NCBI GenBank assembly: GCA_001564065.1
Contig: LKNA01000024.1
Coordinates: 1 to 40,479 of the forward strand
Origin: Chitinophagaceae bacterium T5-Br10_B2g13
GTDB lineage: Bacteria; Bacteroidota; Rhodothermia; Balneolales; Balneolaceae
Length of the DNA: 40,479 nucleotides
Direction: 5' to 3'
Below are positions 1 through 40,479 of this stretch, in pieces (the first letter of the stretch is position 1; each line of letters begins with the position of its first letter). The notes under the pieces were generated by a model. That model searched no databases. It was not told where the DNA came from and worked only from the letters and a program-made list of their open reading frames with translations. The translations under genes were made by a program, and so were the position numbers.

Positions 1-111
1 TACAAGAGTCCTAAACAATATCTGAAGGAAAAAGGAATTGACCTTTATCAGGCCAATGACGAAACTAAACTACAATGTGAACTCTCTAAAGTAGAATACT
101 TGTCCAGTTAA
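1..111 (+). CDS. C-terminal tail of IS3-type transposase (OrfB/integrase), 5' end outside window
   Basis: Only the last 36 codons are present, so the start lies outside the window. The fragment begins YKSPKQYLKEKGIDLYQ. The pattern Y-K-S/T-P-x-x-Y/F is what follows the integrase core in IS3-family OrfB proteins (typically GYKTPAEY-like), where it closes the rve domain. The stop at 109-111 lies 15 bp inside the putative inverted repeat end, the usual arrangement for this family. The fragment alone is too short for a firm family call. The adjoining inverted repeat and the interrupted host gene are the stronger evidence. Confidence 0.5.
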   Translation, partial: YKSPKQYLKEKGIDLYQANDETKLQCELSKVEYLSS

Positions 112-126
112 TAGGGGGTTAGACCA
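1..126 (+). mobile_element. Right end of an IS3-family insertion sequence (partial)
   Basis: An open frame enters from the left edge and stops at 109-111, and the element appears to end at 126. Read inward from 126 on the minus strand, the end begins TGGTCTAACCCCC and has TGGACA about 18 bp in. This resembles, from memory, the terminal inverted repeats of IS3 itself (TG-TCT-ACCC, then TGGACA). The outermost dinucleotide is CA, as expected for the family. Beyond 126 the sequence is the interior of a leftward GH31-like gene, whose reading frame becomes unrelated to that family at this point. The left end and target duplication lie outside the window. IS3 assignment is inferred from the end sequence and the transposase tail. 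Confidence 0.65.
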
Positions 127-456
127 GCCGGATGGTTTTTTAATAAAAATCTGAAGGCCTTCAGTCAAAAGGGCAACATGACTATCGGTGTCTTCCACAT
201 CAAAACCGGAATATTTTTGCTTCAGCACCACAGCATGAGAAGAGGCATAATCAGCCTGATAGTCCTCGAAAAAAGTGACTTCTGCAATTTCTGGAGAGTA
301 GAATGATATCTCGTAAATACCGCGATCCAGCTCAAGCCGGAAATGATGATCCCTGATCTCATAATGGAATGAGTCTGTTTGCTGAGCGGTGACGGAAATA
401 AACCCGCAGAAAAGAGACAGGGAAAAGGTGAAAACTAAAAATCGGAAGTTGGGCAT
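127..456 (-). pseudogene. 5' fragment of a GH31 glycoside hydrolase, truncated by the IS
   Basis: The likely start is the ATG at 454-456. It opens a Sec signal peptide (MPNFRFLVFTFSLSLFCGF, then a cut near VTAQQ). About 85 residues follow with the beta-rich pattern of the N-terminal galactose-mutarotase-like domain of family 31 glycosidases: F-x-L-E-L-x-x-G-x-Y-E-I, then S-H-A-V-V-L, then V-A-L-L-T-E-G-L-Q-I-F-I. These enzymes normally run to 650 residues or more; this one keeps about 110. At 126/127 the family pattern stops and the frame runs into IS sequence to a stop at 70-72. The (beta/alpha)8 catalytic barrel and its two aspartates are absent, so no hydrolase activity is expected. An ATG at 630 would add 58 residues before the signal peptide and is unlikely to be used. 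Family call is moderately secure. Confidence 0.6.
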
Positions 457-712
457 TTTCGAATATGAGAATTTAAAATTGAAGATCCGACGTTGACCGG
501 TTATGGTAGCTAAGATAATCAGTTCACAAAAATACAAAAGGCTGAAAGCCTGCGAAAGGCGGTATTCGGATTTGCCTATTCTATCCAAAAAATTGAACAG
601 GGCTAGGCGATCAGACAGAATAGCAGTCACTCAAAGACACTCTGTCTTTCTGCAAATGACAGCCGGTCACACGAAGTGAATACCACTGAAACTACTTCAT
701 ATAAATTCTGCC
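457..712. other. Intergenic stretch between GH31 remnant and hsp20 regulatory region
   Basis: This lies between the divergent GH31 remnant and hsp20, and no gene is supported in it. The leftward frame stays open here but has no family-like sequence and sits upstream of a good signal peptide. It probably holds the old GH31 promoter; I could not pick out its boxes with confidence. Confidence 0.4.
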
Positions 713-736
713 TTCCCTGTCAAACGTGACAGGAAA
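713..736. promoter_or_regulatory. Palindrome upstream of hsp20 promoter
   Basis: CCTGTCA-AACG-TGACAGG at 716-733 is a perfect 7-bp inverted repeat around a 4-nt centre. With one mismatch it extends to TT/AA outside. It ends 11 bp before the -24 element of the putative sigma-54 promoter at 745-760. It could be a DNA-binding site for a dimeric activator or repressor, or simply a hairpin. Its left arm contains the CTGTCAA found at the same distance from the cbpA-like promoter. It does not match CIRCE. Confidence 0.5.
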
Positions 737-744
737 ACGACCGT

Positions 745-760
745 TGGCATCTCTATTGCA
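745..760 (+). promoter_or_regulatory. Putative sigma-54 (RpoN) promoter of hsp20
   Basis: TGGCAT-CTCTA-TTGCA matches the sigma-54 consensus TGGCAC-N5-TTGCW at all but one defined position. The GG and GC dinucleotides have the required 12-bp offset. Transcription would begin near 771 and give a leader of about 54 nt. A sequence with the same fixed bases and spacing lies before the cbpA-like gene at 3293. E. coli ibpB, also an hsp20, is known to have a sigma-54-dependent promoter. Confidence 0.6.
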
Positions 761-773
761 ACAATTACTAGTG

Positions 774-824
774 AACGATTGAACAAAAAGTTTTAAACAA
801 CAACTTAAAAAAACGGAGGTCGTT
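774..824 (+). promoter_or_regulatory. hsp20 leader with SD-containing hairpin (candidate RNA thermometer)
   Basis: The Shine-Dalgarno GGAGGT (815-820) is strong. It is bracketed by AACG (812-815) and CGTT (821-824), which can pair and put GAGGT in a 5-nt loop directly before the ATG. An alternative pairing joins AACGA (774-778) with TCGTT (820-824). Such weak SD-masking structures are how small heat-shock genes are often thermoregulated (ROSE, fourU types). The stems here are only 4-5 bp and may be chance. Confidence 0.3.
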
Positions 825-1253
825 ATGACACTCATGAGATATTCTCAACCTGGTACAGATGTAATTGGTAAGCGATTTTCAGACATCATGGATGAATTTT
901 TCAATGATGCGGTTACAAACCGACAAAATACATTCGCTCCAAAAATTGATATATCAGAAACCGAGAATCAATACGTTATAGATGTAACTCTTCCTGGTAT
1001 GAAGAAAGATGACATTCAGCTTGACCTTGAAAAAGGCCGGTTGACCATCAGCGGAGAGCGACAATTTGAAAAAGAGAAAGATGGTAAAACATACCACAGA
1101 GTGGAAAGTCACTATGGTTCTTTTACCCGCTCTTTCCAGCTTCCTGATGATGTGAAGGACGATAGCATTAACGCAACTTATCAGGATGGAATCTTAAACA
1201 TCACCATCGATAAGAGCGAAGAGAAGATGAAAAGACAGATTAAAATCAAATAA
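825..1253 (+). CDS. Small heat shock protein, Hsp20/alpha-crystallin family
   Basis: This is an ATP-independent holdase that binds unfolding proteins in the cytoplasm and keeps them competent for refolding by DnaK and ClpB. At 142 residues it has the normal size. A short N-terminal arm is followed by the alpha-crystallin domain from about residue 37 (P-K-I-D-I-S-E). The domain includes V-x-L-P-G-M-K-K-D-D-I-Q-L and the family signature A-x-x-x-D-G-I-L-N-I-T near residues 121-131. The C-terminal tail is rich in lysine and ends R-Q-I-K-I-K, giving the I-x-I/V anchor used in oligomerisation. The start is fixed by a strong GGAGGT 4 bp before the ATG, unusual in this window. It is monocistronic: a sigma-54-like promoter lies upstream and a terminator downstream. 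The exact orthologue name (ibpA, hspA) cannot be decided by eye. Confidence 0.95.
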   Translation: MTLMRYSQPGTDVIGKRFSDIMDEFFNDAVTNRQNTFAPKIDISETENQYVIDVTLPGMKKDDIQLDLEKGRLTISGERQFEKEKDGKTYHRVESHYGSFTRSFQLPDDVKDDSINATYQDGILNITIDKSEEKMKRQIKIK

Positions 1254-1309
1254 GTAGTTTGTAGTAAGAGCTGTTCTCATATGTCCCCTAAGAGAGCAGG
1301 TTAGTTAGC

Positions 1310-1347
1310 GCCGGAGATCCCTTGACAAGTGTCTCCGGCATTTTTTT
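1310..1347 (+). terminator. Rho-independent terminator of hsp20
   Basis: GCCGGAGA (1310-1317) pairs perfectly with TCTCCGGC (1332-1339) across a 14-nt loop. A run of seven T follows at 1341-1347. Confidence 0.85.
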
Positions 1348-1533
1348 GTGCAATAAATCGGGATAGTTAGAAGTTTAAATCCCTAATGTCCGATTGATTT
1401 CTTATGCGATATAAGGAACGTCCGGTCAGTACGTTAGTAGAAAACTAAAAAATGCTTTTAAACATCGCCTGGAACAGGGTGTGGCAGAAAAAATCATCTG
1501 CTGATAGAATTCAAATAAAATGAGTCGACATTT

Positions 1534-3015
1534 ATGGACAGAATAACAAAAAGTGTAATTGCTGCAGTAGCTGTGGCGTTTTTCTTTATCGGGCTGAATT
1601 TTGGAAATGAAACCGATTCAGATTCTACATCATCGGATTTACCAACATTTAATGAATCCGTGCAGACTGCAGATAATCAGCGAGTAGGGTCTTTAAGAGA
1701 TTTTAACAACGCTATTGTAGATATAGCTGAGCGGGCAAATCCCACGGTAGTAACGATAAATACCACACAGACAGTTCGCCAAAGGCAGCAATCCCCCTTT
1801 TCATTCTTTTTTGATGATCCCCGGTTCGATCGAGAGAGAGAGTTTCAGCGTCAGGGACTGGGTTCGGGTGTAATTGTATCTGAAGATGGATTTATCATCA
1901 CAAATAATCACGTGATTGATAATGCAGATGAGATCAAAATTACACTTTATGACGGTGTTGAACTGGATGCAGAGATAGTTGGGACTGATCCTGCGAGCGA
2001 CATAGCTGTACTGAAAGTTGATCACGAGGATTTAAAAGCAATTCCGCTAGGTAATAGTGATGATCTACGCGTGGGTGAGATGGTGTTAGCTATCGGAAGC
2101 CCGTTAGGCAATCAGTTCGCACACTCTGTTTCGATGGGTATTGTAAGCGCAAGCGGGCGATCGATGCTTGGTTTGAGTCAGTTTGAAAACTACATTCAGA
2201 CCGACGCAGCGATTAATCCCGGAAATTCCGGCGGCCCGTTAATCAACGTAGATGGAGAGTTGATTGGAATTAACACCGCAATTGCAAGCCGCAGCGGTGG
2301 CAACCAGGGTCTCGGCTTTGCCATTCCGGTTAACATGGCCCGAAGCGTAATGGAGTCGTTGATTACAGACGGACGGGTTGCCCGAGGCTATCTTGGAATT
2401 TCTATGGGCGGTGAAGTAGACAGGACCATGGCTCGTGCTTTAGGAATGAATAATCCACGTGGATTTGTGGTTGGAGACGTAGTTGAAGACGGCCCGGCAG
2501 CAAAAGCTGGATTGCAGGAGGGTGATGTTGTTGTACGATTAAATGGTAACGTTGTACGGGATTTTTATGATTTCCGGGTTGCTATTGCAAGTACAGCACC
2601 GGGCTCAGAAGTGGATATAGAAGTATTCCGAGACGGTGAAATAAAAGAATTTACGGTTGTGCTCGGTGAGTTAGACACTGAAGAAGTTGCCGCCGATATG
2701 AGTACATCTGAACGTGAAGAGCTTCGTGAACGGCTTGGTTTTGCAGTAGATGAGCTGACAGATTCCATTCGCCGGCAACTAAACCTCCAGCCTCAGGCGT
2801 TTGGAGTAGTTGTGAATGAGATAAGTGAAACTAGCCGTGCATATTCACAAGGTCTCCGAAGAGGTGACGTGATTTCACAGGTAGCCGGTACATCGGTTAC
2901 TCAACCGGAGGAGTTTTACGGTGCCGTTCAAACCCTAATTGATGAAGGTACTGATGTAGCTCTACTTCGGGTAAATCGGCAGGGAAGAAATATGTTTGTG
3001 GCCTTTGAGTTGTAA
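1534..3015 (+). CDS. Periplasmic serine protease, DegP/HtrA (Do) family
   Basis: This is an envelope protease/chaperone that degrades misfolded exported proteins. The 493-residue length is normal for the DegP/DegQ class. An N-terminal hydrophobic segment (about residues 7-21) acts as signal or anchor and is followed by an S/T-rich linker. The trypsin-like domain holds His126 (T-N-N-H-V-I), Asp156 (S-D-I-A-V-L) and Ser232 (G-N-S-G-G-P). A Q/R/F-rich loop before His126 (about 82-108) corresponds to the regulatory LA loop. Two PDZ domains follow, about residues 275-375 (R-G-Y-L-G-I) and 395-490 (L-G-F-A-V). All catalytic residues are present. A terminator on each side suggests independent transcription. 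There is no clear Shine-Dalgarno; ATG at 1534 is chosen because it directly precedes the membrane segment. Confidence 0.95.
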   Translation: MDRITKSVIAAVAVAFFFIGLNFGNETDSDSTSSDLPTFNESVQTADNQRVGSLRDFNNAIVDIAERANPTVVTINTTQTVRQRQQSPFSFFFDDPRFDREREFQRQGLGSGVIVSEDGFIITNNHVIDNADEIKITLYDGVELDAEIVGTDPASDIAVLKVDHEDLKAIPLGNSDDLRVGEMVLAIGSPLGNQFAHSVSMGIVSASGRSMLGLSQFENYIQTDAAINPGNSGGPLINVDGELIGINTAIASRSGGNQGLGFAIPVNMARSVMESLITDGRVARGYLGISMGGEVDRTMARALGMNNPRGFVVGDVVEDGPAAKAGLQEGDVVVRLNGNVVRDFYDFRVAIASTAPGSEVDIEVFRDGEIKEFTVVLGELDTEEVAADMSTSEREELRERLGFAVDELTDSIRRQLNLQPQAFGVVVNEISETSRAYSQGLRRGDVISQVAGTSVTQPEEFYGAVQTLIDEGTDVALLRVNRQGRNMFVAFEL

Positions 3016-3042
3016 AACAACGTTAGTTAATGGTTAAGGTGG

Positions 3043-3075
3043 AGCCTCTGTCCGGTTTTGGGCAGGGGCTTTTTT
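3043..3075 (+). terminator. Rho-independent terminator of degP/htrA
   Basis: AGCCTCTGTCC (3043-3053) pairs with GGGCAGGGGCT (3060-3070), an 11-bp stem with two G-T pairs, followed by a T-rich run. Confidence 0.75.
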
Positions 3076-3110
3076 ATTGGGGGTAGCTTTTGTTTAGAAG
3101 ATAATTAAGG

Positions 3111-3160
3111 GCAAGTCTCCCCTTGAAGGGGGTGCGGCGTAAGCCGTGTGGGGTGTACGT
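3111..3160. repeat. Candidate dispersed intergenic repeat with small hairpins
   Basis: CCCCTT-G-AAGGGG (3119-3131) is followed at once by CGGC-gtaa-GCCG (3135-3146) and a GTGTGGGGTGT tail. The style is that of short G/C-rich intergenic repeats scattered in Bacteroidota-type genomes. No second copy is in this window, so the repeat nature is a guess. The surrounding 3076-3292 gap has no gene. Confidence 0.3.
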
Positions 3161-3171
3161 CTCCGTAGTGT

Positions 3172-3213
3172 TGTTGAGCTCAACATTCCCTCAACGGGTC
3201 AACGACCCGTTGA
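3172..3213. promoter_or_regulatory. Two perfect palindromes upstream of the cbpA-like gene
   Basis: TGTTGAG-CTCAACA (3172-3185) is a perfect 14-bp palindrome. Six bases on, TCAACGGGTC-AAC-GACCCGTTGA (3191-3213) is a perfect 10-bp inverted repeat. They lie 80-120 bp upstream of the putative sigma-54 promoter, the usual place for an enhancer-binding activator. Neither is followed by a T run, so terminators are unlikely. CCTGTGA is repeated in tandem just downstream (3229-3242). Confidence 0.45.
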
Positions 3214-3292
3214 AAATATCTCATTGGACCTGTGACCTGTGAATCATCCAATCCGTCAGGTATACTGTCAATACAACAATTTGAGAGTGGCG

Positions 3293-3308
3293 TGGCATTA
3301 CTTTTGCA
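3293..3308 (+). promoter_or_regulatory. Putative sigma-54 (RpoN) promoter of the cbpA-like gene
   Basis: TGGCAT-TACTT-TTGCA has the same core and spacing as the hsp20 site at 745. CTGTCAA (3265-3271) precedes it by exactly 28 bp, as at hsp20. The predicted start is near 3319, 23 bp before the ATG. The overlapping TACTTTTG (3299-3306) also fits the Bacteroidota sigma-A box TAnnTTTG, so a housekeeping reading is the main alternative. Confidence 0.55.
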
Positions 3309-3341
3309 ATTATTAAAAGCGAAATAAAGATTGCTAGAGTT

Positions 3342-4346
3342 ATGGAATACAAAGACTACTATAAAATTTTGGATGTGCCCCGGGATGCAACCCAGGATGA
3401 GATTAAGAAGAAATACCGCAAAATGGCGGCAAAATTTCATCCCGATAAAAATCCGGGGAATAAAAAAGCTGAGAACAAATTCAAAGAGATTGGTGAAGCG
3501 TATGAGGTTCTGAAGGATCCTGAAAAAAGAAAGCTGTATGATCAGGTCGGATCTGACTGGAAAAAGTACCAGCAAGCCGGTGCCAGTGCGGATGATTTTA
3601 ACTGGCAGCAGTATGCCGGTGGTAGAGGCGGTGCCGGTGGGCGTCAGCGTGTAAATATCAACATGGACGATATTTTTGGTCAGGGCCAGCACTCTGCCGG
3701 TGGCGGAAGTCCTTTCTCAAGTTTTTTTGAGACACTTTTTGGCGGTGGCCAGTTTGGCGGGAATGGTGGCGATCCGTTTGGAGGTGCTCAGAGCCGGCAA
3801 GGTTATTCAACCGGTGGGCGAAGACGCGCTGCTCCTTCAGTAGCAGATTCAGAAGCTGTAGTTCAGGTTGGGTTGAAAGATATTCTTACCGGTGCTGAGA
3901 AACATCTACGGGTTGGAAATGAAAAGATGAAAGTTAAAATACCTGCCGGTATCGATGACGGTAAACGATTAAAGCTTACAGGAAAAGGGCAGCCGGATTC
4001 AAGAGGTCGAAAAGGTAACCTTTATCTGAAAATAAAGGTAAATGAACCTGAGGGATTTGAAAGGAAAGGGAAAGATATTATTCAATCTGTAGATCTGCCG
4101 GTTTATAAAGCCGCATTGGGCGGTTCCTTAACAGTTGAAACCCTGGAAGGAAAAGTGAAACTGAACATTCCGGAAGGGACACAAAACGGTAAGATGTTCA
4201 GGCTGACCGGACGTGGGGTACCGGACTTCAACAATCCGGGAAAACGCGGGAATTACTATGTAAAAGTACTTCTTCAAATACCCGAAAGGCTCTCTGATGA
4301 AGAAAAAAAACTGTACAAAAAACTTGCTGATCTACAGAATACCTGA
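3342..4346 (+). CDS. cbpA: DnaJ-class co-chaperone, CbpA type (no zinc finger)
   Basis: This is a J-protein that stimulates the ATPase of DnaK and hands over substrates. The J domain (residues 1-70) has the H-P-D motif at 33-35 and the usual K-K-K-Y-R-K helix II. A long Gly/Phe-rich stretch (about 85-160, with repeated G-G-G and F-F) follows, then two C-terminal beta-sandwich substrate-binding domains (about 165-325, with K-V-K-I-P-A-G and L-N-I-P-E-G-T). The four CxxCxGxG repeats of true DnaJ are absent, so it is class II (CbpA/DnaJB). The length of 334 is slightly above E. coli CbpA because of the G/F region. It has no dnaK or grpE neighbour, so it is not the main dnaJ. No Shine-Dalgarno is seen. 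The symbol is by class, not proven orthology. Confidence 0.9.
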
Positions 4347-4416
4347 GAGTTGAATTAGACTGTTCAGACAAAAGGCTGTACTTTACGTGTGTACTCAATT
4401 ATCAAACAAAACGACT

Positions 4417-5205
4417 ATGAAATTTCTGTTTCTGATCACTTCAATTTTAGTATTTAACACTGCATCAGTTGACCATCTGGAACACCAAAAGTGGGGCCAG
4501 GTGGGCCACTATGTTACCGGAGAGATCGCTGATTTATATCTTGCCGAAGATGTACGTGAAAAAGTTTATGATATATTAGGTGATCGCTCCATGGCACTCG
4601 CATCTGTTTGGATGGATGATATCCGCTCAGATAGTAATTATGACTACACCAGAACCTGGCATTGGGCCACAATTCCGGATGGAATGACGTATGAAGAGGC
4701 TGAACAGGATGAAGGCGGTGATATTATCTGGGCTCTGGAAACCTTAATCGAAGAGCTAAAACAGGGCGGGCTTACCGAGAAAGAAGAAAAAGATAAACTC
4801 AGAATGGTTATGCACATGATTGGCGATATCCATCAGCCACTTCATGTTGGAAATGGTGAGGATTTAGGCGGAAATCAGGTGCGCCTGCAGTGGATGGGTG
4901 ATAACTCGAATCTGCACAGAGTCTGGGACAGTGACATTATTAACTCAATTCAGATGAGTTATACAGAGCTTGCATGGGAAATAGATACAGCTACCGATGA
5001 GCAGGTACAGGAGTGGCAGAGTGCGACCGTTCGGGACTGGGCGTATGAATCCGTAAGCTATAGAGATAGAGTATACGATCTGCCAGATGATATGAGAATC
5101 GGTTATGAGTATCGATTTCATAACCGGGATCTGGTATTTAAGCGACTGTTACAAGCCGGTATTCGCATGGCCGGAGTCCTGAACGAAATCTACGGGACTG
5201 AGTAA
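4417..5205 (+). CDS. Secreted S1/P1-type zinc nuclease
   Basis: This family comprises exported trinuclear-zinc endonucleases and 3'-nucleotidases that cut single-stranded DNA and RNA. The chosen start (ATG 4417) opens a signal peptide, MKFLFLITSILVFNTAS; a start at 4387 would add a non-signal-like extension. Zinc ligands follow P1 nuclease spacing: W26 and H31, D67 or D68, H82, H133 and D137 (M-H-M-I-G-D), H143 (H-Q-P-L-H), then H167 and D171 (L-H-R-V-W-D). In P1 the Trp is the mature N-terminus and its amine binds zinc; here it follows H-L-E-H-Q-K, so signal cleavage alone may not expose it. The gene lies 70 bp after the cbpA-like gene on the same strand and could be its second cistron. It ends 3 bp from the convergent macrodomain gene. 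Confidence 0.9.
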   Translation: MKFLFLITSILVFNTASVDHLEHQKWGQVGHYVTGEIADLYLAEDVREKVYDILGDRSMALASVWMDDIRSDSNYDYTRTWHWATIPDGMTYEEAEQDEGGDIIWALETLIEELKQGGLTEKEEKDKLRMVMHMIGDIHQPLHVGNGEDLGGNQVRLQWMGDNSNLHRVWDSDIINSIQMSYTELAWEIDTATDEQVQEWQSATVRDWAYESVSYRDRVYDLPDDMRIGYEYRFHNRDLVFKRLLQAGIRMAGVLNEIYGTE

Positions 5206-5208
5206 AGA

Positions 5209-5736
5209 TTAATACTCTTTTAATACACTCAGGTGCAGATTGTAATCTGCCGCGCTAAATAGTACAAATCGAATGTATTTGACATTATTTAACTCAGCTG
5301 ATGTTTTTTTTATGGTGTTAAAAGCGATTTGAGCCGCTTCTTTCATCGGATATCCAAATGCTCCAGTGGATATTGCAGGAAATACAATTGATTCAATTCC
5401 ATTCTCTTCTGCGAGAATAAGTGCATTTCTATAGCAGTTTGCAAGTAACTTATCTTCAGGTTTGTCTTTTCCATAAACCGGCCCTAGACAGTGAATCACG
5501 TATTTGTTTGGAAGATTTGGGGCCTCCGTAATAACAGCCTCTCCGGGATTGATGGGAGCAAGAGGTCGCGTTAACTGTTCCAATTCGGGGTCTCCCTTGC
5601 CGTGGATGGCACCGGCTACTCCCCCTCCAATTTTTAGCTGAGCATTTGCTGCATTTACAATTGCGTCACAATCAGGCTGATCCGCAATATTGCCATTAGA
5701 GAGTTCGACCATTACTTCGTTGAATTCAACGTGCAT
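5209..5736 (-). CDS. Macrodomain protein, probable O-acetyl-ADP-ribose deacetylase / ADP-ribosyl hydrolase (MacroD/YmdB type)
   Basis: It hydrolyses O-acetyl-ADP-ribose or removes ADP-ribose from proteins and nucleic acids. The whole 175-residue protein is a single macrodomain. It has the ADP-ribose pocket motifs V-N-A-A-N (residues 27-31), G-G-G-V-A-G-A-I-H (37-45), H-C-L-G-P-V-Y-G, and the phosphate loop P-A-I-S-T-G-A-F-G-Y-P. The N-A-A-N plus G-G-G-V-A pattern with a following Asp/Glu is that of the MacroD class rather than the histone macroH2A class. It is monocistronic and leftward, converging on the nuclease gene with only 3 bp between stops. No Shine-Dalgarno is evident. No ADP-ribosyltransferase partner is in the window. 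Confidence 0.92.
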   Translation of the reverse strand: MHVEFNEVMVELSNGNIADQPDCDAIVNAANAQLKIGGGVAGAIHGKGDPELEQLTRPLAPINPGEAVITEAPNLPNKYVIHCLGPVYGKDKPEDKLLANCYRNALILAEENGIESIVFPAISTGAFGYPMKEAAQIAFNTIKKTSAELNNVKYIRFVLFSAADYNLHLSVLKEY

Positions 5737-5878
5737 TCTTTTAAAATTAAATTCTAATTAGAAGACTTTTTGTTACAAGCTACAGGTTATGTCATAGATC
5801 ACAAAATGGTGATTTGCTCTCAAAAAGGTGAAAAATTCAATATTTAAAGCTTGTCAAAACGACAATTCCCCAATTTTA

Positions 5879-5888
5879 GAAGCGCTTC
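5879..5888. promoter_or_regulatory. LacI-family-like operator 1
   Basis: GAAGCGCTTC is a perfect palindrome with the central CG typical of LacI/GalR/CcpA-class operators (ideal GAAAGCGCTTTC). Confidence 0.4.
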
Positions 5889-5948
5889 ACATAAGCTTAT
5901 AACACTCTTTAGGCATGTTTAATTGTCATATTTGTAAATTAATTAATA

Positions 5949-5958
5949 AAAGCGCTTT
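5949..5958. promoter_or_regulatory. LacI-family-like operator 2
   Basis: AAAGCGCTTT is a perfect palindrome followed by CC, 70 bp after operator 1 (about seven helical turns). Confidence 0.45.
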
Positions 5959-6051
5959 CCAAAAAAATAGAAAATGTAAGGGCTTTTTCGATGAAAAATT
6001 GTAGGCAGAAATTTTACTCTGATTATTAAAATGTTAAGGCATTTAAAAATA

Positions 6052-6062
6052 GAAACGCTTTC
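6052..6062. promoter_or_regulatory. LacI-family-like operator 3 (imperfect)
   Basis: GAAA-CGC-TTTC keeps both arms but has a 3-bp centre, one base short of the ideal site. It lies about 103 bp after operator 2. Confidence 0.3.
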
Positions 6063-6095
6063 ATGTTAAAGTGTCAGAGTTATCGAGATTCACGT

Positions 6096-6186
6096 GGATT
6101 GATTCATGGTTGGGAAAATTGATTGGAAGCGACCCCAGGCTCTATATTAGGGCAAATCAATCAATAAGCATAGAATCAATCAATCC
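6096..6186. repeat. AATCAAT repeats flanking the start region of the secreted protein
   Basis: GGATTGATTC (6096-6105) is the inverse of GAATCAATCAATCC (6173-6186). AAATCAATCAAT lies between them at 6154-6165, and TTGATTGG at 6119-6126 is a further related copy. Pairing of the arms would form a long hairpin ending 8 bp before the ATG at 6195, or the copies could be protein sites. Confidence 0.4.
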
Positions 6187-6194
6187 TAAAAATC

Positions 6195-6644
6195 ATGTTA
6201 AAGATTAAAAAACTACTGTATATCGTGTTGACCGTTTTATTCTCATTAACGGCAACATCAGAACTCTTAGCTCAACAGTCCGATAAAACTGAGTGGAGCC
6301 AGGCACTTTACGAAAAACTGGAGCAGAGCCTCTATTTTGGTCTGTCATCTGATGTGGACGGAGTTGTGGAATCGGCACTGTTCAATATGCTCAACTATAA
6401 AGTGGTCTATCCGCAGTTCAATTCAGACAATGTGTTGAACAAGGCAAAAGAGATCGCAAACCGAAGTGAATCAAACCGTATATCTGAAAGAGCTGAACTG
6501 GTAATTCGTTTCTACGAAAATCAAGAGGACTTTCCGGAGGCCGAACAGCTCTTGGCAGTAATCGATCATACCAACCAGGACAGGATTTTTGAATTCCTGA
6601 AAAATGGTGATTATGCCAATCGTTATACTTCTACACAGAAGTAA
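6195..6644 (+). CDS. Small exported protein of unknown function
   Basis: This 149-residue protein has a clear Sec signal peptide: K-I-K-K, a hydrophobic core from residue 7 to 22, then S-E-L-L-A-Q-Q with a cut probably after L-L-A. The mature part of about 120 residues is predicted helical. It has short helix pairs (E-K-L-E-Q-S-L-Y-F-G-L, then V-V-E-S-A-L-F-N-M-L-N-Y-K, then I-S-E-R-A-E-L-V-I-R-F-Y) like a degenerate HEAT-type solenoid. I recognise no named family. No cysteine follows the signal, so it is probably periplasmic rather than a lipoprotein. It stands alone with its own terminator and an unusually elaborate upstream region of LacI-type palindromes, which suggests tight regulation, possibly nutritional. 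Confidence 0.75.
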   Translation: MLKIKKLLYIVLTVLFSLTATSELLAQQSDKTEWSQALYEKLEQSLYFGLSSDVDGVVESALFNMLNYKVVYPQFNSDNVLNKAKEIANRSESNRISERAELVIRFYENQEDFPEAEQLLAVIDHTNQDRIFEFLKNGDYANRYTSTQK

Positions 6645-6681
6645 GAAAAGTCGTAAATAATCCATTTTGGGGTTAAAGTGG

Positions 6682-6722
6682 CCGCCTGTAGTTATCTATA
6701 CGATAATGGCAGGCGGTTTTTT
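6682..6722 (+). terminator. Rho-independent terminator after the exported protein
   Basis: CCGCCTG (6682-6688) pairs with CAGGCGG (6710-6716). TTATC and GATAA form an inner stem, and a T run follows. Confidence 0.85.
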
Positions 6723-6892
6723 ATTGCAGTGCTATTGAGACAGTGGTCAGGAGGGAAATACTGCCAATAATATTAAGGTCAGTCATTTTTAACTGTAGAT
6801 TCGGCCTGTTCTGCAATTCCGACAGTATACGCCGCGAAGGTATGGTTTTAGCTTCTGTAAGAGTAAAAGGAGATTTTTAAACAGGAGCTAAA

Positions 6893-9529
6893 ATGAATTT
6901 CAACAAATTTACGATTAAGGCACAGGAGGCTGTACAGGCGGCACTTGAGCTGGCTCAGAATGTGAATAATCAGGCTGTTGAGCCGGCGCATATTTTAAAA
7001 GCGCTGTTGAGTGACTCAGAAAACGTGACAATCCAGATTTTAAAAAAAATAGGGGTCAATGTTTCGTCACTTATAGAACAGCTGGATAAAAAAATTAAGT
7101 CGTTCCCTGTAGTGAAGGGCGCGTCTGTTTCGGGACAATATTTATCAAACAACACCAAAGCTCTTTTTGATAAGGCGCAATCTGAAGCGACCGACCTGGG
7201 AGATGAGTACATCAGCTCCGAACATATTCTGTTGGCGCTGGTGGGAACTACATCCGAAAGCAGTGATCTGCTGAAAAATCAGGGCGTGAAGAAGAGTCAA
7301 ATTCTTCAAATTTTGAAGGATGTCCGGGGCAGCCAAACCGTGGATGATCCCAATGCGGAGAGCCGTTACCAGGCACTGAAAAAATATGCCCGAAACCTGA
7401 ATGAGCTGGCAGAGAAGAATAAGCTGGACCCCGTCATCGGCCGCGATCAGGAGATTCGTCGTGTGATGCAAATCTTGTCGCGACGAACCAAAAACAATCC
7501 GGTATTGATTGGTGAGCCCGGCGTGGGTAAAACGGCTATTGCGGAAGGACTCGCCCTGCGAATAGTTCGCGGTGATGTTCCCGAGGGCTTGAAAACGAAA
7601 CAGATTGTAGCTCTGGATATGGGAGCTTTGGTAGCAGGTACCAAGTTTCGCGGTGAATTTGAGGAGCGCCTCAAGGCCGTGGTGAAAGAGGTGATGGAAT
7701 CGGATGGAGAGCTGATACTCTTTATTGATGAGATCCATACACTCGTCGGTGCCGGCGCCACGGAAGGTTCGATGGATGCTGCAAACATTCTAAAACCGTC
7801 GCTGGCACGTGGCGAGCTGCATGCAATTGGTGCCACTACGCTGACCGAGTACAGAAAATATATCGAGAAAGACAAGGCACTGGAGCGTCGTCTGCAAACC
7901 GTATTTGTCGGGGAGCCATCGATTGAAGATACGGTGTCGATTTTACGCGGACTTCAGGAGCGATATGAAGTTCACCATGGTGTGCGGATTACAGACTCCG
8001 CAATTGTAGCTGCAGCAGAACTTTCTCACAGATATATTGCAGACCGATTCTTGCCGGACAAGGCGATTGATTTAATTGATGAAGCTGCATCACGACTCAG
8101 GCTGCAAATTGATTCCATGCCTGAAGAGCTCGACAGCATTGAGCGCCAGATTCGTCAGCTCGAAATTGAGCGGGAAGCCCTCAAAAGGGAAAATGACGAG
8201 GCGAAGCTGAAAGCGAATGAGAAAGATTTGGCCGACCTGGAAGAGAAACGAAAATCGATGCGTGCGCAGTGGGATCATGAGAAAGGGTTGATCCAGAAAA
8301 CCCGGGAGCTGAAACAGGCGATTGAGACTGCGCGTAATCAGGCCGATAAAGCAGAACGCGAAGGTCAGTACGAAAAAGTTGCCGAACTTCGCTACGGAAC
8401 CATCACACAGCTTGAGAAGGATCTGGAAGAGACGAAGGCTAAACTGGATGATGTTCAGGAGGGAAGGTCGCTGCTTAAAGAGCAGGTGGAAGCAGAAGAG
8501 ATTGCCGATATTGTGAGCCGCTGGACCGGAATTCCGGTTACCAAGATGCTATCCAGTGAGCGTCAGAAATTGCTCAAACTGGAAGAGGAGCTCCACAAAC
8601 GGGTGATTGGACAGGATCAGGCGATTGAGGCTGTTTCAGACGCTGTACGCCGCGCAAGAGCCGGACTGCAGGACGAGAACCGCCCGATCGGCTCATTTAT
8701 GTTCCTCGGTTCAACCGGTGTAGGTAAAACTGAGCTTGCGCGTTCTTTGGCTGATTTCCTATTCAATGACGAGGACGCGATGATACGGATCGATATGAGT
8801 GAATATATGGAGAAGCACAGTGTGAGCCGCCTGATAGGTGCACCTCCCGGATATGTTGGATATGATGAGGGTGGTCAGTTAACTGAAGCTGTCCGTCGGA
8901 AACCATACTCCGTTATACTGCTTGATGAGATTGAGAAAGCTCATCCGGATGCGTTCAATATTTTGCTGCAGGTACTGGATGATGGACGTTTGACTGACAA
9001 CAAAGGTGTAACGGTTGACTTTACGAATACCATTGTCATCATGACCAGCAACATCGGGTCACATTTGATTTCCGATCGTATTGAAAAGAGCGGTGGTGAA
9101 ATGGATGATGCTACCTACAGTGAACTACAGGACAAACTCTTTGAACAGCTGAAGAAAACCATACGGCCGGAGTTTCTGAACCGTATTGATGATGTGGTGG
9201 TATTCCATCCGCTCGATCAGCGACATATCCGGCAGATTGTGGATATTCAACTCAAACGGGTTGATGGTATGCTGGCTAAGAACAAGGTATCACTATCCGT
9301 ATCGGACAATGTAAAAGACTGGCTGGCTGCACGTGGCTATGATCCTGTTTACGGTGCTCGACCGCTGAAGCGGGTAATTCAAACTCAGATCGTGAACCAG
9401 CTGGCAAAACAGTTGATTCAGCGAGAGGACGATAGCGAAAGCATTGAGTTTGAGACCACAGTCAGCAAAGATGGAAGCAAACTCGAATTTGCCGAAGTAT
9501 ACAACGACGCCGAAGCGTGGGCGGATTAA
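6893..9529 (+). CDS. clpB: ATP-dependent disaggregase ClpB (Hsp100)
   Basis: It threads aggregated proteins through a hexameric ring and works with DnaK/DnaJ and small Hsps to refold them. The 878 residues match the full-length form. The Clp N domain spans about 1-145 (F-T-x-K-A-Q-E-A-V). The first AAA+ domain has Walker A G-E-P-G-V-G-K-T at 207-214 and Walker [10 protein letters not shown] charged coiled-coil middle domain follows (about 400-530, present in ClpB and absent in ClpA/ClpX). The second AAA+ domain has Walker A G-S-T-G-V-G-K-T at 606-613, Walker [12 protein letters not shown], and pore motif P-P-G-Y-V-G-Y. No ClpP-binding I-G-F loop is evident. AGGAG at a good distance precedes the ATG, better than most genes here. 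No sigma-54-like site with the right spacing is upstream. Confidence 0.98.
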
Positions 9530-9581
9530 ATTAACCCCGGCTGACCGCTCTGCGCGGTCCATCGGGTAGATTAAATTCAAT

Positions 9582-9622
9582 AAAAAACCCTCCAAGAGTT
9601 TCGAACTCCTGGAGGGTTTTTG
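9582..9622. terminator. Bidirectional terminator between clpB and the M29 aminopeptidase gene
   Basis: ACCCTCC-A-GAGT pairs with ACTC-C-TGGAGGGT around a short loop. It has an A run on the left and a T run on the right, so it can stop both convergent transcripts. A near-copy lies at 34488-34526. Confidence 0.85.
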
Positions 9623-9641
9623 TTTAGTAATCAACTCAGAT

Positions 9642-10742
9642 TCAAATCAAAGATTCCGGATTCAACCCCTTCAGCTCATCTTTTACAAACTCTCTTCCTT
9701 TTCGAATCAGTTCGCCATCCAGGTACACATCCGCACCGATGCAGACTAAATCCCAGTGGATGTTGCTCTCATTTCCATTTGGAGCGATTTCGTAGTCGTT
9801 GCCGAGGGTGAGGTGGTTAGAACCGTAGATCTTCTCATCAAACAGGATGTCGTACATCGGCTTGCTAATGATCGGGTTCAGACCAAAACTGAACTCGCCA
9901 AAACGTCGAGCACCTTCATCTGTATCGAGAATTTCTTCTAGGGCTGGATTATTTGAAGAGTCAAAATTGGTTACTAAACCGTTTTCAACCTCAAGCTTTA
10001 CAAACTCAAACGGTTTACCCTGATATACGGAAGGCGCGTACGTAATATGACCGTTAACGGAATCAAGAATTGGTGAAGAGAAAAGCTCACCATCGGGAAT
10101 ATTTCTCTTACCGAAACATGGTATCCAATTCTGTCCCTTAACAGAAAAGCTGATGTCAGTTCCTTCTCCTTTTAGCTGAATGCGGTCTGTTTTGCGAAGC
10201 AGCTTTTCAAGCGGTTTCATCGCCTCTTCCAGTTTGTTGTAATCAAACAAGCAGGCGGCGTAGTAGAACTCACGAAATTTTTCGGTTGGCATCTTGGCAT
10301 TCATCGCAAAAGCTGCAGACGGATATCTCAGCACGGCCCAGTTCGTGTTGTTGACGCGCTCTTCGAAGTGAACCGGATTGAGAAATTTTTGCGAATACGC
10401 TCTATTTGCTTCTTTCGATACATCTGAGTTTTCATAAATATTCTCCGCAGCGCGGATTCCGATAAAGGCATCCATCTGCTTCATCAAAGGAAGCTGGTCT
10501 GTGTTGGCCTGATTCGTCCAGAACGCCTCATTACCATTTTCAAGCAGAAGGCGATTTGTTTCTCCATCTTCAATTTTGATGAAAGGATGAGCTCCCTTTT
10601 CTCTGACGGCTTCTGTCAGGGCCCGAATCAATCCGATTCCGTTGAGGCCCACAAGCTGCAACATCACATTGTCGCCTTTTTTAAGCTCAATACTGTGATT
10701 CAGAAGTTGATTAGCCAGATTTTTATCTTCAGGTGTATACAT
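9642..10742 (-). CDS. Aminopeptidase, M29 family (AmpS/AmpT/PepS type)
   Basis: This is a cytosolic dinuclear-metal aminopeptidase with broad N-terminal specificity, first known from Thermus and Bacillus. At 366 residues it is near the family's 360-415. The N-terminal half (A-N-Q-L-L-N-H-S-I-E-L-K-K-G-D) is the expected alpha/beta fold. The C-terminal half carries metal ligands in N-I-P-D-G-E-L-F-S-S-P (first Glu), F-G-E-F-S-F-G-L-N-P (second Glu) and L-T-L-G-N-D-Y-E then S-N-I-H-W-D-L-V (His and Asp). M29 proteins usually have a second His near H-L-T-L-G; here it is S-N-H-L-T-L-G, so it is present. It lies 14 bp after the ABC ATPase gene on the same strand, so the two are probably co-transcribed. 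No Shine-Dalgarno is seen. Confidence 0.9.
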   Translation of the reverse strand: MYTPEDKNLANQLLNHSIELKKGDNVMLQLVGLNGIGLIRALTEAVREKGAHPFIKIEDGETNRLLLENGNEAFWTNQANTDQLPLMKQMDAFIGIRAAENIYENSDVSKEANRAYSQKFLNPVHFEERVNNTNWAVLRYPSAAFAMNAKMPTEKFREFYYAACLFDYNKLEEAMKPLEKLLRKTDRIQLKGEGTDISFSVKGQNWIPCFGKRNIPDGELFSSPILDSVNGHITYAPSVYQGKPFEFVKLEVENGLVTNFDSSNNPALEEILDTDEGARRFGEFSFGLNPIISKPMYDILFDEKIYGSNHLTLGNDYEIAPNGNESNIHWDLVCIGADVYLDGELIRKGREFVKDELKGLNPESLI

Positions 10743-10756
10743 AGGGGGGGTATATT

Positions 10757-11371
10757 TTAGTCGTTTAAATCAATAATATTGTCACAGAGATCAAGCTCAT
10801 CTTGCTGATTTGATGCTATGATAACCATATTGCCGTTGTCTCTAAAAGTCTGAACCAGGTTTTTGATTAATAACTTTCCTTGATGGTCCAGGTTGGATCC
10901 CGGTTCGTCCATAATGAGTATAGATGGTTTTTTAATAACTGCAGAGGCCAGTTTAACGCGCTGCTGCTGACCGGTAGAGAGATTTCCATAGAGTGAGTTT
11001 TGCAGCTCTTTTATTTCAAACCGTACCAATAGGTCATTAATATCTTCTATAGCGCTGTTTTTTTGAAGCTCAGCTAAAAAACGTAAATTTTCTTCAACAG
11101 TCAGTTCCTCATAAAGTTGAACATAAGGTGCTGAAAACCCAATAAATGGTATGACAGCTTTAGGTGACAGATTTTCATCTTTAACCTTCCACTGTACTTC
11201 ACCGGAGGATGGCTTAAGTAAGCCGGAGATGATTTTCAGAAGTGTGGATTTACCCGATCCGTTAGATCCGGCAATGCCTAATACAGCAGTATGATGGTGA
11301 AAACTAACTCCGTTAAGGACTCGTTTTCGGCCATATTTTTTTGCAATATTGTCTGCAGAAATTTCAATCAT
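10757..11371 (-). CDS. ABC transporter ATPase subunit, CcmA-like, orphan
   Basis: The 204 residues form a single ABC domain with Walker A G-S-N-G-S-G-K-S at 35-42, signature L-S-T-G-Q-Q (131-136) and Walker B I-L-I-M-D-E-P (151-157). Small size and overall pattern (A-D-N-I-A-K-K-Y-G-R-K-R-V-L, then S-G-L-L-K-P-S-S-G-E-V) resemble CcmA, the heme-exporter ATPase of cytochrome c maturation. However, no CcmB or CcmC permease is adjacent. The switch His after Walker B is replaced: I-I-A-S-N-Q-Q-D-E has Asn188 where T-H is normal. The start is ATG at 11369-11371, directly before the first beta strand; the frame extends 58 codons upstream but that part is hydrophobic and unrelated. It is upstream of, and probably co-transcribed with, the M29 aminopeptidase gene. 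Its permease partner cannot be named from this window. Confidence 0.85.
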   Translation of the reverse strand: MIEISADNIAKKYGRKRVLNGVSFHHHTAVLGIAGSNGSGKSTLLKIISGLLKPSSGEVQWKVKDENLSPKAVIPFIGFSAPYVQLYEELTVEENLRFLAELQKNSAIEDINDLLVRFEIKELQNSLYGNLSTGQQQRVKLASAVIKKPSILIMDEPGSNLDHQGKLLIKNLVQTFRDNGNMVIIASNQQDELDLCDNIIDLND

Positions 11372-11519
11372 GTTGAAAGGTAAATTTAAAGAGATGCAAA
11401 AAGAAGAAAAAAAGAGGGTTTTATTGTAATTATCAAAAAATTGGTCATGAAGTAATTGAAGAAAAGTTATTATAATAGAAGCCTTACACAGTTTACATAA
11501 TGAGCAAATATAAAAAGAT

Positions 11520-13208
11520 ATGGAGCGAACAGTACGCCACATCACAGAGAAGCTGACAGCTCAATTACCCCGTTTTAGAGAGTATTACACGCCTGAAGAT
11601 CTTCAGGTGCTTGATATACCCACATTTATCACTGAGAGGGTGATTTTAGAGATGCACCAAAACCTGAGTGAATCTGTAAATCCGCCGGAAACAGAATGGG
11701 CTGAGATGGAGGGAGATTCTGTTCGTTTTGCGTGGAAAAATTTCCTGGAGGCAATTAAAGCCGAGGTCAGAATGCCGGCATCTTACGCAGCTCCACTTCT
11801 CGAAACAGCCGTTGCAGATGCCTTGGAACTTGCTACACAACCTCGTAGCGCCATACCGGAAATTCTTTTTGGTAACGACGATTCATTGTCTGTTAAGGAA
11901 CTGAAGAAAAGAATTCGATATGTAACTGTAGGCAGACCGCTTGCTGCGGCATTAATTCGTTACATGGAGAAAAAGAGTAAAACTGAACTCAACATTCTTG
12001 AATGTGAAAAAATTATTACTCAGATAGATGATAAATTGATCCATTCCTACAACTCTCTGGATTGGGCAAAAGAGCTGGAGCCACTGTTTGTTTTGGCGGG
12101 CCCGTCTGTAGATACAGACCTGTTCCGGCTTTACTTTGAGGACAAAGGACGAAAAAAGGTTTCAAGATTATTTGATCAGCTAAATAAATCACTAAACAGA
12201 ACAGAGTTTATTGAGGTGATGTCATCACCGGGTCAGCTGCTGGATGAAGATGAAGAGGTCGAAGAAGTTCCGGAGGAAAAACCTGAAGTCAAATCAGACC
12301 AGAAGTCCAAATCGGCTAAAAAATCAAAATCTGAGAGTGAAGATGATGATGGGGATAACTCTATACTCAATTCATTCCGGAAACGAAGGAGTGAAGTTTC
12401 TGAAGCAGACGAGGAGACCGATCACCCAAGAATGGGAGAAGATGATTCTGAAGATGATATCCAGTCAAAGTTTAAATTGGACAAGTCTGAAGAAGCAGAT
12501 ACCCAAAATGATGACAAAAAAATTGAAAAGGTTGATGCAAAGGAATCTTCCAGGGAGATACGCCGGGATATTCTGAAGCTTGATGATGAGGATGAAGATC
12601 CTGATAAACTGCAATCAGACTTACTGAGTAAGTGGAGAGCTATTGCCGGAGATGATTCGGATAAAAAGAAACCCGTTAAAGAGAAAAAAGAATCCGAGGT
12701 TGAAGATTTGGCTGAAACAGAACGGCCTGATGAGGATGTAGATGCAGGTGTTGAGTCTATTGAGCTTTACAACGAAACCGATGATGAGGAAGATGTGCCT
12801 ATCTGGAGAGCCTTTCTGGAGCGCGAAGATTTAAGCAGCGTTGTTGAAGATGAAGATAGTACAGGTTCAAGGTCAGAAGATGATGAAAAACTGCAGCTGG
12901 CAGATAAACTGGCAGATTCGTTCTTTGGCAGTTATGACGAGGATGATGAAGAGAGCCCGGAAGCAACGGCTGTAGAGCTGATGAAGTGGATTTCTGATGA
13001 GAGAGATCGATATGTAGATGGAATATTTAGCGGATCAGATAAAGCCTACGAGGAGTCTTTGGAGGATATCGCACTTTTGGATGACTGGAAAAGCGCATCA
13101 AGATTTATAAAAGATGAAATCTTTAATCGAAACCATATCGATATATTTGATGAAGTAGCTGTTGATTTTACCGACAGACTTCATACCTTTTTTAAGGAGC
13201 GAAAATAA
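11520..13208 (+). CDS. Large acidic protein of unknown function with disordered middle
   Basis: I recognise no family in these 562 residues. About 1-235 are predicted helical and well folded (M-E-R-T-V-R-H-I-T-E-K-L, later W-A-K-E-L-E-P-L-F-V-L-A-G-P). About 240-480 are very rich in D, E, K and S, low in hydrophobics and surely disordered. It has runs such as L-D-E-D-E-E-V-E-E-V-P-E-E-K and repeated K-S-K-S/A-K-K. From about 480 a second folded helical part (A-V-E-L-M-K-W-I-S-D-E-R-D-R-Y-V-D-G-I-F-S-G) runs to the end. There is no signal peptide or membrane segment, so it is cytosolic. It is divergent from the ABC gene and 22 bp before the carboxyltransferase gene, so they may share a transcript. 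The two-domain tethered layout suggests a scaffold or regulatory subunit, which is inference only. Confidence 0.85.
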   Translation: MERTVRHITEKLTAQLPRFREYYTPEDLQVLDIPTFITERVILEMHQNLSESVNPPETEWAEMEGDSVRFAWKNFLEAIKAEVRMPASYAAPLLETAVADALELATQPRSAIPEILFGNDDSLSVKELKKRIRYVTVGRPLAAALIRYMEKKSKTELNILECEKIITQIDDKLIHSYNSLDWAKELEPLFVLAGPSVDTDLFRLYFEDKGRKKVSRLFDQLNKSLNRTEFIEVMSSPGQLLDEDEEVEEVPEEKPEVKSDQKSKSAKKSKSESEDDDGDNSILNSFRKRRSEVSEADEETDHPRMGEDDSEDDIQSKFKLDKSEEADTQNDDKKIEKVDAKESSREIRRDILKLDDEDEDPDKLQSDLLSKWRAIAGDDSDKKKPVKEKKESEVEDLAETERPDEDVDAGVESIELYNETDDEEDVPIWRAFLEREDLSSVVEDEDSTGSRSEDDEKLQLADKLADSFFGSYDEDDEESPEATAVELMKWISDERDRYVDGIFSGSDKAYEESLEDIALLDDWKSASRFIKDEIFNRNHIDIFDEVAVDFTDRLHTFFKERK

Positions 13209-13230
13209 TATAGAATTTTAACTGCAAAGG

Positions 13231-14781
13231 ATGTCTGAAAACGAAAAAGTAGAACGGCTATTAAAACTCAGAGAAGAATCAAAAAAGGGCGGTGGTGAAT
13301 CCCGCATTAAAAAACAACACGATAAGGGAAAGTTGACAGCCCGCGAGCGTATCGACCTGCTTCTTGATAAAAACAGTTTTGAAGAAATAGATGCGTTTGT
13401 TACCCACCGAAGCTCCGCTTTTGGGCTCGAGGAACAACAATTTTTGGGCGACGGTGTTGTGACCGGTTATGGAAAGGTTGACGGTCGTCCGGTTTACGTA
13501 TTCAGTCAGGATTTTACGGTATTTGGAGGTTCACTTTCAGAAACTCATGCCGAAAAGATCTGCAAGATTATGGATCTCGCTTTGAAAAATGGGGTTCCGG
13601 TAATTGGACTGAACGATTCCGGTGGAGCGAGAATCCAGGAGGGAGTTAGTTCACTTGGCGGATATGCTGAAGTATTCTGGAGAAATTCGATGGCTTCGGG
13701 TGTAATACCGCAGATCTCCGCAATAATGGGGCCATGTGCGGGCGGTGCGGTCTATAGCCCGGCTCTCACAGATTTCGTTTCTATGGTTAAGAACACGAGC
13801 TACATGTTTGTGACCGGACCTAATGTTGTAAAAACAGTTACACATGAGGAGGTGACTTCAGAAGAGCTCGGAGGTGCATCGGCCCATAGTGTAAAATCGG
13901 GTGTAGCACATTTTGCTGAAGAAAATGATGCTGTATGCCTGAAAAATATTCGCAAGCTTATTGGTTATATACCTCAGAACTGCGAAGAAAAAGTTCCTGT
14001 GAAGCCTTCGAAGGAGCCGGATGCTTCAAAAGCTGAGGCACTGGATGAACTTGTTCCACTCAATCCGAATAAACCGTACGACATTAAGGATGTGATTGAC
14101 GGGGTGATGGATAAGGACTCTTTTTATGAAGTGCATGAGCGCTACGCCGACAATATCGTTGTGGGCTTTGCCCGTCTTGACGGGCGAACGGTTGGGATTG
14201 TAGCCAACCAGCCTCTTTCACTAGCAGGAGTTCTGGATATCGACGCTTCACTGAAAGGAGCTCGATTTGTACGATTCTGCGATGCATTCAATATCCCTTT
14301 GGTTGTATTTGAGGATGTTCCCGGATTTTTACCCGGGACTGATCAGGAGTGGGGCGGAATTATAAAGCACGGTGCAAAATTACTGTATGCGTTTTGTGAA
14401 GCAACAGTTCCAAAAATGACGGTTATTACTCGTAAGGCTTACGGCGGTGCCTACGATGTGATGAACTCCAAACATATCAGGGCTGATTACAATATCGCCT
14501 GGCCCACTGCGGAAATTGCTGTTATGGGAACAAAAGGTGCAGTCGAGATCATATTCAGGCGCGAAATTGCCAAGGCAGACAACCCCGAAGAAAAACAGAA
14601 AGAGTTGGAGGATCGCTACAGTGATGAGTTTGCACATCCATATAAAGCAGCTGCACGTGGTTTTATAGATGATGTAGTACTTCCGTCAGAAACTCGCGAA
14701 AAACTGATTAAAGCTTTTGAATTGTGCCACAACAAGGCAGACCGTGTACCACGGAAAAAGCATGACAATCTGCCTCTGTAG
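13231..14781 (+). CDS. pccB: Acyl-CoA carboxylase carboxyltransferase (beta) subunit, propionyl-CoA carboxylase-like
   Basis: It transfers CO2 from carboxybiotin to propionyl- or acetyl-CoA, giving methylmalonyl- or malonyl-CoA. At 516 residues it is the usual size for PccB-class proteins. Two crotonase-like halves are visible. The N-half has [13 protein letters not shown] and the oxyanion stretch [13 protein letters not shown]. The C-half has [12 protein letters not shown] and [11 protein letters not shown]. The C-terminus ends in the family's typical N-L-P-L. The biotin carboxylase/BCCP partner is not in the window, so substrate cannot be fixed; a methylmalonyl-CoA decarboxylase alpha subunit is the alternative. 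It follows the acidic protein by 22 bp and converges on the CBS gene with about 10 bp between. Confidence 0.9.
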
Positions 14782-14791
14782 TGAAGATATA

Positions 14792-15229
14792 TTAGCCGGG
14801 ATAGCTGCCGGCGATATAGTTGCGAAGCGAATCTATTTCTACTTTTTGATCGTTAATAACAGATTTAACGACATCACCGATGGAAATGATTCCGGCTAAA
14901 CTTCCTTTATCGAGAACCGGCAGGTGACGAATTTTCTTTTCAGTCATAAGCTGCATACAAAGATTAATGCTGTCTGAACTGTTTACGCAGAATACCTGTC
15001 GGACCATGATGTCTTTCACCGGTGTAGAGGTTGAGGTTCTTCCCTTTAAGATGACTTTATTTCTGTAGTCGCGTTCAGAAATAATTCCCTTAATTTTATC
15101 ATCATCCAGTACAAGAAGTGCACCAATATTCAAATCAGCCATCTTCTTGATAGCATCGTAAACTGTTTCGTTTGGATGTACGGAGTAAACGGTTGAGCCT
15201 TTTTGGTTTATAATATCTTTTACGGTCAT
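14792..15229 (-). CDS. Tandem CBS-domain protein
   Basis: This 145-residue protein is a single CBS pair (Bateman module). CBS1 is about 7-65 (V-H-P-N-E-T-V-Y-D-A-I-K-K-M, then I-G-A-L-L-V-L-D-D-D-K-I-K-G-I-I-S-E-R-D). CBS2 is about 75-135 (S-I-N-L-C-M-Q-L-M, then R-H-L-P-V-L-D-K-G-S-L-A-G-I-I-S-I-G-D-V-V). S-E-R-D and S-I-G-D are the adenosine-nucleotide ribose-contacting positions, so AMP/ATP or a related ligand is likely bound. No catalytic domain is attached, so it presumably regulates a partner in trans. An AAGGAGGT ribosome-binding site lies just before the ATG, the best in the window and unlike most neighbours, suggesting high translation. Stand-alone CBS pairs of this form are often stress- or stationary-phase-induced. 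Confidence 0.92.
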   Translation of the reverse strand: MTVKDIINQKGSTVYSVHPNETVYDAIKKMADLNIGALLVLDDDKIKGIISERDYRNKVILKGRTSTSTPVKDIMVRQVFCVNSSDSINLCMQLMTEKKIRHLPVLDKGSLAGIISIGDVVKSVINDQKVEIDSLRNYIAGSYPG

Positions 15230-15396
15230 ATACCTCCTTTTTAAATTGAGTACTTATTATCAATAAGCAGAATTTTGGCGTAATGCAAGAGCTTGCCCGA
15301 ATATTGCATACAGAGGTTCAGCGAAATTGCACCGTAATTTCGTTATCATCGGTATCGGATAAACAATAAACGTCGTTAAACACAACTGTTTTTGAA

Positions 15397-16752
15397 ATGA
15401 ATCTATTCGAAAATGAATCCGGAAGTTTTAAGGAGAACCCGGATAAAAGCAATCAGCCGCTTGCTACGAGAATGCGGCCAGTCTCTCTGGATGAATTTGT
15501 TGGGCAGGATCATCTGGTTGGAGAGGGTAAAATGTTAAAACGGATGATAGAGAGTGGCGTAATAGGTTCACTGATTTTCTATGGCCCGCCAAGTTCTGGT
15601 AAAACCACCCTTGCTTATGTGATCTCAAACGAAATAGACGCCCGTTTTGAGGTAATTAACGCAGTTTTAGACGGTATCAAAGAGCTGCGTAATGTAGTAG
15701 CCAAAGCAGAACATCAGAAAAAAGTTAATGGCCGAAAGACGATACTATTTGTTGATGAAATCCACAGATGGAATAAAGCACAGCAGGATGCGCTACTTCC
15801 TCACCTCGAGTCCGGGATTATAACACTTGTAGGTGCTACCACCGAAAATCCATTTTATTCGCTGGTCAATCCGTTGCTATCCAGGTGTCAGCTTTTTGAG
15901 CTCCACCCCCTAACGCGCGATAATGTTGAAGTGATGATAGATCGTGCGTTGGAAGATGAAGATAGAGGTCTTGGATATATGGAGATTGAAGTATCTGCAA
16001 AAGCAAAGCAATACTTTGCAGAGAATGCCGGCGGGGATGTCAGGAATGCACTGAACGCTTTAGAGGTAGCCGCGCTGTCAACGGCTAAGGATAAGGAAGG
16101 GATTGTTCAGGTTACGCTTGAAATTGCGAAAGAGTCCATTCAGAAAAGAAACGTAAGGTACGATCGCACCGGTGATGAGCATTATCATTATGCGTCAGCA
16201 TTTATAAAGTCTATGCGGGGATCTGACGTCAATGCTGCACTCTATTGGATGAGCGCTATGCTTGAGGGAGGTGAAGATCCAAACTTTATCTTCAGACGAA
16301 TGCTTATTTTTGCATCAGAAGATGTAGGTATAGCCGATCCGTATGCACTAACTGTGGTGAATGCAGCACATGAGTCGTTTTTGAAAACAGGGATGCCTGA
16401 AGGTTTCTATTTTCTGTCGCATGCTGCAATTTTTCTTTCACTCTCCGCTAAAAGCAATAGCACAAAAGCTATTTTTGAAACAAATAGCTCAATTAAAGAG
16501 AAGGGTGTTAAACAGGTGCCTGAACATCTTAAAGATAAAACTGCAAACAAACTCGCCTCCCAATATCTGGACGTAGAGAATGCTTCAGAAGATTATAAAT
16601 ACCCACATAAATTTCCAAACAACTGGGTAGATCAGCAGTATTTGCCGGATGAATTGGAGGATAGTTCATGGTATAAGGGAGGAGATGTAGGCCGGGAGAA
16701 AAAACTGTGGGAAAGGTTAAAAGTGTTGAGAGATAAAAAAGATAACTCCTGA
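15397..16752 (+). CDS. rarA: Replication-associated recombination protein RarA (MgsA/WRNIP1)
   Basis: This AAA+ clamp-loader-like ATPase acts at stalled replication forks. At 451 residues it is full length. Walker A is G-P-P-S-S-G-K-T at 63-70. Walker B/DEAD-like is L-F-V-D-E-I-H-R-W-N-K-A-Q-Q-D-A-L-L-P, which is diagnostic for RarA with R/F-N-K-x-Q-Q. Sensor 1 is L-V-G-A-T-T-E-N-P-F. The arginine finger region is N-P-L-L-S-R-C. The tetramerisation domain has D-E-H-Y-H-Y-A-S-A-F-I-K-S-M-R-G-S-D and A-S-E-D-V-G-I-A-D-P. One variation: the motif usually read as H-R-F-N-K is H-R-W-N-K here. It is divergent from the CBS gene across a 167-bp gap and followed by a hairpin terminator. Confidence 0.96.
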   Translation: MNLFENESGSFKENPDKSNQPLATRMRPVSLDEFVGQDHLVGEGKMLKRMIESGVIGSLIFYGPPSSGKTTLAYVISNEIDARFEVINAVLDGIKELRNVVAKAEHQKKVNGRKTILFVDEIHRWNKAQQDALLPHLESGIITLVGATTENPFYSLVNPLLSRCQLFELHPLTRDNVEVMIDRALEDEDRGLGYMEIEVSAKAKQYFAENAGGDVRNALNALEVAALSTAKDKEGIVQVTLEIAKESIQKRNVRYDRTGDEHYHYASAFIKSMRGSDVNAALYWMSAMLEGGEDPNFIFRRMLIFASEDVGIADPYALTVVNAAHESFLKTGMPEGFYFLSHAAIFLSLSAKSNSTKAIFETNSSIKEKGVKQVPEHLKDKTANKLASQYLDVENASEDYKYPHKFPNNWVDQQYLPDELEDSSWYKGGDVGREKKLWERLKVLRDKKDNS

Positions 16753-16760
16753 AAATAGAA

Positions 16761-16785
16761 AAGCCGGAACTGTCCATTCCGGCTT
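16761..16785 (+). terminator. Hairpin terminator after rarA
   Basis: AAGCCGGAA (16761-16769) pairs perfectly with TTCCGGCTT (16777-16785) across a 7-nt loop. The T run is short. Confidence 0.65.
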
Positions 16786-16786
16786 T

Positions 16787-17140
16787 CTGAGTATTGGAGC
16801 TATTGCTCGATGTCTACCATAACATGAGCTCTTGTATAAATTCTTAACTTATCATTTCAAGTCTTCAGTCAAATAATAAAGGGAAATCGCATTGTATACA
16901 AATTAAATAAAGTTAAAAAATCATTATGCGATTATTATTTAATTATATGTATCAGAAAAGCGCTTTTTTTAAGTTCTAATTATTAAATATTTTTTTGCTT
17001 TAGGCCTCTCTCAGGCTGATTATGTTGATTTCTTAAAGAGAGATTTCATCTGTTTTGTGCGTCACTAACAGAGGTGAATCTTTATGGTGATTGAAATGTT
17101 ATGCCGACAGCACAATAAATTTTTAAGCACAGATCAAAAA
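16787..17140. promoter_or_regulatory. AT-rich leader upstream of the FMN reductase with a LacI-type palindrome
   Basis: This is about 350 bp with no supported gene. AAAAGCGCTTTT at 16956-16967 is a perfect 12-bp palindrome of the same AAGCGCTT type as at 5879-6062. The sequence is otherwise very AT-rich with long T runs. Confidence 0.45.
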
Positions 17141-17704
17141 ATGAGTCTAATACATATTTTATCATCAACAGACAGGCCTAACTCGAACGCATTAAAAGTG
17201 TCGAAATACGCTGAGGGCCTTTTAGCGAAAAAAGCTGAAACGAAAATATTCTCGCTGATGGATTTCCCATTTTCAGATATTGTAGGCGGCAAATATGGTA
17301 ATACACCGGACTCTGTGAAGGAGTTTAATCAAAACTTTTTAAGTGCAGATGGTTTTCTCTTTGTGGTGCCTGAGTATAACGGTGGGTTTCCCGGAGTGCT
17401 GAAGTTCTTTTATGACTATCTTCCTTTTCCCGATGCGCTTGAGATGAAACCTGTATCTATGATAGGTGAAGCAGCCGGTGCTTTTGGTGCGTTACGTCCG
17501 GTTGAACAGTTTGAGCAGCTTCTTAAATACAGAAAAGCATATATCTACCCTGAGCGAATGTTTATTCAGAGAGTGAACGATTCATTTAGCCCCGAAACAG
17601 GCCTGAAAAACGAAACGCTTCAAAAGTTGCTTTTAAGCCAGCTGGACGGATTTCCTGATTTTGTAGAGAGAGTAAATAGCTTGAATGTATCAGTTGACGC
17701 GTAG
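17141..17704 (+). CDS. NADPH-dependent FMN reductase / flavodoxin-like oxidoreductase
   Basis: It uses NAD(P)H and bound FMN to reduce flavins, quinones, azo compounds or metals. The flavodoxin fold starts at once: I-H-I-L-S-S-T-D-R-P-N-S-N-A forms the FMN phosphate loop near residues 4-17. V-P-E-Y-N-G-G-F-P-G-V-L-K-F-F-Y-D-Y is the family's flavin-ring loop. The chosen ATG (17141) gives 187 residues, as the family needs. An upstream ATG at 17084 has a better ribosome-binding site (GAGGTG) but adds 19 residues unlike the family; it remains possible. The 3' end overlaps the convergent response-regulator gene by 15 bp. The LacI-type palindrome upstream suggests regulation by a sugar-type repressor. 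Confidence 0.85.
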   Translation: MSLIHILSSTDRPNSNALKVSKYAEGLLAKKAETKIFSLMDFPFSDIVGGKYGNTPDSVKEFNQNFLSADGFLFVVPEYNGGFPGVLKFFYDYLPFPDALEMKPVSMIGEAAGAFGALRPVEQFEQLLKYRKAYIYPERMFIQRVNDSFSPETGLKNETLQKLLLSQLDGFPDFVERVNSLNVSVDA

Positions 17705-18394
17705 CATATAGCCAACACCGTGTAAAGTAACCAGAAATCGTGGGTCATCGGGCTGCATTTCAATTTTGGCTCGCAACTTTGAGATGTGAACATCCACGGT
17801 TCTGGTATTTGTGCTGTATTCATATCGCCATACATTCTCCAAAAGATCATCTCTGGATATCGGTTTATTAGCTTTAGAAACCAAGTACTGAATGAGTTCG
17901 ACTTCCCGAGTGGAGAGCTCGTGTTCCACACCATTCGGTTTAATAACTTTCGATTCTTTTAGATCGATCTTTACATCTCCCAGCTTGAGCATCTCAACCG
18001 GTCCTGATTTAGAATATGCGTTGGCTCTTCGAAGCCTGGCTTTGATACGTGCCAGAAGTTCTTTTACTCCAAAAGGCTTTGTCATGTAGTCGTCAGCACC
18101 GATATTTAGACCGGCAACTTTATCAATTTCCTGGTCGCGAGCGGTAAGCATGATAATGGGGAATGTGTACTTTAATTCCCGCACCTCTTTGCATATATCA
18201 TAGCCGCTGGTACCCGGCAGCATGATATCGAGAAGCATCAGGTCGGGTTCAACCGACTTAACCGCTTCAACAGCTTTATCACCTTCCTGTACGACAGTTA
18301 CATCGTATCCCTCTGACTCTAATGTATCCTGAAGAGTAAAAACAAGACTGGGTTCATCTTCAACGATAACGATTTTCTTTTGTTTGTCAGACAT
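17690..18394 (-). CDS. OmpR/PhoB-family response regulator
   Basis: This is a two-component transcription factor of 234 residues. The receiver domain (about 6-120) has acidic E12, D13, phospho-acceptor D56 (L-L-D-I-M-L-P-G), T84 (L-T-A-R) and K106 (T-K-P-F). The winged-helix DNA-binding domain (about 133-232) has the recognition stretch R-T-V-D-V-H-I-S-K-L-R-A-K-I and wing L-H-G-V-G-Y. Its start overlaps the end of the histidine kinase gene by 8 bp, so the two form a pair translated together (kinase first). The N-terminus M-S-D-K-x-K-K resembles the stand-alone receiver at 22345, suggesting shared ancestry. Target genes are unknown. Confidence 0.95.
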   Translation of the reverse strand: MSDKQKKIVIVEDEPSLVFTLQDTLESEGYDVTVVQEGDKAVEAVKSVEPDLMLLDIMLPGTSGYDICKEVRELKYTFPIIMLTARDQEIDKVAGLNIGADDYMTKPFGVKELLARIKARLRRANAYSKSGPVEMLKLGDVKIDLKESKVIKPNGVEHELSTREVELIQYLVSKANKPISRDDLLENVWRYEYSTNTRTVDVHISKLRAKIEMQPDDPRFLVTLHGVGYMLRVN

Positions 18395-20114
18395 ATTGCT
18401 TGGAGTCTATATTTTTGATTTCACTGCCGTTGGTTTTTGATCCTAATTGTGCCGGACTAGGGTGATCATGTCCCTTTATGAGAGCCGGGAAACTTACTGT
18501 AAATGTTGCCCCTTTTCCTTCTGTACTTTTTACATCAATGGTGCCACCGTTTAATTCAACCATGTTTTTAACGATAGCCAATCCTAATCCGTGACCTTTC
18601 GTTTTTGCGGTCAGGCTGTTTTCAACCCGGTAGAACTTCTCAAAGATAAGCTTTTGTGCTTTTTTTGCTATCCCATCGCCTTTATCAGCGACCGATATTT
18701 CAACAAAATCGTTATTCTTTTTTAATTGAATATCTATCTGCTTCTCCTCAGAGCTGTACTTTATGGCATTTTCAACCAGGTTGCTGATGATTGTTTCAAT
18801 ATGATCGGGATCAATCATTACCAGTGGCAGATCCGATTCACTTTCGTAATTGAGTTCGAAACCTTTTGATCGAATGTATTGTCCGTTAGAATTTAGAAAA
18901 TCCGTTACAAGGGCATCCAGTTTATGCGGAGCCTGTTCCAGAACCGTCTGGCCTGAATCTACTTTGGCTACATCTAAAAGCTTTTCGATCATTTTTCTCA
19001 AACGAACTGATTCATTATAAATATGTTCACCATAACTTTTTAGCCGCTCCCCATCTTTTACTCGTCCGTCAGATATGTTTTCACCTGCAGCCTGCATTAC
19101 AGCCAGGGGTGTTTTAAGCTCATGGGTAATGTTGGCAAGGAATCCGGCCTGACGCTGAGCCAGCTCTCGTTCACGTTGTGCATTGATAAACATGAATACG
19201 AGTGCGCCAAATAGAACGATTACAGCGAACCCGAGCACAATAAGATTTCTTGTAAGGGATGCATTTGTTGCAGCAACAGTTGGTGATTGTAGAAATGATG
19301 CATGAAGAACCCAGTTTTCAAGCATTTCAGGAAACCGCTGTCTCATATCTATTTCATAGACATCCCGATTGTATGTGTACTGTTCGTCGCTTCCGGAAAG
19401 AATTTCGTCCTGAATCCAATCTCTCAGCCAAACAACAATTCCGGTTTCTTCAGTTGGGCCAAACTGCTCTTGTAGTTTTTTTGCGATGACCTCATTCACG
19501 AGATATTCTCTATTAATCGTGAAGTTTAAATGACCAATTACAGCCCTTTTATCCAGGTTGATAAGTGCCAGGTTCATACTTCGATGTGCATCGAAAGTTA
19601 CCTTGTTGTTGAACCTATATTCGTCGATCAGAGCTTTTACCCTGGAGTTTGATATACCGAAACCGTCGCACACAAGTTCTGGAACATCATTAGCTAACGT
19701 GAACATTTTTAGTTCAGGGTCGAACTTGTATAGTGCCTGTGTCTCTTCATAGCAGGCGTCTGAGTCACTGGGGTGGTAGTAAATATTGTCGTAAAGAGGA
19801 TCTTCTGAGGCTTTAACTAAAACATCAATAAAGTGAGCCGGAAAGTTGCCACTCACTTCCCAGCTGTTCTCTAGTTTTTCGATGTCCAGTTTGCGCAGTT
19901 CTCTGAATGGGCCTCCAAATTGATGCCTTACCTGAAAAGTAAATTCATCAAGCTGACTTTTCTTATTGTCTTTGGCAGATTCTATAGTAGATTCACGCAG
20001 AGCATAAAGTGAGTAGATATTCATCGCTGTAAGTGCCAATACAGCAACAATTCCCAAGCTAAGGAATAACCATCTGACACTATTACGTTTGCGCATTTTA
20101 TTGAAAAACAGCAT
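18387..20114 (-). CDS. Membrane sensor histidine kinase
   Basis: This 575-residue kinase has one transmembrane segment at about 14-36, an extracytoplasmic region of about 250 residues (38-289) and a second segment at 290-311. The HisKA dimerisation domain contains H331 (H-E-L-K-T-P). The catalytic domain has N-box N-L-V-E-N-A-I-K-Y (445-453), G1 Asp (D-K-G-D, about 477-480), F-box F-E-K-F-Y-R and G2 G-H-G-L-G-L (507-512). There is no HAMP domain between membrane and HisKA. The sensor region has two cysteines close together (C121, C149) and does not look like a PAS or CHASE domain I can name. It pairs with the response regulator immediately downstream (8-bp overlap). The ligand is unknown. Confidence 0.93.
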   Translation of the reverse strand: MLFFNKMRKRNSVRWLFLSLGIVAVLALTAMNIYSLYALRESTIESAKDNKKSQLDEFTFQVRHQFGGPFRELRKLDIEKLENSWEVSGNFPAHFIDVLVKASEDPLYDNIYYHPSDSDACYEETQALYKFDPELKMFTLANDVPELVCDGFGISNSRVKALIDEYRFNNKVTFDAHRSMNLALINLDKRAVIGHLNFTINREYLVNEVIAKKLQEQFGPTEETGIVVWLRDWIQDEILSGSDEQYTYNRDVYEIDMRQRFPEMLENWVLHASFLQSPTVAATNASLTRNLIVLGFAVIVLFGALVFMFINAQRERELAQRQAGFLANITHELKTPLAVMQAAGENISDGRVKDGERLKSYGEHIYNESVRLRKMIEKLLDVAKVDSGQTVLEQAPHKLDALVTDFLNSNGQYIRSKGFELNYESESDLPLVMIDPDHIETIISNLVENAIKYSSEEKQIDIQLKKNNDFVEISVADKGDGIAKKAQKLIFEKFYRVENSLTAKTKGHGLGLAIVKNMVELNGGTIDVKSTEGKGATFTVSFPALIKGHDHPSPAQLGSKTNGSEIKNIDSKQYV

Positions 20115-20269
20115 GGAATGTAATTGATATTTAAAGTCAATTTAAAATAGAAACATCGGCCTGATTCTACATGATCTGTAATACATTTTTACAAACCTTA
20201 CGATAAAAAAAGATGAATTCAGCTTAGTGTACCGACACGTGAAACGAAACAGCTCTTTTAATATTGATT

Positions 20270-22294
20270 TTAATTGCCACGCTCCCAAATATTATTTGAG
20301 GGATTCACATCCGGAAAATGGTTTTCAGGGTCAATCTCAATACGTACTATTTGTGAATCAGAATCGATGATAAGCTCTTTGGTTCGGTGTCCCTGTAGCC
20401 AGTGGTCTACGGCAACTTTCCTTTCGATGGTTTCACCGTTCGCAAATGTGATTTCCAGAAGAACCGGCATAGGTACATCTCCTCTATCTTCGATAACGAT
20501 TGTTTGGCGATTGTTATCTGAGAAAACATCGGCTACAGCCTGATCCAAAGTCCATGTTTCGTAATACCAGGCTCGCCAAAACCAGGATAGATCTCTGCCT
20601 GCAACATCTTCAATCGTATTAAAAATATCCCATGGGTACGGGTGCTTATACTTCCATCTCTCTATGAGTTCATGATGGGCTTCCAAAAAGAGATCATTGC
20701 CCAATACACCGCGAAGAGCCGCTAGAACAGACGCTGGTTTAGGGTACGAGGCTACTCCGTAAGCAGGGCCGGGATAATGAAAATCAGACCAGCGCATCAT
20801 TTCGCCTTCAAGATCAGTGCCGGCTATCTGTAAATAGCCTCCAAAGATATCGTTGTTGTCAAAGCGGTCGCCATAGTAATCCTTGTTGGCCTCGTTGGTA
20901 TGAAAGGAGGTATAACCTTCATCAATCCATGTGTAACGTCGCTCATTTGTGCTCAAGATCATTGGGAACCACATGTGAGCCAATTCATGGGCGGTAACTC
21001 CATAAAGCCTAACAGCTCCCGCATTGTTGTAATCACCAATCACTGTCATCATTGGAAATTCCATGCCCCCGCCAATAATGCCGGCTCCTTCAACGGATGT
21101 CATGTGTGGCCATGGGTATGGCAGTTTAGTGTAGTCAGACAGAAATTGAATTGAGTGCTGGCCGTATTCGGCTTGTTCTGACCAAAGCGGGGCTTCAGCT
21201 CTGTAAAAGCTGTTTATGCGAGAATATTCTGTTTGTCCGTCACCGGATAAATCACCGACCGGAGTTCTTGTGCCATCCCATTTAGATTCAAGAGTTGCGC
21301 TAAATGCAACATCTCTTATCTGAGTTGAGGAGAATTTCCAGGTGAGTAATTCGTCGTCATTTCGAAGAGTTGCATCATAAAGTTCGTCAAAATCCACAAT
21401 TGTGATTACTTCATCACTATTTCCGGCTTGTTTGTATCTCTCTAAAGTCCTTGGGGAGAGTGTTTCTTCAGGATTCAGGAACTCACCGGTACCCATTACC
21501 AGCCAGTCAGCAGGCATTGTCACTGAAAGTTCATAATCTGCAAAGCCGTGATAGAATTCTGCATTTCCAAGAAAGGAATCATCCATCCAGCCATAAACAT
21601 CGTCATAAACCGCTATTTGGGGGTACCAATATCCAATAAAGTAGAGGTTGTCGCGGCTTCTGCCCATTCGCCCTGAAGCTCCTTGCTGTGGAATTTCAAA
21701 AGACCATTCAAATTCGAAACTCATCGAGTTGCCGGATGAGAGCTGTTCATCCGGGAAAATATATAAGCGTGTGCCATCTATAATATAGCCAGAGGCATTT
21801 TGAGTCCATCGCTGAAACATACTGATGGGCTCAAGATCCCGGCCATTTGCATGTACTCGTTGAAGCTCTTTTCCTCCGGTAATCTCGGTTGTCTCTTTTT
21901 TGGGTGTGCCCTCTTTGTGAAGATTTTGTGCAAGCTCAACAACAATAACATCCAAATTATCAGGTGAATAGTTGAAATATTCAATAGAAGATTCTCCGAA
22001 GAGAGTATGGCTATCCGGATCTATCTGAGCTGAAAGTTGGTAAGAAGCGTAATTTTGCCAGTAATTCTCACCCGGTTGTCCATCAGCACTTCGGGTTCCG
22101 TTCTCTACAGCATTTAAAAATGCATTTGGTACATCGATAGGGTATGGCAGAGGCCGTTCAATTTCAGAAACAGACAGCTGCGACTCGCCGGCTTGAGTAT
22201 TTGAAGGTGAATCAAGCTGTTTCGTACCGGTACAGGAGAGTGAAAAAAGAAAAAGTATGGTGAGTAGCGAGAAGGAAAGAGTATTCTTGATCAT
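20270..22294 (-). CDS. M1-family metallopeptidase lipoprotein
   Basis: This exported zinc aminopeptidase-like protein has 674 residues. The start ATG (22292-22294) opens a lipoprotein signal, L-F-S-L-S-C with Cys21, so it is probably lipid-anchored. A beta-rich N-terminal domain is followed by the exopeptidase motif G-G-G-M-E-F-P (about 408-414, equivalent to G-A-M-E-N) and zinc site H-E-L-A-H at 436-440. The third ligand is Glu459 (W-I-D-E-G), 18 residues after, exactly the M1 rule. A motif Y-T-S-F-H-x-N follows. M1 proteins of Bacteroidota-type bacteria often take this form and scavenge peptides. A start 45 bp upstream would put 15 residues before the signal. It lies 50 bp after the stand-alone receiver gene on the same strand. 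Confidence 0.93.
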   Translation of the reverse strand: MIKNTLSFSLLTILFLFSLSCTGTKQLDSPSNTQAGESQLSVSEIERPLPYPIDVPNAFLNAVENGTRSADGQPGENYWQNYASYQLSAQIDPDSHTLFGESSIEYFNYSPDNLDVIVVELAQNLHKEGTPKKETTEITGGKELQRVHANGRDLEPISMFQRWTQNASGYIIDGTRLYIFPDEQLSSGNSMSFEFEWSFEIPQQGASGRMGRSRDNLYFIGYWYPQIAVYDDVYGWMDDSFLGNAEFYHGFADYELSVTMPADWLVMGTGEFLNPEETLSPRTLERYKQAGNSDEVITIVDFDELYDATLRNDDELLTWKFSSTQIRDVAFSATLESKWDGTRTPVGDLSGDGQTEYSRINSFYRAEAPLWSEQAEYGQHSIQFLSDYTKLPYPWPHMTSVEGAGIIGGGMEFPMMTVIGDYNNAGAVRLYGVTAHELAHMWFPMILSTNERRYTWIDEGYTSFHTNEANKDYYGDRFDNNDIFGGYLQIAGTDLEGEMMRWSDFHYPGPAYGVASYPKPASVLAALRGVLGNDLFLEAHHELIERWKYKHPYPWDIFNTIEDVAGRDLSWFWRAWYYETWTLDQAVADVFSDNNRQTIVIEDRGDVPMPVLLEITFANGETIERKVAVDHWLQGHRTKELIIDSDSQIVRIEIDPENHFPDVNPSNNIWERGN

Positions 22295-22344
22295 ATCCGT
22301 ATTATGATGAGTTGGTAGTGAACAAGCAGTTGAAAACACAAATT

Positions 22345-22722
22345 TTATTCAGACAGTACCCCTGCTTTGATCAGACTTGCCTTGAGTTCATTAAACTCAA
22401 TGGGTTTGATCAGGTAGTCTTCGTAATTGGTCTGTTTTGCGCGCTCTTGGTGAGCTTTGTCTGAATTACCGGTAATGTAAATTACAGGTACAGACGAAAA
22501 CTTGCGGATTTCGTGCATAGCCTCAATACCATCCATTTCTCCTTCAAGAGATATATCCATGAGAATGAGATCGGGCTGAACTTCTTTCGCTACTTCAATC
22601 GCCGTTTTTCCATAAACGAGTTCTCCTTCAGTTTCGAATCCAAGTTTATCCATATAATTTTCATACAGAAGACTCAGAATTAAATCGTCCTCAACTATCA
22701 GAACCTTTTTTTTGTCAGACAT
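22345..22722 (-). CDS. Stand-alone response regulator receiver domain (CheY-like)
   Basis: The 125 residues are only a receiver domain with acidic pair E11/D12, D13, phospho-acceptor D56 (L-I-L-M-D-I-S-L-E), T in I-Y-I-T-G-N, and K in Y-L-I-K-P-I. The G-E-M-D-G-I-E-A-M stretch after D56 is typical of receivers attached to PAS-histidine kinase phosphorelays. No output domain follows and no kinase is adjacent, so its signal source is unknown. It may receive phosphate from the nearby membrane kinase or from a distant hybrid kinase. It lies between the GWxTD gene (112 bp upstream) and the M1 peptidase gene (50 bp downstream) on one strand. Confidence 0.93.
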   Translation of the reverse strand: MSDKKKVLIVEDDLILSLLYENYMDKLGFETEGELVYGKTAIEVAKEVQPDLILMDISLEGEMDGIEAMHEIRKFSSVPVIYITGNSDKAHQERAKQTNYEDYLIKPIEFNELKASLIKAGVLSE

Positions 22723-22834
22723 GCGCAGATACTTTTATTGTTATTTCAAGATCGTAAGCTAATATAAAATTCTTTTACACGAAAAAAGGTATAGAATTTA
22801 GCAAGAAAAGAATTAATTCAAACTAACAAAGAGC

Positions 22835-24259
22835 TTACAGGCGGGTGGTAAGAATGCTTCCTGTGAGCCATAGCTGTGTCTGCCTGTACTGCACGTTGAA
22901 ATAGCCTTGATTGCGCTGCAGCAGGTAGTTGTCGAATGGAAAGAATTCGTTTTTGAGATTCGGCCTCTCAAATCTGAAATTATATTGAGGGTCATTCCTA
23001 TCGTATGAATAGGACCATTCCATGGTATTGAGGTATCGGTCTACATACCACGGCGGGCCAAACAGTATGTAGATCATGCCCATATCTGTCTTCCACCCCT
23101 CCTTAAAGGTGGTAAACTGTTTGTTGGCTTGCTCTACTCTCTCGTAGTACAAATTGATTACAGATCGCGCCTGATTCATATTTCTGACGTTAGACAACCA
23201 GAATCGATCTACGGCTTCTTTGAGAGAGTCAGGATCCTGAATTTCCATCATTCTTTCGTGCTCGCGGCGGTCCATCAGATAAATTAGAGGTTCAGCAAGC
23301 TCACGGGCAGTCATTACCGATGGGTAGTTTTGACTTACCACAGAAAAATCACGGGCTCTGTATAGCGTTTCTCCCTGCTGATCGGTGGTTTCAACTTCAA
23401 AACGATATGTACCGCGATCTAAAAGCGGATATTTAAACTCAATCAACACACTGCCCGGCTGATCCAGTCTTCTTACATTAGTATCGATCTCTTCAGGTCG
23501 CCTCATGTCCACACCAACATATGGGAGTGATGACGGACTGTAGTTATTAAAGTTCATTGGGCGTGCAAAGGACGTGTCTGCCGGATATTGAATCAGACGG
23601 GCATTGATGGTAAGAGGGTCTTCCATGTCGTTGTTGGTAACCTGAAATTCAAATTTCAGACTGTCGATTTTTGACGGTACGGTATAGGTAGTTATGGGGG
23701 TGAACTGTTCCTGCATCAAATCCAGGTTTTTCCCAAGCAAACGAATCGTTGTAAGGCTGATCTGCGGATCCTCAGGATTTGGAATTGTAGCCTGAGCAGT
23801 TCTGCTTGAAGCCCGGCCTGATGTTTGGTCCAGCACGGTAATGTTAACTTCGAAAGTGCCGGGTACAACTTCTAAAATTTCGTTGTGTGTAAATACTTCC
23901 TGGCTGATAAATGTACCTTCAAAATCGGATTCTATTTCAAAATCACGACGAATGGTTTTGGTAAAATCACCGTCTTCCTGCAAAATTCTTATTTCGAGGC
24001 TTACATTGGCAACTCTTCTCTCATCTTTTGTGCTGTAGATCAGGCTCCCCAAAACAATATCGGAAGTCACGTCAATCAATGGTTCATCGGTTTCGCTCAA
24101 AAACCCTATCGAGGAACTTCGGATTTCGGGATAGCCGTCCTGAAACTGAAACAGTGAACCTCTCTCCACGTCGGGATTTGAAGACCGGACGCACCCCGAT
24201 AACAGTATTGCGAGGGGTAATGCAGCGACAAGAAGTATATTTTTTAAATGCGTAGGCAT
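22835..24259 (-). CDS. GWxTD-domain lipoprotein
   Basis: The chosen start (ATG at 24257-24259) opens a lipoprotein signal with lipobox L-L-S-G-C; a start 30 bp upstream is unlikely. The 474 residues include an N-terminal beta-sandwich-like part (about 25-270) of the kind in carboxypeptidase-like regulatory domains. The C-terminal GWxTD domain has G-W-K-T-D at 388-392 followed by M-G-x-I-Y-I-L-F-G-P-P and W-x-Y, which is diagnostic. Such proteins are common in Bacteroidota, Acidobacteriota and Rhodothermota; their function is unknown, and most are exported. It is the first gene of a leftward group with the receiver and M1 peptidase genes and diverges from pyk across 147 bp. Confidence 0.9.
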   Translation of the reverse strand: MPTHLKNILLVAALPLAILLSGCVRSSNPDVERGSLFQFQDGYPEIRSSSIGFLSETDEPLIDVTSDIVLGSLIYSTKDERRVANVSLEIRILQEDGDFTKTIRRDFEIESDFEGTFISQEVFTHNEILEVVPGTFEVNITVLDQTSGRASSRTAQATIPNPEDPQISLTTIRLLGKNLDLMQEQFTPITTYTVPSKIDSLKFEFQVTNNDMEDPLTINARLIQYPADTSFARPMNFNNYSPSSLPYVGVDMRRPEEIDTNVRRLDQPGSVLIEFKYPLLDRGTYRFEVETTDQQGETLYRARDFSVVSQNYPSVMTARELAEPLIYLMDRREHERMMEIQDPDSLKEAVDRFWLSNVRNMNQARSVINLYYERVEQANKQFTTFKEGWKTDMGMIYILFGPPWYVDRYLNTMEWSYSYDRNDPQYNFRFERPNLKNEFFPFDNYLLQRNQGYFNVQYRQTQLWLTGSILTTRL

Positions 24260-24406
24260 AGGAAATTGTTTAGTTGGGTAACCCCACAAAGTGAATATTC
24301 GTTCTAATCTTTATGTTAATAACATCAAAATGGATGGATAATTGCTTACATTTAGGCACACGTTTTCTATCTAATTAAAAAATCATTCTTAAACAATCAC
24401 ATATTT

Positions 24407-25846
24407 ATGTTAAGCGGCGCTCGTAGAACGAAGATTGTATGTACTCTAGGCCCAAGCAGTAATACGAAAGAGGATATTGAAAAACTCTATCGTGCGGGGA
24501 TGAATGTTGTACGAATTAATTTTTCTCACGGATCACATGAAGGGCACAAAAAAACAATAGGCTACGTAAGGGAAGTAGCGGAAAAGGTTGGTTATGCTAT
24601 CCCTGTATTAATGGATCTTCAGGGCCCTAAAATCAGAGTGGGTCAGATGAAGGATGATGCTCAGATCATAAAGACCGGCGACCTGGTAAAGTTAACTTCC
24701 GACGATGTTGTTGGAACACCGGATTTAGTACCTATCGACTACCCGAATCTGGCAGAAGATTCCCAGGTCGGTAATCAGATCTTAATCGATGACGGACTCC
24801 TGGAACTGAAAATCATCAAGAAAGGGGATGATGGAATTGTAGCGAAAGTTGTTGTTGGGGGGCTTTTAAAATCCCGGAAAGGGGTTAATCTACCCGACGT
24901 TGATATCTCCATGTCTTCGCTGACTGAAAAGGATAAAGAGGATCTTGAATTTGGCCTGAAAGTGGGCGTGGATTTTGTTGCCATGTCTTTTGTACGCTCT
25001 GCGAGAGATATTCAGGATGTGATTTCAAGGATAAGAGCAGCCGGCAGCAATGCTTCGATTATTGCCAAGATTGAAAAGCCTGAAGCTGTGAAGGTTATTG
25101 ATGAGATTATTGAGGAAACAGACGGTATTATGGTTGCCCGTGGCGATCTGGGTATCGAAATTCCGAGCGAGCAGGTGCCGTTGGTTCAAAAAAAGATTAT
25201 AGAAAAGTGCAGGATTGCCGGTAAGCCGGTTATTACGGCAACTCAAATGCTCGATTCCATGATTAATAATCCCCGTGCTACGCGAGCGGAAAGCTCTGAT
25301 GTGGCAAACGCCGTGCTTGACGGAACCGACGCTGTGATGCTTTCAGGTGAGACAGCTGCCGGTAAATATCCTACCGAAGCCGTTAAAACGATGGATAAGA
25401 TTATCAAATCCGTAGAAGGAAGTGCGGATGGATTATACTACAGCCTGAAGTATAAAAAGCCGGATTGGAAAGAGAAGCAAATTATTGAGTCTTTAGCTTA
25501 CTCTTGTGTTACTATTGCAGATAATATTGAGGCTAAGGCGATTAGTACAATTACACACTCGGGAAGTACAGCGCGAAGAATATCTAAGTTCAGACCTCGG
25601 GTTCCAATCGTTGCTTTTACGGAAAGCCTTATCGTCAGGCGGCAGTTAAATCTCGTATGGGGTGTTCAGTCCGTACGCCTAAAAGAGATTTTTGATACAG
25701 ATATCAGTGTGAAACTGATGGAAAATTATCTTCAGAATAATGGCTATGTAAATAGCGGTGATCGGGTCATTATTGCCACAGGTATGCCTGTTGCTAAAAG
25801 AGGACGAACCAATATGATTAAGGTGAGTACAATCGAGAAGGAGTAA
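24407..25846 (+). CDS. pyk: Pyruvate kinase
   Basis: This is the last ATP-forming step of glycolysis, phosphoenolpyruvate plus ADP to pyruvate plus ATP. At 479 residues it is full length. The (beta/alpha)8 barrel starts R-R-T-K-I-V-C-T-L-G-P-S-S with N-F-S-H-G. The B domain spans about 72-170. The active-site signature I-A-K-I-E-K-P-E-A is present with the catalytic Lys in A-K-I-E. The Mg ligand stretch is V-A-R-G-D-L-G-I-E, then A-T-Q-M-L-D-S-M. The C-domain is normal length. It stands alone, with a TPR lipoprotein 24 bp downstream on the same strand that may be co-transcribed. There is no Shine-Dalgarno. A weak sigma-54-like match at 24331 is probably chance. Confidence 0.98.
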   Translation: MLSGARRTKIVCTLGPSSNTKEDIEKLYRAGMNVVRINFSHGSHEGHKKTIGYVREVAEKVGYAIPVLMDLQGPKIRVGQMKDDAQIIKTGDLVKLTSDDVVGTPDLVPIDYPNLAEDSQVGNQILIDDGLLELKIIKKGDDGIVAKVVVGGLLKSRKGVNLPDVDISMSSLTEKDKEDLEFGLKVGVDFVAMSFVRSARDIQDVISRIRAAGSNASIIAKIEKPEAVKVIDEIIEETDGIMVARGDLGIEIPSEQVPLVQKKIIEKCRIAGKPVITATQMLDSMINNPRATRAESSDVANAVLDGTDAVMLSGETAAGKYPTEAVKTMDKIIKSVEGSADGLYYSLKYKKPDWKEKQIIESLAYSCVTIADNIEAKAISTITHSGSTARRISKFRPRVPIVAFTESLIVRRQLNLVWGVQSVRLKEIFDTDISVKLMENYLQNNGYVNSGDRVIIATGMPVAKRGRTNMIKVSTIEKE

Positions 25847-25870
25847 ATACGCTAAACAGAATGAGAACGT

Positions 25871-28450
25871 TTGAAAACTGTGGTTAAACATCTATATATC
25901 ATTCTGTTTCTATTTCTGTTTACGGGGTGTGTAGCTCCGGTAAAGCAAGGCTGGTATAATTTTACCGCCTACTACAACACCTTTTATAACGCTAAACAAG
26001 CTTTTGATGAAGGTTTAGAGCTCAATCAAAGGCAGCAGGTAAATATCAATCCGGCACAACCAATTCGGATTCACCCTTCCCCTACAGATGCCGGACGCGC
26101 AGAGTTTGAAATAGCTGTAGAAAAAGGCGCTTCAATTTTAAGAGACCACTCAGAGTCGAAATATGTTGAAAGCGCCATTTCACTAATTGGTCAATCCTTC
26201 TTTTATCGACAGGAATACTTTTCTGCACTGGAGAAATTTCAGGAGTTGCGGCAGCTTACAACTGGAAGTGAGTTGCAGAAAGCTACGATTTGGCAATCTC
26301 GTACCTACCTCGAATTAGAGCTCTATGATGAAGGTATCAGATTTACGAATCAGGAGATCGATTTTATTGAAGATTGGGATCCCGGACTTTTTGCAGAGCT
26401 TAACATGGCGCTGGCTCAGCTTAATGCAGCGCGCGGGGATTGGAGTGAAAGTTCTAATCTGCTTCATGATTTTGCCAGCCAGCTCGAGAGTAACCGGCTC
26501 AAAGCAAGAGCTTACTTTCTTCATGGGCAGGTTCATGAAAGGCTGGGGAATAATTTTCAGGCGTTGGCAGCGTATCGCCTCTCATCGTCAATTATATCGG
26601 AGTACGATCTAGAGTTTAACTCCAAGAGGAAACTTGCCCAGATGTATCGGGAGACGGGAGACTTTGAAGCTGCTCTGCAGCTGTTCAGGAGTTTGGAGCG
26701 GGATGATAAGTTTATTGAATATCATGTTGATTTACGCTACGAATTGGCCAAAACCTATCAGGAGATGCGGGAAGGGGCCGAAGCGATAACCAGATATAAC
26801 CGATTACTGCGGGATCGGTTTGATTCGCCCTCAAACCTGATCAGGGCAAAATCCTATTTTGGGCTGGCTGAAATTTATCGCGATCAGTTTAATGATTTTC
26901 AGACAGCTGCAGCTTATTTCGACTCTGCAAATACACAATCGGTAAGATTATCTGAGATTTATGATGATGTGGATGCAGAAGAGATAGCAAGGGCATTTGG
27001 AGAGTACGCATCTTTAAAGAATCAGATTGAATGGGCAGATAGTCTGCTTCATCTGGCCACTTTAAGTGAGTCGGAACTGGATTCGGTACTGAGGAAACTA
27101 CAGGCAGATCGAATTGATCAGCGAGATGCTGCCGAGCAGCAGGTGATAAATACCGCAGATATTACTGAGAGTCCCGATGATGCTGTGGAAGTTTTAGAGT
27201 TTGGTTTTTTGAATAGTAACGATCCGGTACGAAAAGCCGAGGCACAAATCTATTTTCGCACCGTTTGGGGAGACAGGCCTCTGGCGGATAACTGGAGGAG
27301 ACAAAGCGCAATTTTAGTATCCATCGCTGAAGAGGAAACAGAAATGGTAAGTGAACAGTCCGAAAATGTAATAGTTGTAAATGGTGGCAACGGTTTGATC
27401 CAAACGGCCGCAAATGCAGGAGTGGATCTTTCTGAGATTCCATTTTCTGAGGAAGAAAAAATAAATATGCAGAGGTCGAAAGAGGAGTTTAAGTACAGAC
27501 TCGGAAATCTCTTTTTTCTCTCATTAAATATGCCGGATAGTGCCAGAAGCTACTTTACTGATGTTATAAACTCATCTTTAAACCGGGAATTGGCACCTCG
27601 GGCAATCTATTCACTTGCCGAACTGGAGCTTAGTGAAAATAACAGAGACGAAATGGTTCGCCATGCAAACAGGCTCTTTGATCACTATCCGGAAAGTATT
27701 TTTGCGGAAAGAATGGCGGTCAGGCTCGGGGTAGACTATGAGTTGCAAAGCAGAGAAGAGGCTGATCGTGTAGAAGTTCGGTACGCTTCAATTAAAGAAA
27801 ACATAGCTGATACATCCTATGCTGAAAAAGCGGACCGGCTTGTTGAGCTTGCTGAGAGTACTTTAGATGAGAAAAGAAAATCGATCATATTAATGGAGGC
27901 TGCTGAAAACTATTTAAAAGCTGCTCAAAAAAGGTCATCTGAAACGGCAGTTATTTACTACAGCACTGCGGCTGATATATTGAAACAAATTCAACAAATG
28001 AATGAGGCAGAAAATCGCGTGTACCGACGATCTGCGCTTCTTTTAGATTCCGTTGAAGAACTGATTGCAAATATTCAGGCAGATCAAAGTGAAGATGAAG
28101 GAGGTATTTTAATTGAAAGATTTCCTGAAGACCGGTATCCGGTAGATCCCGCCGGCGAGTTGCCATTATGCGACGACGTAAACGCATACTTAAATTTAGC
28201 GGGAGGAACCTCACGGGTAGTATCTGAAATGAACTGGAGTGAGGAGCAAAAATTGGAACTGCCGGATCTTATTTCATATCGCTTTGCTATCAATCCGGAC
28301 GGTTCTTTAGAAAACTTTTCAGCGCTGACCCGTGAATTACCCGGCGACATCGAAAATGATTTAAACAGTTATCTCCGTGGCCTCAGCTTTGACCCGATAG
28401 GCGGGGAGCATTCAATCCGTTGTAAACTCAATTTTCATATTCGGAATTAA
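25871..28450 (+). CDS. Large TPR-repeat lipoprotein with C-terminal TonB-C-like domain
   Basis: This 859-residue protein starts with TTG (25871); GTG at 25880 is the in-frame alternative. The signal F-L-F-L-F-T-G-C gives a lipid-anchored Cys20. The opening W-Y-N-F-T-A-Y-Y-N-T-F-Y-N-A-K-Q-A-F-D-E-G recalls the SprE/PorW lipoproteins of the type IX secretion system, but I cannot prove that. Residues 30 to about 700 are helical pairs with TPR spacing (A-L-E-K-F-Q-E-L, A-A-L-Q-L-F-R-S-L, A-I-T-R-Y-N-R-L-L, A-R-S-Y-F-T-D-V-I). The last 85 residues have the Y-R-F-A-I-N-P-D-G-S-L plus L-R-G-L-S-F-D-P pattern of TonB C-terminal domains, which bind envelope proteins. The gene follows pyk by 24 bp and its last 23 bp overlap pyrD antisense. 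Probable role: envelope or secretion scaffold. Confidence 0.85.
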   Translation: MKTVVKHLYIILFLFLFTGCVAPVKQGWYNFTAYYNTFYNAKQAFDEGLELNQRQQVNINPAQPIRIHPSPTDAGRAEFEIAVEKGASILRDHSESKYVESAISLIGQSFFYRQEYFSALEKFQELRQLTTGSELQKATIWQSRTYLELELYDEGIRFTNQEIDFIEDWDPGLFAELNMALAQLNAARGDWSESSNLLHDFASQLESNRLKARAYFLHGQVHERLGNNFQALAAYRLSSSIISEYDLEFNSKRKLAQMYRETGDFEAALQLFRSLERDDKFIEYHVDLRYELAKTYQEMREGAEAITRYNRLLRDRFDSPSNLIRAKSYFGLAEIYRDQFNDFQTAAAYFDSANTQSVRLSEIYDDVDAEEIARAFGEYASLKNQIEWADSLLHLATLSESELDSVLRKLQADRIDQRDAAEQQVINTADITESPDDAVEVLEFGFLNSNDPVRKAEAQIYFRTVWGDRPLADNWRRQSAILVSIAEEETEMVSEQSENVIVVNGGNGLIQTAANAGVDLSEIPFSEEEKINMQRSKEEFKYRLGNLFFLSLNMPDSARSYFTDVINSSLNRELAPRAIYSLAELELSENNRDEMVRHANRLFDHYPESIFAERMAVRLGVDYELQSREEADRVEVRYASIKENIADTSYAEKADRLVELAESTLDEKRKSIILMEAAENYLKAAQKRSSETAVIYYSTAADILKQIQQMNEAENRVYRRSALLLDSVEELIANIQADQSEDEGGILIERFPEDRYPVDPAGELPLCDDVNAYLNLAGGTSRVVSEMNWSEEQKLELPDLISYRFAINPDGSLENFSALTRELPGDIENDLNSYLRGLSFDPIGGEHSIRCKLNFHIRN

Positions 28451-29540
28451 CCTTCTCCTGAGAGGCTTTTTTTCGAATCTGGTAGATATTATCCAGGTCG
28501 TGAACAAGCAGGTAATCGGCAATCTCTTTATTAATTCGTTTTACGATTGATGGGCCTTCATACACCATAGAGGTATAGATCTGAACCAGGTCTGCACCTG
28601 CTTTGATCTTATCTATCGCATCCATGCCTGAACTGATACCTCCCACTCCGATGATCGTTTTTTCACCTTTCGTTTTTTTATAAATCTGACGTATGATTTC
28701 GGTGCTTTTATTCTGAATGGCTTTTCCACTCAAACCTCCACGCCCAATCGAACTGATTTTACTGGTTGACGTTTTCAGGTTGTCACGGTTTGATGATGTG
28801 TTAGTGGCCACATATCCGCTGATGGCATGACTTTCGCATACAGAAATCAGTTCTGACAGACGGTTTTCATCAAGATCGACCGAAAATTTTACCAAAACCG
28901 GAGGCAAACTTGAATCTTTATTGAGCTCAAGTGTGTTAAGGAGAGAATCTAAAACATCAGGATCTTCAAACGTTTTACCTTCTGCAGTGTTGGGGCAGGA
29001 AATGTTGAGTGTGATGTAGTCGGCAATATCTTTAACCAGGTTAAAGCTCGTTTGATAATCCTCAAGAGCCTTATCTCCATAAATATCCGGATTGTGAGTT
29101 TTGGCAATGTTTACTCCAACCGGGATATTCAAATTCAGTTTTTTCAATCTTCTCGAGATGGTTTGCGCTCCGTCATTGTTTAACCCCAGCCGGTTGATAA
29201 GTGATTGATCAGCAGGCAGTCGAAAGCTCCTGGGCTTAGGGTTTCCCGTTGATGGGATGGCAGTAACACTTCCAATCTCAACAAATCCAAAGCCTAGATT
29301 CTCCATCAGTGGTGCCATCGTGCAGTTCTTATCGAAACCGGCAGCCAGACCAACTGGATTTCTGAAATTCAATCCCCATATATTCTGGCTCAGTTTAGGG
29401 TTGGAGTAGGAGTAGACGGTTCCGGCAGCCCTCAGAAAAAGATCTCTTTTGCTGTAGTTCGTGGCTGTTTTTACAGCAAGTTCATGGGCGTAATCTGCCG
29501 ATAGCCTGAATAAAATGGGCCTGACTAATAATTTATACAT
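28428..29540 (-). CDS. pyrD: Dihydroorotate dehydrogenase (quinone), class 2
   Basis: It oxidises dihydroorotate to orotate in pyrimidine synthesis and passes electrons to quinone. At 370 residues it is class 2. The amphipathic N-terminal helix (Y-K-L-L-V-R-P-I-L-F-R-L) docks on the membrane, absent in class 1. The FMN TIM barrel carries G-L-A-A-G-F-D-K-N (about 65-73), G-F-V-E-I-G-S-V-T, R-L-G-L-N-N-D-G and L-N-I-S-C-P-N-T, where class 2 enzymes use Ser as the catalytic base (N-V-S-S-P-N; here S-C-P-N). V-G-G-I-S-S-G binds FMN phosphate. It is leftward and monocistronic, and its 3' end overlaps the TPR gene by 23 bp. There is a 97-bp gap to pabB upstream. Confidence 0.95.
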   Translation of the reverse strand: MYKLLVRPILFRLSADYAHELAVKTATNYSKRDLFLRAAGTVYSYSNPKLSQNIWGLNFRNPVGLAAGFDKNCTMAPLMENLGFGFVEIGSVTAIPSTGNPKPRSFRLPADQSLINRLGLNNDGAQTISRRLKKLNLNIPVGVNIAKTHNPDIYGDKALEDYQTSFNLVKDIADYITLNISCPNTAEGKTFEDPDVLDSLLNTLELNKDSSLPPVLVKFSVDLDENRLSELISVCESHAISGYVATNTSSNRDNLKTSTSKISSIGRGGLSGKAIQNKSTEIIRQIYKKTKGEKTIIGVGGISSGMDAIDKIKAGADLVQIYTSMVYEGPSIVKRINKEIADYLLVHDLDNIYQIRKKASQEKVNSEYEN

Positions 29541-29637
29541 ACATCAAGTTAGTGAGATTAATGTAGTTTAAGGTAAACAGAGATTCATTGGATTGAAACA
29601 GGTATTAAAATGACTTAAAAACTTTTATACTTGCTGA

Positions 29638-30909
29638 ATGGAAAAAAAGAGTATTAATATCATTGATCAAATTACGGGGTATTACGATGAGGAAGAGTAC
29701 ATTTTGCTCGAATCTCAAATGCCTGATCACCCATCGTCTATCAAGAGCTACATAGCTATTCAGCCCAAAAGAGTCATTTTTGGTAAAGAAAAGCGTATTA
29801 CCAAGATTGAGAATGGAGCTGAATCTGTTACTGTTGAAAATCCATGGAATGCATTACAAAGATTTCTGGATGAAAGTGAGATGATGATCTTTGGATACCT
29901 TGGATATGATTTGAAAAACCATATCGAACCGCTTGATTCGCAAAATTCTGACCTGGTGGATGTTCCTGATTTCTACTTTATGGAGCCGGAAATTTTGCTG
30001 AAAATTGAACATGACAGCGTGGAGGTACTGGCCGGTACGGTTAATCTGGATCAGATTCTAAATCATAGTGATGACACCATTTCGGGTATTGTTAAACGTG
30101 TTAAAAGACTTGAGAAGAAATCAGCATATATTCGCAAAGTTGAAAAGATTCAGAGGTTCATAAAAGAGGGGGATTTTTATGAGTTAAACTACTCCTATCC
30201 GATTCAGGCTGAAATGTCGGGCAGTTCGTTAAGTGTCTACAGAAAAATGCGAGATGTGAATCCGGTTCCGTTTGGCGCATTTATAAAAACCAGGGACTTT
30301 CAGGTATGTTGTACTTCTCCGGAGCGATTTTTGAAAAAATCGGGCAGTAAGGTTATTAGCGAGCCGATCAAAGGTACTTCACCCAGGTCAGAAGAGGCGT
30401 CTGCCGATTTGAGGTACAGAGAGGAGCTTCTGAATGAAAAGAATAAGGCTGAAAATTTGATGATTGTGGATCTGGTACGCCACGACCTTTCACTGGTCTC
30501 AGAAACCGGGTCTGTGCAGGTTTTGAACTTGTTTGATATTCAGACTTTTGGCACGGTGCACCAGTTAATCTCCACGATTGAGGCAACAGCACTAAATGGG
30601 GTTCATCCGGTGGAAGTGATTAAAGCCTGCTTTCCGATGGGGTCAATGACCGGCGCTCCAAAAATAGAGGTTATGAAAACGATTGATAATCTGGAGATTT
30701 ATCGACGGGGAATCTATTCCGGAGCGATCGGCTATTTTACTTCGGGTGGGGATTTCGACTTTAATGTTGTAATTCGTTCGGCCATTATTAAAGATGGAGT
30801 ACTGATCTATCCGGTTGGTGGGGCAATTACCGGAGATTCTGATTCTGAATCGGAGTGGGAAGAGACGCATGTAAAAGCGCGGGTGTTGACCCAAATTGCT
30901 GAAAAATAG
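29638..30909 (+). CDS. pabB: Aminodeoxychorismate synthase component I (PabB-like)
   Basis: It converts chorismate plus ammonia (from a PabA/TrpG glutaminase) to 4-amino-4-deoxychorismate for folate. At 423 residues it is slightly short for the family. The C-terminal chorismate-binding domain (about 165-420) has S-P-E-R-F-L, E-P-I-K-G-T-S-P-R and M-T-G-A-P-K. The P-I-K-G-T lysine is the PabB-specific catalytic residue; TrpE has P-I-A-G-T. The N-terminal domain (Y-L-G-Y-D-L-K-N-H) is partly recognisable. No pabA or pabC is adjacent. Anthranilate synthase is excluded by the lysine; isochorismate synthase has a different motif. The divergent gap to pyrD is 97 bp and the ATPase gene follows after 115 bp. 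Confidence 0.9.
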   Translation: MEKKSINIIDQITGYYDEEEYILLESQMPDHPSSIKSYIAIQPKRVIFGKEKRITKIENGAESVTVENPWNALQRFLDESEMMIFGYLGYDLKNHIEPLDSQNSDLVDVPDFYFMEPEILLKIEHDSVEVLAGTVNLDQILNHSDDTISGIVKRVKRLEKKSAYIRKVEKIQRFIKEGDFYELNYSYPIQAEMSGSSLSVYRKMRDVNPVPFGAFIKTRDFQVCCTSPERFLKKSGSKVISEPIKGTSPRSEEASADLRYREELLNEKNKAENLMIVDLVRHDLSLVSETGSVQVLNLFDIQTFGTVHQLISTIEATALNGVHPVEVIKACFPMGSMTGAPKIEVMKTIDNLEIYRRGIYSGAIGYFTSGGDFDFNVVIRSAIIKDGVLIYPVGGAITGDSDSESEWEETHVKARVLTQIAEK

Positions 30910-31024
30910 TTCTCCTTTGCTGAAATTGTTTTGTGATTGAATAAGTTATATGCCATTGAAAAGAGGTGAGAAATAATCACTTCTAAGGATATTGACTAAA
31001 TCTTCAAATCATTCTTTGCAAAAC

Positions 31025-32500
31025 ATGAAAACACTCGGCGAGTTAAGAAAGAGCGGATATCAACCGGAATCAGTAAAGGATGAACTGCGGAGAAATATGA
31101 TCCGCAAAATGAAGAGTGGAGAGGAGCTTTTCCCGGGAATTCTGGGTTATGAAAAAACCGTTTTACCCCAGCTCCAAAATGCAATTTTAGCACGCCACGA
31201 TATCATTCTGCTTGGTTTGAGAGGTCAGGCAAAAACCAGGATTTTACGCCTTTTAGTTAACTTTTTAGATGATGTAATACCTGTTATAGAAGGCTCGGAA
31301 GTGAATGATGATCCCCTCAATCCGATTTCGAAATACGGAAAGGAAATGGTGGCAAAACATGGCGATGAAACACCGGTCGTGTGGTTGAAACGTGAACAGC
31401 GCTACGGCGAAAAGCTGGCCACTCCGGATACGACTGTAGCTGATTTGATCGGTGATCTGGATCCGATCAAAGCTGCATCCAAAAAGTTGACGCTTGCCGA
31501 TGAAGAGGTGATTAACTTTGGATTAATCCCAAGAACGAACCGCGGAATTTTTGTGATTAATGAGCTGCCTGACCTTCAGCCCAGAATACAGGTGGCACTG
31601 CTGAATATTATGCAGGAGAGAGATATTCAGATTCGGGGATTTAATGTACGCATTCCAATGGATGTATCACTGGCTTTTTCAGCTAATCCCGAAGATTATA
31701 CCAATCGCGGGAATATTATCACTCCGTTAAAAGACCGCATCGATTCTCAAATAATCACTCACTACCCTAAAGAGTTGAAAGTTGCGACCGAAATAACCAA
31801 ACAGGAAGCCTGGAGCGGACGAAATGGCGATGTGGATGTGGAGATTCCTGATCTGTATAGAAGCGTGCTTGAGTATGTTGCATTCGAAGCCCGAAATAGC
31901 GAGTACATCGATCAGAAGAGCGGAGTGTCGACACGAATGACGATTACAGCCATGGAGCAGGTGATTTCTGCAGCTGAACGAAGGGCCATAATGAATGAGG
32001 AAAAGAAGGCAAAATTGCGGGTAGCAGATCTTTTTTACATGATACCCGCACTTACCGGGAAGCTTGAGCTTGTTTATGAAGGCGAACAAGAGGGGGCTGT
32101 AAATGTAGCGAAACACCTTCTTGGAAAAGCAATTAGAAAAGCGTTTCTGGACCATTTTGATGATCCGTCGGCAAAGAGGGCTGAAGGAAATGAAGGGCCC
32201 TATAAGAAAGTTTTAGACTGGTTTGCTACAGGAAACATTCTCGAGATACCGGATTTGATGCCTGAGGGTGCTTACAAGACATCTCTGGAAAAGGTAGCCG
32301 GATTGAGAGAACTTGTTGAGAATAATTCAGAAATAGAGAAAGAGGAATTGCTGCCTGCTATGGATCTGGTTATTGAAGCGCTTCATCAATATTCAAAACT
32401 TGGTAAAGAGGATGTAGATGATACCCGGAGCTATTCCGATATGCTTGGAAGCATGTTGGGCGGAATGGGCGATTTCGAAGAGGATGACTTTGATCTGTAG
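31025..32500 (+). CDS. AAA+ ATPase of the magnesium-chelatase ChlI / MoxR class
   Basis: This 491-residue cytosolic ATPase starts at ATG 31025; the TTG at 30992 would add 11 residues and is less likely. It has Walker A G-L-R-G-Q-A-K-T (64-71). The Walker B region reads I-F-V-I-N-E-L-P-D-L, with Asn-Glu in place of Asp-Glu. The following A-N-P-E-D-Y-T-N-R-G-x-I-I-T-P-L-K-D-R-I-D matches the ChlI insert. Such ATPases usually work with a VWA-domain partner encoded next door; none is here, as downstream lies an Lrp gene. It is not the chlorophyll enzyme, since no BchD/BchH is present. C-terminal residues end in a Met/Gly and acidic tail. The substrate is unknown. Confidence 0.85.
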   Translation: MKTLGELRKSGYQPESVKDELRRNMIRKMKSGEELFPGILGYEKTVLPQLQNAILARHDIILLGLRGQAKTRILRLLVNFLDDVIPVIEGSEVNDDPLNPISKYGKEMVAKHGDETPVVWLKREQRYGEKLATPDTTVADLIGDLDPIKAASKKLTLADEEVINFGLIPRTNRGIFVINELPDLQPRIQVALLNIMQERDIQIRGFNVRIPMDVSLAFSANPEDYTNRGNIITPLKDRIDSQIITHYPKELKVATEITKQEAWSGRNGDVDVEIPDLYRSVLEYVAFEARNSEYIDQKSGVSTRMTITAMEQVISAAERRAIMNEEKKAKLRVADLFYMIPALTGKLELVYEGEQEGAVNVAKHLLGKAIRKAFLDHFDDPSAKRAEGNEGPYKKVLDWFATGNILEIPDLMPEGAYKTSLEKVAGLRELVENNSEIEKEELLPAMDLVIEALHQYSKLGKEDVDDTRSYSDMLGSMLGGMGDFEEDDFDL

Positions 32501-32559
32501 CGCCCTTACAGAAGTAGATTAACTTCTAACACCATTACCGGGTTGAATTTTTAAAAAGT

Positions 32560-32605
32560 GCCCCGATTCTCTTTGTATTACAGGAGACGGGGCGTTTTTA
32601 TTTTT
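32560..32605 (+). terminator. Rho-independent terminator after the AAA+ ATPase gene
   Basis: GCCCCG (32560-32565) pairs with CGGGGC (32588-32593), with an inner TCTC/GGAGA pairing, followed by TTTTTATTTTT. Confidence 0.8.
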
Positions 32606-32732
32606 GAGATTTGCGCTTTAATTGAGCACTGGCTATTCCCATTCATCATGGTACCCGCAGAATTGTTGATGAGATTGATATGTTCTTGCCTCATTAGTTT
32701 TAATACCCGTCTATCCTTTTTAAGTAAGGATA

Positions 32733-32765
32733 TTATTCTTTAAGTTATATTGTATCAAAGAATAA
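32733..32765. promoter_or_regulatory. Inverted repeat ahead of the Lrp gene (candidate operator)
   Basis: TTATTCTTT (32733-32741) and AAAGAATAA (32757-32765) are perfect 9-bp inverted arms around a 15-bp centre, ending 10 bp before the ATG. Lrp/AsnC regulators commonly bind AT-rich palindromes and regulate their own operon. Confidence 0.5.
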
Positions 32766-32775
32766 AATTCTAAAT

Positions 32776-33261
32776 ATGTCTGTAAGATTGGATGATATTG
32801 ATAGGCAGATTATTGATCTGCTGCAGGAAAACGGTCGCATGCCCAATAATGAACTGGCGAAGCGTATTGGACTGACAACCACGCCAACCCTGGAGCGAGT
32901 TAAACGGCTTGAGAGAGAAGGGGTCATTAAAGGTTACACCGCCTGGATCGACAAGAATTCGATCGGCAAAGGGTTGACCGTTTTTTGCGATATCAAACTT
33001 TCAGTTCACCAGCTGGGTAAAATGGAAGAGTTTTCGAAGCATATTCACGGAATTCCTGAAATTTTAGCCTGCTATAATACCACCGGTGAGTACGACTATT
33101 TACTCCATGTGGTTGTGAAAAATACGAACGAGTATGAGCATTTTCTCCGGACAAAACTGACTCAAATCCCCGGAGTAGAGAGAATTTATACCGGCATTGT
33201 ACTGTCGGTGATTAAAGAACAATCTAAAATTACGGTGACGGAAAATGGAAACTCTATCTAA
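32776..33261 (+). CDS. Lrp/AsnC-family transcriptional regulator
   Basis: This 161-residue feast/famine regulator has an N-terminal winged HTH (about 4-62: D-D-I-D-R-Q-I-I-D-L-L-Q-E-N-G-R, then E-L-A-K-R-I-G-L-T-T-T-P-T-L-E-R-V-K-R-L). The C-terminal RAM/AsnC ligand domain is about 68-150 (V-F-C-D-I-K-L, G-E-Y-D-Y-L-L-H-V-V). The T-T-T-P-T-L-E-R stretch replaces the usual G-L-S-x-S-x-V-x-x-R. Its last 17 bp overlap the start of the methionine gamma-lyase gene, so the two are co-translated. That pairing matches mdeR-mdeA of Pseudomonas putida, where the Lrp-type MdeR activates the lyase. Methionine or a related amino acid is the probable effector. Confidence 0.93.
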   Translation: MSVRLDDIDRQIIDLLQENGRMPNNELAKRIGLTTTPTLERVKRLEREGVIKGYTAWIDKNSIGKGLTVFCDIKLSVHQLGKMEEFSKHIHGIPEILACYNTTGEYDYLLHVVVKNTNEYEHFLRTKLTQIPGVERIYTGIVLSVIKEQSKITVTENGNSI

Positions 33262-34462
33262 ACAGAAAGCAACTCTTGAAACAATATGTGCACAGGCGGA
33301 TCATCCTGAGAAAGATCCCTATGGATCGCACGCAATGCCTCTTTATCAAACTTCAACATTTACGTTTAAAGATGTTGAAGCAGGTAAACGCTTTTTTGCC
33401 CATGAAGAGGGAGGAGCGTCGCATAGCTACTCCAGGCTTGGGAACCCCACTGTAGAGAAAGCGGAAAAAATTATTGCCAGAATGGAAGGGGTAGATATTG
33501 ATGAGAAGACGGAAGGTATGATGTTTGGTTCCGGAATGGCTGCTATTACTACCGGCTTGATGGCGCTCGCGGCGGGCAAGAGAATTTTGGCTCAGGAAGC
33601 GCTTTATGGTTGCACCTCTCAGTTTTTACAAGAGGAGGCCGGCAGATATAATATTAATGTAACCAATATGGATCCGAATAATCTGGATCAGATAATGGAT
33701 GCATTTTCTGAACATGACGATATAGCACTGGTCTACCTGGAGAGCATTGCCAATCCCACCATGAGAGTTTGTGACCTGGAAGTGATAACTCATATCGCTC
33801 ATCAAAATGGAGCCTTGGTGATGGTGGATAACACTTTTGCCACACCATATCACATACGTCCGCTGAACTGGGGAGTAGATCTGGTTGCGCACTCTACAAC
33901 AAAATATCTGAACGGGCACGGAACCGTTGTTGGCGGGGCACTGGTCGCAAAAGAGGGTTTCTTTGCTGATACGGATATGCATATCTACCGTAAAAATTTC
34001 GGAGGAATCTCCGGGCCGTTTGATGCCTGGCTGACGTTAATGGGGCTGAAAACCTTTCCGCTACGTATGAAACAGCACAATGAGAACGGAAAGAAAGTAG
34101 CGGATTTTCTAAACGGTCATCCAAAAATCAGCAGAATATGGCACGCCGGTCTGGACAATCATCCCGACAAGGAGATTATCGATAAAATGATGATGAATGG
34201 TCATGGTGGGATGATTGCGTTTGAACTGAAAGGCGGCCTGGATGCAGGTATAGAGTTGATGAATAGCGTGAAGCTGTGTTCTCTTGCCGTAAGCCTGGGA
34301 ACGGTTGATTCTCTTATACAGCATCCGGCTTCGATGACGCACTCCGTAGTAGATCCAAAAATAAGAGAAGAAGCGGGAATTACCGATGGTTTGGTACGCC
34401 TGTCGGTTGGAATAGAATCGGCTGATGATATTATTGCTGATTTAGAGCAAGCCTTGGGATAA
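33245..34462 (+). CDS. Methionine gamma-lyase-like PLP enzyme (Cys/Met metabolism)
   Basis: This trans-sulfuration-family enzyme probably splits L-methionine to methanethiol, 2-oxobutyrate and ammonia. At 405 residues it is full length. The PLP lysine is K220 (H-S-T-T-K), with D195 (V-D-N-T-F-A-T-P). Y62 (S-Y-S-R) and Y121 are the active-site tyrosines. C123 (L-Y-G-C-T) matches the cysteine conserved in methionine gamma-lyase and usually Gly or another residue in cystathionine gamma-lyase or synthase, so MGL is favoured. I-A-F-E-L-K-G-G and S-L-A-V-S-L-G and H-P-A-S-M-T-H-S complete the family. O-acetylhomoserine sulfhydrylase remains a possible alternative. It overlaps the Lrp gene by 17 bp. 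A terminator follows at 34488. Confidence 0.88.
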   Translation: METLSKQKATLETICAQADHPEKDPYGSHAMPLYQTSTFTFKDVEAGKRFFAHEEGGASHSYSRLGNPTVEKAEKIIARMEGVDIDEKTEGMMFGSGMAAITTGLMALAAGKRILAQEALYGCTSQFLQEEAGRYNINVTNMDPNNLDQIMDAFSEHDDIALVYLESIANPTMRVCDLEVITHIAHQNGALVMVDNTFATPYHIRPLNWGVDLVAHSTTKYLNGHGTVVGGALVAKEGFFADTDMHIYRKNFGGISGPFDAWLTLMGLKTFPLRMKQHNENGKKVADFLNGHPKISRIWHAGLDNHPDKEIIDKMMMNGHGGMIAFELKGGLDAGIELMNSVKLCSLAVSLGTVDSLIQHPASMTHSVVDPKIREEAGITDGLVRLSVGIESADDIIADLEQALG

Positions 34463-34487
34463 GATTTTAAAGAATCAAATTCTGATT

Positions 34488-34526
34488 AAACCCTCCCTGA
34501 GTATAGAGCTCTTGGAGGGTTTTTTG
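34488..34526. terminator. Terminator after the methionine gamma-lyase gene (near-copy of the 9582 one)
   Basis: AAACCCTCC (34488-34496) pairs with GGAGGGTTT (34514-34522), with an inner GAG/CTC, then TTTTGTTTT. The outer stem and the TTTTTGTTT tail repeat those at 9582-9622. Confidence 0.8.
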
Positions 34527-34597
34527 TTTTAAATTCAATTTACTTTAAAAATAAGTTTTGCGGCGTGAGTTTCAGGCTGATGCTGAAAAGGAGTCGT

Positions 34598-36064
34598 TCA
34601 AAGCTCTCCGCTCAAATTTTGAATTAACTCAATCTGAAACTGAATCATTTCCAGGTAGTTATCCACCCGAATGCGTTCATCAATTCCATGTACCCTTGCA
34701 CGATCGTCATGAGTGGCACGAATGGGCCTGAATCGATAGACATTATCGGTTAGATTATGAAAGTGCCGGGAATCACTGGCTGCTACAAACAGTGATGGTG
34801 AGACCAGGGCCTGATCAAAAATATCTTCAATGGTCTGTTTTAAAACCTGATAAGGGCGAGCTCGTGTGTCAGAAACCGGTGACGGGTTTCGCGCTCTGTC
34901 CATTACATTAATTACGATATCCGGATTGTTGACTCTTTGCCGAACGTACTCTACAACATCTTCTATTGTATCGTTGGGGTGGAGCCGAAAATTTATAATC
35001 ACCCTTCCCTCTACCGGCAGCACATTTTCCTTGAATCCGGCCTCAAAAATTGTTTTGGCTGCAGTAGTTCTAAGAGCTGCATTGGTAGCGGGATTTTTAC
35101 CCAGTTCACGTTTAATTTTGCCGCTAAACAGCCAAGTATTGTTAAATGCCAGCCGCTGGGTAAAAGACATATATGGAATGAGCGGTTCGAAGGTCTCTTT
35201 TATTAAACCGTTATAGTGAGCATCCATGGGACGCCGTTCGATCCGGTTGATGGCACGACTGAGAATACTGATTACCGTTTGCCGGGGAGGCATGGATGAG
35301 TGGCCGCCTTCCTGGCGATATACCAGTTCAAGATTGAGTGATCCCTTTTCTGCGACACCAATCATTGCAAGGGGTACATCTATGTTGTCTATAATATTTT
35401 CGGCAACCGGAGGACCTTCATCAACTAAAAATTCGAGATGAACTCCCTCACTTTCCAAAAACTCAGAAATTTGTTTTGCTCCATTTAATCCGCCTATCTC
35501 TTCATCGTGATGGAGAGCAAGATAAAATGTACGTTCATTTTGATGTCCCGATTCAATTAGAAACTCGACTGCTTCTAATACCGAAAAAATTCCACTTTTA
35601 TCATCCAGTGTACCTCTTCCCCATATGAAACCCTCTTCAATTTCACCTCCAAAAGGCTCGTAGCTCCAAAGTTCAATGGCATCCTCTTTAACCGGAACTA
35701 CATCATAATGACCCATCAACAGGCCGGGGTTCAAGTCGGGGTTCGTTCCTTTCCATTTGAATAACAGGCTATATTCACCAATTCTCTGTAGCTCGGCATT
35801 TGAGTGTAGTGAAGGATAACTTTCTTCCAAAAAGGTGATGAACTCTTCAAAGGGCTCATAATCAATTTCAGAAAGATCTTCCAAAGAGACAGTTTGAAAT
35901 TGAATCGATTTGCTAAACCGTTCAATCGATTTCTCTGTGTCAAAGGCGTAGCTTGGTGTGAAACCAGTATCTGACACCTGGGCTTGTTTTGAACCAGAGC
36001 AGGAGATCAAAAAAGAAATTAAAACTATAGAAAGGGGGTACTGTAGATATTTTTTAATTATCAA
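34598..36064 (-). CDS. M20-family metallopeptidase lipoprotein (carboxypeptidase type)
   Basis: This exported zinc peptidase of 488 residues has lipobox L-I-S-C (Cys22), giving a lipid anchor. The M20 core has G-H-Y-D-V-V-P-V with metal ligands H119 and D121, and G-R-G-T-L-D-D-K-S-G with bridging Asp (154/155). H-D-E-E-I-G-G carries the catalytic Glu188 and its metal-binding neighbour. Further on are the dimerisation or lid domain and S-D-S-R-H-F before the last ligand His. H-S-S-M-P-P (about 263-268) matches the lid His of M20A. It resembles the PM20D1/carboxypeptidase S branch rather than DapE or ArgE. Leftward and probably monocistronic; it lies between the TPM group and the mgl terminator. 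Likely role: trimming peptides from outside the cell. Confidence 0.93.
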   Translation of the reverse strand: MIIKKYLQYPLSIVLISFLISCSGSKQAQVSDTGFTPSYAFDTEKSIERFSKSIQFQTVSLEDLSEIDYEPFEEFITFLEESYPSLHSNAELQRIGEYSLLFKWKGTNPDLNPGLLMGHYDVVPVKEDAIELWSYEPFGGEIEEGFIWGRGTLDDKSGIFSVLEAVEFLIESGHQNERTFYLALHHDEEIGGLNGAKQISEFLESEGVHLEFLVDEGPPVAENIIDNIDVPLAMIGVAEKGSLNLELVYRQEGGHSSMPPRQTVISILSRAINRIERRPMDAHYNGLIKETFEPLIPYMSFTQRLAFNNTWLFSGKIKRELGKNPATNAALRTTAAKTIFEAGFKENVLPVEGRVIINFRLHPNDTIEDVVEYVRQRVNNPDIVINVMDRARNPSPVSDTRARPYQVLKQTIEDIFDQALVSPSLFVAASDSRHFHNLTDNVYRFRPIRATHDDRARVHGIDERIRVDNYLEMIQFQIELIQNLSGEL

Positions 36065-36190
36065 CTGACTAATGTCATATTTGGGATTTGTGCGAATGAG
36101 GGATCAAAAATAGCGAAACAAAAAGAGGATTTTAATTAAAACATTTCAGCAGGTACGATAAAAGAGGTGATTTACATTTTTTTAATGTAA

Positions 36191-36988
36191 TTACCACCCG
36201 CCGCCGGCGCCGCCACCTCCTGAACCAAATCCTCCGCCTCCGCTAAAGCCACCGAACCCACCTCCGCTTCCAAATCCACCGGAAGAACGGCCCCCTCCGC
36301 CAAAACCACCGCCAAAGACAACAACTCCGCCCGAGCCAAGTGTATGTCGTCGTCTTCGGCGCGTCCCTTTTTGAGGTGGGCCGCCCACTGCGCGTACAAC
36401 TGTATAAATGACGATGAGAATAATGATCAGCGCAATAATATCTACGCCACGCGAGCCTTCACTTCGCATATTGTCTACGGCATCATATTCGCCAGCGGCA
36501 AGCCTAATGATGGCCGTGGAGGCCTCATCAAGTCCGCCGTAAAAGTCGTTATTGCGAAAATTGGGACGTAGAATATCACTCACAATCCTGCCGGCCATTA
36601 AGTCCGTAACGGCGCCTTCCAAACCATAACCAACCTCAATTTGCATCTGGCGATCTTCGACGGCAACAAGAATTAAAACGCCATTTTGGCGCTCACCCTC
36701 CCACATGCGCCATGTGTTAAAAATTTGCGTAGCTGCATCTTCGCGGGTTGCTCCCTGCAGATTGTTCAGTATGGCAATGGCAATAACGTTGGAGGTACTG
36801 TCGCGGTAGGCGCGCAGTTTGGTTTCGAGCTGTTGCACCTGGTTCTGGCTAAGCACATTTGCGTAGTCATTAACATGGCCGGTTGGCGACTGCGGGAAGT
36901 TTTGAGCAGAGAGGCCACCGCAACCGAAAATCACGGCTATAAGAAGTGTTATAGTTGAGAATGTGATCTGCTGAAAAAATTTACTCAT
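36191..36988 (-). CDS. TPM-domain membrane protein with glycine-rich tail
   Basis: The chosen start (ATG at 36986-36988) gives 265 residues and overlaps the upstream TPM gene by 8 bp; an alternative is 9 bp upstream. A signal peptide (F-F-Q-Q-I-T-F-S-T-I-T-L-L-I-A-V) precedes the TPM domain (about 30-165), with Y-A-N-V-L-S, the R-x-Y-R-D-S loop, E-V-G-Y-G-L-E-G and A-V-T-D. A transmembrane segment follows at about 184-199 (I-I-A-L-I-I-I-L-I-V-I-Y). The last 48 residues are mostly Gly with Ser/Phe, typical for this class. TPM domains are seen in photosystem II repair protein TLP18.3 and in bacterial membrane proteins next to LemA. Function is unknown; phosphatase activity is known only for the plant protein. 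Confidence 0.9.
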   Translation of the reverse strand: MSKFFQQITFSTITLLIAVIFGCGGLSAQNFPQSPTGHVNDYANVLSQNQVQQLETKLRAYRDSTSNVIAIAILNNLQGATREDAATQIFNTWRMWEGERQNGVLILVAVEDRQMQIEVGYGLEGAVTDLMAGRIVSDILRPNFRNNDFYGGLDEASTAIIRLAAGEYDAVDNMRSEGSRGVDIIALIIILIVIYTVVRAVGGPPQKGTRRRRRHTLGSGGVVVFGGGFGGGGRSSGGFGSGGGFGGFSGGGGFGSGGGGAGGGW

Positions 36989-37442
36989 GGTCATCACTTT
37001 TTCGGTTGTCGCGATAACTTATTTCGTTTCCAAGCTCATTGGGATCAGTGCCATCGCTTGGGAAAAATGTTTTCAACTTTTCTCCGATATCACCTACTAC
37101 CATCTCTATTCCCTGTTCAAAATTTCCCTGTTTGAACTCGCCAATCAGCGCGTCTAATTCTTGCTGCCAGAAATGTTCCTCAACCTGATTGCTGATTCCC
37201 TCATCACCGTAGATGGCTACTTTTTTGTCGTCAGTTGCGATATAGAGAATAACCCCGTTTCGGGCCTCTGTTTGATGCATTTCAAGCTTGTAAAACAGAA
37301 CTTTTGCCCGTTCCAGGGGATCTTTTTTACACTTGAATTCGATGTGGACTCTGATTTCACCGGTGGTGTTTTTTTCTGCACGATCGATGGCTTCAACAAT
37401 CAGCTGCTCGTCTTCTTCGGTTAAAAATTCTCTGGCTGGCAT
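36981..37442 (-). CDS. TPM-domain protein, soluble
   Basis: This 153-residue protein is essentially one TPM domain (about 8-135: E-E-D-E-Q-L-I-V-E-A-I-D-R-A-E-K-N-T-T-G-E-I-R-V, then N-G-V-I-L-Y-I-A, D-K-K-V-A-I-Y-G-D-E-G). It lacks a signal peptide and membrane segment, so the N-terminal part is probably cytosolic or held through partners. It sits second in the group lemA-TPM-TPM: 12 bp after lemA and overlapping the next gene by 8 bp. That arrangement is common in Bacteroidota and other phyla. Function is unknown. Confidence 0.9.
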   Translation of the reverse strand: MPAREFLTEEDEQLIVEAIDRAEKNTTGEIRVHIEFKCKKDPLERAKVLFYKLEMHQTEARNGVILYIATDDKKVAIYGDEGISNQVEEHFWQQELDALIGEFKQGNFEQGIEMVVGDIGEKLKTFFPSDGTDPNELGNEISYRDNRKSDDHE

Positions 37443-37454
37443 ATAGATCAGATT

Positions 37455-38042
37455 TTAATCAAATGATACTTCCGGCGCGCGTTCTGCACCTGCTACGGCT
37501 TCAAAGTAGGCTTTCTGTTCGTGGCCGAAAATACCGGCTATCATATTGGCCGGAAAACGTCGAATTGAGGTGTTGTATTCCTGAGCTGCCCGGTTGAAGC
37601 GCATTCGCTCTGTAGAGATTCGATTTTCGGTACCCTCAAGTTGTGTCTGCAGATCGCGGAAGTTTTGCGTTGCGGTCAGCTCCGGATAGCGCTCAACGGT
37701 AACGAGCAGCCGGGAAAGTGCACCGCTTAGCTGCTGCTGAGCTTGGTCAAACTGCTGCAGTGCCTGCGGATTGTTCAGATCTCCGGGATTAAGGTTTATT
37801 GACGTTGCACGGCTTCGCGCCTCAATCACCTGTGTGATTGTTTCTTGTTCAAAATTGGCGGCTCCGCGAACGGTGCTCACAAGGTTTGGAATCAAATCCG
37901 CACGCCGCTGATATTGGTTTTCCACCTGTGCCCAGGCTTGATTAACACCTTCTTCCTTTTCAATAAGTGAGTTATTGAGGCCAACAGCATAAATAACGAT
38001 AAGGGCAAGTGCCCCGATTCCAATCCAAGTTTTGATATTCAT
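37455..38042 (-). CDS. lemA: LemA-family protein
   Basis: This 195-residue protein has one N-terminal transmembrane helix (about 5-21, I-G-I-G-A-L-A-L-I-V-I-Y-A-V-G) and a long alpha-helical bundle outside. Characteristic family stretches are V-N-Q-A-W-A-Q-V-E-N-Q-Y-Q-R-R-A-D-L-I-P-N-L-V, and later L-L-V-T-V-E-R-Y-P-E-L and I-R-R-F-P-A-N-M-I-A-G-I-F-G. It is the first gene of the leftward lemA-TPM-TPM operon. LemA proteins are membrane proteins of unknown function found across bacteria, usually beside TPM genes as here. The promoter lies in the 187-bp gap toward the HAD gene. Confidence 0.95.
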   Translation of the reverse strand: MNIKTWIGIGALALIVIYAVGLNNSLIEKEEGVNQAWAQVENQYQRRADLIPNLVSTVRGAANFEQETITQVIEARSRATSINLNPGDLNNPQALQQFDQAQQQLSGALSRLLVTVERYPELTATQNFRDLQTQLEGTENRISTERMRFNRAAQEYNTSIRRFPANMIAGIFGHEQKAYFEAVAGAERAPEVSFD

Positions 38043-38229
38043 TTCTTATTAGGGTCTAAATGTTTGGGAATTGCTCAGTAGAAAATCAAAAAACGAATAT
38101 ACGAAACTGAACCGGGGAAGATTCATGTTATTTGGTAAAAGTGGTCAATTTGTTTGTAAAGGCCGTACCTTTAGTGCAGCTTATTACAAGGCGAATGATC
38201 ACATATATATTTAATTGCAAACCTACTGC

Positions 38230-38940
38230 ATGAAACCATCATTTATCTATTTTGACCTCGACAACACCTTGCTCGATCACATCAAAGCGGAGGGGAAGGC
38301 TCAACAAACCACGTATGACAAATACCCGGAATTACAGGAAGTTGATATTGAAGATTGGCTGGCCAGGTATCAGATTGTGAATCACAATTTATGGGAAAGC
38401 TATCAGCGAGATGAGATAAACAGGTATGAACTGCAACAGGCCCGCTTCAGGGATACTATGAAACATCTGGAGTTAGATACGGGAAGAAGTGAGGAGATCG
38501 GGCATTTCTACATGAATTCTTATCGCGAATACTGGACATGGGTGGATGGTGCCCAATCGGTGTTGAAACTGGTGAGCTCTAAGGTAAAATCGGGTATAAT
38601 CACAAACGGCTTTAAAGAGACGCAGGAGCTCAAATTTGAGAAACTTAACCTTAAGGATTACTGCAGCCCTCTGCTGATTACAGAAGAGATCGGTAAATTG
38701 AAACCGCACCCGATTGTATTTGATGTGGCAACGGAGAAAGCGGGAGTTCCCAGGGAAGAAATACTTTATGTAGGCGATTCATTTTCATCGGATATTATCG
38801 GAGGGAGTAATGCAGGATGGAAGACAGCCTGGTTTACTGCACTGATAGATAAAGAGGAGAGCCGGAACGGAAACAGGGATGTCTCGGCAGATTTTGAGTT
38901 TGATCAATTTGAAGACCTGATGAACTATCTGGAGCTATGA
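38230..38940 (+). CDS. HAD-superfamily hydrolase, YjjG-like (nucleotidase type)
   Basis: This phosphatase has 236 residues from the ATG at 38230; a TTG 15 bp upstream is less likely. Motif I D-L-D-N-T (D9 nucleophile, D11 acid), motif II T-N-G-F, motif III K at K-L-K-P-H and motif IV G-D-S-F-S-S-D-I-I-G are all present. A four-helix cap of about 90 residues lies between motif I and II (subclass IA). L-A-R-Y-Q-I-V-N-H-N-L-W and I-N-R-Y-E-L resemble YjjG, a 5'-nucleotidase that removes non-canonical pyrimidine nucleotides, so that role is likely. The gene is divergent from lemA and 175 bp upstream of pgk on the same strand. Confidence 0.85.
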   Translation: MKPSFIYFDLDNTLLDHIKAEGKAQQTTYDKYPELQEVDIEDWLARYQIVNHNLWESYQRDEINRYELQQARFRDTMKHLELDTGRSEEIGHFYMNSYREYWTWVDGAQSVLKLVSSKVKSGIITNGFKETQELKFEKLNLKDYCSPLLITEEIGKLKPHPIVFDVATEKAGVPREEILYVGDSFSSDIIGGSNAGWKTAWFTALIDKEESRNGNRDVSADFEFDQFEDLMNYLEL

Positions 38941-39115
38941 ATTGAAAATTATTCTGACTAAGCCGTAGAGTTTCATCTTATTTTAAAAGAGTTTCGATAC
39001 ATTAAGCAGATGGGGCTTGAAAGGCTCTTGAAAAATATAGAAATGACTCAAGGAGTAATAGAGGCGTTCAATAAATTGAAGATGAATATTAACTATAAAT
39101 CAACAGACCAAAACA

Positions 39116-40309
39116 ATGGCTAAACTGACTTTAAAAGATGTAGAACTGAAGGGCAAAACCGTACTGATGCGGGTAGATTTCAATGTGCCTATTAAGGGAG
39201 GGAAAATATCGGACGATAACCGAATCGTTCAGGCACTCGACTCTATTAACTATGTGGTGGAAAACGGGGCAAAATTGATTTTAACCAGTCACCTGGGGCG
39301 TCCGGCAGGAGAACCTGACCCGGAGTTCAGTCTGAAACCGGTAGCCGACCATTTGAAAACATTGGTGGATGTGCCGGTTCATTTTGCAGAGGATTGCATC
39401 GGCGAAAAAGCAGATTCTGTGATAGAGGCAGCCGGTGAAGGAGAAATTGTGCTACTCGAAAATGTTCGATTCCATGCTGAAGAGAAGAAAAATGATTCAG
39501 AGTTCGCTAAGAAGCTTGCCAAACATGCCGACATTTTTGCGAATGATGCGTTTGGCAGCAGTCACCGCGCGCATGCATCTGTAGCCGGCGTAACTGAATT
39601 TCTGCAGCCTGCCGTTTCCGGATTCCTGCTTGAAAAGGAGATCAAGTATCTTGAAGAGAGCGTGAACAACCCTGAGCGTCCGTTTGTGGCAATTTTGGGT
39701 GGAGCCAAGGTTTCCGATAAAATCGGTGTGATTGAAAATCTGCTAACCAAAGTGGACTCTATCATTATCGGAGGCGGAATGACATACACGTTTCTAAAAG
39801 CGAAAGGGTGGGAAGTTGGTAATTCTTTGGTTGAAGAGGACAAAATTGAACTTGCCGGTGAGTTGATGAAAAAAGCGGAAGCAGCGGGTGTTAATTTCAT
39901 GCTGCCCATAGATTCTGTAGTTGCCAAAGAGTTCAAAAATGATGCGGAACATAAAGTTGTCGATTCAGACGAAATAGAGTCCGGATGGATGGGACTCGAT
40001 ATTGGCCCGCAGGCTTGTCTTGCGTTTGGTAATAAGATCAAAGCGGCGCAGACTGTAGTCTGGAACGGGCCGATGGGTGTTTTCGAAATGGAGAATTTTG
40101 CCGAAGGTACCTTTACTGTTGCGCAGGCTCTGGCCGATGCAACCAAGTCCGGCGCTACTACAATTATTGGCGGCGGCGATTCTGCTTCAGCTATTAAGAA
40201 GGCCGGATTGATGGATCAGGTATCCCACGTCTCCACAGGGGGCGGTGCCAGCCTGGAATATCTGGAAGGAAAAGAGCTGCCGGGAGTTGTTTCTTTAACG
40301 GAGAAATAG
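39116..40309 (+). CDS. pgk: Phosphoglycerate kinase
   Basis: It transfers phosphate from 1,3-bisphosphoglycerate to ADP in glycolysis. The 397 residues are standard. The N-terminal substrate domain has [10 protein letters not shown] (the family signature), S-H-L-G-R-P and L-L-E-N-V-R-F-H. The C-terminal nucleotide domain has [28 protein letters not shown] and G-G-G-D-S-A. It ends with [11 protein letters not shown]. There is no neighbouring gap or tpi; the only other glycolytic gene in the window, pyk, lies about 13 kb away. ATG follows A-rich sequence with no Shine-Dalgarno. Confidence 0.98.
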
Positions 40310-40315
40310 TTCTAC

Positions 40316-40354
40316 TTCGTGGCACGTCTCAAAAGCGTGCCACGAATCTTTATA
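40316..40354 (+). terminator. Probable terminator after pgk
   Basis: TTCGTGGCACG (40316-40326) pairs perfectly with CGTGCCACGAA (40336-40346), an 11-bp stem on a 9-nt loop, followed by TCTTTATA. The T run is weak. From there to 40479 I see no supported gene. Confidence 0.65.
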
Positions 40355-40479
40355 GAGGGCTTTGATTTACCCATGTTTTTGAAAAAATCGGCTTATCAGC
40401 CATTGTTCTTTTACATACTGTAGTTTTTAAGGGACTTTTACCCTTTCAGGAGTGGTGGTTTTAACCCAAAATGGGCCAA

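Follow-up and report, generated by a model that had tools for sequence, protein, structure and literature searches.

We report two sequence elements in the window (the whole stretch of DNA analysed, 40,479 nucleotides) that each precede a chaperone gene. Judging from the sequence and its conservation, we propose with a probability of about 0.78 that both serve as sigma-54 promoters within a chaperone regulon opened by an NtrX-like activator.

Two -24/-12 elements precede chaperone genes

Sigma-54 promoters carry a consensus -24/-12 element and usually start transcription about 12 bp past the GC. Scanning the window for TGGCAT-N5-TTGCA returned only two matches without mismatch, at 745-760 and 3293-3308, exactly where a preliminary description of this DNA had placed them upstream of two chaperone genes. 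These are also the only exact copies in the 4.3 Mb draft assembly (contamination 8.87%), and the same pattern written backwards, used as a control, occurs once genome-wide. The flanks around GG-N10-GC have the TGGCAC-N5-TTGCW-like consensus that marks a sigma-54-dependent promoter. Given the usual 12-bp distance, the predicted starts are position 771 for hsp20A (the G of GTGAA) and position 3319 for dnaJ2. The relevant features are as follows.

657..661, + strand: proposed site for an activator, a TGNCA box (TGACA) placed at -88 relative to the hsp20A core
717..732, + strand: inverted repeat CTGTCAAACGTGACAG, proposed site for an activator, with two TGNCA boxes (718-722 and 727-731, at -27 and -18 relative to the core)
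745..760, + strand: sigma-54-type -24/-12 core of hsp20A, TGGCATCTCTATTGCA (GG 746-747, GC 758-759)
825..1253, + strand: hsp20A, small heat-shock protein, 142 aa (PF00011, 93.8 bits)
1534..3015, + strand: degP/htrA-type protease, between both promoters (TIGR02037 above cut-off)
3265..3279, + strand: dnaJ2 upstream element CTGTCAATACAACAA, proposed site for an activator, family consensus approximately CTGNCAAAATCGCAA (TGNCA 3266-3270, at -27 relative to the core)
3293..3308, + strand: sigma-54-type -24/-12 core of dnaJ2, TGGCATTACTTTTGCA (GG 3294-3295, GC 3306-3307)
3342..4346, + strand: dnaJ2, DnaJ/CbpA-like co-chaperone, 334 aa (PF00226, PF01556; below cut-off for all NCBIfam DnaJ and CbpA models)
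6838..6853, + strand: possible weak sigma-54-type site AGGTATGGTTTTAGCT ahead of clpB (GG-N10-GC; lacks the -26 T and one -12 T)
6893..9529, + strand: clpB disaggregase, possible further regulon member (TIGR03346 above cut-off)

The elements are conserved upstream of orthologous genes

Failure of the core to persist upstream of orthologues had been named beforehand as a possible refutation; the core is conserved. Within the family, a near-perfect -24/-12 element (at least 10 of 11 positions) is found upstream of dnaJ2 in 25 of 26 cases and of hsp20A in 29 of 30. The dnaJ2 count covers elements within 150 bp, and the 26th orthologue has a perfect site at -199. Dinucleotide shuffles of the same regions gave 32/2600 (dnaJ2) and 27/3000 (hsp20A), and coding segments gave 0/112. 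Twenty extra family promoters, obtained after the motif had been defined, score at least 9/11 in every case and at least 10/11 in 19.

The other families of the order mostly retain the element, with at least 9 of 10 positions in 14 of 16 dnaJ2 regions; the dnaJ2 site is missing in one genome (G035, family f2) and reduced to a near match in another (G039). Beyond the order, the C of TTGC is absent from 18 of 20 hsp20 sites. We also scanned named dnaJ2 loci, covering 41 of 80. All nine from Balneolaceae score 10 or 11 of 11, although they are not independent because several are sequence-identical to genomes already counted. The cultured relative Rhodohalobacter halophilus also carries this dnaJ2 site. 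Among the 32 from outside Balneolaceae, one Anaerolineae locus (10/11 at -183) and one Anaerolinea locus (9 at -252) match, and we take both as chance.

RpoN, a candidate activator and an upstream box

The genome encodes rpoN, whose absence had been the other refutation named in advance: the protein scores 425.7 bits with TIGR02395 (cut-off 277.35) and shows each of the three domains as well as the RpoN box. The enhancer-binding activator that the proposal calls for also has a candidate gene, the one full AAA+ activator detected in the window genome at E <= 1e-30, which adjoins folD. It resembles NtrX in having a receiver, a sigma-54 interaction domain and a Fis-type HTH, and it carries a GSFTGA loop; this sigma-54 contact loop, G(A/S)FTGA, is present in 26 of 27 parsed activator sequences. 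It differs from NtrX in that no kinase gene lies within the 3.5 kb examined around it and in its score with NtrX (NF051870), its best NCBIfam model, of 482.7 bits against a curated cut-off of 600, so we call it NtrX-like only.

Where would such an activator bind? The preliminary description had pointed to the heptamer CTGTCAA, and its position holds, starting at 717 and 3265, each 28 bp before the core; the conserved unit, however, is TGNCA rather than the heptamer. Relative to the core, TGNCA falls between -25 and -29 in 56/56 family promoters, comprising 26/26 for dnaJ2 (all at -25 to -27) and 30/30 for hsp20A, where shuffles place it in a mean of 0.48 and 0.61 promoters respectively. Genome-wide, the joint motif CTGNCAA-N21-TGGCAY-N5-TTGCW is matched exactly only twice, each time in the window, and never with one mismatch; allowing three mismatches gives 46 hits, compared with 30 for the reversed control. 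When relatives were scanned with an extended motif whose spacing was fixed, 26 of 58 genomes matched; the window's own genome, in which the second half-element is different, was missed.

The hsp20A promoters (n = 30) have further TGNCA boxes at -87 to -89, and their boxes recur about every 10.4 bp, a helical spacing. This spacing is weakly supported when each box position is counted once (243 and 98 of 5000), and inside 102 bp, counted in the same way, the figures are 547 and 253 of 5000.

It is conceivable, though unlikely, that the promoters are sigma-54 promoters whose TGNCA boxes are read by a second activator of the genus, a co-regulator or a repressor, the folD-linked activator working elsewhere. 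Looping enhancers are not usually fixed so near the promoter core, so a box this close is atypical of one, and many genus members, among the matches listed, carry another activator some 429-438 aa long. Yet the window genome keeps the boxes with a single activator at E <= 1e-30; the second was not found in its draft, which may miss it. Also against this reading, folD adjoins 25 of 30 activator loci, which come from families f1 to f5, and the recognition segment RSH(I/L/M)Y is common to 25 of the 27 sequences parsed. We favour binding of TGNCA by the folD-linked activator, as an inference.

Other readings of the cores

The elements might instead be ordinary sigma-A promoters (TAnnTTTG, with TTTG at -33) whose match to sigma-54 is incidental. 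The partial sigma-A box described earlier in the dnaJ2 core is indeed present, as TACTTTTG, but TAnnTTTG is kept in 9 of 26 dnaJ2 and 1 of 30 hsp20A cores, whereas GG-N10-GC is retained in 25/26 and 27/30 (absent from one and three cores). We set this reading aside as very improbable.

That the matches arose by chance is scarcely credible: TGGCAYN5TTGCW occurs 6 times genome-wide against 9 for its reversed control, but the orthologue comparison is strongly contrary, with conservation at the same genes upheld in newly added genomes and 0/112 in coding controls. The earlier view that two copies are unlikely to be accidental agrees with these data. The raw count of the relaxed pattern is not above the control; the signal lies in the placement of the sites and their conservation.

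Extent of the regulon

Four TGGCAY-N5-TTGCW sites in the genome are intergenic, and all precede chaperone units: hsp20A, dnaJ2, hsp20B-dnaK and grpE-dnaJ. Upstream of groES(L) the site takes a TGGTAC form, TGGTACGGATGTTGCA, and groESL is probably a member. The third hsp20 copy of the window genome (C98) has no site that we could find. An RpoN-controlled chaperone regulon, as first proposed, is supported by rpoN, the activator gene and the conservation of the core. Its extent seems wider than hsp20A and dnaJ2, which stand as predicted members, and it appears to govern the main protein-folding machinery of the cell.

Two genes had been described as lacking the site. For degP this is borne out: GG-N10-GC is absent from its 200-bp upstream region and likewise in 6/6 examined. 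For clpB it is less clear, given the weak GG-N10-GC at 6838-6853 and weak counterparts in 4/4 relatives examined, and clpB may perhaps belong to the regulon.

A model for chaperone control

We hypothesize that RNA polymerase bearing RpoN sits on TGGCAY-N5-TTGC and is held there as a closed complex. The NtrX-like AAA+ response regulator would bind the upstream TGNCA boxes, located near -50 relative to the start of each promoter and, for hsp20A, near -110 as well, and would spend ATP to open the complex under protein-folding stress, for which heat is the presumed trigger. Predicted targets are hsp20A, dnaJ2, hsp20B-dnaK and grpE-dnaJ; groESL is a probable further target and clpB a possible one.

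Heat-shock control of the sigma-32 type is known in Proteobacteria. We suggest, tentatively, that in Balneolota its place is taken by RpoN and the folD-linked activator, which might sense folding stress, read a helically phased TGNCA array and form a main heat-shock circuit. With one box held at a constant place some 25 bp ahead of the -24 element, activation on this view would need no long DNA loop. What emerges is a compact regulon of chaperone genes open to experiment, in which the starts are predicted exactly and both the activator and its DNA box have candidates; if it is true, how Balneolota switch on their chaperones becomes directly testable.

Comparison with known systems

In E. coli the main heat-shock factor is sigma-32, and the small heat-shock gene ibpB has a promoter of the sigma-54 class; that case concerns a single gene, whereas here several chaperone units are predicted targets. 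Our searches of an open-access library found no report on sigma-54 in Balneolota, and the terms searched found no RpoN content in PMC12596196.

A sigma-54-enriched cluster of GroEL, GroES, IbpA (COG0071), GrpE, DnaJ and DnaK has been predicted in Bacteroidota and Planctomycetota (PMC12316311). Its members overlap with the targets proposed here, and Flavobacteriia, Bacteroidia and Cytophagia are the classes named; Balneol- and Rhodotherm- are absent from the main text of that paper, whose sigma-54 citation may be an error because its reference 80 is a Blattabacterium paper.

A close likeness is seen in Flavobacterium psychrophilum, where sigma-54 promoters with the SM4 motif precede dnaK, grpE-dnaJ, groESL and clpB with mapped starts, in a list that also includes lon, htpG, gliding and other genes (PMC9723704). 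The -24/-12 elements before dnaK, grpE-dnaJ and groESL recur here, from sequence alone. In the portion of that account drawn on here, hsp20 is not seen and no activator box is described, whereas we find two hsp20 genes and dnaJ2 as predicted targets and propose a TGNCA box. The kind of regulon is thus already known, having been mapped in Flavobacterium (PMC9723704) and predicted for classes of Bacteroidota (PMC12316311).

Sigma-54-type cores upstream of hsp20A and dnaJ2

The left end of the window holds the following genes:

825-1253, hsp20A, small heat-shock gene
1534-3015, degP
3342-4346, dnaJ2, DnaJ/CbpA-like co-chaperone gene
Between dnaJ2 and clpB, S1/P1 nuclease gene
After the nuclease gene and before clpB, ORF without Pfam match
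6893-9529, clpB

The preliminary description had proposed that RpoN (sigma-54) controls hsp20A and dnaJ2 from a −24/−12 core, with CTGTCAA as activator site. Both cores, TGGCAT-N5-TTGCA at 745-760 and 3293-3308, are confirmed in the sequence, as is the CTGTCAA beginning 28 bp upstream of each. They are the only exact cores in the whole assembly, where the joint motif CTGNCAA-N21-TGGCAY-N5-TTGCW has no other match at 0 or 1 mismatch. The relaxed pattern TGGCAYN5TTGCW is found 86 times across the ten genomes searched compared to 47 times for the reversed pattern; for the window's genome these counts are 6 and 9, so that site number alone is no proof there.

The draft genome to which the window belongs (as contig C126) comprises 258 contigs totalling 4.30 Mb, with a completeness of 97.57 % and a contamination of 8.87 %. 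By dnaJ2 protein its closest named relatives are Rhodohalobacter (Balneolota, Balneolales) and other Balneolaceae. Among nine named Balneolaceae loci, the order hsp20A-degP-dnaJ2 is kept in five within the stretch read, the nuclease gene and ORF lie downstream of dnaJ2 in seven, and clpB comes next after them in four.

Conservation of the core

Upstream of orthologues in the family the core is near-perfect: in 25/26 dnaJ2 regions (within 150 bp) and 29/30 hsp20A regions it matches the consensus at no fewer than 10 of 11 positions. The remaining dnaJ2 region has a perfect site 199 bp upstream of the called start and the remaining hsp20A region scores 9. For comparison, 10 of 11 is reached by 32/2600 and 27/3000 dinucleotide shuffles of the dnaJ2 and hsp20A regions respectively, and by none of the 52 and 60 coding segments. 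Strict GG-N10-GC is present in 25/26 dnaJ2 and 27/30 hsp20A cores. Twenty extra family hsp20A promoters, collected after the motif was fixed and scored within 220 bp with Y accepted at the fourth base, all reach at least 9 of 11, and 19 reach at least 10.

Elsewhere in the order, 14/16 regions from other families have the dnaJ2 site as TGGCA(A/G)G-N4-TTGC; one further region has a near match (G039) and in one no site was found (G035). Of 20 hsp20A regions from three of these families (f3 to f5), one (G045) has no site and was left out thereafter; the remaining 19 match at 9 to 11 of the 11 positions, again with Y accepted at the fourth base.

For other orders of the class we took 20 of the 21 listed hsp20 matches, from 18 genomes. 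TGGYAC-N5-TTG is complete (nine positions, within 220 bp) in 14/20 regions compared to 1/4000 Markov-simulated regions. Only 2/20 have TTGC, the remainder having TTGA, TTGT or worse. Outside the order the resemblance is thus suggestive, with the −12 GC mostly lacking. The frequent TGGYAC-N5-TTGA/TTGT form (L369-L388) represents either a −12 variant or else a different element.

Other predicted target genes

Two of the six TGGCAYN5TTGCW sites of the window's genome are intragenic (contigs C7 and C181). The other four lie upstream of hsp20A, dnaJ2, grpE-dnaJ and a second hsp20, hsp20B, which dnaK follows after 51 bp; the hsp20B and grpE sites are found again in relatives. A third hsp20 copy (C98) has no site upstream.

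Upstream of groES, TGGTACGGATGTTGCA lies at −111, with a counterpart scoring 10 of 10 in 5/7 other genomes read and a weaker one without GC in G043. The region of G036 is the only one of the eight with no sigma-54-like site. There we spotted by eye an inverted repeat, GGCACTC-N9-GAGTGCC, which is close to the CIRCE element and lies roughly 34-60 bp upstream of the start of groES.

Both clpB and degP had been described as lacking the site. This holds for degP (no site in 6/6 upstream regions read), whereas all 5 species read carry a weak GG-N10-GC site upstream of clpB, each time lacking the first T. L193, a Balneolaceae MAG from a different family group, has dnaJ2 (4501-5454) directly followed by clpB (5469-8096) across a 15-bp gap, both downstream of one sigma-54-like site, TGGCAAGGTATTTGCA. 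Upstream of clpB the window also carries CTGCAATTCCGACAG at 6811-6825, possibly an activator site; CTG(C/T)AATTCCGACAG is found upstream of clpB in 4/5 species read.

RpoN and a candidate activator

The genome encodes RpoN on contig C140, with all three domains and the RpoN box, and one activator passing E 1e-30, a response regulator of 456 aa. Its best NCBIfam model is NtrX (482.7, below the cut-off of 600), and its gene looks to be flanked by a D-Ala-D-Ala carboxypeptidase-like ORF and folD. Weaker PF00158 matches occur on C11 and in the window; the latter (8690-8998 and 31517-31696) are AAA domains of ClpB and an AAA_5 protein and were rejected as sigma-54 activators.

At least one activator is encoded in each of the 58 genomes searched. 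A folD-like ORF, recognized by motif, adjoins 25/30 activator loci read in families f1 to f5, and RSH(I/L/M)Y is common to 25/27 parsed activator sequences. Among the matches listed, a further activator, some 429-438 aa long, occurs in many genus members; none of this kind was found in the window's genome.

TGNCA boxes and their possible phasing

CTGTCAA is a particular case of a more general box, TGNCA, picked after the alignments were inspected. Counted from the core, TGNCA lies at −25 to −29 in 26/26 dnaJ2 and 30/30 hsp20A promoters (shuffle averages 0.48 and 0.61), and another lies at −87 to −89 in family hsp20A promoters. In families f3 to f5 the hsp20A boxes fall near −17, −27, −36, −47, −57, −68, −79, −89 and −100, and a few lie between these places.

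Periodicity is strongest at 10.3 bp, where the power is 29.6 (67 genus-collapsed positions, 53 promoters), a value matched by 0/5000 random sets; among 15 other palindromic 5-mers the highest power, 8.97 at 10.6 bp, belongs to AANTT. For families f3 to f5 alone, 0/3000 random sets reach the periodicity by genus and 3/3000 by family. When every distinct position is entered a single time, the periodicity is equalled by 243/5000 random sets (98/5000 with new genomes), and within 102 bp by 547/5000 (253/5000). In previously unseen genera 20/25 boxes are in the predicted phase versus 40 % expected, and the power is reached by 0/20000 random sets; the boxes are mostly at the repeated −27 and −88 places and thus are not independent, and those near −40, −60 and −76 do not fit the phase.

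Two further features were observed upstream of hsp20A. AANTT is spaced near 10.6 bp in 18 genera, which could reflect phased A-tracts and curved DNA. In many genus members (L047-L076) a GTGAAA-N3-5-CTGCAG-like stretch, a possible bend or factor site, lies about 44-60 bp before the core, between the two TGNCA boxes.

A probable sigma-54 chaperone regulon

Promoter type and target list are drawn from comparison; we infer which activator is involved, what it senses and that heat is the trigger. The simplest account would be that sigma-54 controls a regulon made up of DnaK, GroE and small heat-shock machinery, whose promoters the folD-linked activator would open from TGNCA boxes, most of them on the same face of the DNA. 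We give roughly a one in three chance to the hypothesis that RpoN and a folD-linked NtrX-like activator reading helically phased TGNCA form a main heat-shock circuit of Balneolota. These odds are lowered by the class-level sites, mostly without the −12 GC, and by the CIRCE-like repeat before groES in one genome of the order.

In the open-access literature we found no paper on Balneol- sigma54, nor on Rhodotherm- rpoN with heat shock. For Flavobacterium psychrophilum, one study reports a sigma-54 motif, with transcription starts mapped, upstream of groESL, lon, dnaK, grpE-dnaJ, htpG and clpB (PMC9723704). A survey from 2025 includes IbpA in a predicted sigma-54 cluster of chaperones for Bacteroidota classes and Planctomycetota (PMC12316311). 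The regulon would therefore be of an already known type, to which a candidate activator and the TGNCA boxes would be added parts.
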